Shown here: one piece after another, positions 1 through 64,000 of the stretch
Position numbering within the stretch: position 1 is the first letter of the stretch
How the letters are laid out: each line of letters begins with the position of its first letter
Origin: Lysobacter sp. yr284
Lineage (GTDB): Bacteria; Pseudomonadota; Gammaproteobacteria; Xanthomonadales; Xanthomonadaceae
Assembly: GCF_900107375.1 (NCBI RefSeq)
Contig: NZ_FNPT01000005.1
Location: 124,001-188,000 of the forward strand
DNA: 64,000 bases
Direction of reading: 5' to 3'
The notes under the pieces: generated by a model
The model's input: the letters and a program-made list of their open reading frames with translations, nothing else
Database searches by the model: none
Told to the model about the DNA's origin: nothing
Made by a program: the position numbers and the translations under genes

Positions 1-415
1 TGGGCCGCGGCTGCGGCCAGATCGGCAGGCCGAGGGTGGCGGCGAGCGTCTCGACCTTCTCCTGGTCGAAGCTGACCACCAGGGTGGTCTGGAAGGTCGG
101 CGCGCCGGTGACCTGGGACACGCCCTCGTCCTGGCGGTAGTCGTAGCCGATGGCGTAGTCCTTGGCCCGGCGCAGTTCCTGGCCGACGCCGGGACGGCTG
201 GCCGCGGCGCGGTCGCCGGACATCTTGCCCAGCACCTGGGCCAGCGCGCGCGCCATCGCGCCGTTGCGCTCGTTCTCGCTCTGGCCGCCGACCGGAACTT
301 CGGCCGAATAGGCGCCATCGGCCTGGGCGCGGTCGCCCTCGACCCGCTGCGCGCTCGCGGCGAAGCTCGCCAGCAGCGCCGCGGCCATTGCCCACGTCCG
401 GATTGCCTTACCCAT
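1..415 (-). CDS. DUF2066 domain-containing protein (5' part, runs off the window)
   Basis: An open frame on the minus strand starts at 415 and is still open at the window edge, so about 138 residues of the N-terminus are seen. It begins MGKAIRTWAMAAALLASFAASAQ, read here as a signal peptide cut near residue 22. The following GAYSAEVPVGGQSENERNGAMARALAQVLGK pattern, with R/K-rich and QTTLVV-like strands, matches the DUF2066 family that sits divergently from purM in Xanthomonadaceae. An in-frame ATG at 427 is an alternative start. Its job is unknown; periplasmic location is inferred from the signal peptide. Confidence 0.65.
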   Translation of the reverse strand, partial: MGKAIRTWAMAAALLASFAASAQRVEGDRAQADGAYSAEVPVGGQSENERNGAMARALAQVLGKMSGDRAAASRPGVGQELRRAKDYAIGYDYRQDEGVSQVTGAPTFQTTLVVSFDQEKVETLAATLGLPIWPQPRP

Positions 416-740
416 CGACCCGCCCATCGCTGTCCCTATCTAGTTCGTGGAGCGGGCATCCCGCCCGCGTTGCGGACCGCCTGGCCCGGCCCGTGCGGCC
501 ATTCGCCGGCCCGGGGCCGACGGCGGCGTTCAAGGTCGGAAATGGTGCCGCAGGCGGGCCGGGGAGTCCATTCGCAGGCTGAATGGGTTGGAGCCGGCAA
601 ACCGCGGATACCCGCCGCAACACCGCGAAAGGCCCGTCCCGCCTGTCTTTCGCGATCGGCCGGCGGCGCCGCGCTAACGCCTGCCCCACCCGGGCCTGCT
701 AAAATCGCCGGCTTCCCTCCGCGACCACCCCGGGGCCGCC
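416..740. other. Divergent intergenic region, DUF2066 gene / purM
   Basis: No gene is supported in these 325 bases; short open frames here on both strands are products of high GC. A TAAAAT hexamer at 700-705 could be the -10 element of purM, with no convincing -35. A GC-rich imperfect hairpin around 450-470 (gcgggcatcccgcccgc) is visible. Confidence 0.5.
700..705 (+). promoter_or_regulatory. Possible -10 element of purM
   Basis: TAAAAT lies 35 bases before the purM GTG start. The same hexamer occurs at 17098-17103, 29 bases before purN, in the same flanking context (ct-aaaat-cc). No -35 match is seen at the usual spacing for either, so this is tentative. Confidence 0.3.
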
Positions 741-1805
741 GTGACCGCTTCCTCTTCCGACACCTCTCCCAAGCCCCTGACCTACCGCGACGCGGGCGTC
801 GACATCGACGCCGGCAACGAGGTGGTCGAGCGGATCAAGCCGCTGGTCAAGCGCAGCTTCCGTCCCGAGGTGATGGGCGGGCTGGGCGGGTTCGGCGCGC
901 TGTTCGACCTGTCGGGCAAGTACCGCGAGCCGGTGCTGGTGTCCGGCACCGACGGCGTCGGCACCAAGCTCAAGCTGGCCCAGCAGCTCAATCGCCACGA
1001 CACCATCGGCATCGACCTGGTCGGCATGTGCGTCAACGACGTGCTGGTGCAGGGCGCCGAGCCGCTGTTCTTCCTCGACTATTTCGCCACCGGCAAGCTC
1101 GATGTGGACACCACGGTCGCGGTGGTCGGCGGCATCGCCCGCGGCTGCGAACTGGCCGGCTGCGCGCTGATCGGCGGCGAAACCGCCGAGATGCCCGACA
1201 TGTACCCGCCGGGCGAGTACGACCTGGCCGGCTTCACCGTCGGCGCGGTCGAGAAGTCGCAGATCCTCGACGGCTCGCGGGTCAAGCGCGGCGACGTGCT
1301 GATCGGCATCGCCTCCAGCGGCCCGCACTCCAACGGCTACTCGCTGATCCGCCGGATCTTCGACCGCGCCGGCCGCCCGGGCGACGTCGCCGTCGGCGGC
1401 GTGCGCCTGATCGACGCGCTGATGGAGCCGACCGCGCTGTACGTCAAGCCGGTGCTGGAACTGCTGCGGGCCAACGGCGGCGAGCACACCATCCACGCCA
1501 TGGCCCACATCACCGGCGGCGGCCTGACCGAGAACATCATCCGGGTGATCCCCGAAGGCCTGGGCCTGGACATCCGCACCGCCACCTGGACCCTGCCGCC
1601 GGTGTTCGACTGGCTGCAGCGCGAAGGCGCGGTGCCGCGCGAGGAAATGTGGCGCACCTTCAACTGCGGCATCGGCTTCGTGCTGGTGGTACCGGACGAA
1701 GCGGCCGCGGCGACCGAGGCCGACCTGCGCCGCCTGGGCCTGGCGCACTGGCGCATCGGCGAAGTCGTCGGCCACAGCGGCGGCGAGCGCGTGCACATCG
1801 GCTGA
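741..1805 (+). CDS. purM: Phosphoribosylformylglycinamidine cyclo-ligase (AIR synthetase)
   Basis: A 354-residue protein, the usual length for PurM. It catalyses ATP-dependent closure of FGAM to AIR, step five of de novo purine synthesis, in the cytoplasm. The AIRS fold is shown by the N-terminal [15 protein letters not shown], the central [13 protein letters not shown] metal/nucleotide segment, the [11 protein letters not shown] motif and the C-terminal [12 protein letters not shown]. The start is GTG; an upstream ATG in frame is not present at a sensible distance. A terminator follows at once. PurN, its usual partner, lies about 15 kb downstream at 17133. Confidence 0.97.
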
Positions 1806-1830
1806 GCGCGGCGTTTCGCGATCGGCAGAA

Positions 1831-1857
1831 CGGCGGGCCTCGGCCCGCCGTTTTTCG
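1831..1857 (+). terminator. Rho-independent terminator of purM
   Basis: CGGCGGGCC pairs with GGCCCGCCG around a tiny loop at 1831-1850 and is followed by TTTTTCGTTT. It begins 26 bases after the purM stop codon, so purM ends as a single-gene unit here. Confidence 0.85.
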
Positions 1858-1885
1858 TTTGGGTCGGACGAGGACGGTGGGGTTC

Positions 1886-2000
1886 GTCGTGGTTGCGCTG
1901 GCGCGGTCGCAGCTTGCGCAGTTCCTACAGTCGGATACGAAACTTTCCGGAGCCCTGTAGGAGCTGCGCAAGCTGCAACCACATCACCGCAACCACGACG
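1886..2000. repeat. REP-like inverted repeat
   Basis: Arms at 1909-1930 and 1955-1976 (gcagcttgcgcagttcctacag against ctgtaggagctgcgcaagctgc) pair with one mismatch; the outer cgtcgtggttgcg at 1886 pairs with cgcaaccacgacg at 1988-2000. It belongs to the Xanthomonadaceae gTAGGAGC repeat type seen again at 14122 and 29909. It could fold as an RNA hairpin or act as a BIME-like element. Confidence 0.75.
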
Positions 2001-2072
2001 AAAACTGGGACACCTGTTCCCTTCTCCACCCCGCTCCGGTAGTTTCCCCTGCTCATCACCGGAACCTCCCGC

Positions 2073-2696
2073 ATGCCCGCGCAAGGACGCATGAGCGCCC
2101 CCAAGAAAGCCGCCCTGGGCTTCGTCCTGGCCGTGTTCGCGATCACCTGGATCGCGCCGAAAAGCCCGTTCGAGCAGGCCATGCACAGCGTGCTGACCGT
2201 GCTCGGGCTGTTCTGGCTGTGGCGCCACGACCGCCGCTGGCCGCTGCGCGACGGCCACTTCCTCGCCATCTGCGGCTTCATGACCGCGCACTGCATCGCC
2301 GCGCGCTGGCTGTATTCCTACGTGCCCTACGACCAGTGGATCCAGTGGCTCAGCGGCGGCTGGTCGCTGGACCGCGCGCTGGGTTTCCAGCGCAACCACT
2401 TCGACCGCCTGATCCACTTCCTCTACGGCGCCTGCTTCGCCCCGCCGCTGCGCGAATACTTCCGCCAGCGCTGGCCGGCGCTGGGCGCGGGCCAGGCCTT
2501 CGTTTTGGCGGTGGCGGCGATCATGTGCACCAGCCTGGTCTACGAGTGGTTCGAATGGGCCATCGCCCTGACCATGTCGCCGCAGGATGCGGAGTCCTAC
2601 AACGGCCAGCAAGGCGACGTGTGGGACGCGCACACCGATATGTTTCTTGCGACACTGGGATCGCTGGCGGCGTGGCCGCGCAAGCGCGCCGGCTGA
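2073..2696 (+). CDS. DUF2238 (YjdF-type) integral membrane protein
   Basis: A 207-residue protein with about five or six hydrophobic segments. The features fit the DUF2238/YjdF family: WLYSYVPYD, an NHFDRLIHFLYG motif, VYEWFEWA and GQQGDVWDAHTDMFLATLGS near the C-terminus, whose acidic and His residues are a family hallmark. The function of the family is not established. ATG at 2073 follows GGAAC; ATG at 2091 is a second possible start with an AAGGA too close to it. No operon partner; it lies between purM and the small membrane genes. Confidence 0.75.
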   Translation: MPAQGRMSAPKKAALGFVLAVFAITWIAPKSPFEQAMHSVLTVLGLFWLWRHDRRWPLRDGHFLAICGFMTAHCIAARWLYSYVPYDQWIQWLSGGWSLDRALGFQRNHFDRLIHFLYGACFAPPLREYFRQRWPALGAGQAFVLAVAAIMCTSLVYEWFEWAIALTMSPQDAESYNGQQGDVWDAHTDMFLATLGSLAAWPRKRAG

Positions 2697-2756
2697 GCGC
2701 ACGACCGGCCGTCGCCGCCTCGCGCCGGCCGTAGCGAATCCAAGGAGCCGCCCGTC

Positions 2757-3209
2757 ATGAACGATCCCCTGCCCACCGTCGCGCCGAACGCCGCGCCCGC
2801 GCCCGCGCCCGCGTCGAAGGACGCCGACCAGCTCGACCTGATCGGCATCCTCTACTACGTGCTCGCCGCGTTCGCCGCGCTGTTCTCGCTGTTCCCGCTG
2901 CTGCACGTCGGCATGGGCATCGCGATGCTCTCCGGCGGCTTCGACCAACCCGGCAACGGCCCGCCGCCCCCGCCGGCGGTCGGCTGGATGTTCGTGGCGT
3001 TCGGCTCGGTCTTCATCCTGTGCGGCCTCGCCTTCGCCGCGCTGCTGGTGTTCGGCGGCCGGCGCATGCGCCAGCGCCGCAACCACACGCTGTGCGCGGT
3101 CGTCGCCGGGGTGAGCTGCATGTTCATGCCGTTCGGCACCGTGCTCGGCGTGTTCGCGCTGGTGCTGCTGATGAAGCCGGAAACCAAGGCCTTGTTCCAC
3201 GCGCGCTGA
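2757..3209 (+). CDS. Small membrane protein, three predicted TM helices (unknown)
   Basis: A 150-residue protein. After an Ala/Pro-rich N-terminus (residues 5-20) come LDLIGILYYVLAAFAALFSL, a Pro-Gly-rich loop, a second helix pair around residues 80-100 and a final hydrophobic stretch near 120-140. AAGGAG lies 8 bases before the ATG. The next gene, 3242-3664, has the same layout (LxxIxYYVLAAxxA, RRxRQRR, GTLLGVF/GTVLGVF), so the two are tandem paralogues. I do not recognise a function. Confidence 0.8.
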   Translation: MNDPLPTVAPNAAPAPAPASKDADQLDLIGILYYVLAAFAALFSLFPLLHVGMGIAMLSGGFDQPGNGPPPPPAVGWMFVAFGSVFILCGLAFAALLVFGGRRMRQRRNHTLCAVVAGVSCMFMPFGTVLGVFALVLLMKPETKALFHAR

Positions 3210-3241
3210 ACCCTTCCTGCGAACACCTCAAGGACCGAGCC

Positions 3242-3664
3242 ATGTCCCACCCCGCCCCGCCCGCTACCGCCTTCGGCGCCGAAGACGAATCGCAGCTCAA
3301 GCTGCTGTCGATCTTCTACTACGTGCTCGCCGCGCTCGGCGCCGCGGCCTTGCTGATGGCGGTCGGGATCACCGCGCTGCTGTTGGGCTACCTCGGCGCC
3401 GGCGGCCCCGGCCACGACGGCTCGGCCGCCGTCGGCGACCTGACCATGCTGATCGTGGTCATGGCGCTGTCGATCGGGCTCAGCCTGGCCAGCAGCATCC
3501 TGCAGTTCATGACCGCCCGCCGCCTGCGCCAGCGGCGCGGCCGCGGCCTGTGCCAGTTCACCGCGGCGATCACCTGCCTGTCGTTTCCGCTGGGTACGCT
3601 GCTGGGCGTGTTCACCTTCATCGTGCTGGCGCGTGCGCAGGTGCGGGCGGCGTTCGGCGACTGA
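3242..3664 (+). CDS. Small membrane protein, paralogue of the preceding gene (unknown)
   Basis: A 140-residue protein starting at an ATG preceded by CAAGGAC; an open frame extends further upstream but overlaps the previous gene. It shares with its neighbour the LLSIFYYVLAALGAAALL helix, the basic RRLRQRRGRG turn and the GTLLGVFTFIVLARA C-terminal helix. The 32-base gap to the upstream gene and 28-base gap to the next suggest one transcript. Function unknown; inner-membrane location is inferred from the hydrophobic helices. Confidence 0.8.
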   Translation: MSHPAPPATAFGAEDESQLKLLSIFYYVLAALGAAALLMAVGITALLLGYLGAGGPGHDGSAAVGDLTMLIVVMALSIGLSLASSILQFMTARRLRQRRGRGLCQFTAAITCLSFPLGTLLGVFTFIVLARAQVRAAFGD

Positions 3665-3692
3665 CTCACCGACACAACGCAAGGAGCGAAGC

Positions 3693-4115
3693 ATGGGCGC
3701 ATGGGGCGTGGGCACGTTCGAAAACGACGATGCCCTGGATTGGCTCGGCGATCTGACCGACACCGACGACAGCGCGGCGGTGCGCGCGCGGCTGGCGCAA
3801 GCGCTGGCCAGCGACTGCCTCGACGCGCCGGACGCCACCACCGCGCTGGCGGCGGCGGAAACCGTGCTGTCGATGCTGGACGCGCCGACGCCGTCGCTGG
3901 CCTGGCACGAGGAATTCGCCGCCTGGCTGCCGCGCCACGCGGCGGTGGCCGATGCGGCGCTGGGCGCGGCCGCCGTCGATGCCGTCGATCGGGTCCTGGG
4001 CGAGGACTCGGAACTGCGCGAACTGTGGGACGAAACCGACGACGCCGGCGACTGGCGCGCCGCGGTCGCCGCGCTGCGCTCGGCCCTGGTCGCGCGGCTG
4101 GGCGTCGCCCGCTGA
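3693..4115 (+). CDS. DUF4259 domain-containing protein
   Basis: A 140-residue soluble, acidic protein. The opening MGAWGVGTFENDDALDWLGDL is the hallmark of DUF4259 proteins, which are small and of unknown function. The remainder is helical and Ala-rich, ending with RELWDE and a final helix. CAAGGAGC lies just upstream of the ATG. It is probably co-transcribed with the two small membrane genes before it. Confidence 0.85.
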   Translation: MGAWGVGTFENDDALDWLGDLTDTDDSAAVRARLAQALASDCLDAPDATTALAAAETVLSMLDAPTPSLAWHEEFAAWLPRHAAVADAALGAAAVDAVDRVLGEDSELRELWDETDDAGDWRAAVAALRSALVARLGVAR

Positions 4116-4169
4116 ACCCGCCGGCCCGCGCGCGCGGGCCGGGCGAGGACCGCTGAGCCGGGCGCGCCG

Positions 4170-4182
4170 CACTAGACAGGTC
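4170..4182 (+). promoter_or_regulatory. Putative PhnF operator, copy 1
   Basis: CACTAGACAGGTC, 83 bases before the phosphonatase-like gene. The same CACTAGACAGGT occurs at 12467 (between phnF and phnM) and 14637 (before the TonB receptor). The TAGAC core is shared with the mycobacterial PhnF site TGGTATAGACCA known from the literature. The role as operator is inferred from position and recurrence. Confidence 0.6.
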
Positions 4183-4265
4183 CACCCGCCTGTCGCCGCC
4201 GTGTCATCACCGGGTTGCGCCCGGCGCCGAAGCTCGAGGCCTGTTCCGCAGCGCCTCCGGTTTCC

Positions 4266-4955
4266 ATGGACTACCGCCTCGCCCTGTTCGATATCGCCGG
4301 CACCACCGTGTCGGATCCGGGCTTCGTCGCCCAGGCCTTCGTCGGCGCCATGGGCGCCGCCGGCCATCCGATCGACCCGGAGGCCTGCCGGGCGCTGATG
4401 GGCTACCGCAAGCCCGAGGCCATCGCCCGCCTGCTCGGCGCGGCGGCCACGCCGGCCAAGGTCGAGGCCATCCACGACGATTTCGTCGCGCGCATGCTGC
4501 GCTGCTATCGCGAGCAGCCCGGGGTGGCGCCGTTGCCGGGCGCGGAATCGATCTTCGCCCTGCTGCGCGCGCACGGCATCAAGGTCGCGCTCAACACCGG
4601 GTTCTCGCGCGACATCGCGCAGGCCATCCTCACCCGGCTCGGCTGGAGCGAACGCATCGACGCGCTGATCGCCAGCGACGAAGTGCCCGCGGGCCGGCCC
4701 GCGCCGTACATGGCGCAGGCGCTGCTGCGCCGCTTCGGCATCGACGACGCGCGCCAGTTGGTCAAGATCGGCGACACCGAGGTCGACATCGGCGAAGGCC
4801 GCAACGCCGGCGCCGGGCTGGTGGTGGCGGTGACCACCGGCGCTTTCTCCCGCGCCGAACTGGAACCCTACGCGCCCGACGCCATCGTCGATTCGCTGTT
4901 CGAACTGCCGGCGCTGCTCGGCATCGACGCCGTCGCCCGCGACGACGCCGCATGA
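4266..4955 (+). CDS. Phosphonatase-like HAD hydrolase
   Basis: A 229-residue HAD-superfamily protein of the type closest to phosphonoacetaldehyde hydrolase PhnX. Motif I is FDIAGTT with nucleophile Asp9 (DxAGT rather than DxDGT). A cap Lys49 in MGYRKPEAI sits where PhnX carries its Schiff-base lysine, Arg144 in PAGRPAPYM replaces the usual HAD lysine, and KIGDTEVDIGEG supplies the acidic motif. This is the TIGR03351-type clade, typically next to the FAD oxidoreductase found two genes on. Likely reaction: C-P cleavage of phosphonoacetaldehyde or a close analogue. Its stop overlaps the MFS start (ATGA). Putative PhnF operator 83 bases upstream. Confidence 0.85.
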   Translation: MDYRLALFDIAGTTVSDPGFVAQAFVGAMGAAGHPIDPEACRALMGYRKPEAIARLLGAAATPAKVEAIHDDFVARMLRCYREQPGVAPLPGAESIFALLRAHGIKVALNTGFSRDIAQAILTRLGWSERIDALIASDEVPAGRPAPYMAQALLRRFGIDDARQLVKIGDTEVDIGEGRNAGAGLVVAVTTGAFSRAELEPYAPDAIVDSLFELPALLGIDAVARDDAA

Positions 4956-6238
4956 AACCCGCCGCCGCGACGCCGCTGCCGCAGTGGCAGCTGACCCTGC
5001 TCGCCGGCGGCGCGGCGCTGCTGGCCTACGCCAGCATGTACGCGTTCCGCAAACCGTTCGCGGCGGCGTCGTTCCACGGCCAGCACTGGCTGGAGGTGGA
5101 CTACAAGGTCTGGCTGGTGGTGGCGCAGATCCTGGGCTACATGTGCAGCAAGTTCCTCGGCATCGGCGTGATCGGCGGCCTGCGCCGCGAGCGCCGCGCG
5201 CCGCTGATGCTGGCGCTGATCGGCAGCGCGTGGCTGGCGCTGCTGGGGTTCGCGCTGGTGCCGGCGCCCTGGAACATCGCCTTCTTGTTCCTCAACGGCC
5301 TGCCGCTGGGCATGGTCTGGGGCCTGGTCTTCAGCTACCTGGAAGGCCGCCGCACCACCGAGGCGATGGGCGCGATCCTGGCCTCGAGCTTCATCATGGC
5401 CTCCGGAATCGTGAAGAGCGTCGGCAAGTGGCTGCTGCTGTCGGGCGTCAGCGAATTCTGGATGCCGTTCCTGACCGGCCTGCTGTTCCTGCCGCCGCTG
5501 CTGATCGCGCTGCGCCTGCTCGAACGCGTGCCCGAACCCGACGCCGCCGACCGCGCCGCGCGCAGCCGGCGCCTGCCGATGAGCCGCGCTGAGCGGCGCG
5601 CGTTCGTGCGCCGGTTCCTGCCGGGGCTGGCGCTGATGATCGGCTGCTACGTGGCGCTGACCGTGGTGCGCGATTTTCGCGACAACTTCGAGGCGGAGCT
5701 GTTCGCGGACCTGGGCTACGGCAACAACGCGGGCGTGTTCGCCCTGATCGAAACGCCGGTCGCGTTGGCCGTTCTCGCGTTGACCGCGGGGCTGACGTGG
5801 TTCCGCGACAACCTGCGCGGCCTGATGGCGCTGCACGCGCTGATGTTCGCCGGCTTGCTGGTCGCCGGCATCGCCACCCTCGCCTTCCGCGCCGGCGCGC
5901 TGCCGCCGCTGTGGTGGCTGGCCCTGGTCGGCTTCGGCCTTTATCTGGCGTATGTGCCGTTCAACTGCGTGTTCTACGAGCGCCTGATCGCGACCTTCCG
6001 CGTCGCCGGCAACGTCGGCTTCCTGATGTACCTGTCCGACGCCTTCGGCTACCTGGGCAGCGTCGCGGTGCTGCTGGCCAAGGAATTCTCCGGCCTGCAG
6101 CTGTCGTGGACCGACTTCTTCGCCCACATCGTGCTCGCCCTGAGCGCGCTCGGCGGCGCCTGCCTGCTGGCCTCGGCCGCGTACTTCCACCATCGCGCCG
6201 GCCGCCGCGGCCGCGCGCCGGCGCTGGCGCCGGCCTGA
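4952..6238 (+). CDS. DUF5690 family MFS transporter
   Basis: A 428-residue polytopic protein with about twelve hydrophobic segments. The N-terminal AYASMYAFRKPFAAASF is typical of organophosphate/phosphonate-type and DUF5690 major facilitator carriers. A central cytoplasmic loop (around residues 190-220, RSRRLPMSRAERRAF) separates the two halves. It overlaps the hydrolase by four bases and is followed 45 bases later by the FAD oxidoreductase, which suggests that it brings the substrate of those enzymes across the inner membrane. The exact substrate is inferred, probably an aminoalkylphosphonate. Confidence 0.8.
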   Translation: MKPAAATPLPQWQLTLLAGGAALLAYASMYAFRKPFAAASFHGQHWLEVDYKVWLVVAQILGYMCSKFLGIGVIGGLRRERRAPLMLALIGSAWLALLGFALVPAPWNIAFLFLNGLPLGMVWGLVFSYLEGRRTTEAMGAILASSFIMASGIVKSVGKWLLLSGVSEFWMPFLTGLLFLPPLLIALRLLERVPEPDAADRAARSRRLPMSRAERRAFVRRFLPGLALMIGCYVALTVVRDFRDNFEAELFADLGYGNNAGVFALIETPVALAVLALTAGLTWFRDNLRGLMALHALMFAGLLVAGIATLAFRAGALPPLWWLALVGFGLYLAYVPFNCVFYERLIATFRVAGNVGFLMYLSDAFGYLGSVAVLLAKEFSGLQLSWTDFFAHIVLALSALGGACLLASAAYFHHRAGRRGRAPALAPA

Positions 6239-6283
6239 GCGGGCGCTCGCGCCGCGCGTCCGCAGCCGCTTCCACCACTCCGC

Positions 6284-7456
6284 ATGAACAACACCCGCAT
6301 GAACAACCGTGATTCCGCCCTCGTCGTCGGCGCCGGCATCGTCGGCCTGGCCATCGCCCGCGCGCTCGCCGTGCGCGGCCACCGCGTCACCGTGCTGGAG
6401 CGCTACGACCGCGCGGTCGGCGCCTCGGTGCGCAACTTCGGCATGATCTGGCCGATCGGCGTGACCAACGGCGCCGCCTACCAGCGCGCGCTGCGCTCGC
6501 GCGCGATCTGGCAGGAGGTGATCGACGGCGCCAAGCTGTGGCACGACCCCTGCGGTTCGCTGCACGTGGCGTACGCGCAGGACGAATTCGACGTGCTGGC
6601 GCAGTACGCCGAGGCCAACCGCGCGCTGCGGCCGTGCGCGCTGCTCGGCCGCGACGAGGCGCTGGCGAAATCGCCGGCGCTGGTCGCCGACGGCCTGCGC
6701 GGCGCGCTGTTCAACCGCGACGAGTTGCTGGTCGATCCGCGCGAGGCGCTCGCCGCGCTGCCGGGCTATCTGCACGAACGCTACGGCGTCGAGTTCCATT
6801 GGCGCACGCCGGTCACTTCGGTGGAGACCGGCCGCGCGCATTCGGGCACGCGCCGGTTCGAGGCCGACCGGGTGTTCGTGTGCAGCGGCCCGGAGTTCGA
6901 ACAACTGTTCCCGCAGCTGTACGCGGCCGCGCCGCTGACCCGCTGCAAGCTGCAGATGCTGCGGCTGGCGCCGCCGGCCGACGGCCTGCGCCTGGGCGCG
7001 GCGCTGTGCGGCGGGCTGTCGCTGGTGCACTACGCCGGTTTCCAGCAGGCCGCCGACGTGGCGCCGCTGCGCGCGCGCTACCAGGCCCAGTACGGCGAGC
7101 TGATCGAACTGGGCATCCACGTGATGGCCGCGCAGAACGGCCGCGGCGAGATCACCGTCGGCGATTCGCACGCCTACGCCCACACCCACGACCCGTTCGA
7201 CGAACAGGCGATCAACGCGCGCGTGCTCGACTACCTCGGCGGCTTCCTGCGCCTGCGCGAGCCGCGTGCGCTGCAGACCTGGCACGGCATCTATCCCAAG
7301 CTCACCGACGGCAGCAGCGAGTTCGTCGCCGAGCCCGCGCCGGGCGTGACCGTCGTCAACGCGGTCGGTGGCGGCGGGCTGGGCATGACCCTGAGCTTCG
7401 GCCTGGCCGAGGAGATCGTCGACGGCCGCTACGGCGCGGTGCGCCGCGCGGCCTGA
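6284..7456 (+). CDS. FAD-dependent oxidoreductase of the phosphonate-associated type (TIGR03364-like)
   Basis: A 390-residue DAO-family flavoprotein. The dinucleotide motif GAGIVG is at residues 17-22 and the ribose-binding Glu in VLERY near 39. The C-terminal part has the VNAVGGGGLGMTLSFG flavin-binding segment. The clade is known for sitting next to phosphonatase-like hydrolases, and related enzymes oxidise 2-aminoethylphosphonate or its N-methyl form to phosphonoacetaldehyde. No PhnW aminotransferase is in the window, so this enzyme could supply the aldehyde. ATG at 6284; a second ATG at 6299 is equally placed. A strong hairpin follows the gene. Confidence 0.82.
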   Translation: MNNTRMNNRDSALVVGAGIVGLAIARALAVRGHRVTVLERYDRAVGASVRNFGMIWPIGVTNGAAYQRALRSRAIWQEVIDGAKLWHDPCGSLHVAYAQDEFDVLAQYAEANRALRPCALLGRDEALAKSPALVADGLRGALFNRDELLVDPREALAALPGYLHERYGVEFHWRTPVTSVETGRAHSGTRRFEADRVFVCSGPEFEQLFPQLYAAAPLTRCKLQMLRLAPPADGLRLGAALCGGLSLVHYAGFQQAADVAPLRARYQAQYGELIELGIHVMAAQNGRGEITVGDSHAYAHTHDPFDEQAINARVLDYLGGFLRLREPRALQTWHGIYPKLTDGSSEFVAEPAPGVTVVNAVGGGGLGMTLSFGLAEEIVDGRYGAVRRAA

Positions 7457-7501
7457 GCGGCGCGCGCCGGGCGCGGCGTCGCGCCGCGCCGGCAAGTCCA
7501 T

Positions 7502-7539
7502 GCGCGGGCCATGGCGGCCTGACCCGCCATGGCCCGCGC
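7502..7539 (+). terminator. Strong hairpin ending the phosphonatase unit
   Basis: A perfect 16-base stem (gcgcgggccatggcgg / ccgccatggcccgcgc) with a six-base loop lies 45 bases past the oxidoreductase stop. There is no T-run, so if it stops transcription it does so without a classical U tract. The rest of 7457-7754 is GC-rich with no gene I can support. Confidence 0.5.
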
Positions 7540-7754
7540 CGTCCGGTTCGCTGGCTCCCCCGTCGAACCGTCCGCACCCACGACGCCGCGCGCGCTGCGC
7601 GCCGGCGAGCGCCGCGCCGGACCATCCCTGGCCGGCGCGGGGCGGGCGGCACGTCCCTGTGCCTGGCGCTCCGTCCGCCGCGTCCGCGTCCGGTCCGTGC
7701 GGCCCCGCGCGGGGCCCCGGAACGGCGCGGCGGCGCGGAGCCTTGCGCGGGGGC

Positions 7755-8279
7755 TTACCTGCCCCCTTCCACGACCGAACCGGGCATCGATTCGATCGTC
7801 TTGATCAGCAGTTCGTGCTCGCGCATGAACTCGCCGATGCGGTACTTCTCGCGCAGTTCGCGCACGCCTGCGTCGTAGTTGCGCACCGCCTCGATGCTCC
7901 AGTTGCCGCGGTCGATCGGGCCGCTGCCCTCGGGGCTGGCCACGGCCATGCCGCTGAAGCCGGCGTGGCGCTGGCACAGGCCGACGCCCGGGTTGGGGTT
8001 GTACTGCCAGCCCTGGCCGGTCATGGCGTTGTACTGGGCCAGGCAGTCGGCGTACTCGTAGGCGGCGATGAAGTGGAAATCCCACTGCCCGGTGCTGTTG
8101 TTCCAGCGCCGCACGTGCACGGTGTAGGCGTAGTAGCCGCCCCACGGCCCCGGCGACGGCACCGGGTTGGTCGTGTGGATGACGGTGGTGCCGCCGAGCA
8201 TGCGCGCCGAGGCCGGCGCGGCGGTGCCCAGGCCGACGGCGGCGATCAACGCGGCCGGTGCGAGCCAATGGCGAATCAT
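7755..8279 (-). CDS. Secreted protein of unknown function
   Basis: 174 residues from an ATG preceded by GGGGAGGAGC, which decides this start over a longer frame. The N-terminus MIRHWLAPAALIAAVGLG followed by APASA is a clear signal peptide. The mature part is rich in Tyr, Trp and Asn (PWGGYYAYT, GQWDFHF, GWQYNPNPG) with only two cysteines, and ends with a charged helix (REKYRIGEFMREHELLIK). I do not recognise the family. It is divergent from the next secreted gene at 8648. Confidence 0.7.
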   Translation of the reverse strand: MIRHWLAPAALIAAVGLGTAAPASARMLGGTTVIHTTNPVPSPGPWGGYYAYTVHVRRWNNSTGQWDFHFIAAYEYADCLAQYNAMTGQGWQYNPNPGVGLCQRHAGFSGMAVASPEGSGPIDRGNWSIEAVRNYDAGVRELREKYRIGEFMREHELLIKTIESMPGSVVEGGR

Positions 8280-8647
8280 CGTGAAGCTCCTCCCCTTGCG
8301 GTGAATGGTGGACGACGACGGTGGCGGCGATGGCGCGGCGCGGAGCGGCGGTCCCCACCGCCGTGCGTATCGTTGGTGCCAGCCCGCGCCGTCCATTTAG
8401 CGCCGTGGCACCGCCGGGGGCGAGGAACAAGCCGGGTGCGAACCGGGACACGGCGGGAACGATTCGGCCGCCGCGCGCGCCGCCCGCGGGCGTAGTGCGT
8501 TTGCGGTCACGAAATCAGCGCGGCAGGGGTCAAACTTCGCCGTAAAACGACCCGTTTTGTACCCGCGAATTACTTGGACGCGGTTTGCGGCGGCTCCTAG
8601 GCTGGCTCCACATCGCGCTCCCCGCGATGGGCCCAGGAGAACCACCG
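8280..8647. other. Divergent intergenic region between two secreted-protein genes
   Basis: These 368 bases separate genes reading left (start 8279) and right (start 8648), so promoters for both are expected here. The stretch 8510-8600 is less GC-rich than its surroundings (cgtaaaacgacccgttttgt). I see no coding region and cannot assign specific promoter elements. Confidence 0.45.
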
Positions 8648-9139
8648 ATGCGCCAGACTTCCAAAGGAATGCTCCGCCATGGCAGCGGCCTCGCCGCGTT
8701 CGCCTTCGCCGCCGTCCTGACCGCCGGCAGCGCGTTCGCCCACCAGACCAATCCGCAGTGCTACGTCGACGGCGCGCAGGTGCGCCCGGTGGCGGCGTTC
8801 GCGTTCACGTCGCGGCAGGTCGCCAACTTCCATGCCGACCTGATGCGCCGGCCGCCGGGTTCGTGCCCGGCCGGGCCGGGCGGGAATGTGGCGAAGTCGT
8901 GCGGCCAGGTCGATCACTGGCACGTCGCCACGATCATGGCCGACGAGTACTGCGCCGGCCTGCAGGGCGCCGCGCGCGCCGCCGGGGGGCGCCCGGTTGC
9001 CGAGGTGAACGCGCCGGGCACCTATTTCGGCGACAACCACCATCTCAAGTACACCTATCGCGCCGACAGGCCCAGCGACGTGGTGTTGAGCGGCATGTGC
9101 GTGATCTGCATCACCATCCAGGCGCCGCCGTCGAAGTGA
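8648..9139 (+). CDS. Secreted Cys-rich protein of unknown function
   Basis: 163 residues from an ATG preceded by CCAGGAGAACC; the longer frame from 8585 lacks a ribosome site. The signal peptide runs through residues 1-35, ending ...AGSAFA before HQTNPQCYVDG. The mature protein has six cysteines (QCY, GSC, KSC, EYC, MCVIC), suggesting disulfides, and several His (DHWHVAT, DNHHLKY). No family is recognised. It lies in the accessory region between the phosphonate units and is convergent with the TPR/PAS gene. Confidence 0.7.
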   Translation: MRQTSKGMLRHGSGLAAFAFAAVLTAGSAFAHQTNPQCYVDGAQVRPVAAFAFTSRQVANFHADLMRRPPGSCPAGPGGNVAKSCGQVDHWHVATIMADEYCAGLQGAARAAGGRPVAEVNAPGTYFGDNHHLKYTYRADRPSDVVLSGMCVICITIQAPPSK

Positions 9140-9166
9140 CGCCGCCGCAACCGCGCCCGCCGCCGC

Positions 9167-11320
9167 TCAGACCAGCGCGTTGCGGCGGGTGTAGGCCAGC
9201 ACCGCATCGACATGCCGCTGCAGTTCGCCGCGCACCGTTTCCTCCAGCGCGCACTCGGCCAGCACGTAGTAGCCCGAACGCAGCACGTCGCGCCAGCGCG
9301 GCTGGCGCGGCAGCTTGGACAGGCTCAGGTAGCGCTCCATCGCGCGCGCGCGCAGCCGGCCGTCGTCGACGGTGACCCGCCAGATGCGGCTTTTCTCGGC
9401 CAGCTCCAGCCGGCCCTGGCCAGTGCTGCGCTCCCAGGCCTCGACCACCGCCAGCATCAGTTCGACCAGGGCGCGGCGGAACGACTGGCGCAGCGCCTCG
9501 TCGCCGGAAGCGGCCGGCTCGACGTCCAGCGCCAGGGGCTCGGCCGGCCCGGCGCCGTCGTGGACGAGGTCCGCCGCCGGCTCGGCGACGGCCGCCGCCG
9601 CGCGTTGCAGGCCGAGCACCAGCGAGCCCTCGCCCTGCCCGCTCTCGCTCAACTGCCCCTGCAGCCGTTCGCCGCCGAGCGCGAACGCCAGCCGCTGCGG
9701 CGCCGAGGATTCCTCCAGCCGTTCCAGCGCCTGGGCGAACCCGCGCGCGTCGTCGGCGCCGAGCAACTCGCCGAAGCCGCGCCCGACCGGCGCGGTCGCG
9801 GCGCCGGGCCGCAGCAGTTCGCTGGCGGCGCGGTTGCCGGCGAGCACCTGGCCGGCGCCGTCGAGCACCAGCACCGCGTCCTCGCGGCTGTCCAACGCCG
9901 CCTGCAGGCGCGCGCGGTCGACGCCGAGTTCGGCCGCGGCGCGGCGGTAGTAGTCGATCTCCTCGTCCAGGCGCGCGCGCCGCGCCGCCTCGGCGACCCG
10001 CGCGCGCTGCTGCCGGCGCAGGAAGAACACGGTCAGCCCCAGCAGCGCGGCCAGCGCCGAGACCACGGTCAGCCACAGCGCGAGCGTGCGCACCTGGTTG
10101 CCCGAGGCCAGCGCGGCGATGGTGCGGTCGCGTTCGGCGGTTTCGAAGCGCACCTGCAGCCAGCGCGTCTCGCGGTCGTAGCGGGCTTCGCGCAGCGCCT
10201 GCGCGGCGCGCTCGGATTCGCGCAGCGCCGCCATCGCCTGCGGCCATTCGCCCAGCGCCTCGTGCGCGGCGGCCAGCTCGGCCAGCAGCGCCGGGCGGTC
10301 GCTGTCGTGCGCGGCCAGCGCGCGCAGCGCGGCGCTGGCGCGCTCGCGCGCCACGCCCGGCAGGCCGCGCAGGCGCGCCACCCGCGCGGCCTGCAACTGC
10401 AGCGGCGCCGGCGCGGTCTCGCCCTCGGCGGCGACGACCGCGGCCAGCCCGCTGTCGACCCAGCGCGAGGCCGCGGCGACGTCGCCGCGCAGCAACGCCG
10501 CGCGCGCCAGTTCCGCGTCGGTGCGCTGCTGGTACTTGCGGTTGCCGTCCTCGACCATCTGCGCGCGCGCCTGCAGCAACAGCGCCTCGCCGCCGGCCGC
10601 ATCGCCGCTGTCGAGCAACGCCGCGCCCCAGGATTCCATGGTGTGCGCGGCCTCGATCCGGTTGCCGGCGGCGAGGTGGACATCGCGCGCCTGGCGGTAA
10701 TAGCGCACTGCGGCGGCGAGGTCGCCCTGGTCGCGGTAGATCTCGGCGAGGTTGTTGAGCGGGCGCGCGGATTCGCCGCCGGGAATCTTGCGCAGCAACG
10801 CCAGGCTGGCGGTCTGCGCCTGCAGCGCGCCGCGCACGTCGCCCAGCCGCAGCAGCGCAGCGCCGAGGTTGTTCCAGTTCTTGCCCTGGGCCAGGCGGTC
10901 CTCCGAGCGCTCGGCCGCGGCCAGGGCGCGCTTGAACCAGTGCAGCGCCTGCAGCGGGCATTCGCGCCGGAATTCGATCACGCCGCGGCGCCGCGCCAGT
11001 TCCTGCGCCGTCGTCGGCCCGGGATCGGCGCCGGCCACCGCTTCGGCGCAGTCCATCGCCCGCGAAGCCTCGGCGTAGCGATGCGTTTCCACCAACGTGC
11101 GGTTGCGCTCGTACAACGCCGCGAGCAGCGATGGGTTCGCCGCGCCGGGATTGAGCTCGTATTCGCGCAGGCACTGCGCCGGCTCCGGCAATACCCGCGC
11201 CGCCGCTTCGGCGCAGACCGGCGCATCGGCCTGCGTCGAGACACCGGCGGCGGCGGCGCCGCACAGCGTCGCCAGCAACGCGGCCAGCGCCGCCCCTCGC
11301 ACGAACGATTCCTTGGACAC
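9167..11320 (-). CDS. TPR / transmembrane / PAS membrane protein with unrecognised C-terminal domain
   Basis: 717 residues from a GTG preceded by AGGGAG at six bases; an ATG at 11410 gives a longer form without such a site. A signal peptide (FVRGAALAALLATLCGAAAAG) leads into a periplasmic helical-repeat region with TPR signatures (NNLGAALLRLGD, NNLAEIYRDQGDLAAAVRYYRQA). One TM helix lies near residues 405-430. A cytoplasmic coiled coil and a PAS-like segment (REDAVLVLDGAGQVLAGN, about 470-510) follow. The last 115 residues (ELMLAVVEAWERSTG, MERYLSLSKLPRQPRW) resemble no catalytic or DNA-binding domain I know. The layout suggests signal sensing; function is not known. Confidence 0.7.
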   Translation of the reverse strand: MSKESFVRGAALAALLATLCGAAAAGVSTQADAPVCAEAAARVLPEPAQCLREYELNPGAANPSLLAALYERNRTLVETHRYAEASRAMDCAEAVAGADPGPTTAQELARRRGVIEFRRECPLQALHWFKRALAAAERSEDRLAQGKNWNNLGAALLRLGDVRGALQAQTASLALLRKIPGGESARPLNNLAEIYRDQGDLAAAVRYYRQARDVHLAAGNRIEAAHTMESWGAALLDSGDAAGGEALLLQARAQMVEDGNRKYQQRTDAELARAALLRGDVAAASRWVDSGLAAVVAAEGETAPAPLQLQAARVARLRGLPGVARERASAALRALAAHDSDRPALLAELAAAHEALGEWPQAMAALRESERAAQALREARYDRETRWLQVRFETAERDRTIAALASGNQVRTLALWLTVVSALAALLGLTVFFLRRQQRARVAEAARRARLDEEIDYYRRAAAELGVDRARLQAALDSREDAVLVLDGAGQVLAGNRAASELLRPGAATAPVGRGFGELLGADDARGFAQALERLEESSAPQRLAFALGGERLQGQLSESGQGEGSLVLGLQRAAAAVAEPAADLVHDGAGPAEPLALDVEPAASGDEALRQSFRRALVELMLAVVEAWERSTGQGRLELAEKSRIWRVTVDDGRLRARAMERYLSLSKLPRQPRWRDVLRSGYYVLAECALEETVRGELQRHVDAVLAYTRRNALV

Positions 11321-11648
11321 GACCCGCTCCCTGTTCCCCCTGCCGGAAGCTTTGCCGATCCGGGCGCGAAGCGGAAGCGACGCAGGCAGGCGCAGGCCGC
11401 GCCGGAACATGAACCAGCGCGCGAGCGATCACATTCGTTATGGACTTCAATCGCAATCGCGCGAATCGGGTGCGAAGCGCACACAATTCGCACACCGCTG
11501 TTCAGTGGCGAACGGGCCGGCCTCGGCGCCGGCTCGCGGCGTGGTCGGAAAACCGCCGGCGCGCCGCCGCGCATCGGCGGGAACGGACTTCAGTGCGGCG
11601 CGGCATGGCGCCCGGCGCGCGACGAACCGGACTGCGCCCCGGCCCCGC
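11321..11648. other. Intergenic region between phnF and the TPR/PAS gene
   Basis: 328 bases downstream of phnF (minus strand) and upstream of the TPR/PAS gene. A less GC-rich stretch near 11430-11490 (cacattcgttatggacttcaa) is the likeliest place for the promoter of the TPR/PAS gene. No gene or clear terminator is seen. Confidence 0.4.
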
Positions 11649-12443
11649 TCAAGCTTCGTTGGTGACCATCAGCTGCACCCAATCCCCGGCGAACGAGGTC
11701 ACCCCGAACTGCACCGGCGCGCCCTGGGTGTCGACATTGAGCGAATGCACGCACAGCACCGGCCGCCGCGTGGATTGGCCGAGCACGCGCGCGACTTCGG
11801 CCGCGGGCAGCCGCGCCATCACCGCGGTGTGCTTGCGCAGGTAGTCGCGCACGCCGAACTCTGCCAGGGTGCGGGTCACAGAGAGCTTGTCCGCGAACAC
11901 CTTGTCCAGCCCGGGAAACCGCGCGGCCGGGAACCAGGCCTGGCTGTGGTCGACCGTGCGTCCCTCGACCTCGCTGGAATACACCACCCGATGCACGCGC
12001 TCGCCCGCGAGCAGGCCCAGCGAGCGCGCCACCAGCCGCGGCGGCGCCTGGGTGCCGGCCTCGATCAGGCGATAGCGGCTTTCCACGTTGAGATCGTGCA
12101 TCGCCTTGCCGAAGCGGGTGCGCCGGCCGATCGGGTAGTGGTACGGATGCTCCTGCACGAAGCTGCCGCGGCCGGTCTCGGTGCGCAGGAAGCCGCGTTC
12201 CTCCAGCGCCTCGATCGCGCGGCGCACGGTGTGGCGGTTGACGCCGAAACGCTTGGCCAGATCGAACGCGGACGGCAGCTTGTCGCCTTCGCTGAGCTGG
12301 CCGGCGCGGATGTCCTTGAGCAGCGCGGTCTCGATCTGCTGCCACAGCGGCATCGCGGCGTCGCGCTGGGCCGGCTCCGGGGCGGCCGGCTCGCACGCGG
12401 CCTGCCCGGCAACGGTGCGCTGTGCGGCGGCGGGGGATGTCAT
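11649..12443 (-). CDS. phnF: GntR/HutC-family phosphonate regulator PhnF
   Basis: 264 residues from an ATG preceded by GGAGGT. The N-terminal winged helix (residues about 35-100) reads PLWQQIETALLKDI, LPSAFDLAKRFGVNRHTVRRAI and GRGSFVQ, classic for GntR. The C-terminal UTRA effector domain includes HRVVYSSEVEG and SHAxxFPAARFPGL-like segments. YHYPIGRRTRF after the HTH is characteristic of PhnF. It is divergent from phnM with a putative operator (12467) only 24 bases before its start, so self-repression is likely. The effector is unknown; a phosphonate or its catabolite is inferred. Confidence 0.88.
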   Translation of the reverse strand: MTSPAAAQRTVAGQAACEPAAPEPAQRDAAMPLWQQIETALLKDIRAGQLSEGDKLPSAFDLAKRFGVNRHTVRRAIEALEERGFLRTETGRGSFVQEHPYHYPIGRRTRFGKAMHDLNVESRYRLIEAGTQAPPRLVARSLGLLAGERVHRVVYSSEVEGRTVDHSQAWFPAARFPGLDKVFADKLSVTRTLAEFGVRDYLRKHTAVMARLPAAEVARVLGQSTRRPVLCVHSLNVDTQGAPVQFGVTSFAGDWVQLMVTNEA

Positions 12444-12466
12444 ACAACCTCCATCTGCACTTGGTT

Positions 12467-12479
12467 CACTAGACAGGTC
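12467..12479 (+). promoter_or_regulatory. Putative PhnF operator, copy 2 (phnF-phnM)
   Basis: CACTAGACAGGTC between divergent phnF and phnM, 24 bases before phnF and 100 before phnM. It is identical over 13 bases to the copy at 4170. Binding by PhnF is inferred. Confidence 0.65.
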
Positions 12480-12579
12480 GCATCGCGCGTCCGTCCCCAT
12501 CAGAACCCGCCGGCGTTGCATGACGGTGACAAGCGCCGATCCATCCGTCCACCGCTCGCCCGTCCGTCGCCGCGCCCGA

Positions 12580-13722
12580 ATGCCCCTGCACGAACTGCTG
12601 CTCGACAACGCCCGCCTGGTCCTGCCCGACCGCATCGTCCACGGCCACCTGCGCGTGGCCGACGGCGTGATCCGGGAGATCGGCGAAGGCCGCCTGCGCA
12701 CGCCGGCGGCGCGCGACTGCGAGGGCGACTACCTGCTACCGGGGCTGGTCGAACTGCACACCGACAATCTGGAAAAGCACCTGCTGCCTCGGCCCGGCGC
12801 GCATTGGCCGGCGGCCGCGGCGGTGCGCGCGCACGATGCGCAACTGCTCGCCGCCGGCATCGCCACCGCGCTCAACGCGATCTCGGTCGGCGAGGAAGAA
12901 GCCGAGCAGGCGGTCGACCCGCAAACCGTGCTGGCCGCGCTCGCCCAGGCGCGCGCGGACGGCGGCCTGCGCATCGAACACGCCGTGCACCTGCGCTGCG
13001 AACTGCCCTGCCCCGATCTTCCGCAGCGCCTGCAGCCCTTGCTCGGCGCGCCGCAGCTGCGGCTGCTGTCGCTGATGGACCACACCCCGGGCCAGCGCCA
13101 GTTCCACGACCTCGAACGCTACCGCGCCTACAGCGCGCGCCACGGCACCGCCCGCGACGACGCCGGCTTTCGCGCCCACGTCCGCCACCTGCAGGACCTG
13201 CAGCACCGCCACGCCGCCGGCCACCGCCGCCTGGTGCTGGCGATGGCGCGCGAACGCGGCCTGCCGCTGGCCAGCCACGACGATTCCGACCTCGGCCACA
13301 TCGCCGAAGCGGTCGAAGCCGGCGCGCGCATCGCCGAATTCCCGGTCAACCTCGCCACCGCCCTGGCCGCGCGTGCGGCCGGCCTGAGCGTGCTGGCCGG
13401 CGCGCCGAACCTGGTGCGCGGCGGCTCGCACAGCGGCAACGTCGCCGCGAGCGAGTTGGCGCGCGCCGGCGCGCTCGACGCGCTGTCCTCCGACTACGTT
13501 CCCGCCAGCCTGCTGTTGGCCGCCTTCCAGCTCGGCGCCTGGGAGGCCATCGGCCTGCCGCGCGCGGTGGCGATGGTGACCCACGCCCCCGCGCGCGCCG
13601 CCGGTTACGACGACCGCGGCGCGCTGGCGGCCGGGCAGCGCGCCGATGTGTTGCGGGTGCGGGTGGTGCGGGGGTTTCCGCAACTGGAGGCGGTGTGGAT
13701 CGCGGGGCAGCGGCGTTATTGA
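12580..13722 (+). CDS. phnM: Alpha-D-ribose 1-methylphosphonate 5-triphosphate diphosphatase
   Basis: 380 residues, matching the usual PhnM length. It belongs to the amidohydrolase superfamily and in C-P lyase pathways releases diphosphate from ribose 1-phosphonate 5-triphosphate. Diagnostic segments are GLVELHTDNLEKHLLPRPG (metal site), EHAVHLRCELP, LSLMDHTPGQRQF, LASHDDSD and GAPNLVRGGSHSGN with LSSDYVPASL. The catalytic metal ligands are all present. No other C-P lyase gene (phnGHIJKL) is in the window, so its partner enzymes are elsewhere or it works on another substrate. It is divergent from phnF and shares its operator. Confidence 0.93.
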   Translation: MPLHELLLDNARLVLPDRIVHGHLRVADGVIREIGEGRLRTPAARDCEGDYLLPGLVELHTDNLEKHLLPRPGAHWPAAAAVRAHDAQLLAAGIATALNAISVGEEEAEQAVDPQTVLAALAQARADGGLRIEHAVHLRCELPCPDLPQRLQPLLGAPQLRLLSLMDHTPGQRQFHDLERYRAYSARHGTARDDAGFRAHVRHLQDLQHRHAAGHRRLVLAMARERGLPLASHDDSDLGHIAEAVEAGARIAEFPVNLATALAARAAGLSVLAGAPNLVRGGSHSGNVAASELARAGALDALSSDYVPASLLLAAFQLGAWEAIGLPRAVAMVTHAPARAAGYDDRGALAAGQRADVLRVRVVRGFPQLEAVWIAGQRRY

Positions 13723-13774
13723 TCCGGGGCGTTCGTTGCTTGGTTGGGCTGCGTTCGGCTTGCGATCCTCGGTG

Positions 13775-13828
13775 CTGTTGCCCTTGCTGTTGCTGTTGCC
13801 CTTGCTGTTGCTGTTGCCCTTGCTGTTG
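13775..13828 (+). repeat. Three perfect 18-base tandem repeats
   Basis: The unit ctgttgcccttgctgttg occurs three times without change at 13775, 13793 and 13811. It lies just after phnM, at the outer end of the large inverted repeat. No gene is associated with it. Confidence 0.9.
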
Positions 13829-14121
13829 CTCTTTCCTTTGCCGTTCGCCCTGACGCAGCCCCGCCCGAGGCCCACGTTCCGCAGACCCGGAGGGCGCGCG
13901 CATGGATGCGCGCGTGCGCCGTAGGGGCAGGATGCCCCTTACGGCGCATCCCCGCGCCGGGTGCTGGACCTAGTGGCTCGTGACTTTAGACAAGCGTTTT
14001 TCTTTGGTTACTTTCTTTTGGCGCGCTGCCAAAAGAAAGTAACTCGGCCGCTTGCGGACGAAAGCTGTTGATTGTCGCTTGTCGTCGCTCGTCAACGACG
14101 GCAGTGCAGTTGCGTATCCGA

Positions 14122-14220
14122 CTGTAGGAGCGGCGCGAGCCGCGACCGCGACAACGCAGCTACGACGAAACGTTCGCAATCGCTGCGATGGCACGGTCGC
14201 GGCTCGCGCCGCTCCTACAG
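14122..14220. repeat. REP pair at the centre of the inverted duplication
   Basis: ctgtaggagcggcgcgagcc... at 14122-14148 and its exact reverse complement at 14194-14220 form a 27-base perfect inverted repeat separated by 45 bases. The same repeat type recurs at 29909-30147. Confidence 0.9.
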
Positions 14221-14636
14221 GGGGCGTGCCGCGGTGGGTTCGGCTTTTACTGTGCGTCCGCCTGACGACAAGCGAAGATCCAAAGCTTCCGTCCGCAAGC
14301 GGCCGGGTCACTTTCTTTGTCCAAAGCCACAAAGAAAGTAACCAAAGAAAAGGCATTGCTGTTTCGAATCAAGAGCCACTAGGTCCAGCACCGGGCGCGG
14401 GGCCGCGCCATAAGGGGCATCCTGCCCCATGGCGCGCGTGCGCATCCATGCGCACGCCCTACGGGGCTGCGGAACATATTCTTCGCGTGGAGTTTCGTCC
14501 GAGCGAACGGCAACGACAAAAACAACAACTCAGCAACAGCCACGGCCGTAGCAACGGCAACGAAAGTATCGCCCTCCGTCGCCAACGCCCATTCAGCCCT
14601 CACCATCCTTCGCTTCCACCCGCCAATCCCCCGAAG

Positions 14637-14649
14637 CACTAGACAGGTA
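14637..14649 (+). promoter_or_regulatory. Putative PhnF operator, copy 3 (TonB receptor)
   Basis: CACTAGACAGGTA, 93 bases before the TonB receptor start; identical over 12 bases to the sites at 4170 and 12467. It ties the receptor to the phosphonate regulon by inference. Confidence 0.6.
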
Positions 14650-14742
14650 CTCCACGCAGTCCGCATCGCGCGCCCGCGCCTTCATATCGCCTCGTTGTAA
14701 TGCCGCCCCATCGCCCCCGCGGCGCGCATTCCACGAGATCCC

Positions 14743-16989
14743 ATGACCGCCCCCACCCGTACTCCCCTGGCGCTGGCCCTGTTCGCCGTGCTGCCCCTGG
14801 CCGGCCACGCCGCCGCGCCTGCGGCCGATGCGGCCGCCGCCGGCGCGCCGCTGGATCGCGGCGACGCCGCCACGCTCGATACGATCTCGGTGATCGGCCA
14901 CCGCGAAACCCGCCAGGTCCAGCGCATCGGCCAGATCGAACTGCAGGCGGTCGCGCCCGGCACCAATCCGGTCAAAGTGTTGGAGAAGCTGCCCGGCGTG
15001 CATTTCGTCAGCGCCGATCCGTGGGGCAGCTACGAATGGTCGAACCGCATCGCCATCCGCGGTTTCGCCCAGAACCAGCTCGGCTACGCGCTCGACGACA
15101 TCCCGCTCGGCGACAATAGCTACGCCAACAACAACGGCCTCTCGCCCAACCGCGCGATCCTGCCGGAGAACGTGGCCGAACTCGAACTCGCCCAGGGCGC
15201 CGGCGCGCTGCGCATTCCCTCCACCAGCAACCTCGGCGGTGCGCTGTTGCTGCATTCGGCCGATCCGTCCGCCGAGTTCGGCGCGCGCGCCGGCCTGGCG
15301 TTCGGCGACAACGCCACCCTGCGCAGCTTCGTGCGCGTGGACACCGGCGAGCGCAACGGTTTCAGCGCCTACGTCTCCGGCATGCGCAACGAAGCCGACC
15401 GCTGGAAGGGTGCGGGCGTGCAGGAACAGCAGCAGTTCAACGGCAAGGCCGTGTACCAGTGGGACCAGGGCCGCGTCGCGCTGTGGCTGTCGACCTCGCG
15501 CCGCAACGAGACCGACGATCCGGATCTCTCGCTCGACCTGATCCGCCGCTGCGGCTACGGCTGGGACAACTACGCGCCCGACTGGCAACGCGCGCTCGAC
15601 GCCGCCAACGGCCGCTTCAGCGGTTGCGTCAAGACCAAGGACGACGCCTATTACCTGGCCCGCGGCCTGCGCGACGACGACCTGGCGGCGCTGTCGGGCG
15701 AATTCGACCTGAGCGACGCGCTGCGCCTCAACGCCACCGGCTATTACCACCGCAATCAAGGACAGGGCCACTGGTTCACCCCGTACATCAACTCGCCGAC
15801 GATTCCGATGGCACTGCGCATCACCAGCTACGACATCGAACGCAGCGGCCTCAACGCGCGCCTGAGCTACACCGTGGGCCAACACACGCTTGAAGGCGGG
15901 GTGTGGTTCGAGGACAGCGCGCACGGCGCCGGCCGCAGCTTCGTCGACATCGACGGCCCGATCGACGACCAGCGCTTCTTCGATCAGGACGAGTTCGCCC
16001 AGCGTCTGTTCCGCCAGCGCTTCGACACCCGCACCCGCCAGTGGTACCTGCAGGACACGATGCGGCTGTTCGACGAGCGCCTGACCGTCAACGCCGGTTT
16101 CAAGGGCCAGGACGTGGTCACCGACGGCACGGTGGTGGTGCCCGGCCGCGCCGGCGGCCGCCTGGGCGCGCGCGACAGTTTCCTGCCGCAGCTGGGCGTG
16201 GCCTGGCAGTTGAACGAACGCAGCGACGTGTTCGCCAACTACGCCGAAAACCAGGCCGCGTTCCGCCCCGGCGTCAACGGCGCCTGGTCGCTGACCCAGG
16301 CCTCCTTCGACCTCAGCCGCGACCGCGCCAGGCCCGAGCAGTCGCAAACCCTGGAGCTGGGCTGGCGCTACGGCGACGACCGCTACCAGCTCTCCACCAC
16401 GGTCTACGGGGTGAACTTCGAGGACCGGCAACTGGTGATCGTGCCCTGCCCGGGCGTGGTCAGCTGCCCGAACCAGTTCGCCAACGTCGGCAAGGCGCGC
16501 ACCCTCGGCGGCGAGGTCGCGTTCGTGTGGACGCCGGCCGAACGCGTGCGCTGGCTGGCCAGCTACGCCTACAACGATTCGCAGTACCGCTCCGACTACG
16601 TCGCCGGCGGCCAGCGCGTGCCGGTGCGCGGCAAGCGGATGGTCGACACGCCCAAGCAGTTGTTCGCGACCGAACTGAGCTACGGCATCGGCGATGTCGA
16701 ACTGCGCCTGGGCGGCAAGTACACCGGCAAGCGCTACTACACCTACAGCAACGACGCCGGGACCGATGCGTTCTGGCTGTGGGACGCCGGGGTGAACTGG
16801 AACCGGCGCGACCTGGGCCGGATCAAGTCGCTGCGGGTCGGGCTCAACGTCTACAACCTGCTCGACAAGACCTACATCGCCACCCTCGGCAGCAACGGCT
16901 TTCGCGACTACGACCCGCAGGGGACGTTCCAGACCCTGCTGACCGGCGCGCCGCGGCAGTGGTTCGTGTCGATGGATGCGCAGTTCTGA
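14743..16989 (+). CDS. TonB-dependent outer-membrane receptor, probable phosphonate receptor
   Basis: 748 residues. A signal peptide (residues 1-23, ALALFAVLPLAGHA) precedes a TonB-box-like TISVIGHRE and a plug domain with NPVKVLEKLPGVHFVSAD, IAIRGFAQNQLGY and ELAQGAGALR. The rest is a 22-strand-type barrel ending in QWFVSMDAQF, with the C-terminal Phe expected for Bam-dependent insertion. An NVYNLLDKTY motif near the end is typical of the family. The preceding PhnF-type motif suggests uptake of a phosphonate or a phosphonate-bearing molecule, but a siderophore or other ligand cannot be excluded. Confidence 0.85.
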   Translation: MTAPTRTPLALALFAVLPLAGHAAAPAADAAAAGAPLDRGDAATLDTISVIGHRETRQVQRIGQIELQAVAPGTNPVKVLEKLPGVHFVSADPWGSYEWSNRIAIRGFAQNQLGYALDDIPLGDNSYANNNGLSPNRAILPENVAELELAQGAGALRIPSTSNLGGALLLHSADPSAEFGARAGLAFGDNATLRSFVRVDTGERNGFSAYVSGMRNEADRWKGAGVQEQQQFNGKAVYQWDQGRVALWLSTSRRNETDDPDLSLDLIRRCGYGWDNYAPDWQRALDAANGRFSGCVKTKDDAYYLARGLRDDDLAALSGEFDLSDALRLNATGYYHRNQGQGHWFTPYINSPTIPMALRITSYDIERSGLNARLSYTVGQHTLEGGVWFEDSAHGAGRSFVDIDGPIDDQRFFDQDEFAQRLFRQRFDTRTRQWYLQDTMRLFDERLTVNAGFKGQDVVTDGTVVVPGRAGGRLGARDSFLPQLGVAWQLNERSDVFANYAENQAAFRPGVNGAWSLTQASFDLSRDRARPEQSQTLELGWRYGDDRYQLSTTVYGVNFEDRQLVIVPCPGVVSCPNQFANVGKARTLGGEVAFVWTPAERVRWLASYAYNDSQYRSDYVAGGQRVPVRGKRMVDTPKQLFATELSYGIGDVELRLGGKYTGKRYYTYSNDAGTDAFWLWDAGVNWNRRDLGRIKSLRVGLNVYNLLDKTYIATLGSNGFRDYDPQGTFQTLLTGAPRQWFVSMDAQF

Positions 16990-16996
16990 GGACGGC

Positions 16997-17024
16997 GGCC
17001 GCGGCGCCCGCGGGCGCCGCGGCC
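16997..17024 (+). terminator. Perfect GC palindrome after the receptor gene
   Basis: A 28-base perfect palindrome (ggccgcggcgcccg and its complement) starts eight bases after the receptor stop codon. There is no T-run; a terminator role is inferred from place and strength. Confidence 0.4.
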
Positions 17025-17097
17025 CGAGGCGAACCGCGCGGGATCGGGACCGGCCGCCCGGCCCACGCCCCGCCCCACCGCGATCCCGCGGATCGCC

Positions 17098-17103
17098 TAA
17101 AAT
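17098..17103 (+). promoter_or_regulatory. Possible -10 element of purN
   Basis: TAAAAT 29 bases before the purN start, in a context like that before purM. If real, purN has its own promoter despite its distance from purM. Confidence 0.3.
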
Positions 17104-17132
17104 GCCCCACCGCTCCCACGGCTCCGCCCGCA

Positions 17133-17816
17133 ATGCCCCAGCCGCTTCCCCGCATCGCCGTCCTCGCATCGGGCCGCGGCAGCAACCTGCAGGCCGTGCT
17201 CGACGCGATCGCCGCCGGCACCCTGGCCGGCGAGGTGGTCGGGGTGTTCTCCGACAAGCCCGCCGCGGCGGCCCTGCAACGGGTCGCGCCGGCGCGGCGC
17301 TGGTCGGCCGCGGCCAAGGCCTACCCCAGCCGCGAGGCGTTCGACGCCGACCTGGCCGAGGCCGTCGCCGCCGCGCGCCCGGACTGGATCCTCTGCGCCG
17401 GCTACCTGCGCATCCTCGGCCACGCCTTCGTCGAGCGCTTCCGCGGCCGCATGATCAACATCCACCCCTCGCTGCTGCCCAAGTACCGCGGCCTGCACAC
17501 CCACGCGCGGGCGATCGAGGCCGGCGACGGCGAGCACGGCGCCAGCGTGCATTTCGTCATTCCCGAGCTGGACGCCGGCACGGTGATCGCACAGGCCGTG
17601 GTGCCGGTGCATGCCGGCGATACGCCGGAAACCCTGGCCGAACGTGTCCTGGGCGTGGAACACCCGCTGCTGCTGGCGGTCATGCGCCTGGCCACCTCGG
17701 GCCGACTGGCTGAACACGGCGCAACCGTCCAGGTCGATGGTCATCCGCTATTTACGCCGCTGCGTTTAGATTGCGCCGGCCGTCTGACCGATCCCGTCAG
17801 CGGCGTCGCGGCCTGA
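17133..17816 (+). CDS. purN: Phosphoribosylglycinamide formyltransferase
   Basis: 227 residues, close to the family norm. It transfers the formyl group of 10-formyl-THF to GAR in purine synthesis. Family marks are IAVLASGRGSNLQAVLDAI at residues 7-25, GYLRILG, the catalytic region INIHPSLLPKYRGLHTH with Asn, His and the following ASVHFVIPELDAGTVIAQ with Asp. ATG at 17133 starts at the conserved N-terminus; the longer open frame upstream is the shadow of the receptor gene. It probably leads an operon with the two DUF3108 genes. Confidence 0.97.
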   Translation: MPQPLPRIAVLASGRGSNLQAVLDAIAAGTLAGEVVGVFSDKPAAAALQRVAPARRWSAAAKAYPSREAFDADLAEAVAAARPDWILCAGYLRILGHAFVERFRGRMINIHPSLLPKYRGLHTHARAIEAGDGEHGASVHFVIPELDAGTVIAQAVVPVHAGDTPETLAERVLGVEHPLLLAVMRLATSGRLAEHGATVQVDGHPLFTPLRLDCAGRLTDPVSGVAA

Positions 17817-17932
17817 AACCGCGGCCGCGCCCAGGCGCGGCGAGTCCGACCCGCACGCCCTACCCGCAACAACGACCGCAACGCCGCACCTCCCCTTTCG
17901 CGCCTTGCGCACCAGGACCCGCCCGCGTCGCC

Positions 17933-18655
17933 ATGAAGCCCTTCCTGCCCCTGCTGCTGGCCGCGCTGACGGGCGCGGCCGCGCCCACCAGCGCGCTGGC
18001 GCTGGAACCGTTCGTGGCCAATTACCAGGTGTTCAACGGCGGCAAGGCGCTCGGCGACGCCACCATGCAGGTCAAGCCCGAGGGCGGCGGCCACTGGCGC
18101 ATCGACCTGGACATCCGCGCCGAGCACGGCATGATGAGCCTGGCCGGCGCCGCCGCGCAGCAGACCACGGTGTTCGACGTGGTCGGCGACGCCTACCGGC
18201 CGCTGAGTCAGAAGATGGTGCGCAAGGTGCTGTTCTCCAAGCGCGTGATCGACGGCAACTACGACTGGAGCCAGCGCAGCGCGCAGTGGACCGGCGACGT
18301 CAAGGAACACCGGCGCAAACCGATCCCGCTGCAGGACGGCGACATGAGCGGGCTGCTGATCAACCTCGCCGTGGTCCGCGACGCCCAGCCCGGCAAGACG
18401 CTGAGTTACCGGTTCGTCGATTCCGGACGCGCCCGCCCGCACCAATATGTGGTGCAGCAGGAGCTGGAAGGCGTCAAGATCGACGACATGAGCTTCAACG
18501 CGATGCGCGTCAACCGCGTGCAGAGCGGCAACGAGGAGACCTCGATCTGGGTGGTGGACGGCGTCCCGACCCCGGTCCGCATCCTGCAACGCGAAGACGG
18601 CCAGGACACCTACGATCTGCGCCTGGTCGAATACAAAGGAGTCAACGAACAATGA
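17933..18655 (+). CDS. DUF3108 domain-containing secreted protein (first copy)
   Basis: 240 residues with a signal peptide (FLPLLLAALTGAAAPTSALA). The mature part has the DUF3108 pattern: EPFVANYQVFNGGKALGDATM, VFSKRVIDGNYDWSQR, IPLQDGDMSGLLINLAVVRD and WVVDGVPTPVRILQREDG. These are predicted all-beta periplasmic proteins of unknown role, commonly found beside purN in Xanthomonadaceae. Its stop overlaps the next start (ATGA), so the pair is translationally coupled. Confidence 0.88.
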   Translation: MKPFLPLLLAALTGAAAPTSALALEPFVANYQVFNGGKALGDATMQVKPEGGGHWRIDLDIRAEHGMMSLAGAAAQQTTVFDVVGDAYRPLSQKMVRKVLFSKRVIDGNYDWSQRSAQWTGDVKEHRRKPIPLQDGDMSGLLINLAVVRDAQPGKTLSYRFVDSGRARPHQYVVQQELEGVKIDDMSFNAMRVNRVQSGNEETSIWVVDGVPTPVRILQREDGQDTYDLRLVEYKGVNEQ

Positions 18656-19344
18656 TGACCACGAAGTCCGCAAACTTTTTCCGCATGGCCGCCCTGGCCG
18701 GCGCCCTGGCCGCGTTCAGCGCGCCGGCGCTCGCGGTCAAGCCGTTCAGCGCCGACTATTCGGCCAGCTACATGGGCATGCAGGGCGCCGGCCGCATGAC
18801 CGTGTCCCAGGCCGACGGCAACCGCTGGAAGTACGAGCTGTCGATCACCAGCCCGCTGGCCGAGCTGCGCCAGACCACCACCTTCGACGAGGCCGGCGGC
18901 AAGCTGCGCCCGCTCAGCGGCAGCGACACCAGCAAGGTGCTGACCAAGAAGAAGAACGTCAACGCCAGCTACGACTGGTCGCGCGGCGTGGCCACCTGGA
19001 GCGGCGACATCAAGCCCGACCGCTCCGGCCCGATCAAGCTGCAGAGCGGCGACCTCGACGGCCTGCTGGTCAACCTGGCGATCGTGCGCGACACCGTCGC
19101 CGGCAAGCCGATGAGCTACCGCATGGTCGAAGACGGCAAGGTCAAGGAATTGAGCTACAGCGTGGTCGGCAAGGAAGCGATCACGGTCGGCGGCAAGTCG
19201 CAGCAGGCGACCAAGGTCTCGAGCAAGAACGGCGACAAGGAAACCATCGCCTGGGTCGTCGCCGACGTGCCGGTGCCGGTGCGCATCCTGCAGCGCGAGA
19301 ACGGCAGCGACGCGATCGACCTGCGGGTGCAGGCGGTGCGCTGA
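18652..19344 (+). CDS. DUF3108 domain-containing secreted protein (second copy)
   Basis: 230 residues; signal peptide ends near ...AAFSAPALA. It repeats the first copy's pattern: KPFSADYSASYMGMQGAGRM, VNASYDWSRGVATW, IKLQSGDLDGLLVNLAIVRD and DVPVPVRILQRENGSDAIDLR. The two are tandem paralogues sharing one transcript, with GGAG in the end of the first gene serving as ribosome site. Two adjacent ATG codons begin it. Function not known. Confidence 0.88.
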   Translation: MMTTKSANFFRMAALAGALAAFSAPALAVKPFSADYSASYMGMQGAGRMTVSQADGNRWKYELSITSPLAELRQTTTFDEAGGKLRPLSGSDTSKVLTKKKNVNASYDWSRGVATWSGDIKPDRSGPIKLQSGDLDGLLVNLAIVRDTVAGKPMSYRMVEDGKVKELSYSVVGKEAITVGGKSQQATKVSSKNGDKETIAWVVADVPVPVRILQRENGSDAIDLRVQAVR

Positions 19345-19366
19345 GGCCGCCTCCAGGCCGACCACG

Positions 19367-19394
19367 AAAAAGCCCCGCGTTCGCGGGGCTTTTT
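19367..19394. terminator. Bidirectional terminator, DUF3108 / murA
   Basis: AAAAAGCCCCGCG and its complement CGCGGGGCTTTTT flank a two-base centre. With A and T runs on both sides it can serve the plus-strand DUF3108 unit and the minus-strand murA gene, which converge here. Confidence 0.85.
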
Positions 19395-19400
19395 CGTTTC

Positions 19401-19500
19401 TGTGGAGCCTTCCGCGGGAGGGCCTTCAGGCCCGGTGCTTTTGTTTCGGATCGCGGCGATCGGATCGAAAGGCATCGGGCCGGAAGGCCCTGCCACAAGA
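19401..19500. repeat. GTGGGAGGGCCTTCAGGCCC-type REP pair
   Basis: cgggagggccttcaggcccggtgctttt at about 19415 and its near reverse complement ggcatcgggccggaaggccctgccacaag at 19471-19499 form an inverted pair. The same family lies at 55030, 58440 and 60510. Confidence 0.75.
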
Positions 19501-19520
19501 GCCGAAGCCCTGGAGCCGAA

Positions 19521-21032
<1,512 letters not shown>

Positions 21033-21269
21033 TCAGGCCTGGCCGGCCTCTTCCGGGGTCAGGGTCTTCAGCGCCAGGGCGTGGATCTCGCCGCCCATGC
21101 GCTCGCCCAGGGTCGCGTAGACCAAGCGGTGGCGGGCCAGCGGCAGCTTGCCGCGGAAGGCCTCGGCGACCACGGTGGCTTCGAAGTGCACGCCGTCGTC
21201 GCCGCGCACCTGCGCTTGCGCGCCCGGCAGGCCTTGTTCGATCAGGGAGCGGATGATGTCGGGGTTCAC
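21033..21269 (-). CDS. BolA/IbaG family protein
   Basis: 78 residues. VHFEATVVAEAFRGKLPLARHRLVYATLG with GGEIHALALKTLTPEE fits the BolA fold, whose conserved helix-strand and His residue serve iron-sulfur trafficking together with monothiol glutaredoxins. Position just upstream of murA on the same strand is the common place for the IbaG type. The gap between it and murA (20778-21032) has no gene. Confidence 0.85.
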   Translation of the reverse strand: MNPDIIRSLIEQGLPGAQAQVRGDDGVHFEATVVAEAFRGKLPLARHRLVYATLGERMGGEIHALALKTLTPEEAGQA

Positions 21270-21609
21270 GGCGGGACCTCTGGACGGGAGCGGGAAGAGT
21301 CGGGGATCGGGCGGGAGCCGCCCGGCGGGCCGCCAGCGGCGCGACGGGGGACGCAGACGCCGCCCGGCCGCAGCCGCGGGCCGGCTGAATGTGGAGCGCC
21401 CGGCAACCCGGGATGTGCCTGCGGGACCGGCGCGGAGCGGGCGAACCGCTTAGAATTGGCGGCTTAGCCTAGCGGAAAGCCCCCGCTACCGGAATGCCGG
21501 TGGCCGCAACGGCCGATTCCATCGACCGAGCCCCCGCGCGGGCACGGTCGAGCGTTTCCGCCCTCGCCGCCGCCGTCCGCCCCCGCCGTTCCCAGGATCG
21601 CCCCGCCCC

Positions 21610-22632
21610 ATGACCCAGCCCGCTCCCGCCCGCGACCCGCGCACCACGATCCCCGCCGGCTCCGAGGCCGGCCTGGCCGACAGCGGCCGGCGCGTGTTCG
21701 CGATCGAGGCCCAGGCGCTGGCCGCGGTCGCCGCGCGCATCGACGGCGACTTCACCGCCGCGTGCACGCGCATCCTCGCCGCGAGCGGCCGGGTGGTGTG
21801 CACCGGCATGGGCAAGTCCGGCCACATCGCGCGCAAGATCGCCGCGACCCTGGCCTCGACCGGCACCCCGGCCTTCTACGTCCATCCGGGCGAGGCCGGC
21901 CACGGCGATCTGGGCATGATCACCGACGCCGACGTGGTCCTGGCCCTGTCGTACTCGGGCGAGAGCGACGAAGTGCTGATGCTGCTGCCGGTGCTCAAGC
22001 GCCAGGGCAACACGGTGATCGCGATGACCGGGCGGCCGCAGTCGACCCTGGCGCGCGAATCCGACGTGCACCTGGACGTCAGCGTGCCGGCCGAGGCCTG
22101 CCCGCTCGACCTGGCGCCGACCTCCAGCACCACCGCCTCGCTGGCGATGGGCGACGCGCTGGCGGTGGCGCTGCTGGAAGCGCGCGGCTTCACCGCCGAC
22201 GACTTCGCCCGCTCGCACCCGGCCGGCGCGCTCGGCCGCCGCCTGCTGCTGCACATCACCGACATCATGCACGCCGGCGACGAGGTGCCGCGGGTCGGCG
22301 CGGACGCCAGCGTCAGCCAGGCGCTGGTGGAGATGAGCCACAAACGACTGGGCATGACCGCGGTGGTCGACGACGACGGCCGCCTGATCGGCCTGTACAC
22401 CGACGGCGACCTGCGCCGCACCCTCGACGACCGCGGCGTGGACCTGCGCTCGACCCGCATCGCCGAGGTCATGACCCGCGCGCCCAAGACCATCGGCGCC
22501 GACGCGCTCGCGGTCGAAGCCGCGCAGCTCATGGAAACGCACAAGATCAGCGGCCTGCTGGTCGTGGATACTGAACGCCGCGTGGTCGGTGCCTTGAACA
22601 TTCACGACCTGTTGCGAGCGCGGGTGGTTTAA
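21610..22632 (+). CDS. kdsD: Arabinose-5-phosphate isomerase
   Basis: 340 residues. The SIS domain (about 45-190) has VVCTGMGKSGHIARKIAATLASTGTPA and LSYSGESDE, and the C-terminal half holds two CBS domains (KRLGMTAVVDDDGRLIGLYTDGDLRR and the closing KISGLLVVDTERR). It interconverts ribulose-5-P and arabinose-5-P for Kdo synthesis in the cytoplasm. It is followed by kdsC and the lpt genes in the order usual for gammaproteobacteria. A TAGAAT at about 21452 may belong to its promoter. Confidence 0.96.
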   Translation: MTQPAPARDPRTTIPAGSEAGLADSGRRVFAIEAQALAAVAARIDGDFTAACTRILAASGRVVCTGMGKSGHIARKIAATLASTGTPAFYVHPGEAGHGDLGMITDADVVLALSYSGESDEVLMLLPVLKRQGNTVIAMTGRPQSTLARESDVHLDVSVPAEACPLDLAPTSSTTASLAMGDALAVALLEARGFTADDFARSHPAGALGRRLLLHITDIMHAGDEVPRVGADASVSQALVEMSHKRLGMTAVVDDDGRLIGLYTDGDLRRTLDDRGVDLRSTRIAEVMTRAPKTIGADALAVEAAQLMETHKISGLLVVDTERRVVGALNIHDLLRARVV

Positions 22633-22633
22633 G

Positions 22634-22738
22634 AGCCGGGAATCGGGAATCGGCAACCGCGAAAGCGGTCCTTGCCCGTCCGGTTCCAGGCGCAAGCTCT
22701 CGCTTTGACGACTCCCCATTCCTCATTCCCGATTCCCG
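22634..22738. repeat. Inverted GGGAATCGGGAATCGG element between kdsD and kdsC
   Basis: gccgggaatcgggaatcgg at 22636-22654 faces cattcctcattcccgattcccg at 22718-22739. Such elements are common between genes in Xanthomonadaceae. Its right end abuts the kdsC start codon. Confidence 0.7.
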
Positions 22739-23286
22739 TGCCCTACAGCCACCTCAACGACTACCCCGCCGACATCCGCGAGCGCGCCGCGCGCATCCGC
22801 CTGGCCTGCTTCGACGTCGACGGCACGCTGACCGACGGGCGCCTGACCTACGACGAAGGCGGACGCGAGTACAAGAGCTTCCACGTCCAGGACGGCCAGG
22901 GCCTGGCGCTGTTGCGCAAGCACGGCATCGCGGTGCATTTCGTCACCGCGCGCGGCGGCGCGATTGCCGCGCATCGCGCGGCCGAGCTGGGCGCGAGTTC
23001 GCACGGCGACGTCAAGGACAAGCTGGTCTGCGTCAAGCAGATCGCCGAAGGCCTGTCGCTGACGCTCGAACAGGTCTGCTTCATGGGCGACGACCTCGCC
23101 GACCTGCGCATCCTGCCGCACGTCGGCCTGGCGGTGGCGCCGGCCAACGCGCACCCGTGGGTGCGCGAGCGCGTGCACTGGCGCACCCACGCGCGCGGCG
23201 GCGAAGGCGCGGCGCGCGAGCTGTGCGACCTGCTGCTCGGCGCGCAGGGCCACGCCGAGGCGATCCTCGCCGGAGCCCTGGGATGA
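22738..23286 (+). CDS. kdsC: 3-deoxy-D-manno-octulosonate-8-phosphate phosphatase
   Basis: 182 residues from GTG at 22738; a longer form from a TTG at 22672 would run through the upstream repeat and is unlikely. HAD motif I is CFDVDGTLTDGRL, motif II is VTARGG, and FMGDDLADLRIL is the Mg-binding motif. It has no cap domain, as expected for this tetrameric C0 phosphatase. The product is Kdo for lipid A-core assembly. It overlaps lptC by four bases. Confidence 0.95.
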   Translation: MPYSHLNDYPADIRERAARIRLACFDVDGTLTDGRLTYDEGGREYKSFHVQDGQGLALLRKHGIAVHFVTARGGAIAAHRAAELGASSHGDVKDKLVCVKQIAEGLSLTLEQVCFMGDDLADLRILPHVGLAVAPANAHPWVRERVHWRTHARGGEGAARELCDLLLGAQGHAEAILAGALG

Positions 23287-23849
23287 ACTGGCGCCTGCTC
23301 TCGACCCTGGTCCTGCTCGCCGCCGCCGCGCTGACCGGCTGGGCGTGGTGGACGCAACGCGACAAGCCCGCCGCGGCCAAGGCGGCGTCGCGCCCGGACT
23401 ACGTGCTGACCGACTTCGACGTGGTCGTGCTCAACAAGGAAGGCCGCGAATCCTTCACCCTGCGCGCGCCGAAGCTGACCCGCGATCCCAGCGACAAGAC
23501 CATGGACATCGCCACCCCGCTGTTCCTGATCCCGGCCAAGCCCGGCAGCAACGGCGGCCCGTGGGAAGTGCGCTCGCAGCGCGGCTGGGTCAACGCCGGG
23601 GGCGACGAAGTGCGCCTGCGCGGCCAGGTCAAGGCCGACAGCACCAACGCCGCCGGCAAGCCGATCAACATCGCGACCGAGGAACTGAACGTCTTCCCGG
23701 ACGCCAACAAGGCGACCTCGGACGTCGCGGTCAACATGACCCAGCCGGGCACTATACTGACCGGTCTGGGTCTGGACGCCGACCTCGAAACCAAGAACAT
23801 CATCCTCAAATCCAACGTCAAGGCGCGCTATGAAGCGAAAGCCCGCTAA
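23283..23849 (+). CDS. lptC: LPS export ABC transporter periplasmic protein LptC
   Basis: 188 residues. One N-terminal TM helix (LLSTLVLLAAAALTGWAWW) anchors it in the inner membrane; the rest is a beta-jellyroll with DYVLTDFDVVVLNKEGRESFTLRAPKL and [14 protein letters not shown], typical of LptC. It receives LPS from LptBFG and hands it to LptA. ATGA overlap with kdsC before it and a 20-base overlap with lptA after it show tight coupling. Confidence 0.95.
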   Translation: MNWRLLSTLVLLAAAALTGWAWWTQRDKPAAAKAASRPDYVLTDFDVVVLNKEGRESFTLRAPKLTRDPSDKTMDIATPLFLIPAKPGSNGGPWEVRSQRGWVNAGGDEVRLRGQVKADSTNAAGKPINIATEELNVFPDANKATSDVAVNMTQPGTILTGLGLDADLETKNIILKSNVKARYEAKAR

Positions 23850-24407
23850 CCTGCCGGCCCTGTGCCTGGCCGCCCTGTTGCTGGTGCCGGCCGCGAGCGC
23901 GCATGCGCGCTCCTCCGACCGCAACCAGCCGATGAACGTGGACGCCGACCGCAGCGACTGCTCGGTCGCCAGCGACACCGGCCCGTGCGTGCTCACCGGC
24001 AACGTGGTGATCGTGCAGGGCACGCTGCAGATCAAGTCCGCCAAGGCCGACATCAAGCGCGCTGACGGCGACATCAGCTACGTCACCCTGACCGGCTCGC
24101 AGGTCACCTTGAAGCAGGAGCTCGACGACGGCTCGCCGTTCAACGGCCGCGCCAACAAGGTCGACTACGACATGCCCAAGGACATCGTGATCCTCACCGG
24201 CAACGCCTTCGTCGACAAGGCCGGCGACACGATCAAGAGCGAGCGCATCGTCTATAACATGAAGACCGGCCAGGTCGAGAGCGGCGGCACCGGCAGCCGC
24301 GTGTCGATGCAGCTGCAGCCCAAGAACAAGGACGCTTCGGCCCCGCCGCCGCCGGCGTCCAAGCCCGCCCCGGCCAAGCCCGCCCCGGCCAAGAAGGGAG
24401 GCGGCTG

Positions 24408-24408
<1 letters not shown>
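23830..24408 (+). CDS. lptA: LPS transport periplasmic protein LptA
   Basis: 192 residues. Signal peptide of about 26 residues ([19 protein letters not shown]). The OstA/LptA beta-jellyroll is shown by [26 protein letters not shown] and [26 protein letters not shown]. The tail is low-complexity, with KPAPA repeats and a closing KKGGG. It forms the periplasmic bridge that carries LPS to the outer membrane. Overlaps lptC and abuts lptB. Confidence 0.95.
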
Positions 24409-25127
<719 letters not shown>

Positions 25128-25227
25128 CCCCTGCGGTTGCCGGGCGTGAGGCGACGCCCGCGATGCGCGACCCGGCTGCCTGCGCCGTGCGGGCGGCCGT
25201 CCCAACCGGTCGCGTCATCCATCGAAC

Positions 25228-26676
25228 ATGAAGCCCCGCCTCCAAGCCTCCCTCGGACAACAGTTGGTGATGACGCCGCAATTGCGGCAGGCGATCCGCC
25301 TGCTGCAGCTGTCGGCCGTCGAGCTGGAAGCCGAACTGGCGAGCGCGGTGGAAAGCAATCCGCTGCTGGACTGGACCGAGCCGGCCGCGCCCGAGCCCGG
25401 CGAACCGGTCCACGCCTCGACCGTCACCTCCTCCTCCAGCGCCGAGGAAAGCTCCGGCGGCGAAGGCCCCGGGCCTGAATCCACGCCCGAGCCGGAATGG
25501 ACCATGGACGACGGCGAGACCTGGTACGAGCGGGTCGGCCCGTCCGACCACGACGACGACTCGCCGGCCGCCGAACAGGTCGCCGACGCCGAGACCCTGC
25601 TCGACCACCTGCTGTGGCAGCTGCACCTGAGCCCGCTGTCGCTGCGCGACCGCAGCATCGGCGTGGCCGTCATCGAGGCCATCGACGACGACGGCTACCT
25701 GCGCGAACCCTTGCAGGCCATCGCCGATTCGCTGGCGCCGGAGCTGAGCGTCGGCGAGGACGAGGTCATGACCGTGCTGCACCAGGTGCAGCGCTTCGAT
25801 CCGGTCGGCACCGGCGCGCGCTCGCTGGCCGAATGCCTGAGCCTGCAGCTGGGCACGCTGTCCGACGACACCCCGGGCAAGGCGCTGGCGCTGCAGATCG
25901 CCTGCGGCCCGCTGGAACGGCTGCCGCGCATCGGCGTGCCGGGCCTGGCCGCCGAGCTCAAGCTGGAGCTGGCCGAAGTCGAGACCGCGGTGCAGTTGCT
26001 GCGCTCGCTCGATCCGCGCCCCGGCGCGCAGATGGGCGCGATCTCCACCGACACCTATGTCACCCCGGACGTGGTGATCTGGCGCCAGCACGGCCTGTGG
26101 CGGGTCGCCCTGTCGGAATCGATGCGCCCGCGCATCAGCATCCACCGCGGCTACGAAGGCATGATCCGCCACGCCAGCGCCGCCGACGCCAGCTACCTGC
26201 GCGGCCACCTGCAGGAAGCGCGCTGGCTGCTCAAGAGCCTGGAAGCGCGCGGCGACACCCTGCTCAAGGTCGCCCGCTGCCTGCTCAAGCAGCAGGCCGC
26301 GTTCCTGGAATTCGGCGACAGCGCGCTGCGGCCGCTGACCCTGCGCGAGGTCGCCAACGAGATCGGCCTGCACGAATCCACCGTCTCGCGCGCGATCGCG
26401 CGCAAGTACGCGCGCACCCCGCGCGGCACCGTGCCGCTGCGCGCGTTCTTCGCCTCCGGCATCGACACCGGCTCCGGCGGCGAGGCCTCCAGCACCGCGA
26501 TCCAGGCGATGATCCGGCGCCTGATCGAGGCCGAGAACCCGCGCAAGCCGCTGTCCGACGCACGCCTGGCCGAGACGCTCAAGGCCACCGGCGTGCCGGT
26601 GGCGCGGCGCACCGTCGCCAAGTACCGCGAGGCGATGAGCATCCCGTCGTCGCAGGACCGCGTGCGCATGGCCTGA
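25228..26676 (+). CDS. rpoN: RNA polymerase sigma-54 factor
   Basis: 482 residues. The Gln/Leu-rich region I (PRLQASLGQQLVMTPQLRQAIRLLQLS) binds activators, an acidic region II follows at about 60-115, and the core-binding domain and HTH (EIGLHESTVSRAIARKYARTP) come next. The C-terminal RpoN box ARRTVAKYREAM is present, recognising the -24 element. It sits between lptB and hpf in the classical rpoN cluster that links nitrogen PTS components. Confidence 0.97.
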   Translation: MKPRLQASLGQQLVMTPQLRQAIRLLQLSAVELEAELASAVESNPLLDWTEPAAPEPGEPVHASTVTSSSSAEESSGGEGPGPESTPEPEWTMDDGETWYERVGPSDHDDDSPAAEQVADAETLLDHLLWQLHLSPLSLRDRSIGVAVIEAIDDDGYLREPLQAIADSLAPELSVGEDEVMTVLHQVQRFDPVGTGARSLAECLSLQLGTLSDDTPGKALALQIACGPLERLPRIGVPGLAAELKLELAEVETAVQLLRSLDPRPGAQMGAISTDTYVTPDVVIWRQHGLWRVALSESMRPRISIHRGYEGMIRHASAADASYLRGHLQEARWLLKSLEARGDTLLKVARCLLKQQAAFLEFGDSALRPLTLREVANEIGLHESTVSRAIARKYARTPRGTVPLRAFFASGIDTGSGGEASSTAIQAMIRRLIEAENPRKPLSDARLAETLKATGVPVARRTVAKYREAMSIPSSQDRVRMA

Positions 26677-27011
26677 GCGAGGCCGCCGCGTCCGCTCCGG
26701 CCTGCTTCCCGGCACTTCTCAGCACCTGGCGCGACCGAGCCGCGGCTTATGCCGATTGCGCCCGTTGTCATTGCAAAAACTTTACGGCGCCGAAAAATCC
26801 CCGGCCGATCAAGGCCTTCGCGCGCGCCTAAGACCAAAGCACGAGGCCGGCCCCTTGCGCCGGCGTCTCATCGTGAGATGCTGGACCCCCTGGTCACGGC
26901 CAGGGCGTCACCCGGTTCCGTTTCGGTCCGGATGGGCCGGACGGAACTACGACGTTCAGGTTGGAACGCTCTGAAGTTCTGCATTCATCCGCGACGTGAA
27001 GGAGGTCCCCG
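26677..27011. other. rpoN-hpf intergenic region
   Basis: 335 bases without a gene. A less GC-rich patch at 26765-26800 (gtcattgcaaaaactttacgg) may hold a promoter for hpf. A strong AAGGAGG lies at 26999-27005, just before the hpf ATG. No sigma-54 type -24/-12 element is evident. Confidence 0.4.
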
Positions 27012-27347
27012 ATGCGTATCGAAACCCACGGCCAGCAGATCGAAGTCACGCCCGCCCTGCGCGACTACGTGGAATCCAAGCTGGCCCGTCTGCAACGACA
27101 CTACGACCAGCCTTTCGACGTCCGTACCCAGCTCAGTCTCGACAAGCCCGACCATCGCGCCGAGGCCACCCTCAATCTCGCCGGCCGCACCCTGCACTGC
27201 GATGCCGCGGCGGTAGACATGTATGCCGCCATCGACCTGCTCGCCGACAAGCTCGACCGCCTGCTGATGAAGCACAAGAGCAAGCTGGTCGACCACCACC
27301 GCGGCGAAAGCCTCGCCCGCAATGGCGAAATCGGCGAAATCGGCTGA
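27012..27347 (+). CDS. hpf: Short ribosome hibernation-promoting factor
   Basis: 111 residues, the length of the short form. MRIETHGQQIEVTPALRDYVESKLARL, the central DHRAEATLNLAGRTLHCDA and MYAAIDLLADKLDRLLMKHKSKL are typical of the HPF/YfiA fold that binds the 30S decoding region in stationary phase and favours 100S dimers. The C-terminal extension of the long form is absent. A very strong ribosome site precedes it. Position between rpoN and ptsN is conserved. Confidence 0.95.
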   Translation: MRIETHGQQIEVTPALRDYVESKLARLQRHYDQPFDVRTQLSLDKPDHRAEATLNLAGRTLHCDAAAVDMYAAIDLLADKLDRLLMKHKSKLVDHHRGESLARNGEIGEIG

Positions 27348-27401
27348 CTTCAGGCGTAAACTCCGCGCCAGCCAAGCAACGCAAGCCACACCCAAGCCGT
27401 C

Positions 27402-27866
27402 ATGCCGCTTTACGACCTGTTGAGCGCGGAGCGCGTTGCGATCCTCGGAAACCCCGGCGATCGCAACGCGGTGCTCGAAACCGCCGCCCGCCTGCTGTCC
27501 GGCGGCGACCCGCGCACCGCGGCGGCGCTGGATCTGGGCCTGCGCGAGCGCGAGCGCCTGGCCAGCACCGCCATCGGCCACGGCGTGGCCATCCCCCACG
27601 GCCGCACGCCGCTGCTGGAAACCAGCTGCGGCGCGTTCCTGCGCCTGGCCCAGCCGGTCGACTTCGGCGCCGCCGACGGCGAGCCGGTGGACCTGGTGCT
27701 GGCGATGGCGGTGCCCGAGCACCACGTGCAACAGCACCTGCAACTGCTGGCCGAACTGGCCGAGCGCTTCGCCGATGCGGACTTCCGCAACTGCCTGCGC
27801 AGCGCCCCGAACGCGGCCGAACTGAGCCACCGCCTGCTCGATTGCTGCCGGCGCAGCGCGGCGTAA
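27402..27866 (+). CDS. ptsN: PTS nitrogen regulatory protein EIIA-Ntr
   Basis: 154 residues. AIGHGVAIPHGR carries the phosphorylated His66. The rest matches the EIIA fructose/Ntr fold (GAFLRLAQPVDFGAADGEPVDLVLAMAVPEHHVQQHLQLLAELA). It is the last phosphate acceptor of a PtsP/NPr-type relay. The enzyme I in this window (32155) lacks a GAF domain, so phosphate may come from that general relay. It is followed by hprK. Confidence 0.95.
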   Translation: MPLYDLLSAERVAILGNPGDRNAVLETAARLLSGGDPRTAAALDLGLRERERLASTAIGHGVAIPHGRTPLLETSCGAFLRLAQPVDFGAADGEPVDLVLAMAVPEHHVQQHLQLLAELAERFADADFRNCLRSAPNAAELSHRLLDCCRRSAA

Positions 27867-28014
27867 GCGCGGCGACCGCGCGAACGCAACGCGGGAACCT
27901 GCGCGGCACCCGGCAACGCAGGGCCGCGGCAAGCGGCCGTCCGCACGCCTGTTCGGTTCCGCGCCGCGCTTTCGCCGCGCGCCCGTCGTCCGAACCCCGT
28001 AAACTGCCGTCCCC

Positions 28015-28965
28015 ATGAGCAAAAGCATCCGCGCAGGCGAATTGTTCGAGCAGCAGCGCGAGAAGCTGGCGCTGCGCTGGCTCGCGGGCCAACGCGGCGA
28101 CGGCCGCCTGGTCGAGGCGGTCAACACGGTCGCGCGGCGGCCGTCGCTGGCCGGCTACCTCAACGCGATCTATCCCAACAAGGTGCAGATCCTCGGCACC
28201 GAGGAGCTGACCTGGCTCGACGGCCTGGACTCGCGCCTGCGCTGGGAGACCATCGAGAAGATCATCCAGTACCGGCCGCTGGCCCTGGTCATCAGCAAGG
28301 ACCAGCCCTGCCCCGAGGACCTGCGCATCGCCGCGGAGGAAAGCGACACCCCGCTGTGGGCCTCGCCGCGCCGCGGCCATGAGCTGCTCAACCACCTGCA
28401 ATACCACCTGGCGCGCGCGCTGGCGCCGCAGATCACCCTGCACGGCGTGTTCATGGAGATCTACTCCATCGGCGTGCTGATCACCGGCGAGTCCGGATCG
28501 GGCAAGAGCGAGCTGGCCCTGGAGCTGGTGACGCGCGGGCATCGGCTGGTCGCCGACGACGCGCCGGAGTTCACCCAGATCGCCCCCGACGTGCTCGACG
28601 GCACCTGCCCGGACATGCTGCAGGACCTGCTGGAAGTACGCGGCCTGGGCGTGCTCAACATCCGCCAGATGTTCGGCGACACCGCGGTCAAGAACAACAA
28701 GTACCTGCGCCTGGTCGTGCACCTGACCAAGCCGATGAGCGAGCCCAAGGCCACCGGCATCGAGCGCCTCACCGGCGACACCAGCCTGCGCCGGGTGCTC
28801 GACCTCGACGTGCCGATGATCACCCTGCCGGTCATGCCGGGCCGCAACCTCGCGGTGCTGACCGAAGCGGCCACGCGCCTGCACAGCCTGCGCATGAAGG
28901 GCCTCGACCCCGCCGCGGCGTTCATCGCCCGGCACAGCAATTTCCTGGAGCGCGGAGAATCGTGA
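28015..28965 (+). CDS. hprK: HPr kinase/phosphorylase
   Basis: 316 residues. Walker A GESGSGKS lies at residues 158-165, followed by the HprK signature [15 protein letters not shown]. It phosphorylates HPr on Ser46; the HPr of this window (31872) has that serine. In proteobacteria such enzymes act in a regulatory PTS rather than in sugar uptake. Its stop overlaps the GTG of rapZ. A TAAACT at about 28000 could be part of its own promoter. Confidence 0.95.
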
Positions 28966-29882
28966 GCGGCGTCGAGTCCAATCCGGCCGGGGCGAACCAC
29001 GCGGCCGAGGCCAGCGGTTTCACCCTGGTGATCGTCAGCGGCATGTCCGGCTCGGGCAAGTCGGTGGCGCTGAACACCTTCGAAGACCTGGGGTTCTACT
29101 GCGTCGACAACCTGCCGGCCGAGTTGCTGCCGCAGTTCGTGCAGAACGTGATCAAGGCCGAGGACGGCATGCCGACCAAGCTCGCGGTCGGCATCGACGT
29201 GCGCAACCGCCACAGCGACCTGGCCAACATCCCCGAGTGGCTGTCGGCGGTGGGCGCGCTCGGCGCCGACCCGCGCCTGGTGTTCTTCGAATCCAGCGAC
29301 GCGGTGCTGCTCAAGCGCTACGCCGACACCCGCCGGCGCCATCCGCTGAGCCAGTTCGGGCTGGCGCTGGCCGATGCGATCTCGCTGGAGCGCCAGGTGC
29401 TCAAGCCGCTGCGCCAGATCGCCGACGCCATCGTCGACACCAGCGAATTCAACATCCACCAGCTGCGCCGCCACGTCATCACCGAGTTCGGGCTGGGCGT
29501 GGAAGCGGGCATGTCGCTGCTGTTCGAATCCTTCGCCTACCGCCGCGGCGTGCCGGCCGACGCCGACTTCGTGTTCGACGCGCGCGCGCTGCCCAATCCG
29601 CACTGGAACCCGGCGCTGCGGCCGCTGTCCGGCCGCGACGGCGGCGTGCGCGACTACCTGGAGACCCAGGCCGACGTGCAGCTCTACGTCGAGCAGGTCG
29701 GCCAGTTCCTCGACACCTGGCTGCCGCGGCTGCAGGGCGACAGCACCCGCAGCTACGCCACCATCGCCTTCGGCTGCACCGGCGGCCGCCACCGCTCGGT
29801 GTACCTGGCCGAACGCATGGCCGAGCACGCGCGGCTGCGCGGATGGAACGAAGTGGCGGTGCATCACCGCGAGCTGGACTGA
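28962..29882 (+). CDS. rapZ: RNase adapter protein RapZ
   Basis: 306 residues from GTG in an overlap with the hprK stop codon. Walker A GMSGSGKS is at about residues 27-34; [11 protein letters not shown] and the C-terminal [22 protein letters not shown] are diagnostic. In enteric bacteria RapZ binds GlmZ-type RNA and steers RNase E; whether the same holds here is unknown. The C-terminal domain is intact. A REP cluster follows. Confidence 0.95.
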
Positions 29883-29908
29883 GCGCGGGCGAGTCGCCGT
29901 TTCCGACG

Positions 29909-30147
29909 TAGTCGCATTGCCGCGGTCGCGGCTCGCGCCGCTCCCAAGTCGCTTCGCCAAGCCGCTTCCCGCCCTGTAGGAGCGGCGCGAGCCGCGACCG
30001 CGAATGCGCAACTACGACGCCGCTTTCGACGCAGCGGCATTGCCGCGGTCGCGACTTGCGTCGCTCCTACGGTCGCTTCGCCAAGCTGCGTTGCGCCCTG
30101 TAGGAGCGACGCGGGCCGCGACCGCGAATGCGCGGCTACGACGCCGC
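29909..30147. repeat. Two tandem REP pairs after rapZ
   Basis: Two inverted pairs of the gTAGGAGCGgCGCGaGCCGCGACCGC type follow one another; the anchor gccctgtaggagcg is at 29971 and 30095, a period of 124 bases. The units have drifted slightly, one reading gacgcgggcc. Together with 30148-30361 they fill the 479-base gap before the EF-hand gene, which has no other gene. Confidence 0.85.
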
Positions 30148-30361
30148 CCACAACGCAACCTCGTCGCAGCAACCATCGCGCATACCCCCCGCCGCGAATG
30201 AATCGCCGCCGACCGGCGCATGGCGAAAATCCTCGGGAAATTACGAAATTTTCCCATCTCTGTGCCGCTGCGCTTGCGCCTGGACTCGTAGCGTCGGAAC
30301 CACGCCGGAGCCGCGCGCCGCGCATCCGATGCCCCGGCGCTCCCCCACACGGAGCCGCGAC

Positions 30362-30760
30362 ATGACCCTCATGACCCGCACGCTCGCCTCGCGCCGGCTC
30401 GCCATGCTGGCGATGGCCGTGGCCGCCGCCCTCGCGCTGCCGGCCGCGTTCGCGCAAGACCAGACCGCGCCGCGCGCCAGCGACCACCGCGACCACACCG
30501 CGCCGATGCAGCGCACCGAACCGCCGGTCAACGACACGAGCGGCGCCGACACCCGCACCCCGCCGCCGCCGAGCGACGCCATCGGCCCGGCCGCCTTCAC
30601 CGAACTCGACGCCAACGGCGACCAGAAGATCAGCCGCGACGAGGCCGCGATGGACGCGCGCCTGGCCGCCAATTTCGCCGTCCACGACCTCGACCGCGAC
30701 GGCTACCTGTCGCTGTCGGAATACCAGGCCGGCCAGAACAAGCGCAGCGGCGATCGCTGA
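30362..30760 (+). CDS. Secreted EF-hand protein
   Basis: 132 residues with a signal peptide (AMLAMAVAAALALPAAFA). A Pro/Thr-rich linker follows, then two EF-hand calcium loops: DANGDQKISRDE and DLDRDGYLSLSE, each with the expected Asp/Asn positions and closing Glu. It is a short EF-hand protein of the exported type common in xanthomonads. Function unknown; calcium binding is a strong inference. Confidence 0.82.
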   Translation: MTLMTRTLASRRLAMLAMAVAAALALPAAFAQDQTAPRASDHRDHTAPMQRTEPPVNDTSGADTRTPPPPSDAIGPAAFTELDANGDQKISRDEAAMDARLAANFAVHDLDRDGYLSLSEYQAGQNKRSGDR

Positions 30761-30824
30761 CCGCCGCCCCGCCCGCCGCCGGCCTCCACCCCCAACGCGC
30801 TGACCCGGTCAGCAAAGGATCGAG

Positions 30825-31142
30825 ATGAGCAAGCACGACACCCGCACCCTGCGTCCGCGTTCGCTGGCCCTGGCGCTCAGCGCCGCGTTCGCCGCCGTCC
30901 TGCTGGGCGCCTGCAAGCAGCCCGAGCAGGCGCCGCCGCCGGACCCGGCGGCCGGCCCGGCTCCGGCCGCCCCGGCCGATACCGTCCCGCCTGCCGACGC
31001 CGGCGCGCCGCCGGCCGACATGCCGCCGCCGGCGGACACTCCGCCGACCGATGCGCCGCCGGCCGACCCGGCCGCGCCCGCGCCGCCGCCGCCGGACGAA
31101 AGCCGCAACAAGGGACAGACCGAGACCCCGCCGAAGCAGTAA
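30825..31142 (+). CDS. Proline/alanine-rich lipoprotein
   Basis: 105 residues. The signal peptide ends in LLGAC, a lipobox with Cys30 or near it, so it is predicted to be lipid-anchored. The mature part is nearly all Pro, Ala and Asp (repeats of PPADxPP) and ends in a charged tail. AAGGATCGAG lies ahead of the ATG. No fold or function is recognised; it may be a spacer-like envelope protein. A terminator follows. Confidence 0.75.
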   Translation: MSKHDTRTLRPRSLALALSAAFAAVLLGACKQPEQAPPPDPAAGPAPAAPADTVPPADAGAPPADMPPPADTPPTDAPPADPAAPAPPPPDESRNKGQTETPPKQ

Positions 31143-31166
31143 GCGGCGCGAGGTTTCCTGGCAAGG

Positions 31167-31191
31167 GCCGCCTTCGGGCGGCCTTTTTTTC
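31167..31191 (+). terminator. Rho-independent terminator after the lipoprotein gene
   Basis: GGCCGCC-TTCG-GGCGGCC followed by seven T bases at 31167-31191, 25 bases after the stop codon. Confidence 0.9.
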
Positions 31192-31358
31192 GGATCGCGC
31201 CGGCCGGCCGCATCGAGACGGCTCAAGGGGTTTTGCGCACCAGACAGGGCCTCGGCATGCCTGCGGCACGCACCATCTCGCACATCCGGCCCACTGCGAG
31301 CGCCGATCGACCGTTCGGGCGCTTCCGGCCTGTCACCGTGCTCTGTTAACTTGGAGGC

Positions 31359-31751
31359 ATGTCCGTAGGCGTCCTTCTCATCACCCACACCGGAGTCGGC
31401 AGCGCGATGCTGCAGGTCGCCGGCCGCCTGTTGAATCCGCTGCCGCTGCGCACCGAAGCGTTCGAAGTGCCGTTCGACGCGGATCTCGACCAGTTGCTGC
31501 CGCAGGCCAGCGCCGCGCTGCGCCGGGTCGACGGCGGCGACGGCGTGCTGCTGCTGACCGATCTGTACGGCGCCTCGCCGAGCAACCTCGCCGCGCGCGT
31601 GGCCCGGCTCGGCACGCCGGTGCGGCGGGTGTCGGCGCTGAACCTGCCGATGCTGCTGCGGGTGATGAACTACGCAGAACTGGACCTGGACCAATTGCCC
31701 GCGGTCGCCGCGGCCGGCGCCCGCAACGGCGTGCTGCACGACGACGCATGA
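31359..31751 (+). CDS. PTS EIIA component, mannose type
   Basis: 130 residues. LLITHTGVG at the N-terminus carries His10, the phosphorylated residue of EIIA-Man. DGVLLLTDLYGASPSNLA is the second family mark. No EIIB or EIIC is nearby, so it is likely a regulatory target of the HPr/EI pair that follows, as known for other proteobacterial regulatory PTS. ATG at 31359. Confidence 0.9.
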   Translation: MSVGVLLITHTGVGSAMLQVAGRLLNPLPLRTEAFEVPFDADLDQLLPQASAALRRVDGGDGVLLLTDLYGASPSNLAARVARLGTPVRRVSALNLPMLLRVMNYAELDLDQLPAVAAAGARNGVLHDDA

Positions 31752-31871
31752 CGGCGGCGGCGTCGCCGCGACGCCGCCGCCTCGACAGGAAGCCCCTTGA
31801 ACGCATGAAGCAAGCCCCACATCACCGCCGTCCGCGCACGCTGCGTTTGACCATTGCCTGAGGACCCCGAC

Positions 31872-32141
31872 ATGATCGAACGCGAACTCACCGTTTCCAA
31901 CCGACTGGGCCTGCACGCCCGCGCCACCGCCAAGCTGGTGCAGGTGCTGTCGGCCTTCCGCAGCAACGCCACGCTCACCGCCAAGGGCCGCGAGGTCAAC
32001 GCCAAGAGCATCATGGGCGTGATGCTGCTCGCCGCCGGCCAGGGCACCCACGTCAAGCTGCGCGTCGAAGGCGAGGACGAGGCCAACGCGGCCGAGGCCG
32101 TGGTCGCCCTGTTCGAACGCCGTTTCGACGAAGACAGCTGA
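31872..32141 (+). CDS. ptsH: Phosphocarrier protein HPr
   Basis: 89 residues. LGLHARA places the EI-dependent phospho-acceptor His at position 15, and AKSIMGVMLLA places Ser46, the target of HPr kinase. Both residues are present, matching hprK in the same cluster. GAGGACC precedes the ATG at 31872; a TTG further upstream is in frame but less likely. 13 bases separate it from ptsI. Confidence 0.96.
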   Translation: MIERELTVSNRLGLHARATAKLVQVLSAFRSNATLTAKGREVNAKSIMGVMLLAAGQGTHVKLRVEGEDEANAAEAVVALFERRFDEDS

Positions 32142-32154
32142 GCCGGAGGCGCGG

Positions 32155-33864
32155 ATGCGGCAGGAATTCCATGGAGTCGGCGCCTCGCGGGGCAGCGCGC
32201 TCGGGCGCGCCCGGGTACGGCTGCCGCATGCGCTGGAAGTCGCCGAGGAACGCATCGGCCGCGACCAGGTCGAAAGCGAACTGGCCCGGCTGCACGCGGC
32301 CATCGACACCGTCCGCGGCGAGATCCACGTCCTGCGCGAGCGCCTGCACGGCGCGCTCGCGCACGAGGTCGGCGAGTTCCTCGACCTGCACACCCTGCTG
32401 CTCGACGACCCCGAGCTGCTGCAGGGCCTGGACGCGCTGATCCGCACCGGCCACTACGCCGCCGACTACGCCCTGCGCCTGCAGCGCGACCGCATCGCCT
32501 CGGTGTTCGAGGCGATGGACGACGCCTACTTCCGCAGCCGCGTGGACGATATCGACCAGGTCATCGGCCGCATCCACGCCGCCCTGCACCGGCGCGACCA
32601 CGACACCCAGGGCGTGGCCGGCGAGATCCTGATCGCCGACAACGTCGCCCCGGCCGAACTGGCGCAGTTGCAGGCGCAAGGGGTGATGGCGATCGTCACC
32701 TCCGCCGGCAGCGCGCTGTCGCACAGCGCGATCCTGGCGCGCAGCCTGCATCTGCCGCTGGTGGTGGGCACCGCGCAGGCGCTGCTGAAGATCAACGACG
32801 GCGACGCGGTGGTGGTCGACGGCGGCACCGGCACGGTGATCCTGGAGCCCAACGCCGACGACCTGCGCAGCCACCGCGCGCGGATGCGCGAGCTGGCGCG
32901 CGAGCGCAAGCAGCTGCACCGGCTGCGGCGCGAGCCCACCATCACCGTCGACGGCGTCGACATCAAGCTCTACGCCAACGCCGAATCGCGCGAGGACGTG
33001 GCCGAGGCGCACGCTCTCGGCGCCGCCGGCGTCGGCCTGTACCGCACCGAATTCCTGTTCCTGCAGCGCAACGAGCTGCCCGACGAGGACGAGCAGTTCC
33101 GCGCCTACCGCGACGTGGTGCTGGGCATGACCGGCCGCGTCGTCACCATCCGCACCCTCGACCTGGGCGCGGACAAGGCCGACAAGACCGGCCTGGCCCT
33201 GCGCGACGAACCCAACCCGGCCCTGGGCGTGCGCGGCGTGCGCCTGTCGATGGCGCGCGACGGCCTGCTGGAAACCCAGCTGCGCGCGATCCTGCGCGCG
33301 TCGGGCTACGGCCCGTTGCGGGTGCTGGTGCCGATGGTCAGCGCCAGCGAAGAGATGCGCGCGGTGCGCACGCTGCTCGACAAGGTCGCCGTCGACCTGC
33401 GCCGCGAAGGCCACGAGATCGCCGAGCGGGTGCCGCTGGGCGCGATGATCGAGGTGCCGGCCGCGGCGCTGGCGCTGCCGGCCTTCATCGGCGCGGTCGA
33501 TTTCCTGTCGATCGGCACCAACGACCTGGTCCAGTACCTGCTGGCGGTGGACCGCAACAACGAAGCGCTCGGCGACATGTACACGCCGCTGCATCCGGCG
33601 GTGCTGCGGGTGATCCGCGACGTGATCAAGCTGGCCAAGGCGCGCGGCAAGCCGGTGGCGGTGTGCGGCGAGATGGCCGGCGACCCGGCGTTCGCGCCGC
33701 TGCTGCTGGCGTTGGGGCTGGAGGAATTCAGCCTGCATCCGGCGACGCTGCTGGAGCTGCGCCGGGCGATCCGCGGGCTCAGCCTGGAAACGCTGCGCAA
33801 GCGCGCGCCGGCGCTGCTGCGCGCGCGCGACCGCGCCGGAATCGAGGCCTGGCTGCGCGCCTGA
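32155..33864 (+). CDS. ptsI: PTS enzyme I (phosphoenolpyruvate-protein phosphotransferase)
   Basis: 569 residues, the normal enzyme I length. The phospho-His domain has SAGSALSHSAILARSL with His190 as acceptor. The PEP-binding half contains GVGLYRTEFLFL, DLGADK and the closing FLSIGTNDLVQYLLAVDRNN and VCGEMAGDP. It phosphorylates HPr from PEP. With the mannose-type EIIA, ptsN and hprK it makes a complete regulatory relay without a sugar permease. It is convergent with the beta-lactamase-fold gene; a GC hairpin sits at 33865-33883. Confidence 0.96.
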   Translation: MRQEFHGVGASRGSALGRARVRLPHALEVAEERIGRDQVESELARLHAAIDTVRGEIHVLRERLHGALAHEVGEFLDLHTLLLDDPELLQGLDALIRTGHYAADYALRLQRDRIASVFEAMDDAYFRSRVDDIDQVIGRIHAALHRRDHDTQGVAGEILIADNVAPAELAQLQAQGVMAIVTSAGSALSHSAILARSLHLPLVVGTAQALLKINDGDAVVVDGGTGTVILEPNADDLRSHRARMRELARERKQLHRLRREPTITVDGVDIKLYANAESREDVAEAHALGAAGVGLYRTEFLFLQRNELPDEDEQFRAYRDVVLGMTGRVVTIRTLDLGADKADKTGLALRDEPNPALGVRGVRLSMARDGLLETQLRAILRASGYGPLRVLVPMVSASEEMRAVRTLLDKVAVDLRREGHEIAERVPLGAMIEVPAAALALPAFIGAVDFLSIGTNDLVQYLLAVDRNNEALGDMYTPLHPAVLRVIRDVIKLAKARGKPVAVCGEMAGDPAFAPLLLALGLEEFSLHPATLLELRRAIRGLSLETLRKRAPALLRARDRAGIEAWLRA

Positions 33865-33888
33865 GCGCCGGCCGCGCCGGCGCCGCCG

Positions 33889-35031
33889 TCAGGGACATTG
33901 CGGCGCGCGCTGCGGCGGGGTCAGCGGGCCCGGCTGCGCAGCGCCGCCGCGCACCCCGCTCAGGACCGCGAACGCCGAGTTGCGCAAGGCCTGGCCGGCG
34001 TTGCCGTCGCGACTGTTGGCGAAGGCGAACACGCCGACCCGGTGGCGCGGGTCCACGGTCATGAACGACGAATAGCCCTGCACCAGGCCGTCTTTGTACA
34101 GAAGGTCTTCGCCGAGCTGCCAACCCAGGCCCATCGCCAGACCGTCCACCGCCTGTAGTTGGGTCAGGGCGATTGCGCGGCCCAGCGCATCGCCGGACGG
34201 CGCGAACTGGCGCTGCAGGAAACTCAGCATGTCGGCCAGCGTCGAGGACAGCGCGCCTGCGCCCAGCGCCGCCGAATCCATGACGATGGCGGCCGACTCG
34301 ATACCCGCGTACTGGCCGCCGTCGATCGCGAACGAGCGCAGCAGGCGGTCGCGCACCGCGGCGTAGCCGACCTGGGTCGAGGACAGCCCGAGCGGTTCGA
34401 CCAGCCGCCGCATCGCCAACTGCGGCCAGCGCCAGTAGCGCGGCCCCCAGCCGGCGCTGGCGATCTGGCGCGGATCGGCCCAGGCGCCCGCCAGCAGCGC
34501 GCCGAGCAGGGCGAACCCCTGGTTGCTGTAGAACCAGCGTCGCCCGGGCGGGTAATGCGGCTGGAACGAGGCGAGGAAGCGGGTGCTGGCGTCGAAAGCG
34601 TAGTTGCCGAACGTGTACGGCGGGCACGGCCCCTTGGGATAGCCCGCGGTATGCGTGGCCAGGTGCCGCAGCGTGATCGGGGTGCCGTCGAACTCGTGCA
34701 GGGTCACGCCCACGGGCAGCAGTTCGGACACCGGCGTGTCCAGACGCGCATGCGACCCCGGCAGCTCGCCCAGTTCCGACAGCGCCAGCAAGGTCGCGGT
34801 GAAGACCTTGGTGTTGGATCCGATCATGAACACCAGATCCTCGACCGCCGGCGCGGCGCCGGCGCCGTCGCACAACGGCAGCTCGCCCAGGCCGAAGCAG
34901 TAGCGCGCCCGGTCGTGGACCACGCCGACCAGCAAACCGGGGGACAGGCCGGGGGCCACCGCATCGCGCGCCACCAAGGGTTCGAAATGCAGGCGCACCA
35001 GTTGGTCGACGGTGAGCGCGATGTCGGTCAT
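33889..35031 (-). CDS. Beta-lactamase-fold serine hydrolase
   Basis: 380 residues. The class C beta-lactamase/EstB layout is visible: SNTK (Ser72, Lys75) as the SxxK motif, Tyr168-Ser-Asn170 in WFYSNQGF, and KDGLVQGY near the C-terminus in place of KTG. There is no signal peptide, so it is probably a cytoplasmic esterase or peptidase rather than a resistance enzyme. It lies between ptsI and mgtE, which are often adjacent in this family of bacteria. Substrate unknown. Confidence 0.8.
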   Translation of the reverse strand: MTDIALTVDQLVRLHFEPLVARDAVAPGLSPGLLVGVVHDRARYCFGLGELPLCDGAGAAPAVEDLVFMIGSNTKVFTATLLALSELGELPGSHARLDTPVSELLPVGVTLHEFDGTPITLRHLATHTAGYPKGPCPPYTFGNYAFDASTRFLASFQPHYPPGRRWFYSNQGFALLGALLAGAWADPRQIASAGWGPRYWRWPQLAMRRLVEPLGLSSTQVGYAAVRDRLLRSFAIDGGQYAGIESAAIVMDSAALGAGALSSTLADMLSFLQRQFAPSGDALGRAIALTQLQAVDGLAMGLGWQLGEDLLYKDGLVQGYSSFMTVDPRHRVGVFAFANSRDGNAGQALRNSAFAVLSGVRGGAAQPGPLTPPQRAPQCP

Positions 35032-35348
35032 GACCGTTGCCTTCCCTGGCGTCCGCAGCGCGGACGAATGCGCGCGAGTCTAACCAGCGGCCGCGGCGGA
35101 GTGATTCACTGCCGCTCACCGCATGCGGCGCGCGTCGCGCGCGGCCGGCGCGCGGGCGGATGCGGCGGGCGCCAGCGCCGGTCGTCGGTTCGCATCGCGG
35201 CGCGGCGTTCGCGCGCCAGCCGCGAGTCCCGGCGCCGCCGCCGCGCTTCGTCACTGGGCTTTGCCGGGGGCGCGGGCGATAATGCCCGCGCTTTCGCTCC
35301 CCTCGCCGGCTTCGTGGCCGCGCCCGTCCCCCTGCCAGGAAGTACCGC
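35032..35348. other. Divergent region, hydrolase / mgtE
   Basis: 317 bases with no gene. GATAAT at about 35277-35282 could serve as -10 for mgtE, some 65 bases upstream of the ATG. I see no M-box-like leader structure and cannot support a magnesium riboswitch. Confidence 0.4.
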
Positions 35349-36710
35349 ATGGCCGAAGCCGTCCGCCACGACAAGACCGCACGTCAACTGCGCCTGCTTT
35401 CCGATGCGCTCGACAGCGGCCGTCTGGGCCCGGTTCGCCGCCTGGTCAACACCCTGTCCCCCGCCGAGATCGGCAACCTGCTCGAATCGCTGCCGCCGGG
35501 CAAGCGCCAGGTGGTGTGGGGCCTGGTCGATCCGGAAGACGACGGCGAGGTGTTGGTCCACGTCGGCGAGGAAGTGCGCGAAAGCCTGCTCGCGGACATG
35601 GACACCGACGAGATCGTCGCCGCGGTCGAGGACCTCGACATCGACGACTTGGCCGACCTGGTCGAGGACCTGCCCGACACGGTCATCGACGAAGTGCTCA
35701 AGTCGATGGACCGCGAGAACCGCGAGCGCCTGGAGCAGGTGCTGTCCTATCCCGAGGACACCGCCGGCCGCCTGATGAATCCCGATGTGGTGACGGTGCG
35801 CGCCGACACCACCATCGATGTGGTCCTGCGTTACCTGCGCCTGCGCGGCGAGCTGCCCGAACACACCGACCACCTGTACGTGGTCAGCCGCCGCCACCAG
35901 TACCTGGGCCGCATCGCCCTGGCCGCGCTGCTGACCCACGAGCCCGGCACCGCGATCAACAAGCTGATCGACGACGAGCAACCGGCCATCGACGTCGGCG
36001 AGACCGCCGGCGAAGTCGCGCGCCAGTTCTCCGATCACGACTGGATCAGCGCGCCGGTGGTGGACGACAACAACATCCTGCTCGGCCGCATCACCATCGA
36101 CGACGTGGTCGACATCATCCGCGAGGAGGCCGAGCACCAGGCCTTGAGCGCGGCCGGCCTGGACGAGGACGAAGACCTGTTCAGCCCGGTCCGGCGCGCG
36201 TTCCGGCGCCGCCTGATCTGGCTCAGCGTCAACCTGTGCACGGCCTTCCTCGCCGCCAGCGTGGTCGGCCAGTTCGAGGACTCCATTGCCAAGCTGGTGG
36301 CGCTGGCCGCGCTGATGCCGATCGTCGCCGGCATGGGCGGCAACGCCGGCACCCAGGTGCTGGCGCTGATGATCCGCGGCCTCGCCCTGGGCCAGATCGG
36401 CGCGTCCAACGTCGGCGTGCTGTTGCGCAAGGAACTGTCGGTCGCGCTGATCAACGGCCTGGTGCTCGGCATCGGCCTGGGCCTGATCGTGTTGATCTGG
36501 TTCCGCCAGCCGGGCCTGTCGTTCGTGATCGGCAGCGCGCTGACCATCAACCTGCTGACCGCCGCCACCGGCGGCGTGCTGGTGCCGATCACCCTCAAGC
36601 GCCTGGGCTTCGATCCGGCCCTGGCCGGCGGCGTGATCCTGACCACGCTGACCGACGTGATGGGGTTCTTGAGTTTCCTGGGGTTGGCGACGTTGATTTT
36701 GCTGCGCTGA
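35349..36710 (+). CDS. mgtE: Magnesium transporter MgtE
   Basis: 453 residues. An acidic N-terminal superhelical domain (residues 1-135, LVDPEDDGEVLVHVGEEVRESLL, DLADLVEDLPDTV), the EDTAGRLMNPDVVTV signature, two CBS domains (about 140-265) and five C-terminal TM helices including ALMPIVAGMGGNAGTQ, the pore motif. Cytoplasmic Mg binding to the acidic domains gates the channel in characterised homologues. It follows the PTS cluster, with the hydrolase inserted between. Confidence 0.95.
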   Translation: MAEAVRHDKTARQLRLLSDALDSGRLGPVRRLVNTLSPAEIGNLLESLPPGKRQVVWGLVDPEDDGEVLVHVGEEVRESLLADMDTDEIVAAVEDLDIDDLADLVEDLPDTVIDEVLKSMDRENRERLEQVLSYPEDTAGRLMNPDVVTVRADTTIDVVLRYLRLRGELPEHTDHLYVVSRRHQYLGRIALAALLTHEPGTAINKLIDDEQPAIDVGETAGEVARQFSDHDWISAPVVDDNNILLGRITIDDVVDIIREEAEHQALSAAGLDEDEDLFSPVRRAFRRRLIWLSVNLCTAFLAASVVGQFEDSIAKLVALAALMPIVAGMGGNAGTQVLALMIRGLALGQIGASNVGVLLRKELSVALINGLVLGIGLGLIVLIWFRQPGLSFVIGSALTINLLTAATGGVLVPITLKRLGFDPALAGGVILTTLTDVMGFLSFLGLATLILLR

Positions 36711-36776
36711 GCGATCCAAGCTCGCGCCGCCGGGGCGCACTGGTCCTCGCCGCCCTGCGCGACACCCAGACTCGCA

Positions 36777-37916
36777 TCACCGGGTGAATCCGGGGCCGTT
36801 CTTGGCAGTGCCTTCGGGATCGTGCGCCAGTTCCTGCTGCGCGAGTCGGGTCTGCGCGGATGGAGCCGGACCGATCGCCTCTGCTTGCCGGTAGCGTTGC
36901 TCGACCGGAACCGCAAGCGCCTGCGCGGTCGGCATGTGCGTGCGATTCGCGTACGGATCCGGCGATGCGTCGGGCCGCGAGCGGAACAAATGCAGTATTT
37001 CACCCGCGCCGAGGCCGCCGCCCTGCCTGTTGAACGCAAGCTGCGGAGCGTCCAACAGGGCGAACCCTTTTTCCTTCGCCATCATCAGGGCGCTGGCGGC
37101 CAGTCTTTCGCTGCCCTCGTCCCAGGCTTTTCCGGACTGCCGATCCAGGTCGCGCACTTGCCCGCGCAAATGTTCGAACAGGCCATGGTCCGGATGGGCG
37201 GGATCGCGCGGATCGCTTCCGCAACCGGAGGACGAACGCTGCAGTCCGGGTTCGATGTATCGGGCGTAGTCCCTTAAATAAGCATCGCGGTGGGTGATCA
37301 GGCCATCGCGATTCATGTCCGCGGGCGGATTGTTGAGCGTGTAAGGCGCGTCCGCCACTTTGGCGGCGATCCGTTCGACCGCCGCAGCATCGTCCAGCCG
37401 GCCCGCCCTCCAGTCGCCGTAGCGCGCCCCCAGTTCGACTTCGTTGAGATAGCCGATGGAACCGAACGGCTTGCTGTCCTTGAACGCTTCGACGTTCTCC
37501 AGTTCCTTGAAGATGGGGAAGGCGTTGAAAATCGCTTCCGCTTCGAGGCCGGCCCGGTACTCTACGTATTGCTCGGCAGTGCGGCCGGTGAAGGCAATGG
37601 AACCGGTGTTGTATCGGTCGTGGCCGACTTCGTGCGCGAGCGTGCCGAACATATGGCGCTGCGGCCACTGCGACGCCCCCGGAGCCAGCATTCCCATCCA
37701 GGCGTTGCGATCGACGACGATCTTCGGCGGACTCTCCGGGGAATAAAACGCAAGACCGATACCCGGCCGTTGGTCGATGATGCCGCCGCGTTCGAAAAAA
37801 CCGGCGAATCCCGCTGCGGCGGTCGGCGACTCGAGTATCCATCCTCGCATCGCGGCGGGCATTTGCTGGAATCGCGGCTCGTCCCGCAGGCGCTGGAATG
37901 GATCGGTTCCGCTCAC
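36777..37916 (-). CDS. Putative type IV secretion antibacterial effector (HExxH metallopeptidase fold with XVIPCD tail)
   Basis: 379 residues from a GTG that overlaps the upstream lipoprotein stop (GTGA); a second GTG at 37961 gives 394. The N-terminal part has HEVGHD, a zinc-peptidase motif, with a candidate third ligand in EYRAGLEAE about 25 residues on. DMNRDGLITHRD is an EF-hand-like loop. The C-terminal 115 residues resemble the XVIPCD signal of Xanthomonadales effectors (DPAHPDHGLFEHLRGQVRDLD, SERLAASALMMAKEKGF, then a short THM-x-TAQALAxPVEQ segment) and end in a Gln-rich tail. Such proteins enter rival bacteria through the X-T4SS. Target unknown. Confidence 0.82.
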   Translation of the reverse strand: MSGTDPFQRLRDEPRFQQMPAAMRGWILESPTAAAGFAGFFERGGIIDQRPGIGLAFYSPESPPKIVVDRNAWMGMLAPGASQWPQRHMFGTLAHEVGHDRYNTGSIAFTGRTAEQYVEYRAGLEAEAIFNAFPIFKELENVEAFKDSKPFGSIGYLNEVELGARYGDWRAGRLDDAAAVERIAAKVADAPYTLNNPPADMNRDGLITHRDAYLRDYARYIEPGLQRSSSGCGSDPRDPAHPDHGLFEHLRGQVRDLDRQSGKAWDEGSERLAASALMMAKEKGFALLDAPQLAFNRQGGGLGAGEILHLFRSRPDASPDPYANRTHMPTAQALAVPVEQRYRQAEAIGPAPSAQTRLAQQELAHDPEGTAKNGPGFTR

Positions 37917-38467
37917 CGCGCGGAGGTCGCGGCCGGATAAATGTTGATCGAATCGATGCACCGATACGTCGATGGCGTCGTCGTGAACTCGACCCGAATC
38001 CCCGCGCTCTGCGCTTTGTAGGTGCTTCCGCGGTCGGTGCCGTGCGCGTCCTGTGTCGCCTCAGCGCGCGCCCCGATCCATCCGGCAGCCAGTTCGGGCG
38101 ATACGCAGGGTTCGGCCGCGACGCCGATATCGATCTGCCCGCTCAGCTCGCCGATCCAGGCGAAGCTCAACACGTTCCCATCCGCGAGTTTCACCGGCCC
38201 ATCGCCGGAGAACTGCCGCGCCTGAAGCGGCTTCATGACGAAGACGCGGTGCAATGCGGCCTCCGCCCTGCGCTGACCGCCCTCGCCCTCAAGCGGCCAA
38301 CGCAGCAGGTTTTCGAGGGTTGTGGCGTCCGCGGGTCCGGCCGGCGGCGGCTGTGTGGACGCCCTGGTTGCCACCGTGCCGCAGGAAGTAAGACCCGCGA
38401 CGGCCGCGGTCAACGCGAAGACGCAAGCCAGACGCATCGACGCAAGACTGGCGCACATAAAAGCCAT
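37913..38467 (-). CDS. Lipoprotein, probable immunity partner of the effector
   Basis: 184 residues from an ATG preceded by GGAAGGG; ATG at 38437 is a later option. The signal peptide ends in the lipobox LTSC (Cys29). The mature protein has a WPLEGEGGQRRAEAALHR helix, a VLSFAWIGELSG strand region and four cysteines. Its gene overlaps the effector by four bases and lies directly upstream, the arrangement usual for X-Tfi immunity lipoproteins, which stay in the periplasm and block sister-cell effectors. Homology alone does not prove this; the role is inferred from context. Confidence 0.72.
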   Translation of the reverse strand: MAFMCASLASMRLACVFALTAAVAGLTSCGTVATRASTQPPPAGPADATTLENLLRWPLEGEGGQRRAEAALHRVFVMKPLQARQFSGDGPVKLADGNVLSFAWIGELSGQIDIGVAAEPCVSPELAAGWIGARAEATQDAHGTDRGSTYKAQSAGIRVEFTTTPSTYRCIDSINIYPAATSAR

Positions 38468-38595
38468 GAAATTCAAGCCCTTCCGTTCCCTGTGCAATTT
38501 CACGCTAGCACAGATCGAGGAGGGCCGAAGCGTGGCGGGCGCCGCATGCAAGCGGTCTTGACCGGGCCGCGCGCCCCCTTCCGGGCCGCGCCCGC

Positions 38596-39531
38596 TCACC
38601 CCTTGAGCAACGCCTCCAGCACCGCCATCCGCGCGGCCACGCCGTTGGCGACCTGGGTCAGGATCAGCGATTGCGGGCCGTCGGCGACCTCGTCGGTGAT
38701 CTCCACGCCGCGGTTCATCGGGCCGGGGTGCATCACCACCGCGTCGGGCGCGGCGCGCTTGAGCCGCGCCGCGGTCAGGCCGTAGTCGCGGTGGTAATCC
38801 TCGAGCGAGGCGACCAGGCCTTCTTCCATGCGCTCGCGCTGCAGGCGCAGCATCATCACCGCGTCCACGCCTTCCAGCGCCGCGTCGAGGTCGTGGCCGA
38901 CGCTGCAGCCGTCGAGCGTTCGGTCGTCGGGCAGCAGCGAGGCCGGGCCGACCGCGCGGATCTCGGCCGCGCCGAGCGCCTTGAGCGCCTGCAGATCGGA
39001 GCGCGCGACGCGCGAGTGCTTGATGTCGCCGACCATCGCCACGCGCAGGCGCGAGAAGTCGCGGCCCTTGGCCTGGCGCAGGGTCAGCATGTCGAGCAGG
39101 CCCTGGGTCGGGTGCGAGCTGCGGCCGTCGCCGGCGTTGACCAGGCAGGTGCCCGGACGCGCGTGCGCGGCCAGTTCGGCGACCGCGCCGTCCTCGCGAT
39201 GGCGGATGACGAAGCCGCGCACGCCCATCGCCTCGATGTTCTTCAGCGTGTCCAGCGCGGTCTCGCCCTTGCTGGTGGACGAGGTCGAGGCGTCGAAGTT
39301 GAGGATGTGCGCGCCGAGCTGCTGCGCGGCCAGCTGGAAGCTCAGGCGGGTGCGCGTGGACGGCTCGAAGAACAACGTGCACACCGCGATGCCGGCCAGC
39401 GCGCGGCTGTCGTAGTGGCCTTCGGCGAAGGCCTGGGCGCGGATCAGCAGGGCGTCGAGCGAATCGCGTGCGGCGTCGCGCAGGCTGAGCAGGTGGCGCG
39501 AGCCGCCGTCGGCGGAAACGTAGGTGGTCAT
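38596..39531 (-). CDS. pyrB: Aspartate carbamoyltransferase, catalytic subunit
   Basis: 311 residues. It joins carbamoyl phosphate and aspartate in pyrimidine synthesis. FFEPSTRTRLSFQLAAQQLGA carries the carbamoyl-phosphate STRTR loop, SKGETALDTLKNIEAM supplies the 80s-loop type Ser/Lys, and VNAGDGRSSHPTQGLLDMLTL and VMHPGPMNRGVEI are further active-site segments. No pyrI regulatory subunit is seen. ATG at 39531. It is the last gene of the yqgE-ruvX-pyrB order. Confidence 0.97.
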   Translation of the reverse strand: MTTYVSADGGSRHLLSLRDAARDSLDALLIRAQAFAEGHYDSRALAGIAVCTLFFEPSTRTRLSFQLAAQQLGAHILNFDASTSSTSKGETALDTLKNIEAMGVRGFVIRHREDGAVAELAAHARPGTCLVNAGDGRSSHPTQGLLDMLTLRQAKGRDFSRLRVAMVGDIKHSRVARSDLQALKALGAAEIRAVGPASLLPDDRTLDGCSVGHDLDAALEGVDAVMMLRLQRERMEEGLVASLEDYHRDYGLTAARLKRAAPDAVVMHPGPMNRGVEITDEVADGPQSLILTQVANGVAARMAVLEALLKG

Positions 39532-39595
39532 GGGCGGTGCGGGCGTGCGGGGAAAAGGGTCGAAGTCGGCGGGGCCAGGAGCGGCGGCGCCGGCC

Positions 39596-40084
39596 TCAGG
39601 AATGCGGAACCTGGTCGATGTCGGTGGCATCGTCCGGCGCGGCCAGCCAGCGCTCGACGATCACCGCCGCGGCCACCGCGTCCAGCGCCTCGGCGTCTCG
39701 CCGGCGCTTGCGGCCTTCGGCGCGGTCGGCGGCGAAGCGGTGCGCGGCCTCGACCGAGCTGGAACGCTCGTCGACCAGCACCACCGGCAGCTTGTAGCGC
39801 GCGCGCAGCTGGCGGGCGAAGGCGAGCGCGCGCTGGCGCGCGGGCTGGTCGCCGCCTTCGAGCGTCATCGGGTCGCCGACGATCAGGCCGTCGGGGCGCC
39901 ATTCCTTTTGCAGGCGGTCGATCGCGCCCCAGTCGGGGCTGGCGCCGTGCACGTCGATCACCGCCAGCGCGCGCGCGCCGTGGCCGAACGCGCTGGCCAC
40001 CGCCACGCCGATGCGGCGCGAACCGACATCGAATCCGAGGACGGTGCCGTCGCGTCGGATCGGGTCGGAGGCGCCTGCGCTCAT
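39596..40084 (-). CDS. ruvX: Holliday junction resolvase-like protein RuvX/YqgF
   Basis: 162 residues. The RNase H-like fold shows in [17 protein letters not shown] with the catalytic Asp, [12 protein letters not shown], and [16 protein letters not shown]. The family acts in pre-16S rRNA 5' maturation and was earlier proposed as a Holliday junction nuclease. It overlaps yqgE by four bases and precedes pyrB, a conserved order. Confidence 0.94.
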
Positions 40085-40647
40085 GCGTGTCCGGCGTAAT
40101 CGGCCAGGTGGGCGAAATCCACGCCGATGCGGCCGGCCGCGGCATGCCAGCGCGCGTCCAGCGGCAGCTGGAACAGCAGCTCGGCGTCGGCCGGCGCGGT
40201 CAGCCAGTCGTTCTCGGTGATCTCGTGTTCGAGCTGGCCCGAGCCCCAGCCGGCGCAGCCCAGCGCGACGATGGCGTGGTCGGGGCCTTCGCCCTTGGCC
40301 ATCGCCTCGAGGATGTCGCGCGAGGTGGTCAGGAACAGGCGGTCGGCGATGGCCAGGGTCGAATCCCAGCGCGCGCCGCCGTCGTGCAGGACGAAGCCGC
40401 GCTCGGGGTGGACCGGGCCGCCGGCGAGCACGATCTGCGCGCGCAAGGCTTCGTCGCCGCCTTCCACGCCCATCTGCCCGAACACTTCGCCCAGGGTGTA
40501 TTCGGACGGGCGGTTCACCACGATGCCCATCGCGCCGTCGTCGTCGTGCTGACAGATCAGCGCGACGCTGCGCGAGAAATTGGTGTCGGCCAGCGCGGGC
40601 AGCGCGATCAGGACCTGATTGGCGAGGGGCGTGGGCATCACGGTCAT
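40081..40647 (-). CDS. YqgE/AlgH family protein
   Basis: 188 residues. [36 protein letters not shown] and [19 protein letters not shown] are the family signatures. The fold is known but the role is not; AlgH was linked to alginate regulation in Pseudomonas. ATG at 40647, with others at 40656 and 40638. It begins the yqgE-ruvX-pyrB unit. Confidence 0.92.
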
Positions 40648-40819
40648 GGGGGCCATTCTAGCCTGCCCGGCCGTTAAGCGGGGTCGTGGGGCGGACCGAG
40701 GTCGCCATAACGCGAAATGCGGCCGGTTCGGGACGATCAAAGCCGAAACGGCCGGGGCCCGACGCGCCCGGTCCGGCGCCGCCGCTTGCTCGGAACGACT
40801 CGCCCGAATGGCGCTCCCT

Positions 40820-40925
40820 GGTGGGCAGGGCTTCGGCCACGACGCTCTTGTCCCGGGATCACCGTGCAGCCCTGAATCGACGCCATCGCAGCGAACAGCG
40901 TCGGGGCAGAAGCCGCTCCCACTAA
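40820..40925. repeat. Degenerate REP pair between yqgE and tag
   Basis: gtgggcagggcttcggcc at 40820 and gcgtcggggcagaagccgctcccac at 40898-40922 form a drifted inverted pair of the GGGAGGGCTTC family. The 393-base gap 40648-41040 has no gene I can support. Confidence 0.55.
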
Positions 40926-41040
40926 GGAATCCCTCCCGCGTACTTCGCGCGATCCGGCCAGCCGCGGACCTGGATTCGCCGCTCCTGCATCGCGACAATC
41001 CCAGGCCAGGCCGCATCCGCGGCACGCCACGAGGCTTTCC

Positions 41041-41790
41041 ATGTCCGGCTACTGCGACATCGCCCCCGGCCACCCGATCCACGGCGATTACCACGACCGC
41101 GAGTACGGCTTCCCGCAGCGCGAGGAATCCGACCTGTTCGAGCGCCTGATCCTGGAGATCAACCAGGCCGGCCTGAGCTGGGAGACGATCCTGCGCAAGC
41201 GCGAGGGCTTCCGCCGGGCGTACGGCGGCTTCGACGTCGACACCGTGGCCGCCTACGGCGAAGCCGACCGCCTGCGCCTGCTCGACGACGCCGGGATCAT
41301 CCGCAACCGGCTCAAGGTCGATGCGGCGATCCACAACGCCCAGGTCGTGCAGCGCCTGCGCGCCAGCCACGGCGGCTTCGCCCAGTGGCTCGACGCGCAC
41401 GTCCTGCACGAGGGCGAGCCGCGCGACAAGGCCGGCTGGATCAAACTGTTCAAGCAGACCTTCCGCTTCACCGGCGGCGAGATCACCAACGAGTTCCTGA
41501 TGAGCCTGAGCTACCTGCCCGGGGCGCATCGCGAGAGCTGCCCCGCGTATCGGCGGATCGAAAGGATCGGGCCGTACTGGAAGCGCACGCAGGAAGCGGC
41601 GGCGAAGGCCGGCGCGAAGGGGGCGAAGGCCGGGGCCGCGAAGCCCGCAGCGCAGAAGGCGCCGGCAACCAAGCCGGCCAAGGCGACCGCCGCTGCGGCC
41701 GGCCCCGCTAAGACTGCGAAGGCCGCCGCGGCCAAGCGCGCGCCGACGAAGCCGAAGAACGCCGCGCCGCGCAAGCCGCGCCCGGGCTGA
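41041..41790 (+). CDS. tag: DNA-3-methyladenine glycosylase I with histone-like C-terminal tail
   Basis: 249 residues; Tag proteins are normally near 190. The catalytic part has [45 protein letters not shown] with the substrate Glu, and the zinc-binding Cys and His pairs (Cys4, His16 and the C-terminal HRESCPAY). It removes 3-methyladenine from DNA. The last 65 residues are almost only Lys, Ala and Pro, like a histone H1 tail, and probably bind DNA without specificity. GC bias alone does not explain the run of lysines. Confidence 0.9.
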
Positions 41791-41812
41791 GCGAGATCGT
41801 GGCGCGCTGCAC

Positions 41813-41935
41813 CGTCATTCCGGCGGAAGCCGCAATCCATTTTGCCTTTGGCTCTACCCTCAAGCGAAGCAGCGGCAAAGCAAGATCGAAACGGGTTCCG
41901 GCTTCCGCCGCAACGACAGCGGCAAGGCCGCCGGA
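41813..41935. repeat. CGTCATTCCGGCGGAAGCC-type inverted element
   Basis: gtcattccggcggaagccgcaatcc at 41814 faces ggttccggcttccgccgcaacgac at 41904-41927 in an inverted pair about 60 bases apart. This repeat type is widespread in Xanthomonadaceae intergenic DNA. It fills part of the 346-base gap before the DUF4153 gene. Confidence 0.7.
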
Positions 41936-42136
41936 TCGCAGGCGACGGGGTCGGACACAAACGCATTGGGCACCATGCGCCTGCGCGCGCCAGGACGCGT
42001 TCCGGCCGCATCCGCAACCGCTCCACCCGCGCCGGCCGACTTCATCGCCCGCTCACCCAACCGCCCCATCCTCCCCGCGCCACCTGCGACACCGGCCGCG
42101 CCCGAGCGCCGGCCCGAACCGATGCAAAGGACCCGC

Positions 42137-43945
42137 ATGACGCCCGATTCCGTTTCCACACCCGCCCCCGCCGAACTCGACCGCAACACCCGCGGCTTCA
42201 TCGTCGCCGTCGCCCTGCTGCAAGGCCTGCTGCTGTATCTGGCGCGGATCGGCACCGGTTTGGGCTTCGAACTGGAAGTGAGCTGGTACGCGATGGTGCT
42301 GTCGGTGCCCACGGCGATGCTGCTGTCGGTGCAGCGCCTGGACGACCATCGTTTCTGGAGCAACGCCGGCCTGCTCGCCGCCGTCTACCTGCCGCTGTCG
42401 CTGTGGGCCGGCTGGAGCGCCACCGGCGCGCCGGACCTGAGCGAGGCCACGGTGCTGGGGCCGTTCGCGGTCAGCCTGGCGATCGGCCTGTTCGTCGCCC
42501 TGCCCTACCTGCAATGCCGGCTCAGCCACGGCCGCTGGCGCGCGCCGTACCGCGAACTGTTCGAACACGGCTGGCAGAACGCGCTGACCCTGATCCTCAC
42601 CGCCGCCTTCGTCGGCATCTGCTGGGCGGTGCTGGGCCTGTGCGCGGTGTTGTTCAAGCTGATCGGCATCGAGTTCTTCGCCGACCTGTTCTCCACCCGC
42701 AGCTTCGTCCATCTCGCCACCGGCGTCATGGTCGGCCTGGGCGTGCTGGTCGGACGCACCCAGCAGCGTCCGGTGCAGATCGCGCGGCAGATCCTGTTCG
42801 CGATCTTCAAGGGCCTGCTGCCGCTGGTGGCGCTGATCGCGCTGCTGTTCGTCGCCAGCCTGCCGTTCACCGGCCTGGAAGCGCTGTGGAAGACTCGCTC
42901 GGCGACCCTGATCCTGATGTGCCTGATCGCGACGGTGGTGCTGTTCGTCAACGCGGTCTACCAGGACGGCGAAGGCGAGCCGCCCTACCCGCGCTGGCTG
43001 CGCGGCGTGGTCGACGCGGCGCTGCTGACCCTGCCGGTGTTCGCCGCGCTCGGCCTGTACGCGCTGAGCCTGCGCATCGGCCAGTACGGCTGGACCGGCG
43101 AGCGCTTCTGGGCGGCGCTGGCGTCGGTGGCGCTGAGCCTGTACGCGCTGGGCTACGCCGCGGCCGCGCTGCGCCGCGGCGGCGGCCAGTGGCTCGGCGG
43201 ATTGCGCCGGGTCAACGTCGCGGTGTCGCTGGTGCTGCTGGCGCTGGTCGCGGCCGCCAACGGCTGGATCCTGGATCCGCATCGCCTCGGCGTGGGCTCG
43301 CAGCTCGCGCAACTGGCGCGCGGCACGGTCGAGCCGGCCAAGTTCGACCTGGCCTACCTGCGCTTCGACAGCGGCCGCCGCGGCTACCAGGCGCTCAAGG
43401 CGCTGGAGAACGACCCGCGCTTCGCCGCGAGCGCGCCGCTGGCGCGCGCCAATCTCGAACGCGCGCTCGCCGCGACCACGCGCTGGGAGTACCGCATCGA
43501 GTCGCGCGAAACGCCCAAGACCGAGACGCCCGAGCAGGCGCTGCAACACATCGCCGCGGCCAAGAGCGTCGGCACGATCGACCCCGCCTGGATCCAGGCG
43601 GTGATCAAGCAGACGTTGAAGACGCCCAGTTGCCTGGACGACGACGGCGCCTGCGCGCTGGTCGCGCCGGACCTGGACCGCGACGGACAGCCCGAGTACC
43701 TGCTGTGCAACGTGCGCGACTGGGGCAACCGCTGCTACGCCTACGCGCGCGAGGCCGATGGCTGGCGCCGGATCGGCGAGAGCTATCTGTCGCAGTCCGC
43801 CGACGGCTTCAAGGAACGGCTGCTCGGCGAATCCGTGCAGGTGGTGCCGCGGCGCTGGGGCGATGTCCGCGTCGGCGCGCAGGGCAAGCTGATGCGCCTG
43901 GACCCGGTTTCGGACTGCGAAGGCAACAAGGACTGCGAGCCCTGA
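42137..43945 (+). CDS. DUF4153 domain-containing membrane protein
   Basis: 602 residues from an ATG preceded by AAAGGA at six bases; the open frame begins earlier but without a good site. Eleven or twelve hydrophobic segments fill residues 20-390, with the family-type stretch QNALTLILTAAFVGICWAVLGLC. The C-terminal 200 residues are soluble, with Cys-containing TPSCLDDDGACALVAPDLDRDG, close to an EF-hand-like loop. The family has no defined function. Confidence 0.82.
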   Translation: MTPDSVSTPAPAELDRNTRGFIVAVALLQGLLLYLARIGTGLGFELEVSWYAMVLSVPTAMLLSVQRLDDHRFWSNAGLLAAVYLPLSLWAGWSATGAPDLSEATVLGPFAVSLAIGLFVALPYLQCRLSHGRWRAPYRELFEHGWQNALTLILTAAFVGICWAVLGLCAVLFKLIGIEFFADLFSTRSFVHLATGVMVGLGVLVGRTQQRPVQIARQILFAIFKGLLPLVALIALLFVASLPFTGLEALWKTRSATLILMCLIATVVLFVNAVYQDGEGEPPYPRWLRGVVDAALLTLPVFAALGLYALSLRIGQYGWTGERFWAALASVALSLYALGYAAAALRRGGGQWLGGLRRVNVAVSLVLLALVAAANGWILDPHRLGVGSQLAQLARGTVEPAKFDLAYLRFDSGRRGYQALKALENDPRFAASAPLARANLERALAATTRWEYRIESRETPKTETPEQALQHIAAAKSVGTIDPAWIQAVIKQTLKTPSCLDDDGACALVAPDLDRDGQPEYLLCNVRDWGNRCYAYAREADGWRRIGESYLSQSADGFKERLLGESVQVVPRRWGDVRVGAQGKLMRLDPVSDCEGNKDCEP

Positions 43946-44084
43946 GCATATCTGCGCGGGCGCCGCGTCGGGCGCCCGCGCATGTCGGGGCCGAGTTTCC
44001 CGGGACGCGACGTTCGCGGCCCGCGGCGTCGGCGACCTGCAGCATTTGCGACTCACCGCACCCGCGGCCCGCGACAGCCGCGAC

Positions 44085-45158
44085 TTACAGCATCAGCGCC
44101 ACGTCCCTCGCCTGCGCATCCGCGGGCGCCGCGCCGTGGTTCCAGAACGCCTCCACCCACGGTCGCACCAGATCCAGTTGGGTCGACGCGCCGCGCACCG
44201 CGCCGAAGCGGCGCAGGTTGTCGGACTGCAGCGCCAGCATCCGCGCGTCCTGGTCGTTGACCCGCTTGAGCAACGGCCACACCAGCGCGCGCACCAGCCA
44301 CGCCGGCGCCCAGCGGTTCTCCACGTGCAGGGTCGCGAACACGGACGTCGTCGCCGCATCGCACGGCGCGAAGTGCAGGCTGATGCGGACGATGCCGCCG
44401 TTGGCGTAGCGGTATTCGATCTGCGCGCTGCCGGGCGCATCGAACAACGCGCGCTCGCTTTCGCGCGGCGATTCGAACAATCGGTACAGCAGCCCCGATT
44501 GCTGGGCCTGGCCGAGGTAATCGACGACGAACCCGTGCGGCGACGGCGCGAAGCGCGCGGTCGCCGGCCGGCGCGCACCGCCGCGCCGGACCAGGCCCGG
44601 ATGGATCCAATGGGTATGCAAAGGATCGAGGAAGTTCTCGATCGCATCGACGATGTGCGCGCGCCATCGGGTCTGCCACAGGAACCGGCGCGAACCGGGC
44701 GGATTGCGCCGCGCCATCGCCGGCAACTCGCCCTCGTCGCGGCCGTCGGGCCGCAGCCAGACCAGGCCGTCGTGCTCGCGCACCGCCGCAGCGCGCACGC
44801 GCACCTGCGGCAAGGCCGCGTCGGCCGGCATGCCGGGGATCTCGCACAGCCGGCCTTGCGCGTCGAAACGCCAGCCGTGATAAGGGCACGACAGCCCGCC
44901 ATCGCCGCAGCGGCCTTGCGACAGCGGCGCGTGCCGGTGCGGGCAGCGGTCCTCCAGCGCGAACGCACGGCCGGCGCCGTCGCGCGCCAACGCGTACGGC
45001 CGGTCGAGCAAGGTCGCCGCGAGCGGCGCGGCGCGCAGGCGCTCGCTGCACGCCACCGCAAACCAGCGCGAGGCGTGCGAAGGATGCCAGCCGCCCGCGC
45101 GCGCCGCGTCCTGGGTGGCGCGGGCGTCGGCAGGGACGGCGCGGTCGTCGGGCGTCAT
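44085..45158 (-). CDS. Rieske [2Fe-2S] aromatic ring-hydroxylating-type oxygenase
   Basis: 357 residues. The N-terminal Rieske domain has CPHRHAPLSQG and CPYHGWRFD, the two-Cys two-His cluster ligands. NFLDPLHTHWIHPG in the middle matches the mononuclear iron facial triad region (Asp and two His) of oxygenase alpha subunits. It needs an electron-transfer partner not seen here. It overlaps the FemAB-like gene by four bases and ends the three-gene unit. The substrate is unknown; a tailoring oxidation of the product made by the two upstream enzymes is inferred. Confidence 0.85.
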   Translation of the reverse strand: MTPDDRAVPADARATQDAARAGGWHPSHASRWFAVACSERLRAAPLAATLLDRPYALARDGAGRAFALEDRCPHRHAPLSQGRCGDGGLSCPYHGWRFDAQGRLCEIPGMPADAALPQVRVRAAAVREHDGLVWLRPDGRDEGELPAMARRNPPGSRRFLWQTRWRAHIVDAIENFLDPLHTHWIHPGLVRRGGARRPATARFAPSPHGFVVDYLGQAQQSGLLYRLFESPRESERALFDAPGSAQIEYRYANGGIVRISLHFAPCDAATTSVFATLHVENRWAPAWLVRALVWPLLKRVNDQDARMLALQSDNLRRFGAVRGASTQLDLVRPWVEAFWNHGAAPADAQARDVALML

Positions 45159-46270
45159 AGCTGGAATCTTCGCATGATCGGCACGCCGGCCCGGCGGGTC
45201 AGCGCCGACAGCCAGCCCAGCGCGCGCTGCGTTGGCGCCGGCAGGTGGCGCGCGTAGACCGCGCTGTACTCGATGCTCGGCTGGCCGCCGCGCAGGCGCT
45301 TGAAGCCGGCCGCGCCGGCGCTGAAGTTGATCGCATCGCCGCCGGCGATGGCGCGCTCGAACGTGGTCGCGGTCAGCAGGCGGTACAGGCCCAGCCGCTG
45401 CGGTTGGTCGGTGTCGTAGCCGACGATCGGCGTGGTCAGCGTGCGCCCCTGGGCGAACACCCCGGCGATGCACGACAACCGCCCCGCTTCGTCGCGGAAG
45501 CCGTCCAGCCGCAGCAGCCCGGCGCGGTGCCAGCTGCGCACGAACGCTTCGGTGTAGCGCGGATTGCAGCGCGAATAGCGATCCATGTACAGCCGCGCGT
45601 ACAGCCAGGCGATGCGCGCGTAGTCGGCGCCGCCGATGTCGCCATCGCCGGCGCGGCGCGGCTGCTTGCGCGCCAGGCGCAGGTCGATCCGCAGGTTGTG
45701 GCGTCGCTGCGCCAGCGCGGCGACGTCGCGGAACAGGTACACCTGCCGGCTCGGGATCAGCAGGAAACCGAGCCGCTCGCATTCTTCCAGCCAGTCGGCG
45801 TGATCGTCGCGGTTGAGCGAGCGCAGCCACACCGCGTGCCCGGGCCAGCGCTGCAGCGCGGCCTGCAGCAGGCGCTGCACGCAGCCGATCCGCCAGCGCG
45901 GATACAGATTGGTCGACAGCCACCAGTTGTTGATCGCCACCGCGCGGTCGATTCGTGCGCCGCGCAGCCAGCGGTCCAGGCCGCGGCCGGCGGCGCGGAT
46001 CGGCGCGCGCAGCAGCGCCGGCGCGTAACGCAGCGCCTCTTCGGTGGCGTAGGCGCCGTAGGTGGTGCGCGGCGAGCAGACCCAGGCGTTGTCCTGCGCC
46101 TGGCCGTCGTCGATGCTGACCGGATAGCTGCGTTCGCCGTCGTCGATCAACTGCGCCTGGGTGTCGAGGTTGGCGACCAGCGCGCGCGAATCGGCGCCGG
46201 CGTGGATGCGCGCGAACGCATGCGCGCGCTGGGAGAAGAGTTCGTCGGCGATGCGCGCGGCGGCGTTCAC
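45155..46270 (-). CDS. FemAB/BioF2-like GNAT-fold transferase
   Basis: 371 residues from a GTG that overlaps the upstream stop (GTGA). The C-terminal half (YARIAWLYARLYMDRY, FRDEAGRLSCIAGVFAQG, INFSAGAAGFKRLRGG, SIEYSAVYARH) has the layout of the GNAT/BioF2-like and FemAB aminoacyl-transferase superfamily. Pairing with an ATP-grasp ligase suggests amide or peptide formation. I cannot name its acceptor. Confidence 0.7.
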   Translation of the reverse strand: MNAAARIADELFSQRAHAFARIHAGADSRALVANLDTQAQLIDDGERSYPVSIDDGQAQDNAWVCSPRTTYGAYATEEALRYAPALLRAPIRAAGRGLDRWLRGARIDRAVAINNWWLSTNLYPRWRIGCVQRLLQAALQRWPGHAVWLRSLNRDDHADWLEECERLGFLLIPSRQVYLFRDVAALAQRRHNLRIDLRLARKQPRRAGDGDIGGADYARIAWLYARLYMDRYSRCNPRYTEAFVRSWHRAGLLRLDGFRDEAGRLSCIAGVFAQGRTLTTPIVGYDTDQPQRLGLYRLLTATTFERAIAGGDAINFSAGAAGFKRLRGGQPSIEYSAVYARHLPAPTQRALGWLSALTRRAGVPIMRRFQL

Positions 46271-47427
46271 AGGTCCGGCAACTCCTCGCCGTCCCATTCG
46301 ATGTCGCGCGTGGCCGCCTCGCGCAGGCCGCCGCCGCGGCGCAGCGCGCTGGCGGCGTACGCGCCCAGGTCGGCCAGCCCGCCCAACGGCGGCAGGCGGT
46401 CGCCGGGCACCGACAGCACATCGTCGGCGCGGCGCCAGTCGCGCAGCCACGCGCGCGCGCGGCCCTGCGCCAGCGCCTGCGCGAGTCCCGCGCCGAGCAT
46501 CACCGGCGCCAGCATCCGCGGCCGCGCCGGGCGCGCCTCGAGGCAGGCGATGTCGGCGCCCAGCAACGCCGCCGGCAGATCGTCGCCGGCGCCGAACAGG
46601 TGCACGCCGCTGGTCGCGCGCGGATTGCATTCCAGCACCGTCGCGCTGCCGTCGTCGCCGACGATCCAGTCGAACGAGACCTGCCCGGTGTAGCCGATCT
46701 TGGCGACGAAGCGCTCGACGAAACCGCGGATCGCCGCGTTCGGCGCCGGTTCGAAATAGAAACTGGAGCTGCGGCTGAGCCGGTACGCCGGCCGGTAGAC
46801 CGAATGCGCGAGCAGCCGGCCGCGGTCGGCGACGCTGTAGGAACACAGCTCGGTGCCGGCGTGGAAACGCTGCGCAACCCAGGCCTGCGCCAGCGGCAAC
46901 GGCGCCGCGTCGGCCGGCATGCCCTGCGGATACAGGCGCACGTGCACGCCGAAGCGCGAATACTCGGGCTTGAGCACCAGCGGCCGCCCGGCGGCCCACT
47001 CGCGCGCTTGCCCGATGTCGTACACAGCGGCGCTGTCGGGCACGTTCGCGCCGCAACCGCGCGCCAGTTCGAGGAAACGCAGCTTGCTGTGCAACTCGCG
47101 CAGCTTGTCGAAGTCGTCCACCAGCACGCGCACGCCGGCCGGCAGCGCGCCGCGATAGCGCGAGAGCCAGAACGCTTCCTCGCAGGTCGGCACGATCAGG
47201 TCGATGCGGCGCTGCGCGACGATACGCGCCAGATCGGCCGCGAAGCGCGCCGCGTCCAAACGCGGGCCGGCGATCGGCTCGCTCGCGCCGGCCGCGCTCG
47301 ACCAGCCCGACAGGCGGCAGGACACGCTGTCGGCCACGATCGCACCGGCCCGTCCGTCATGACGGAAGCGACGGGCGATTTCGAGAGCGGCAGGCGCGCG
47401 GGCGCCGAGAACCAAGACGTTGGGCAT
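46267..47427 (-). CDS. ATP-grasp carboxylate-amine ligase family protein
   Basis: 386 residues from ATG at 47427, chosen because MPNVLVLGARAPAALEIAR is the expected N-terminal Rossmann-like motif. KLRFLELA and LVLKPEYSRFGVHV supply the ATP-binding lysines, FDWIVGDDGSATVLECNPRATSGVH the metal-binding Glu and Asn and the closing His. This is the CarB-type ATP-grasp fold that joins a carboxylate to an amine through an acyl phosphate. First gene of a three-gene overlapping operon with a FemAB-like transferase and a Rieske oxygenase. Substrate unknown. Confidence 0.83.
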   Translation of the reverse strand: MPNVLVLGARAPAALEIARRFRHDGRAGAIVADSVSCRLSGWSSAAGASEPIAGPRLDAARFAADLARIVAQRRIDLIVPTCEEAFWLSRYRGALPAGVRVLVDDFDKLRELHSKLRFLELARGCGANVPDSAAVYDIGQAREWAAGRPLVLKPEYSRFGVHVRLYPQGMPADAAPLPLAQAWVAQRFHAGTELCSYSVADRGRLLAHSVYRPAYRLSRSSSFYFEPAPNAAIRGFVERFVAKIGYTGQVSFDWIVGDDGSATVLECNPRATSGVHLFGAGDDLPAALLGADIACLEARPARPRMLAPVMLGAGLAQALAQGRARAWLRDWRRADDVLSVPGDRLPPLGGLADLGAYAASALRRGGGLREAATRDIEWDGEELPDL

Positions 47428-47835
47428 GACAGCGCGGCGGAAGGGACGGGCGGACACGACGCGCGCGCGCAGCGGCGAAACGACCGGACGGCCGGCAAGC
47501 ATCGAAGCATGTGACCGTGTTGGCAAGTCTTGGGCGGGCGGGCTGCCTTGGCTGGCGTGCGCGCCTCCCCGTTTCGCGATGCGGCCTGCCTCGATACCGC
47601 AGCCTTCGCGGGATGCTGCCGCCGCTCATCGCCGGGAACGCCGGCCCCGGCCGTTCCTGCCGGAAGAAATAAATCCGCCCGATCAACGGCTTACCTGAAA
47701 ATCGCGGCCCCGACTCCGGCCGTGCTGGGGTCCGCCCCAGGTACTCCCGCCCGCGCCCGGCTTGCTAGGGTGAATCGCTGAAAACGCTTTCCCTGCGCGC
47801 CGGCGAGGCCGGACGCCCACCAGGAGGGTTTTCCC
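47428..47835. other. Divergent region upstream of the ATP-grasp operon
   Basis: 408 bases between divergent genes. No gene is supported. An AGGAGGG lies at 47822-47828, just ahead of the 47836 start. I see no operator-like repeat. Confidence 0.4.
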
Positions 47836-48735
47836 ATGACCGACGCAAGCTCGGGAGTCTCCGGCTCCGACTCTTCCCAGAACGCCCAGAACGCCGCTAA
47901 CCAGGCAGCCGAAACCGCGGCCGCGGAACGGGCCGCCGCCGACAAGGCCGCCGCCGAAGCCGCCGCCGCGGCCGCGCTGAACGCCGTGCAGGCGACGCCG
48001 GTCGACCTCAGCGTCTCGCCCACCGCGATCTCGCAGCTCAGCGCCATGACCGTGAACACCGCGCCGAGCCTGTCCTCGCTGCAGACGCTGGGCGGCGTGC
48101 CCACCGCCGCGACCTACGCCGACATCGCCCAGGCGACCCCGGCCACGCCGGCGGTCACCGAATACAACGCCTGGGCGGCGAGCTTCAGCATCACCCCGAA
48201 CGATCCGGCGACGGTGGAAACGGCGCCGCTCAGCGCGTTTTCCATCAATGTCGGGCTGAATCATGTCGGCGACGTCAACGCCAACCTCGAAGCGCGCATG
48301 GGCATCGCGCCGGCGCAGGTCACCTTCGCCGGCAAGCTGAGCTACACCGACGGCATCACCAGCTACAGCCTCAGCGGCGTGGCCGGCCCCTTCGGGGGCG
48401 TCGCCGATCCCAACTACGGAATCACCGCCACCACTGCGACCGAACTGGACTTCGGCAAGCTCGGCCTGAGCCTCAATGTCAACGCGAATGCCGACGGATT
48501 CACCAATGGCACGTTCGGCGCCAACGTCAGTACCCCGCTGTCGGAGGGCTGGAATGGAGTCGCGGGCGTCAGCGTCGGCGCCGACCGCAATGGCGTGAAC
48601 GCGGTGGAAGGCACGTTGGGCGCGAACTACAACGCCAACGGCGCTTCGCTCGGGGTCAGCGGAAGCGGTCGGGTGGATACGCGGACCGGGGATGTCAGTG
48701 GCGGGGCCAAGTTCAATCTTGGGATCAAGTTCTGA
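47836..48735 (+). CDS. Unknown protein, Ala-rich coiled coil plus glycine/asparagine-rich beta region
   Basis: 299 residues with a strong AGGAGGG site before the ATG. Residues 18-55 are almost wholly Ala with regular Glu/Lys/Arg (AAETAAAERAAADKAAAEAA), probably a coiled coil. From about 135 on, short beta-type repeats rich in Gly, Asn, Thr and Val occur (VNVNANADGFTNGTFGANVS, LGANYNANGASLGVSGSG), ending in Phe like outer-membrane barrels. No signal peptide is seen. I do not recognise the family; a secreted or surface-attached role is only a guess. Confidence 0.65.
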   Translation: MTDASSGVSGSDSSQNAQNAANQAAETAAAERAAADKAAAEAAAAAALNAVQATPVDLSVSPTAISQLSAMTVNTAPSLSSLQTLGGVPTAATYADIAQATPATPAVTEYNAWAASFSITPNDPATVETAPLSAFSINVGLNHVGDVNANLEARMGIAPAQVTFAGKLSYTDGITSYSLSGVAGPFGGVADPNYGITATTATELDFGKLGLSLNVNANADGFTNGTFGANVSTPLSEGWNGVAGVSVGADRNGVNAVEGTLGANYNANGASLGVSGSGRVDTRTGDVSGGAKFNLGIKF

Positions 48736-49108
48736 GCTTACGCAACGGAACAAACCCTGCACCCGGCCGCGCACGACTTGGCCGCTACGGAAGCCCACGA
48801 CCTTTTGTATCGGCTCTTGGGCCCCGTGCGTAGGCGACTGCAAAGATCCCGCGCAATTGAATTTAACAGCGCACGCTCGGGCAAAAACGAAGCGATAGGA
48901 AAGACTTTCCACGCAGATGGGCGTCATCACGTAGCAGCGTCGAGCTGCGCGCGGGCGATACCAGCGGATACTCCGGGGCGCACGCCAATGGACGGTTCTA
49001 AACGCGGATCAATCAGTTCAAGCGATCCGATGCCGCTGTCATCCTCTGTTCCCGGTCTCGGATTGGGCGCCAGATCGCCGTTGGAGCGGCAAAAGGCGGG
49101 GTCGCTCT
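48736..49108. other. Intergenic region with a few weak open frames
   Basis: 373 bases of somewhat lower GC. A 62-residue frame on the minus strand (48927-49115) and a frame on the plus strand from 48778 lack ribosome sites and recognisable motifs, so neither is called. The region may be a gene remnant, as its base make-up differs from the neighbours. Confidence 0.35.
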
Positions 49109-49677
49109 TTAGCATTTCCCGGACGTTTTCATCTCGGACACATCAGCTACGACGAAACGAGCCAGATCCGGCGGGCGGCACTTCTCCACCCAGGCCCTGG
49201 CCGCGTCCACCTCGGAACAAAAGGCCCATCGGAACCCCTTCCAGCGCCGTGAATCGTGCTGGTCACGTCCGGCATGAAAGTAGATATCGGTGATGTAAAC
49301 AATCTGTCCCGGTTGGACAGCGAAAACTACGGTAGGCCGATCCCCGCAGAACGCCAGCTCGTAGCTCGTCCCGATCAGCGGATCGCCCGCGGCATACCGT
49401 TTGATCGACGAAACACCGATGGTTTCCTCGCCTTTGGATGCACCTAGGAAATACCCGTCAGTCGGCGGCCGGTTCAAACGCGCGGGCGTGAAGCCGGAAA
49501 GATGGAATTTACCGTCCCTGACCTTACCGGGGAATCCGTAAGTGACGACGTTTCCACATTCGTATGCGCGCCTATGAGCAGCAGCGAATTCTTGTTCCAG
49601 TCGATGCGATCCGGATTCTGCGCCTGCGCGCCTCCCATCATCCCCATCGCCACGGCCGACACCAATAGGCGCCTCAC
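49109..49677 (-). pseudogene. Secreted protein of unknown function, interrupted by a frameshift
   Basis: Two minus-strand frames together give one plausible protein. The first, from a GTG at 49677 preceded by AAGGA, reads a signal peptide (VRRLLVSAVAMGMMGGAQAQ) and NPDRIDWNKNSLLLIGAHTNVE. The second takes over near 49556 with NVVTYGFPGKVRDGKFHLSGF and runs to 49109. Gain of one A in the GGAAACG tract would join them as VEN-VVTYG. It ends ...SEMKTSGKC. I do not recognise the family. A sequencing error or a true mutation are both possible. Confidence 0.6.
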
Positions 49678-49706
49678 ACCAACTTCCTTCACGATTCGAG
49701 CCCAAC

Positions 49707-49738
49707 GAAAAAGAAGCCAGCTTTCGCTGGCTTCTTCG
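49707..49738 (-). terminator. Rho-independent terminator of pilU
   Basis: On the minus strand GAAGCCAGC-GAAA-GCTGGCTTC is followed by TTTTCG, 28 bases past the pilU stop. It also overlaps the start region of the frameshifted secreted gene. Confidence 0.8.
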
Positions 49739-49765
49739 GACAACCGACTCGATGCGGCAGACGCG

Positions 49766-50932
49766 TCACCGCACCTCCGCCACCTCCACCCCGTCCAGCC
49801 CCTGCGACAGGGTCCGCGCGTCGCCGCCCTGCGCCAGCTTGATCCGCAGGCGCACTTCGTTCTGCGAGTCGGCGTAGCGCAGCGCGTCTTCGTAGCTGAT
49901 CTCGCCGGCCTGGTAGAGCTCGAACAAGGCCTGGTCGAAGGTCTTCATGCCGAGCTGGGTCGACTCCTTCATCAGTTCCTTGAGCTTGTGGATCTCGCCG
50001 TCGCGGATGTAGTCCTGGGCCAGCGGGGTGCCGAGCAGGATCTCCATCGCCACGCGCCGGCCCTTGCCGTCGGGGGTCGGGATCAGCTGCTGGGCGACCA
50101 CGCCCTTGAGGTTCAGCGACAAGTCCATCAACAGCTGGTTGCGGCGGTCTTCGGGGAAGAAGTTGATGATGCGGTCCATCGCCTGGTTGGCGTTGTTGGC
50201 GTGCAGCGTGCACAGCACCAGGTGGCCGGTTTCGGCGAAGGCGATGGCGTGGTCCATGCCTTCGCGGGTGCGCACCTCGCCGATCATGATCACGTCCGGC
50301 GCCTGGCGCAGGGTGTTCTTGAGCGCGGCGTCCCAGCTGTCGGTGTCGATGCCGACTTCGCGCTGGGTGATGATGCAGCCCTCGTGGCGGTGCACGAACT
50401 CGATCGGGTCTTCGATGGTGATGATGTGGCCGGTCGAGTTCTGGTTGCGGTAGCCGATCATCGCCGCCAGTGAGGTCGACTTGCCGGTGCCGGTGGCGCC
50501 GACGAAGATGATGATGCCGCGCTTGGTCATCGCCAGCGTCTTGATGATCGGCGGCAGGTTGAGTTCGTCGACGCTGGGGATCTTGGTCTCGATCCGGCGC
50601 AGCACCATGCCGACCTGGTTGCGCTGGTAGAAGCAGCTCACGCGGAAGCGGCCGACGCCGGTGACGCCGATGGCGAAGTTGCACTCGTGGGTCTTCTCGA
50701 ACTCCTCGCGCTGCTGCGGGCTCATCACGTTGAGGACGAGGTCGCGGCTCTGCTGCGGGGTCAGCGGGTTCTGGGTGATCGGGGTGATCTTGCCGTGCAC
50801 CTTCATCGACGGCGGCATGCCGGCGGTGATGAACAAGTCCGAGGCGCGCTGGTGCGCCATCAGCTTGAGGAAGGAGGTGAAGTCGATCGCGCCGGAGGCG
50901 GTGGTCGGGTTGGTCGGGGCGGGCGTGTTCAT
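49766..50932 (-). CDS. pilU: Type IV pilus retraction ATPase PilU
   Basis: 388 residues. Walker A GATGTGKST, the Asp box IITIEDPIEFVH, Walker B VIMIGEVRT and the His box GHLVLCTLHANNA are intact. Length and N-terminus (FLKLMAHQRASDLFITAGMPPSMKVHG) fit PilU rather than PilT, and PilT lies next door. It assists PilT in pilus retraction and twitching at the inner membrane. Confidence 0.95.
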   Translation of the reverse strand: MNTPAPTNPTTASGAIDFTSFLKLMAHQRASDLFITAGMPPSMKVHGKITPITQNPLTPQQSRDLVLNVMSPQQREEFEKTHECNFAIGVTGVGRFRVSCFYQRNQVGMVLRRIETKIPSVDELNLPPIIKTLAMTKRGIIIFVGATGTGKSTSLAAMIGYRNQNSTGHIITIEDPIEFVHRHEGCIITQREVGIDTDSWDAALKNTLRQAPDVIMIGEVRTREGMDHAIAFAETGHLVLCTLHANNANQAMDRIINFFPEDRRNQLLMDLSLNLKGVVAQQLIPTPDGKGRRVAMEILLGTPLAQDYIRDGEIHKLKELMKESTQLGMKTFDQALFELYQAGEISYEDALRYADSQNEVRLRIKLAQGGDARTLSQGLDGVEVAEVR

Positions 50933-51046
50933 GCGGCTACCTCCTCGGGAGGTCGATTACGGCGGCGTGGATCGCCGGGGGGATGGGGCTCGCGGCAGGG
51001 CGCGGCGTCGAGGCGGCGGCGCGGGGCCGCGCCGCCGGGCGCGGCG

Positions 51047-52084
51047 TCACTCGAACAGGCGCTTGTCCTTGGCGTATTCCTTGGCCTGCGGGCGCAGGAT
51101 CAGGCCGCGCTTGACCAGGTCCTGGAGGTGCTGGTCCAGGGTCATCATGCCGTAGGACTGGCCGGTCTGGATCGCCGAGTACATCTGCGCGACCTTGTCT
51201 TCGCGGATGAGGTTACGGATCGCCGGGATGCCGACCATGATCTCCCAGGCCGCGGTGCGGCCGCCGCCGACCTTCTTCAGCAGCGCCTGCGAGATCACCG
51301 CGCGCAATGATTCCGACAGCATCGAGCGCACCATCGGCTTTTCGCCGGCGGGGAACACGTCGATGATGCGGTCCACGGTCTTGGCCGCCGAGGAGGTGTG
51401 CAGGGTGCCGAACACCAGGTGGCCGGTTTCCGCCGCGGTCAGCGCCAGGCGGATGGTTTCCAGGTCGCGCAACTCGCCGACCAGGATGTAGTCGGGATCT
51501 TCGCGCAGCGCCGAGCGCAGGGCCTCGTTGAACCCGTGCGTGTCGCGGTGGACCTCGCGCTGGTTGATCAGGCACTTCTGCGAGGTGTGCACGAACTCGA
51601 TCGGGTCTTCGACCGAGAGGATGTGCGCGTACTCGTTCTTGTTGATGTGGTCGATCATCGCCGCCAGCGTGGTCGACTTGCCCGAGCCGGTCGGCCCGGT
51701 CACCAGGATCAGGCCCTGCGGCTGCTCGATGAGCTGGCGGAAGATCGGCGGGCAGCCCAGGTCCTCCAGGCTCAGCACCTCGGAGGGAATGGTGCGGAAC
51801 ACCGCGCCGGCGCCGCGGTTCTGGTTGAAGGCGTTGACGCGGAAGCGCGCCAGGCCGGGGATCTCGAACGAGAAGTCGACTTCCAGGAACTCTTCGAAGT
51901 CGCGCCGCTGCTTGTCCGACATGATGTCGTACACCAGCGCGTGGACCTGCTTGTGGTCCAGGGCCGGGATGTTGATCCGGCGCACGTCGCCATCGACCCG
52001 GATCATCGGCGGCAGGCCGGCCGAAAGATGCAAGTCGGATGCTTTGTTCTTTACCGAAAACGCCAGAAGTTCGGCGATATCCAT
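51047..52084 (-). CDS. pilT: Type IV pilus twitching motility ATPase PilT
   Basis: 345 residues from ATG at 52084 (MDIAELLAFSVKNKASDLHLSAGLPP). Walker A GPTGSGKSTT, Asp box ILSVEDPIEFVH, Walker B ILVGELRD, His box GHLVFGTLHTSSA and the PilT-specific AIRNLIREDK motif are all present. It powers pilus retraction. pilU follows at 114 bases. It is divergent from yggS, as in many gammaproteobacteria. Confidence 0.97.
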   Translation of the reverse strand: MDIAELLAFSVKNKASDLHLSAGLPPMIRVDGDVRRINIPALDHKQVHALVYDIMSDKQRRDFEEFLEVDFSFEIPGLARFRVNAFNQNRGAGAVFRTIPSEVLSLEDLGCPPIFRQLIEQPQGLILVTGPTGSGKSTTLAAMIDHINKNEYAHILSVEDPIEFVHTSQKCLINQREVHRDTHGFNEALRSALREDPDYILVGELRDLETIRLALTAAETGHLVFGTLHTSSAAKTVDRIIDVFPAGEKPMVRSMLSESLRAVISQALLKKVGGGRTAAWEIMVGIPAIRNLIREDKVAQMYSAIQTGQSYGMMTLDQHLQDLVKRGLILRPQAKEYAKDKRLFE

Positions 52085-52262
52085 GCGTGCTCCCCGCACT
52101 GCTCTAGGACCCGCCGCGCGGGTCCGGAAAAACCAGCCACTTGGTCGCGCTGCCGTGGAACGGCCCGATCGCAACCGTAAAGCTGGAACCAAACCACCCC
52201 CAAGAGGCAGTATAGCCCCGCAACGGCTACGCCGTTCTACCCTTTCTCACAGGATTTCCCGC

Positions 52263-52955
52263 GTGCACGAGCACGTTCTGCATCACATCTTGCAACAGTT
52301 GCGCGACGCGGCGCACGACGCCGGCCGGCCGGTGCCTGGATTGCTTGCGGTCAGCAAGACCCAGGATGAGACCGCGGTCGCGAATCTGGCGCTGCAGGGC
52401 CAGTCGGCCTTCGGCGAGAACTACGTCCAGGAGGCGGCCGGCAAGCGCGCGGCCATGGCCGCCACGGCCGCAGCCGGGCGGGCGCTGGAGTGGCACCTGA
52501 TCGGCCACCTGCAATCGAACAAGGCCGCCGAGGCGGCGGCGCTGTTCGACTGGGTGCACACCGTGGACCGGGCCAAGCTGGTGGCGGCGCTGGCCCGCCA
52601 CCGCCGCGCCGACGCGCCGTTGAACGTCTTGCTGCAGGTCAACATCGACGACGAGGCCAGCAAGCACGGCTGCCGTCCCGACGAGGTGCCGGCGCTGGCC
52701 GCGGCGGTCGCCGCCGAGCCGGCGCTGCGCCTGCGCGGGCTGATGGTGATCCCGACCCCGCACGCCGAACCGGAACAACGCCGGCCGTCGTTCCGTCGCG
52801 CCAAGGCCCTGTTCGACGCCCTCGCCGCCGGCCACGCCGGCGTGGACACCTTGTCGATGGGCATGAGCGACGACTTCGCCATCGCCATCGCCGAGGGCGC
52901 GACCCTGGTGCGGATCGGCACCGCCCTGTTCGGCGCGCGCGCGCGGCCGGCATAG
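52263..52955 (+). CDS. yggS: YggS family pyridoxal phosphate homeostasis protein
   Basis: 230 residues from GTG. LLAVSKTQ holds the Lys that binds PLP; FGENYVQEAAGK, EWHLIGHLQSNK, VDTLSMGMSDD and GATLVRIGTALFG are signature segments. It is a single-domain fold III protein that keeps PLP balance. Position between pilT and proC is conserved. Two bases beyond 52950 the convergent HAD gene begins. Confidence 0.95.
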   Translation: MHEHVLHHILQQLRDAAHDAGRPVPGLLAVSKTQDETAVANLALQGQSAFGENYVQEAAGKRAAMAATAAAGRALEWHLIGHLQSNKAAEAAALFDWVHTVDRAKLVAALARHRRADAPLNVLLQVNIDDEASKHGCRPDEVPALAAAVAAEPALRLRGLMVIPTPHAEPEQRRPSFRRAKALFDALAAGHAGVDTLSMGMSDDFAIAIAEGATLVRIGTALFGARARPA

Positions 52956-52975
52956 GCGGCGAAGGTCGGCGCGGC

Positions 52976-53605
52976 TCAGCCCGCCAGCCGCTCCACTTCG
53001 GCCAGCACCTGGTCCAGCCCGGCGATCGTCCCGTCGCGGGCGTCGTCGGCCTGGCGCCGCAGCCAGCGGCTGTGCATGCCGAACTCGCGCGGCCCCAGCC
53101 AGTCGTCGGCGGAGGTGTCGCCGATCATCAGGACCTCGGCCGGCGCGCACCCCAGGCGCTCGCAGACATAGGCGTAGATGGCGGGGTCGGGCTTGATCGC
53201 GCCGACCTCGAAGCTCCAGGCGCAGGCGTCGAAGTCCAGCGGCAACAGCGCGCGGACCGGCGCCGCATACGGCGCGGCCAGATTCGAGCACAGGCCCAGC
53301 CGCAGGCCGCGCGCCGCCAGCGCCTGCAGGGCCGCGGCCGCATCGTCGAACAGGCGCACGCTCGCCAGCTCGGCCTGCAGGTCGCGTTCCAGCGACGCCA
53401 GTTCCTGCGCTTGCAGTCCGGCGCCCAGCAACGCGGCGGCGCCGGCCAGCCCGACGTCGTGGCTCATGATCCGCGCGGCGTCCCCGGCCCGGCTGCGGTA
53501 GCCCGTGGCTTCGAGCAGGCGGATCAGGCGGCGGAACGGATGCCGACGTTCCTGCATGTACACCAGCGTGCCGAATACATCGAACACCACGGCCCGTATC
53601 GCCAT
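52976..53605 (-). CDS. HAD-family hydrolase
   Basis: 209 residues. Motif I FDVFGTLV, motif II LCSNLAAPY, motif III Lys in GAIKPDP and motif IV MIGDTSADDWLGPREFG place it in HAD subfamily IA, with a helical cap near residues 15-80. Substrate not known; similar enzymes hydrolyse small phosphates. It is convergent with yggS and divergent from proC. Confidence 0.85.
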   Translation of the reverse strand: MAIRAVVFDVFGTLVYMQERRHPFRRLIRLLEATGYRSRAGDAARIMSHDVGLAGAAALLGAGLQAQELASLERDLQAELASVRLFDDAAAALQALAARGLRLGLCSNLAAPYAAPVRALLPLDFDACAWSFEVGAIKPDPAIYAYVCERLGCAPAEVLMIGDTSADDWLGPREFGMHSRWLRRQADDARDGTIAGLDQVLAEVERLAG

Positions 53606-53716
53606 CGTCGGTTCCTGCGCAGCAAAACCGCAGCCTAGCCGATCCGCGCCGGCGCGCCCGGCCGGGCCGGGCCGAATTGCTATCCTGCGCGGGTACTCAC
53701 TCGTGCCAGACCCGCC

Positions 53717-54553
53717 ATGTCCGAAGCCGCATCCCCTTCCTCCGCGCCGATCGCCTTCGTCGGCGGCGGCAACATGGCCCGCAGCCTGATCGGCGGTCTG
53801 ATCGCGCGCGGCGCCGATCCCGCCCGCATCCGCGTGGCCGAGCCGGTCGCGGCGTTGCGCGAAGCGCTGGCGCGCGACTTCGGCGTGCCGGTGTTCGAGC
53901 GCGGCGAGGACGCGGTCGACGGCGCGCAGCTGTGGCTGCTGGCGGTCAAGCCGCAGGTGATGCGCGAGGTGTGCGCGTCGCTGGCCGCGCTGGCGCGCGC
54001 GCAGGCGCCGCTGGCGATCTCCATCGCCGCCGGCATCACCGCCGGCCAGCTCGAACGCTGGCTCGGCGGCGACGCCGCGGTGGTGCGGGCGATGCCGAAC
54101 ACGCCGGCGCTGCTGGGCGCCGGCATCACCGGCCTGTACGCGAACGACGCCGCGCGGCCGCGCTTCGCGCAGGCCGCCGAGCTGCTGTCGGCGGTCGGCC
54201 CGACCGTGCGCATCGACGACGAGGCGCAGATGGACGCGGTCACCGCGGTGTCCGGCAGCGGCCCGGCCTACCTGTTCCTGCTGGCCGAGGCGATGCAGCA
54301 GGCCGGCCAGGCCCAGGGCCTGAGCAGCGAGGCCGCGCGCGCGCTGGTCACCCAGACCCTGCTCGGCGCGGCCACCATGCTGGGCGCCAGCGAGGAACCG
54401 GCGGCGACCCTGCGCGCGCGGGTGACCTCGCCCGGCGGCACCACCCAGGCCGCGGTGGAAACGTTCGAAGCCGGCGGCTTGCGCGAACTGGTCGACCGCG
54501 CGATCGCCGCGGCCACCGAGCGCGGCCGGCAACTGTCGGCGGCCAACGAATGA
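53717..54553 (+). CDS. proC: Pyrroline-5-carboxylate reductase
   Basis: 278 residues. The N-terminal Rossmann motif IAFVGGGNMARSLIGGL, MPNTPALLGAGITGLYAN, and the closing VSGSGPAYLFLLAEAMQQAG and VTSPGGTTQAAVETFE segments mark ProC. It makes proline from P5C with NAD(P)H. It overlaps the following lipoprotein gene by four bases. Confidence 0.96.
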   Translation: MSEAASPSSAPIAFVGGGNMARSLIGGLIARGADPARIRVAEPVAALREALARDFGVPVFERGEDAVDGAQLWLLAVKPQVMREVCASLAALARAQAPLAISIAAGITAGQLERWLGGDAAVVRAMPNTPALLGAGITGLYANDAARPRFAQAAELLSAVGPTVRIDDEAQMDAVTAVSGSGPAYLFLLAEAMQQAGQAQGLSSEAARALVTQTLLGAATMLGASEEPAATLRARVTSPGGTTQAAVETFEAGGLRELVDRAIAAATERGRQLSAANE

Positions 54554-55011
54554 GCCGCCGCGTCATAGCTTTGCTGGCGCTGGCGCTGCTCGCCGGCTGC
54601 GGCCGCGACCCGTCGGTGCCGCCGAGCCAGGGCAACGCCGCCGGCAGCGAGACCGTGCGCCAGGGCGATGTGTACCTGCACGTCACCGCGGTGCAGACCG
54701 ACAAGCTGCCCGAACAAGTGGTGCGCCGCTACGGCGCCCAACGCGACGCGCGCACGGTGCTGGTGGTGATGTCGCTGCGCCTGGGCGACGGCGCCGACGC
54801 CAAGGCGCTGACCGCGCAGCGGGTCGCGGCGACCGCGACCGACCTGCTCGGCCGCAAGCAGACCCTGGCGATGCGCGAGTTCCGCGACGGCGAGCTGGTG
54901 GACTACGTCGGCACCGCCCAGGTATCGCCGCCGGACACGCTGCGCTTCGACGTGACGATGGACAGCGGGCACGGCATCCATCCGGCCAAGTTCAACCGCG
55001 ATTTCTTCTGA
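54550..55011 (+). CDS. DUF4426 lipoprotein
   Basis: 153 residues. The N-terminus VIALLALALLAGC has a lipobox with the Cys near residue 17. The rest (GDVYLHVTAVQTDKLPEQVVRRYGAQR, TDLLGRKQTLAMREFRDGELVDYVGTAQ, LRFDVTMD) fits DUF4426, a beta-sandwich lipoprotein placed after proC in pseudomonads and xanthomonads. Role unknown. It is translationally coupled to proC. Confidence 0.82.
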   Translation: MSRRVIALLALALLAGCGRDPSVPPSQGNAAGSETVRQGDVYLHVTAVQTDKLPEQVVRRYGAQRDARTVLVVMSLRLGDGADAKALTAQRVAATATDLLGRKQTLAMREFRDGELVDYVGTAQVSPPDTLRFDVTMDSGHGIHPAKFNRDFF

Positions 55012-55029
55012 GCGGTTCGGCGGTGGCAG

Positions 55030-55340
55030 GGGCTTCGGGGCCGATGCCTTGCTGGTTGATGCGGCGCCGCGACCTGAGCGAACAGCGTCGGGGCTGAAGC
55101 CCCTCCCACAAGGGCGGGCCGATGCGCGCCAGGCTGTTGTGGGAGGGCCATCAGGCCCGATGCTTTTCTGTCCGATGCGACGCCGCGACCCGAGCGAACA
55201 GCGTCGGGGCTGAAGCCCCTCTCACAAGAGCTGGCCGATGCGCGCCAGGCTGTTGTGGGAGGGCCTTCAGGCCCGACGTCTTTCTGTCCGATGCGAAGCT
55301 GCGACCTCAGCGAAAAGTCTCAAGGCTGAAGCCGCTCGCA
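55030..55340. repeat. GGGAGGGCCTTCAGGCCC repeats, 116-base tandem duplication
   Basis: Pairs of the GTGGGAGGGCC(T/A)TCAGGCCCGATGC family alternate with their complement gcgtcggggctgaagcccctc. The anchor gatgcgcgccaggctgttgtg is at 55121 and 55237, a 116-base period with few changes. It fills the 342-base gap between the DUF4426 and foldase genes; no gene is present. Confidence 0.85.
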
Positions 55341-55353
55341 TCGACGATGCATC

Positions 55354-56376
55354 TCACCGCCCGGGCAAGCCGTCGTTGCGCGTCAGCGCATCCACCCGGC
55401 GCCGTTCGTTCGGCGCGAAGTCCGCGAGCAAGGCGTCCAGCCGCTGGCGCCGCTGCGCCTCGCTCAGGCCGCCGTCGGCGAGCACGCGCTGGCGTTGCGC
55501 GGCATAGCTGCGCAGGCGCAACTGCCATTGCGCGCGGCGTTGGTCCAGTTCGGCCAGGCGCTGCGCCGCCGCGACGCCGTACTGCGCTTCGCGCTGGGCG
55601 TAGCGCGTCGCCGCGTCGGTGCCGTCGTGCTCGAAGCGCTGGTTCTGCGCCAGCGCATCGCGCAACTGCGCGCTTGCCTGCAACGCGGGTTCGGCGGCCG
55701 CGGCGCGGTCGAGGTCGGCCAGGGCGTTCACGCGCGTCTTCGCATCCAGCCCCTGCTGCGCCAGCAACTCACCGCGCGCCGCGCCGCGCTGGCGCGCCAG
55801 TTCGTAGTCGGCTTCTTCCTGCGCATAGAAAGCCTGCGCGAGTTCCTCGCCCAGGCGCTCGCGGCGCAAGGCGCGCACCTGCGCGAACGCGGCCTCGGCG
55901 CCGCCGGCGGCCTGGGCCAGGGCCACCGAATCGCGCTCCAGCGCGACGTAGGCGTCGTACCAGGCCAGCACCGTCGCCAGCGCCGGCGGCGCCAGTCGCG
56001 GATGCAGGTGCAGGGCCAGGGCCGAACGGATCGTCTCGGGCGAGCGTTCGCCGCTGCGCGCCAGGAAGTAGTCGAACAGGCGGCGCAGTTCGCGGTCCGC
56101 GCGCGGGCGGCCGAGCGCGTCGAGCGTGGCCGCGCCGTCCACGTCGGTATCGCGCAGCGAATCGGCGGCGCGCGCCGGTTCCGCCGCGACCGGGCCCGAC
56201 CCGCGCGCGTCCGCCGCGCGCGGATCGGGATCGGCGAGCTGGCCGCCGTCGCCGCTGCTGACCACGGTCGCCGACGACAACAGCGGCCGCTCCAGCAATC
56301 CGCCGACCGCGAACACCGCGGCGATCGCCAATACCGCGACGATCGCCATGGCGATGACCAGCGCGGTCGCGCGCAT
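55354..56376 (-). CDS. Lipase-specific foldase / secretion chaperone
   Basis: 340 residues. A single N-terminal TM helix (LVIAMAIVAVLAIAAVFAVGGLL) anchors it in the inner membrane, followed by an Ala/Pro linker and a helical periplasmic domain. RELRRLFDYFLARSGE is the conserved Rx1-x2FDY(F/C)L(S/T)A-type lipase chaperone motif. It helps the lipase encoded just upstream on the same strand fold in the periplasm before type II secretion. Confidence 0.92.
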   Translation of the reverse strand: MRATALVIAMAIVAVLAIAAVFAVGGLLERPLLSSATVVSSGDGGQLADPDPRAADARGSGPVAAEPARAADSLRDTDVDGAATLDALGRPRADRELRRLFDYFLARSGERSPETIRSALALHLHPRLAPPALATVLAWYDAYVALERDSVALAQAAGGAEAAFAQVRALRRERLGEELAQAFYAQEEADYELARQRGAARGELLAQQGLDAKTRVNALADLDRAAAAEPALQASAQLRDALAQNQRFEHDGTDAATRYAQREAQYGVAAAQRLAELDQRRAQWQLRLRSYAAQRQRVLADGGLSEAQRRQRLDALLADFAPNERRRVDALTRNDGLPGR

Positions 56377-56378
56377 GC

Positions 56379-57323
56379 TTACAGCCCCGCGTTCTTGAGC
56401 CGGTTGAGGTGGGCGCGGTAGACGCTGGTCGGATTGGCGCTGAACAGCCCGCGCAGGCCGGCGATCTGGTTGACCTCGTCGAGATGGTTCCATTCGTAGT
56501 CGTCGCGGATCACCTGGCCCCAATGGCTGGAGCAGCGCCCGACCAAACCGTCGTTGGCTTCGCCGCCGAACAGCAGGCCGCCTGCGATCATCGCCGGGTC
56601 CGAGGCGTCGAACCAGTTGGTCGAGTTGGACGTACCGCCGAACGAGTAATAGCGCACCCCGCCGGCCGCCGCCGCGCCGTTGCCGCAGGCGGTGGTCGGC
56701 TTGCCCTGCGGATAGCGCGCGTTGAAGTTCGCCGAGCCGGCGCTGTCGAGCGCCTTGAGCGCGGCCAGCGAATCCTGCGGCGACTGGCCGCCGGACAGCG
56801 CGCCGATCAGCGAGGAAAACGCGTTCACGAACGAGGCGATCAACGGCCGCAGCGGCGAGCCGTCGGGCACGGTGGTGCCGATGAAGTCGGCGACCTTGCT
56901 GCCGGCGTGCGGCGAGCCGATCGAGGTCATCGACGCGACCAGGTCCGGCCGCACCGCCGCGACGTAGCGCGCGGTCGGCCCGCCCTGGCTGTGGCCGACC
57001 AGGTTGAACTTGGTGTAGCCGTGCAAGGCCTGCAGGGTTTCCAGCTGGTCGATCAACTGCTCGCCGCGCACTTCGTTGGCGTTGGCCGCCGAGACCTGGG
57101 CCACGTACACCTGCGCGCCGCCGGAACGCAGCGCCTGCGGGATGCCGAACCAGTAGTCGTAGACGCCGCCGATGGCGTCGAAGCCGAACAGGCCGTGCAC
57201 CAGCACCACCGGGTAGCGGGTCTTGGTGTAGTCGTCGGCGCTGGCCGGGAAGGCCGCGGCGCAGCACAGCAGGGCGAACAGCACGGGCGCGCCGAACAGA
57301 CGGCGCAGGTTGAGTCGCGACAT
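56379..57323 (-). CDS. Secreted triacylglycerol lipase (family I)
   Basis: 314 residues. Signal peptide of about 28 residues (FALLCCAAAFPASA). YPVVLVHGLFGFD is the oxyanion-hole segment, GHSQGG carries the nucleophile Ser112, and DGLVG and SSHWGQVIRDDYEWNHLDEVNQ supply the catalytic Asp, the calcium-site Asp and the His. This is the Pseudomonas/Burkholderia-type lipase that needs a foldase, encoded two bases downstream. It is exported, probably by type II secretion. Confidence 0.94.
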   Translation of the reverse strand: MSRLNLRRLFGAPVLFALLCCAAAFPASADDYTKTRYPVVLVHGLFGFDAIGGVYDYWFGIPQALRSGGAQVYVAQVSAANANEVRGEQLIDQLETLQALHGYTKFNLVGHSQGGPTARYVAAVRPDLVASMTSIGSPHAGSKVADFIGTTVPDGSPLRPLIASFVNAFSSLIGALSGGQSPQDSLAALKALDSAGSANFNARYPQGKPTTACGNGAAAAGGVRYYSFGGTSNSTNWFDASDPAMIAGGLLFGGEANDGLVGRCSSHWGQVIRDDYEWNHLDEVNQIAGLRGLFSANPTSVYRAHLNRLKNAGL

Positions 57324-57586
57324 GGTCCCTCCCAAGGACACGACGGCAGCGCGCCGACGGGTCGACTGTACGAATGGGTATGGCGCGGACACGCCGCGCT
57401 GCACCATACCGTGGGGAACTGTGATCCCGGCGGGAGAAACGAGGGTGCGGCGGCGGCCGTCGCGGCGGAAAATGCTGCGTCGCATCGTAGTTTGCGCGGT
57501 AACCGTGGTGTTGCGGCTGCGCCAAGGCACCCACCGACCCAGGCCGCCTCCACCCGCAGTCGCCCCACCCGCCCGCATCGCCGACA

Positions 57587-58414
57587 ATGCCCCTCCCGCT
57601 GTCGACTCCTGGACCCATGGGCCCGCAACGCATCGTCTGCCTCACCGAGGAACCCACCGAGACCCTGTACCTGCTCGGCGAGCAGGACCGCATCGTCGGC
57701 ATCAGCGGCTTCACCGTGCGCCCGCCGCAGGCGCGCAAGGAAAAGCCCAAGGTCAGCGCCTTCACCAGCGCCAAGATCGGCGAGATCCTCAAGCTCAAGC
57801 CCGATTTCGTGATCGGGTTTTCCGACATCCAGGCCGGGATCGCCGCCGAGCTGATCAAGCACGGCGTCGAGGTGTGGATCAGCAATCACCGCAGCGTCGC
57901 CGGCATCGTCGACTACGTGCGCCGGCTCGGCGCGCTGGTCGGCGCGGGCGAGCGCGCGCATGCGCTGGCCGGCGAACTGGAACGCAATCTCGACGCCGCG
58001 CGCGAGCGCGCCGCGCGCCTGCCGCGCCGGCCCAAGGTCTATTTCGAGGAATGGGACGACCCGCAGATCACCGGCATCGCCTGGGTGTCCGAGCTGGTCG
58101 GCATCGCCGGCGGCGACGACGTGTTCCCCGAACACGCGGCGATGCCGCTGGCGCGCGACCGCATCCTGGCCGACCCGCTCGAAGCCGCGCGACGCGCGCC
58201 GGAGCTGATCCTGGGCAGTTGGTGCGGCAAGAAATTCCGTCCCGAGCAGGTGGCCGCGCGCGAAGGCTGGAGCGAGGTGCCGGCGGTGCGCGACGGCGAG
58301 CTGCACGAGGTCAAGTCGCCGATCATCCTGCAGCCGGGGCCGGCGGCGCTGACCGCGGGCGTCGACGAGTTGAGCCGGATCATCGAAGGCTGGGCGCGGC
58401 GGCGCGCGGGCTGA
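57587..58414 (+). CDS. BtuF-like cobalamin/metal-binding protein without signal peptide
   Basis: 275 residues; ATG at 57617 is an alternative that starts at MGPQRIVCLTEEPTETLY. The two-lobed periplasmic-binding fold is indicated by RIVCLTEEPTETLYLLGEQDRIVGISG, LKLKPDFVIGFSDIQ and VYFEEWDDPQITGIAWVSELV. Relatives carry cobalamin to BtuCD, but here no signal peptide and no permease gene are seen, so the usual periplasmic role is in doubt. It stands alone, divergent from the lipase gene. Confidence 0.75.
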   Translation: MPLPLSTPGPMGPQRIVCLTEEPTETLYLLGEQDRIVGISGFTVRPPQARKEKPKVSAFTSAKIGEILKLKPDFVIGFSDIQAGIAAELIKHGVEVWISNHRSVAGIVDYVRRLGALVGAGERAHALAGELERNLDAARERAARLPRRPKVYFEEWDDPQITGIAWVSELVGIAGGDDVFPEHAAMPLARDRILADPLEAARRAPELILGSWCGKKFRPEQVAAREGWSEVPAVRDGELHEVKSPIILQPGPAALTAGVDELSRIIEGWARRRAG

Positions 58415-58439
58415 GTTCGTTCTCGCAAGCGCTGCGCCG

Positions 58440-58540
58440 CGGCTCTTGTGGGAGGGCCTTCAGGTCCGAGGCTTTGCGCACAGGTCGCCGCGAACTGACA
58501 CAAAAGCATCGGGCCTGAAGGCCCTCCCACAAGAGCGCTT
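58440..58540. repeat. GGGAGGGCCTTCAGG REP pair
   Basis: ttgtgggagggccttcaggtcc at 58446 and gggcctgaaggccctcccacaag at 58512-58534 form an inverted pair between convergent genes. Confidence 0.85.
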
Positions 58541-58997
58541 ATTCCGCATCCAGCCCGCGGCGGAAATACACCACGCGTTCGGTCTCTTCGAAGCCGCAAG
58601 CGGCATGCGCGCGGTGCGCGTCGGCGTTGTCGAGCAAAGCATCGGAGGCCAATTCGCGGCAGCCGCGTTCGCGGCCCCATGCCGCCACCGCCGCGACCAG
58701 CGCGCGCCCGATGCCCAGCCCGCGACGCGACGGCGTCACGTACCAGCCCTCCAAAAACGCCACCGGCGACGACTCGGTGCCGTTGACGTAATCGCGGCGC
58801 AGGCTGGCCTCGGCGAACCCGCACAGGCCCTCGCCGTCCTCGGCCACGAACGCGATCCGGCGCGCGTCCTCGAACCAGTCGTCCAGTTCGCCGGCCAGTT
58901 CCGCCGGCGACGGCTCCGGCCACAGCTGCGCCCGCAACCGCGCCCAGGCGCCGCGATCGGCCGCAACGGCCGCGCGCACGCGCCAGGGCGGATTCAC
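58539..58997 (-). CDS. GNAT acetyltransferase, AAC(6')-like
   Basis: 152 residues from a GTG that overlaps the pdxH stop (GTGA). [21 protein letters not shown] at the N-terminus, [42 protein letters not shown] (acetyl-CoA binding) and [30 protein letters not shown] strongly resemble aminoglycoside 6'-N-acetyltransferases of the chromosomal type. Whether it acts on aminoglycosides or another amine is not settled by sequence. Confidence 0.78.
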
Positions 58998-59599
58998 GGA
59001 TACAGCATCCGCTTGCTGTAGGCGCCGGCGCGGTCGCTTTCGTACAACCAGCGCTCGTGCAGGCGGAAGTCGGCGCCGTACCAGAACTCGATCTTGTCGG
59101 CGCGCACGCGCAGGCCGGTCCAGCGCGACGGGCGCGGCACGTCGCGGCCGTCGAAGGAGCGATCGGCCTCGGCCAGGCGCTGTTCGAAGGCGTCGCGGCC
59201 TTCCAGGGTTTCCGACTGCTTCGACGCCCACGCGCCGAGCTGGCTGCCGCGCGGGCGGCTGGCGAAATAAGCGTCGGCTTCGGCGTCGGAGACGATCTCC
59301 ACCGCGCCTTCGATCCGCACCTGCACGCCGTGGCGCACGCGCGGCCAGTGGAACAGCAGCGCGGCGTGCGGATTGGCCTGCAGCTCGCGGCCCTTGCGGC
59401 CGTCGAGGTGGGTGTAGAACACGAAGCCGCGCGCGTCGTGCGCCTTCAACAGCACCGTGCGCACGGACGGGCGGCCGTCGAGCGAGGCGGTGGCGACGCT
59501 CATCGCGGTCGGATCGGGCTCGCCGGCCGCGCGCGCTTCGGCGAACAGCGTGTCGAACGTGGCGAGGGCTTCGTTGAGCAAATCGGCGGTCTGGTTCAT
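58994..59599 (-). CDS. pdxH: Pyridoxamine 5'-phosphate oxidase
   Basis: 201 residues. It makes PLP from PNP or PMP with FMN. Seen: [53 protein letters not shown], the FMN site, QVRIEGAVE and [15 protein letters not shown], and the closing [24 protein letters not shown](W)xY. ATG at 59599. It overlaps the GNAT gene and is divergent from the kinase gene. Confidence 0.96.
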
Positions 59600-59616
59600 T
59601 GCGCTATTGTGAGCGC

Positions 59617-60495
59617 ATGTCGCCGCGCCCGCACCTGCCCGCCGCCCGCGCGCCCGCCACATCGGGCAAAGCCGCCGCCGCGGGCAGCGACGCCGCGCAC
59701 GGTTTCCCTGCGGCGTTCGTCGCCGCCGCGCTCGCCGACGCCCTGGCGATCCGCGCGCCGGCCGGCCACGCGCGCGTGTATGCGATCAGCGGCCTGCAAG
59801 GCAGCGGCAAATCGACGCTGGCCGCGCAGCTGGCCGCGGCCGCGCAGGCGCGCGGGCTGCGCACGGCGGTGCTGTCGATCGACGATTTCTATCTCGGCCG
59901 GCGCGAGCGCCTGCACCTGGGCCGACAGGTGCACCCGTTGCTGGCCACGCGCGGGCCGCCGGGCACCCACGACGCCGCGCTGGCCTGCGCCCTGATCGAG
60001 GACCTGCGCCACGGCGCCGCGGTGCGCCTGCCGCGCTTCGACAAGCTCGCCGACACCCGCCTGCCGCCGTCGCGCTGGCCGCGCGCGCACGGGGTCGACC
60101 TGGTGGTATTGGAAGGCTGGTTTTTGGGCGCGCCGGCGCAGGACCCGGCGCAACTGGCCGAGCCGGTCAACGCGCTGGAACGCGACGAAGACGCGCACGG
60201 CGTCTGGCGCGATTACTGCAATCGCGCCCTGGCCGCGGACTATCCGCCGCTGTGGGCGCGGCTGGACCGTCTGCTGTTCCTGCAGCCGCCGGGGTTCGAG
60301 GTGGTGGCGGGCTGGCGCTGGCAACAGGAGCAAGCGCTGCAGGCGCGCCATCCGCGCCGCCAGGGCATGACCCGGACGCAGGTGCAGCGCTTCGTGAGCC
60401 TGTTCGAGCGGGTCAGCCGGCAGGCGCTGGCGCGGCTGCCGGGCATCGCCGATCGGACGGTGGTGCTGGATGCGCAGCGCAGGCCGCAAGCTTAG
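59617..60495 (+). CDS. P-loop kinase, D-glycerate 3-kinase-like
   Basis: 292 residues from ATG at 59617. [11 protein letters not shown] is Walker A (about 59-69); [34 protein letters not shown] and [11 protein letters not shown] are typical of the GLYK/YggC-type kinase family. The DDFY motif is the usual substrate-binding mark. Plants use relatives for glycerate in photorespiration; the bacterial substrate here is not proven. Confidence 0.82.
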
Positions 60496-60509
60496 CCCGA
60501 TCGATCGCC

Positions 60510-60620
60510 CCGGAGCGGAGAGCGTCGGGCCTGAAGGCCCTCCCACCGAAGCCCATGGCATCGGCGTGTGAGAGGCCTGGCCCTCGTGGGAGGGCCTTCG
60601 GGCCGAGGCTGCCCTTTCAG
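60510..60620. repeat. GGGAGGGCCTTCGGGCC REP pair
   Basis: gcgtcgggcctgaaggccctcccacc at 60520 and cgtgggagggccttcgggccg at 60585-60605 form an inverted pair between the kinase and dodecin genes. Confidence 0.8.
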
Positions 60621-60633
60621 CCGCGACGCCCGC

Positions 60634-60837
60634 TCACTTCACCACGAAGCTGATTTTCAGGTTCACCCGCCACTCCTGGATGTTGCCGGCCGCATCGGTG
60701 GTGACCTTGATCTCGTTGACCCAGGCGCCCTGGATGTCCTTGACCGATTCGGCGCACTTGGCCAAACCGGACTTGACCGCGTCCTCGATGCCGGTGGTGG
60801 AGGAAGTGCTGAGTTCGATGACCTTGGCGACCGACAT
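60634..60837 (-). CDS. Dodecin
   Basis: 67 residues, the normal size. VIELSTSSTTGIEDAVKSGLAKC and IKVTTDAAGNIQEWRVNLKISF match dodecins, which form hollow dodecamers that store flavins or CoA. GGAG-type site before the ATG at 60837; the longer frame upstream is not needed. Confidence 0.94.
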   Translation of the reverse strand: MSVAKVIELSTSSTTGIEDAVKSGLAKCAESVKDIQGAWVNEIKVTTDAAGNIQEWRVNLKISFVVK

Positions 60838-60994
60838 ATGCGTCTCTCCTGTGGCGCGCGGCGGGAACGGGGCCGCGCCGCGGCGCGCGCGGGCCGGCGA
60901 CGGCGGGAACTGCGAGCCTAGGCCGGGGCTCGTTAAGCCGGCGCAAGCGTCGCGGCGGCGCAAGCGCGGGCGCGGCGTGCCCTACAATCGCGGC

Positions 60995-61561
60995 ATGAAT
61001 CCGGCGAGCAATCTGATCCTGGTCGGGCCGATGGGCTCGGGCAAAACCTGCATCGGCAAGCGCCTGGCCGAGCGCTTCGGCCTGCGCGCGGTCGACGCCG
61101 ACCGCGAGGTCGAGCTGCGCGCCGGCGCGCGCGTCGCCGAAATCTTCGAACACGAGGGCGAAGCCGGCTTTCGCGCGCGCGAGAGCGCGGTGCTGGCCGA
61201 GCTGCTGGCCGGCGACGGCCTGCTGCTGTCCACCGGCGGCGGCGCGGTGCTGGCGGCGGACAACCGTCGGCTGTTGCGCGAACGCGGTTTCGTCGTATAC
61301 CTGCAGGTCAGCGTCGAGCAGCAGCTCGAGCGGCTGGCCCAGGACCGCAGCCGCCCGCTGCTGGCGCGCGGCGACCGCGAACAGGTGCTGCGCGATCTCG
61401 CCCGGGTGCGCGCGCCGCTGTACGCGCAAGCCGCCGACCTGCAATTCGACACCGGCGCCGGCGGCGCCGGCGAGGCCGCGCTGGGCCTGGCGCGGCAGCT
61501 CGACGCGCTGTGGCGGCGCCCGCCTTCGTCCACGCCTTCCCCCCTTGGAGCCACCGCATGA
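60995..61561 (+). CDS. aroK: Shikimate kinase
   Basis: 188 residues. [18 protein letters not shown] is Walker A (about 11-28), [11 protein letters not shown] and the GGGAVL segment are shikimate-binding, and RSRPLLARG with a later Arg is the lid. It phosphorylates shikimate in the aromatic pathway. The stop overlaps aroB (ATGA). TACAAT lies 12 bases before the start, so a leaderless or very short leader message is possible. Confidence 0.95.
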
Positions 61562-62664
61562 GCGCGCCGCGCAAAGTCGAAGTGTCCGGCGACGCCGGCT
61601 ACAGCATCGAGATCGGTCCCGGCCTGCTCGCCGACGGCGCGCGCCTGGCCAGGCCGCTGCGCGGCCGCCACGCGCTGCTCGTCAGCGACGGCAACGTCGC
61701 CCCGCTCTACCTCGACGGCGTGCTGGCCGCGCTGGCGCAGGCCCGGCCCGAGCTCAGCGTCGCCACGTTCGCGATCCCGCCCGGCGAACACGAGAAGACC
61801 CTGGAGCGCTTCAGCCAGTGCCTGCACGCGCTGTCCGAGCTCGGCGCGACCCGCGACGCGACGGTGATCGCGCTCGGCGGCGGCGTGGTCGGCGACCTCG
61901 CCGGCTTCGCCGCGGCCTGCTGGATGCGCGGCATCGACTGCGTGCAGCTGCCGACCACGCTGCTGGCGATGGTCGATTCCTCGGTCGGCGGCAAGACCGC
62001 GGTCGACCTGCCCAGCGGCAAGAACCTGGTCGGCGCGTTCCATCCGCCGCGCGCGGTGATCGCCGACACCGCGGCGCTGCGCACCCTGCCCGACCGCGAG
62101 CTGCGCGCAGGCCTGGCCGAGGTGGTGAAGTACGGCGCGATCTTCGACGCCGGCTTCCTGGACTGGCTGGAAAGCCACGCCGAGGCCCTGCTGGCCCGCG
62201 ACGACGCCGCGCTGGCCGAGGCGATCGCGCGCAGCTGCGCGTTCAAGGCCGACGTGGTCGCGCGCGACCCCTACGAACGCGGCGACCGCGCCATGCTCAA
62301 CTTCGGCCACACCTTCGGCCACGCCATCGAGACCGAGCAAGGCTACGCCGGCACCAGCGGCGACGGCCTCAACCACGGCGAGGCGGTGGCGGTGGGCATG
62401 GTCCTGGCGGCGCGGCTGTCGGCCGCGCTCGGGCGCGCCGGCGCGGCCGACGCCGAACGCCTGCAGCGCCTGCTCGAACGCCTGGGCCTGCCGGTGCGCA
62501 TCCCCACCGGGCTCGACCCGCAGGCGCTGCTGGCGCGCATGCGCCTGGACAAGAAGGCCGACGCCTCCGGCCTGCGCTTCGTGCTGTGGGATCGCGCCGG
62601 CGCGGCGCGGATCGTGTCGGGCGTGGCGGACGAGCAGGTGCTGGCGGTGTTGCGCGCCGGCTGA
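61558..62664 (+). CDS. aroB: 3-dehydroquinate synthase
   Basis: 368 residues. [42 protein letters not shown] and HGEAVAVGM with [10 protein letters not shown] carry the NAD- and zinc-binding residues (Glu, two His). It makes dehydroquinate from DAHP, the step that feeds aroK's pathway. It is coupled to aroK by a four-base overlap. Confidence 0.97.
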
Positions 62665-62743
62665 GCGCGTGCCGCCGCCGTCCGCGCAAACGCGGATGCG
62701 CCGGCGGCGGGCATCCACCGATGGATCGGCGCGGAAACCGGAA

Positions 62744-63118
62744 ATGAAGCCTTTCGGCAGATTCGCCTTGCTCGCCCTGTTGCTGCCCGCCGCAGCGCTG
62801 GCGGGCGGCTACCTCAACGCATGGGCGGCGCTGGATGCCTGCGCCGACCAGGCCTACCGCGAAGGACGCGAGCGCGAAGGCCACGACATGAAACTGCGGC
62901 CGCTGCCGTTGCGCCGCGATCGAGTATCGGCGCGGATCGTCGCGCCGTTCGTGGTCGAGGCCAGCTACCTGCTGCCGCGCGGCCTGCACGGCACCGTCTA
63001 CTCGCGCACTTACTTCGTCTTCGCCGGCCATCGGCGCGTGCTGGAGGCGCACGTCGTCCGTCTCGTCGACAACGAGCCGCGCCGTCCCCACGCTGTCGGC
63101 GCGCTTGCGCGGGGTTGA
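62744..63118 (+). CDS. Small exported protein of unknown function
   Basis: 124 residues. RFALLALLLPAAALAGG is a signal peptide or N-terminal anchor. The rest includes LDACADQAYREGREREGHDM, VEASYLLPRGLHGTVYSRTYFVFAG and HVVRLVDNEPRR. The ATG at 62744 follows GGAAA; an in-frame start at 62669 is less likely. I recognise no family. Confidence 0.6.
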   Translation: MKPFGRFALLALLLPAAALAGGYLNAWAALDACADQAYREGREREGHDMKLRPLPLRRDRVSARIVAPFVVEASYLLPRGLHGTVYSRTYFVFAGHRRVLEAHVVRLVDNEPRRPHAVGALARG

Positions 63119-63187
63119 ACGCCTCGCCCCAGGCCCGGACCCGACCCCGCCCGGCAAGACCACGCGCCGATTCGTTCCGGACGGCAG

Positions 63188-63225
63188 CAGCGGCGCGAGC
63201 CGCGATCGCGAAACCACGACTGCAT
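63188..63225. repeat. Single REP half copy
   Basis: agcagcggcgcgagccgcgatcgcgaaaccacgac resembles one arm of the GTAGGAGCGGCGCGAGCCGCGACCGC family, without its partner. Confidence 0.5.
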
Positions 63226-63287
63226 CGAAGGCGGCCGCCGCCGCAAAAATCGGCGGCGGCGTACGCGATGCGGTTCGCTGAGCCAGG

Positions 63288-63959
63288 TCAGCCCGGCCAG
63301 CCCTGGGCGTGCTCCAGGTAGCTCACGTGGCCGTCGAGCAATTCGGTCAGGTAGACCCGGGTCAGGATCGGGTGCGCTCCCCACACCTGGCGTGAGCGGG
63401 TCTTGACCGGGTTCCCCCCGGCGTAGCGCTGGCAGTACTGCACCGCGGGGTATTCGGGCTGGCCGACGTTGTTGGCCAGGCCCAGCGCCCAGTGTTCCCA
63501 GCTGTACCAATGGTCGCTGGCCATGACCACCGAGTACGAGGTCGGCGCGGTGCCGTTGGCGGCGGACAGGGTCAGTCCGGCGGCGACCGCGCACAACCGC
63601 GCGAGCGCGTCGCTGCAGGCTTGCTGCGCGTCGTCGTCGAGGTCGATGAAAGCGGCCTGGAAGTTCGCCGCCAGCGCCTGCGCCTGCGCCGTCGCCGCGG
63701 CGCCGCCGATGTCCTGCTGCACCCACTGCACGAAGCCCGGGTTCAGGCCGACGATCAGGCCGGCGGCGTTGAGGACGAAGGCCTGGGTGGAGATCGTCGG
63801 CGGGGTGTTGTCGGCGTGCCCGCCCGGGCCGCCGAACAGGGCGAAGCCCCAGCACGGCGCGTCGGGATAGGGATCGTCCCAGTCCGCATCGAGTACGACG
63901 CCCGCGTCGAGGTTGCTCGCGGCCAGTCCCTGCAGTTGTGCGTTGCTCAGTTGCGGCAT
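63288..63959 (-). CDS. Unknown protein
   Basis: 223 residues from ATG at 63959; another ATG at 63983 adds eight residues. There is no signal peptide. It has PCWGFALFGGPGGHADNTPPT near the N-terminus, a helical Ala-rich middle (AATAQAQALAANFQAAFIDLDDDAQQ), SVVMASDHWYSWEHWALGL, and ends in VYLTELLDGHVSYLEHAQGWPG. Neither domain nor operon context gives a function. The last bases of the window (63984-64000) lie upstream of it. Confidence 0.6.
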   Translation of the reverse strand: MPQLSNAQLQGLAASNLDAGVVLDADWDDPYPDAPCWGFALFGGPGGHADNTPPTISTQAFVLNAAGLIVGLNPGFVQWVQQDIGGAAATAQAQALAANFQAAFIDLDDDAQQACSDALARLCAVAAGLTLSAANGTAPTSYSVVMASDHWYSWEHWALGLANNVGQPEYPAVQYCQRYAGGNPVKTRSRQVWGAHPILTRVYLTELLDGHVSYLEHAQGWPG

Positions 63960-64000
63960 CGTCCGGCTCCGGTCGTGGTCCATCCACGTTGTCCTGTCTG

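Follow-up and report, generated by a model that had tools for sequence, protein, structure and literature searches.

A conserved six-gene island in Lysobacter, probably for aminophosphonate use under PhnF control

Among nutrients that supply reduced phosphorus, aminophosphonates are common, and members of Lysobacter live off other organisms and debris. We describe in Lysobacter sp. yr284 a set of six genes that we interpret as a PhnF-controlled island for the use of 2-aminoethylphosphonate (AEP) and of N-methyl-AEP or a closely related compound, a reading to which we give a probability of roughly three in four. The set probably lets these soil bacteria import, oxidize and split natural aminophosphonates for phosphorus and nitrogen. 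We define "the window" as the whole 64,000-nt stretch analysed (NZ_FNPT01000005.1, positions 124,001 to 188,000 of the forward strand; assembly GCF_900107375.1, genome size 6.25 Mb). An earlier note on this DNA had placed six genes within 13 kb, for a phosphonatase-like hydrolase, a DUF5690 carrier, an FAD oxidoreductase, PhnF, PhnM and a TonB-dependent receptor, and had read them as one PhnF-linked set. Family and domain profile scores located all six where they had been placed, and sites shared between the units, seen in the window and in relatives, argue for a single set.

The first gene encodes a phosphonatase-like HAD hydrolase (4266-4955, plus strand). Its best family is TIGR03351, against which it scores 207 bits, just below the cut-off of 218.9; against the true PhnX family, TIGR01422, it scores 109.4 bits (cut-off 220) and falls outside the family. 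In the alignment both the DxAGT motif and the position of the Schiff-base lysine are kept: D9-x-A-G-T and K49 align with the PhnX motif, and K49 falls on a lysine of PDB chain 2iof whose counterpart in 2ioh is arginine. The hydrolase lacks 13 consecutive residues of the PhnX cap. Given this gap, and given a score that misses the TIGR03351 cut-off and is well short of the one for PhnX, its substrate may differ from that of PhnX. Its gene overlaps the DUF5690 gene by 4 bases. The third gene (6284-7456, plus strand; start codon uncertain) encodes a PbfD-type FAD-dependent amine oxidase, which the earlier note called "TIGR03364-like" and which is a full member of that family (408 bits, cut-off 285.1). 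The proposal of an oxidase working with a C-P hydrolase fits both families and the catalytic positions that were checked.

The core chemistry is not new, since PbfD plus PhnX without PhnW is a published pathway for AEP and N-methyl-AEP (Zangelmi et al. 2023, PMC10590968); according to the discussion of that paper, N-methyl-AEP is a substrate of the PbfD enzymes tested there, and AEP is one for PbfD2. The view that these parts are not usually described together therefore fails for this pair but stands for the receptor, PhnM and DUF5690; the main text of the paper has no match for PhnM, TonB or MFS. Like the island, the PbfD2-PhnX pathway described there combines TIGR03364/PbfD with a PhnX-kind C-P hydrolase in a cluster without phnW, and family searches with nine proteins of the locus gave no PhnW. 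The island differs in that its hydrolase is nearer TIGR03351 than PhnX and in the addition of DUF5690, PhnM, a TonB receptor and predicted PhnF control.

PhnF (11658-12443, minus strand), a HutC-type regulator with GntR and UTRA domains, scores 233.9 bits against TIGR02325 (cut-off 156.8). The same 12-base motif, CACTAGACAGGT, had been reported before each of the three plus-strand units, and exact copies are indeed present on the plus strand at 4170-4181, upstream of the phnX-like/DUF5690/pbfD operon, at 12467-12478, in the divergent phnF-phnM intergenic region, and at 14637-14648, upstream of the receptor gene. We refer to these as candidate PhnF operators 1, 2 and 3. They are the only exact copies in the whole genome, where one further site has one mismatch; the expectation from the window base composition is about 0.23 exact matches per genome. 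Across 20 genomes of the genus, 29 of the 30 matches to SACTAGACAGGT lie in the island and none in the 10 genomes that lack it, while the reversed control pattern gave 3 matches in the 20. From operator 1 to the phnX-like ATG, all 10 Lysobacter loci align without gaps, with 94 bases from CTAGACAGGT to the ATG. In the 10 Lysobacter genomes the flanks vary at all three sites around a core that does not change; in the two genomes of a second genus this holds for two of the three. The sites are half-palindromes, not full palindromes. The island site, (C/G)ACTAGAC, fits the HutC-type consensus GTMTAKAC, as it appears in the excerpted text of PMC4494728, at six of eight positions, and the left GT misfits. 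The idea that the motif is simply a sigma-70 -35 box was rejected because no matching -10 is evident by eye and the flanks vary.

A putative Pho-box-like direct repeat, CTGTCGCCGCCGTGTCAT, with a conserved CTGTC-N7-TGTCAT-like pattern, lies at 4190-4207 on the plus strand. TGTC-N7-TGT(C/A)AT is kept in all 12 aligned promoters, which represent two genera. The exact pattern occurs three times in the genome, and allowing one mismatch gives 14 matches against 5 for the control. Of the other two exact sites, one is flanked by a Porin_O_P gene and a response regulator, and the second is near a gene with no evident link to phosphate. Inspection of the aligned promoters by eye revealed no convincing Pho box before phnM or the receptor gene.

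Related genomes were searched for the whole set, as the earlier note had suggested, and the six genes co-occur in 10 Lysobacter genomes and in a second genus. All six are found in half of the 20 genus genomes, in each case together and with three copies of the CTAGACAGGT core. TIGR03364, DUF5690, PhnM and the receptor orthologue are each present in the same 10 genomes and absent from the other 10 (PhnX-like and PhnF were outside the search there). If the 10 island-bearing genomes form one clade, which is possible, their agreement does not amount to ten independent events. Lysobacter enzymogenes ATCC 29487 is one bearer of the island. One genome of the second genus (G029) carries a compact version, with six genes in about 8 kb, no inserted genes, PbfD overlapping DUF5690 by 4 bases, and a different receptor with no detectable similarity to that of the window; the other (G124) agrees with this arrangement across a contig break. 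In the window three genes (encoding proteins of 213 aa, minus strand; 184 aa, plus strand; and a 747-aa TPR-PAS protein, minus strand) are interposed between pbfD and phnF at 7755-11410. They are probably not part of the phosphonate system, since they are missing from that place in the compact version and no copy of the motif lies within 7755-11410.

A more distant likeness is found on a plasmid of Gloeocapsa sp. PCC 7428 (NC_019746), where PhnM, a PhnX-like TIGR03351 match (169.6 bits, under the cut-off), TIGR03364 and PhnF are joined as in the island, whereas an AEP ABC transporter stands in place of DUF5690 and the receptor. This locus has its own 17-base repeat in two intergenic regions, holding TAGACA, as the island site does, and the HutC-type consensus quoted above from PMC4494728. 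Of 215 plasmid records that bear PhnJ, the 12 listed do not include this plasmid.

The DUF5690 protein (PF18943; 4952-6238, plus strand; 539.7 bits, cut-off 25) is an MFS carrier, and its resemblance to organophosphate antiporters agrees with its earlier designation as the inner-membrane carrier. Its AlphaFold2 model has a pLDDT of 86.9. With this model SLC37A4/G6PT accounts for 13 of the first 15 Foldseek matches, and in VIA-align the score of SLC37A4 is nearly equalled by those of many unrelated MFS carriers. Residues R33-K34, Y63, K67, R240 and D244 are invariant in 16 of 16 aligned sequences and are spaced much like R28-K29, Y60, K64, K240 and D245 of G6PT, in a positional matching without residue-level superposition. 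A search of solved structures with the DUF5690 profile found no GlpT by sequence at E 0.1, and a single weak match of another kind (E 0.067). DUF5690 adjoins PhnX in all four plasmid records that hold it, PhnX and TIGR03364 in one genome (G554), and PbfA in another (G581). Of seven non-Xanthomonad DUF5690 loci from the phylum, two are with phosphonate genes, three by phosphoester hydrolases, and two by neither. On the basis of the likeness to organophosphate:phosphate antiporters and of phosphonate neighbours in two phyla, we propose DUF5690, which is named in no paper found in the literature searched, as a candidate aminophosphonate carrier; the proposal is new. AepP, the AEP permease of Pseudomonas putida, is likewise an MFS protein of the organophosphate-antiporter kind in a phosphonate context, and is 27.75% identical to GlpT according to the excerpted text of PMC8316502. 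The DUF5690 profile finds no GlpT structure, and by this comparison, made via GlpT and without direct alignment, DUF5690 is probably a distinct family.

The PhnM-type amidohydrolase (12580-13722, plus strand; alternative in-frame start at 12520) scores 424.1 bits against TIGR02318 (cut-off 390.55), the alpha-D-ribose 1-methylphosphonate 5-triphosphate diphosphatase family. Its five checked motifs are intact, it falls inside a 46-row group with C-P-lyase PhnMs, and identity within the genus is 79-94%; solved structures gave no match at E 0.01. The C-P lyase system (phnFGHIJKLM) and the island have PhnF and PhnM in common, but in the island C-P cleavage is assigned to the HAD enzyme. The statement that the C-P lyase core is lacking was borne out for PhnJ, found in none of the 20 genus genomes (E. 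coli control positive; PhnG, H, I and L were outside the search). Among 398 genomes sampled, PhnM occurs without PhnJ in 9 of the 91 that bear it, including this genome and two relatives. Ten related PhnM loci comprise three from Lysobacter and seven from other bacteria (three Burkholderiales, four Firmicutes), and in the latter tblastn matched only PhnM and PhnF, some flanks being short. There was no match for PbfD, PhnX or DUF5690 at 19 PhnM loci that are not near PhnJ, of which six come from PhnJ-less genomes and 13 are second copies, or at one C-P-lyase locus. Thus, among the loci examined, the link between PhnM and PbfD is confined to Lysobacter, one sister genus and Gloeocapsa. The recurrence of PhnM here apart from PhnJ is new. 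PhnM fits none of the five steps of the earlier note (outer- and inner-membrane uptake, oxidation, C-P cleavage and regulation), and it counts against the proposed island as a part without an assigned step. A C-P lyase relic was rejected as the whole explanation, since PhnM, with a site of its own, persists although none of the 20 genus genomes has PhnJ.

The TonB-dependent outer-membrane receptor (14743-16989, plus strand) has Plug and barrel domains and lies below the cut-off for TonB-dependent siderophore receptors (TIGR01783; 123.2 bits against 223.5). Among the 20 genomes its orthologues (85-93% identity) are confined to the 10 that have the island. Two paralogues are present in its own genome, one near a Porin_O_P gene and one with a Fur-family gene some 2.6 kb away; the latter position hints at a metal-chelate cargo for the receptor.

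In the mechanism that we propose, the receptor would carry an aminophosphonate or a conjugate across the outer membrane, and DUF5690 would move the aminophosphonate across the inner membrane. PbfD would then deaminate it oxidatively to phosphonoacetaldehyde, reducing O2 to H2O2 and releasing ammonia or methylamine, and the PhnX-like enzyme would split the C-P bond via a lysine Schiff base, yielding acetaldehyde and phosphate. PhnF is predicted to bind the three SACTAGACAGGT sites and repress the units until a phosphonate or an intermediate is present, and probably represses its own gene too; through the Pho-box-like repeat the first operon may in addition respond to phosphate.

Other explanations were weighed against this one. 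That the neighbourhood is accidental and the motif a chance or generic promoter element is very improbable and largely refuted already: the incomplete palindromes and the resemblance, by eye, of TAGACA to a -35 hexamer would suit it, but the three exact copies, the concentration of matches in the island and the invariant core amid varying flanks would not. We consider it unlikely that the pathway serves some other 2-aminophosphonate, such as 1-hydroxy-2-aminoethylphosphonate or an N-alkyl AEP other than N-methyl-AEP, with the PhnX-like enzyme cleaving a substituted phosphonoacetaldehyde; the activities of the tested PbfD enzymes, as described in PMC10590968, and the retained catalytic positions speak against this, although the closeness of the hydrolase to TIGR03351 favors it.

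It is similarly doubtful that the phosphonate system consists of the first operon and PhnF only, PhnM and the receptor being passengers, C-P lyase relics or a metal-chelate uptake unit. With PhnJ absent from the genus genomes there is no known way to make or use the PhnM substrate, PhnM without PhnJ is seen elsewhere too, and one receptor paralogue has a Fur-family gene in its vicinity. Nonetheless, in all 10 island-bearing Lysobacter genomes PhnM and the receptor each come with a separate copy of the site, PhnM is well conserved, the second genus keeps PhnM and a receptor, if of another kind, and the Gloeocapsa PhnM adjoins PhnX-like and PbfD. A tentative extension, which we hold to be possible though not probable, is that the island serves conjugated aminophosphonates: the receptor would import a larger AEP-bearing molecule, and PhnM, as a stand-alone hydrolase, would free AEP, for instance from a nucleotide-linked, ribosyl-linked or otherwise phospho-linked form, ahead of the PbfD and PhnX-like steps.

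If the conjugate reading is true, PhnM would have a second recurrent role, found both in Lysobacter and in a cyanobacterium, and a new family of phosphonate carriers would be represented by DUF5690. For the AEP and N-methyl-AEP island that we favor, the implication is that three shared sites link uptake across both the outer and the inner membrane with an aminophosphonate pathway that is already known. A testable function is now proposed for DUF5690, and the occurrence of PhnM apart from PhnJ allows the question of its independent role to be asked directly.

We conclude that this stretch carries a real, conserved, PhnF-linked island for predicted aminophosphonate use. All six genes named in the earlier note are present in the 6.25-Mb genome (46 contigs), in the families stated, with two refinements: the oxidoreductase called TIGR03364-like is a full member of that family, and the nearest family of the "phosphonatase-like" hydrolase is TIGR03351, whose cut-off it narrowly misses, and it is remote from true PhnX. 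The chemistry of the island is for the most part a published pathway. PbfD enzymes are described in PMC10590968 as oxidising N-methyl-AEP to phosphonoacetaldehyde; PbfD2 also oxidises AEP and substitutes for PhnW where PhnW is absent. In a MAFFT alignment the hydrolase keeps D9-I-A-G-T and K49, matching the motif and lysine of PhnX (PDB chain 2iof). A 13-residue segment of the PhnX cap is missing from it.

The claim that the same 12-base motif precedes each plus-strand unit was borne out. CACTAGACAGGT occurs exactly at 4170, 12467 and 14637, and these are all the exact copies in the genome, against about 0.23 expected from base composition; a single further site has one mismatch. The pattern SACTAGACAGGT has 30 matches in the 20 genus genomes, of which 29 lie inside the island and one elsewhere (G202), and none in the ten genomes that lack the island; its reversed control gave 3 matches across the 20. 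The first site in one Lysobacter genome, G206, reads AACTAGACAGGT, so that this genome counts two sites by SACTAGACAGGT and three by the core. The core lies 94 bases upstream of the phnX-like ATG, ungapped in 10/10 Lysobacter promoters, and also falls inside the divergent phnF-phnM region. It agrees at 6/8 positions with the HutC-type operator consensus GTMTAKAC, as given in PMC4494728, the left GT being lost. For the sole outside match (L140, G202 C1:5704128), nine island, flanking and PhnX/PhnW protein queries found nothing in the surrounding 4.5 kb.

A Pho-box-like repeat follows the first operator (4190-4207), and its form is kept in 12/12 aligned promoters. The exact pattern has three copies in the genome: of the other two, one is flanked by a Porin_O_P gene and a response regulator, and one lies near a gene of no evident phosphate link; with one mismatch allowed there are 14 matches versus 5 for the control. 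As a sign of phosphate control of the first operon, the repeat is suggestive only.

The set is found together in relatives. TIGR03364 occurs in 10/20 genus genomes, and DUF5690, PhnM and the receptor orthologue in the same ten; the search of the ten island-less genomes covered these four. Each of the ten Lysobacter loci has all six genes and three core motifs. The island-bearing genomes may form one clade and therefore do not amount to ten independent co-occurrence events. Receptor orthologues in the nine others are 85-93% identical to that of the window, and a paralogue elsewhere in all 20 genomes shows 49-51% identity. PhnM identity to the window's protein is 85% in the congeneric Lysobacter enzymogenes ATCC 29487, 82% in Lysobacter sp. 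Root690 and 79% in Lysobacter sp. ISL-50. The island is flanked by purM (741-1805) and purN (17133-17816), both named by eye; purN follows the receptor in 9/9 other Lysobacter loci, and purM precedes the island in five of the nine, those whose stretch showed it.

Three other features were observed. The receptor has two paralogues in its own genome (L127 and L128, at 51% and 47%). A Fur-family gene lies about 2.6 kb from one of them; the other has a sodium:dicarboxylate symporter gene and a Porin_O_P gene nearby. Between pbfD and phnF, a 747-aa TPR protein (9167-11410, minus strand; 62-91% identity in the nine other Lysobacter loci) matches PAS weakly; a kinase domain was not found in it. The phnM-receptor gap (13770-14560) holds a large imperfect inverted repeat with arms of 103, 69, 70 and 48 nt, 77-87% complementary; the 18-base tandem repeat TGCTGTTGCCCTTGCTGT lies at its left end, and the 48-nt arm begins CTGTAGGAGCGGC.

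At the level of the family, PhnM is present in 6/198 genomes, two of the six belonging to another genus. G029, from a second genus of Xanthomonadaceae, has phnX-like, DUF5690, pbfD, phnF, phnM and receptor genes within about 8 kb, without inserted genes. Motif sites lie before its phnX-like gene and between phnF and phnM; a weaker form, CCTAGACAAC, precedes its receptor, which has no detectable similarity to the window receptor. G124 matches this arrangement, but its locus is split across two contigs. Two further sampled genomes of that genus have neither PhnM nor DUF5690.

DUF5690 was found in 10/398 phylum genomes, seven of them outside Xanthomonadaceae. In G554 its neighbours are PhnX, TIGR03364, phosphocholine phospholipase C and a gene resembling Phn-HD; in G581, PbfA and a gene that matches Phn-HD weakly; in G492, phospholipase C; in G332, GDPD and a metallophosphatase; in G506, PhoX; in G352, only a receptor; and in G489, only an esterase. 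The G554 locus (L061), in which the phospholipase C is phosphocholine-specific, the Phn-HD-like gene an oxygenase and an Asp/Asn beta-hydroxylase-like gene also clusters, perhaps serves phosphonolipid head groups.

Plasmids offer further relatives. DUF5690 is paired with PhnX in 4/4 DUF5690-bearing plasmid records: Bacteroides finegoldii and Parabacteroides distasonis have the order DUF5690-phnX-phnW, as does Phocaeicola massiliensis (tblastn), and the Novosphingobium sp. EMRT-2 locus holds DUF5690, TIGR03364, PhnX, a UTRA regulator whose nearest family is PhnR, at a score below cut-off, and both a TonB receptor and TonB. Six further plasmid loci with TIGR03364 were examined (Gloeocapsa, Asticcacaulis, Hymenobacter, Rhizobium, Comamonas and Bartonella): a PhnX or HAD gene adjoins or lies near TIGR03364 in every case, and DUF5690 is annotated in none. 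Gloeocapsa sp. PCC 7428, which ranks first among plasmid matches to PbfD (46%), clusters TIGR03364 and PhnF with PhnM, an AEP ABC transporter and a hydrolase of the TIGR03351 type (169.6 bits, below cut-off); its repeat TGTATAGACATCTAGAT, containing GTATAGAC, lies between phnM and the phnX-like gene and again ahead of the transporter genes.

PhnM had been called an orphan, and PhnJ was indeed found in 0/20 genus genomes. Among the 398 phylum genomes, PhnM occurs in 91 (E up to 1e-40) and PhnJ above cut-off in 82; PhnM stands without PhnJ in nine, three being the window's genome, G029 and G124. A tree of 69 rows places all 12 PhnMs of Xanthomonadaceae in a single clade (100/99). This clade is nested in a group of 46 rows (100/100) whose other members are 31 PhnM rows of the C-P-lyase kind and three orphans; the five motifs checked are intact in 12/12 of the Xanthomonadaceae proteins. 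The known PhnM reaction, described in PMC10574752, releases pyrophosphate from ribosyl phosphonate triphosphate; no partner for it was found here. In another PhnJ-less genome (L093, G525) PhnM adjoins genes that by eye resemble a 2H-phosphoesterase and a PhnN kinase, another PhnM setting outside C-P lyase.

Judged by titles, we found no description of this gene set in Lysobacter, and literature naming Lysobacter, phosphonate and aminoethylphosphonate together concerned other subjects. The view that these parts are not usually described together does not extend to the core chemistry; it holds for what is new in the island, namely the family to which the carrier belongs, the receptor that shares the candidate site, and the lone PhnM.
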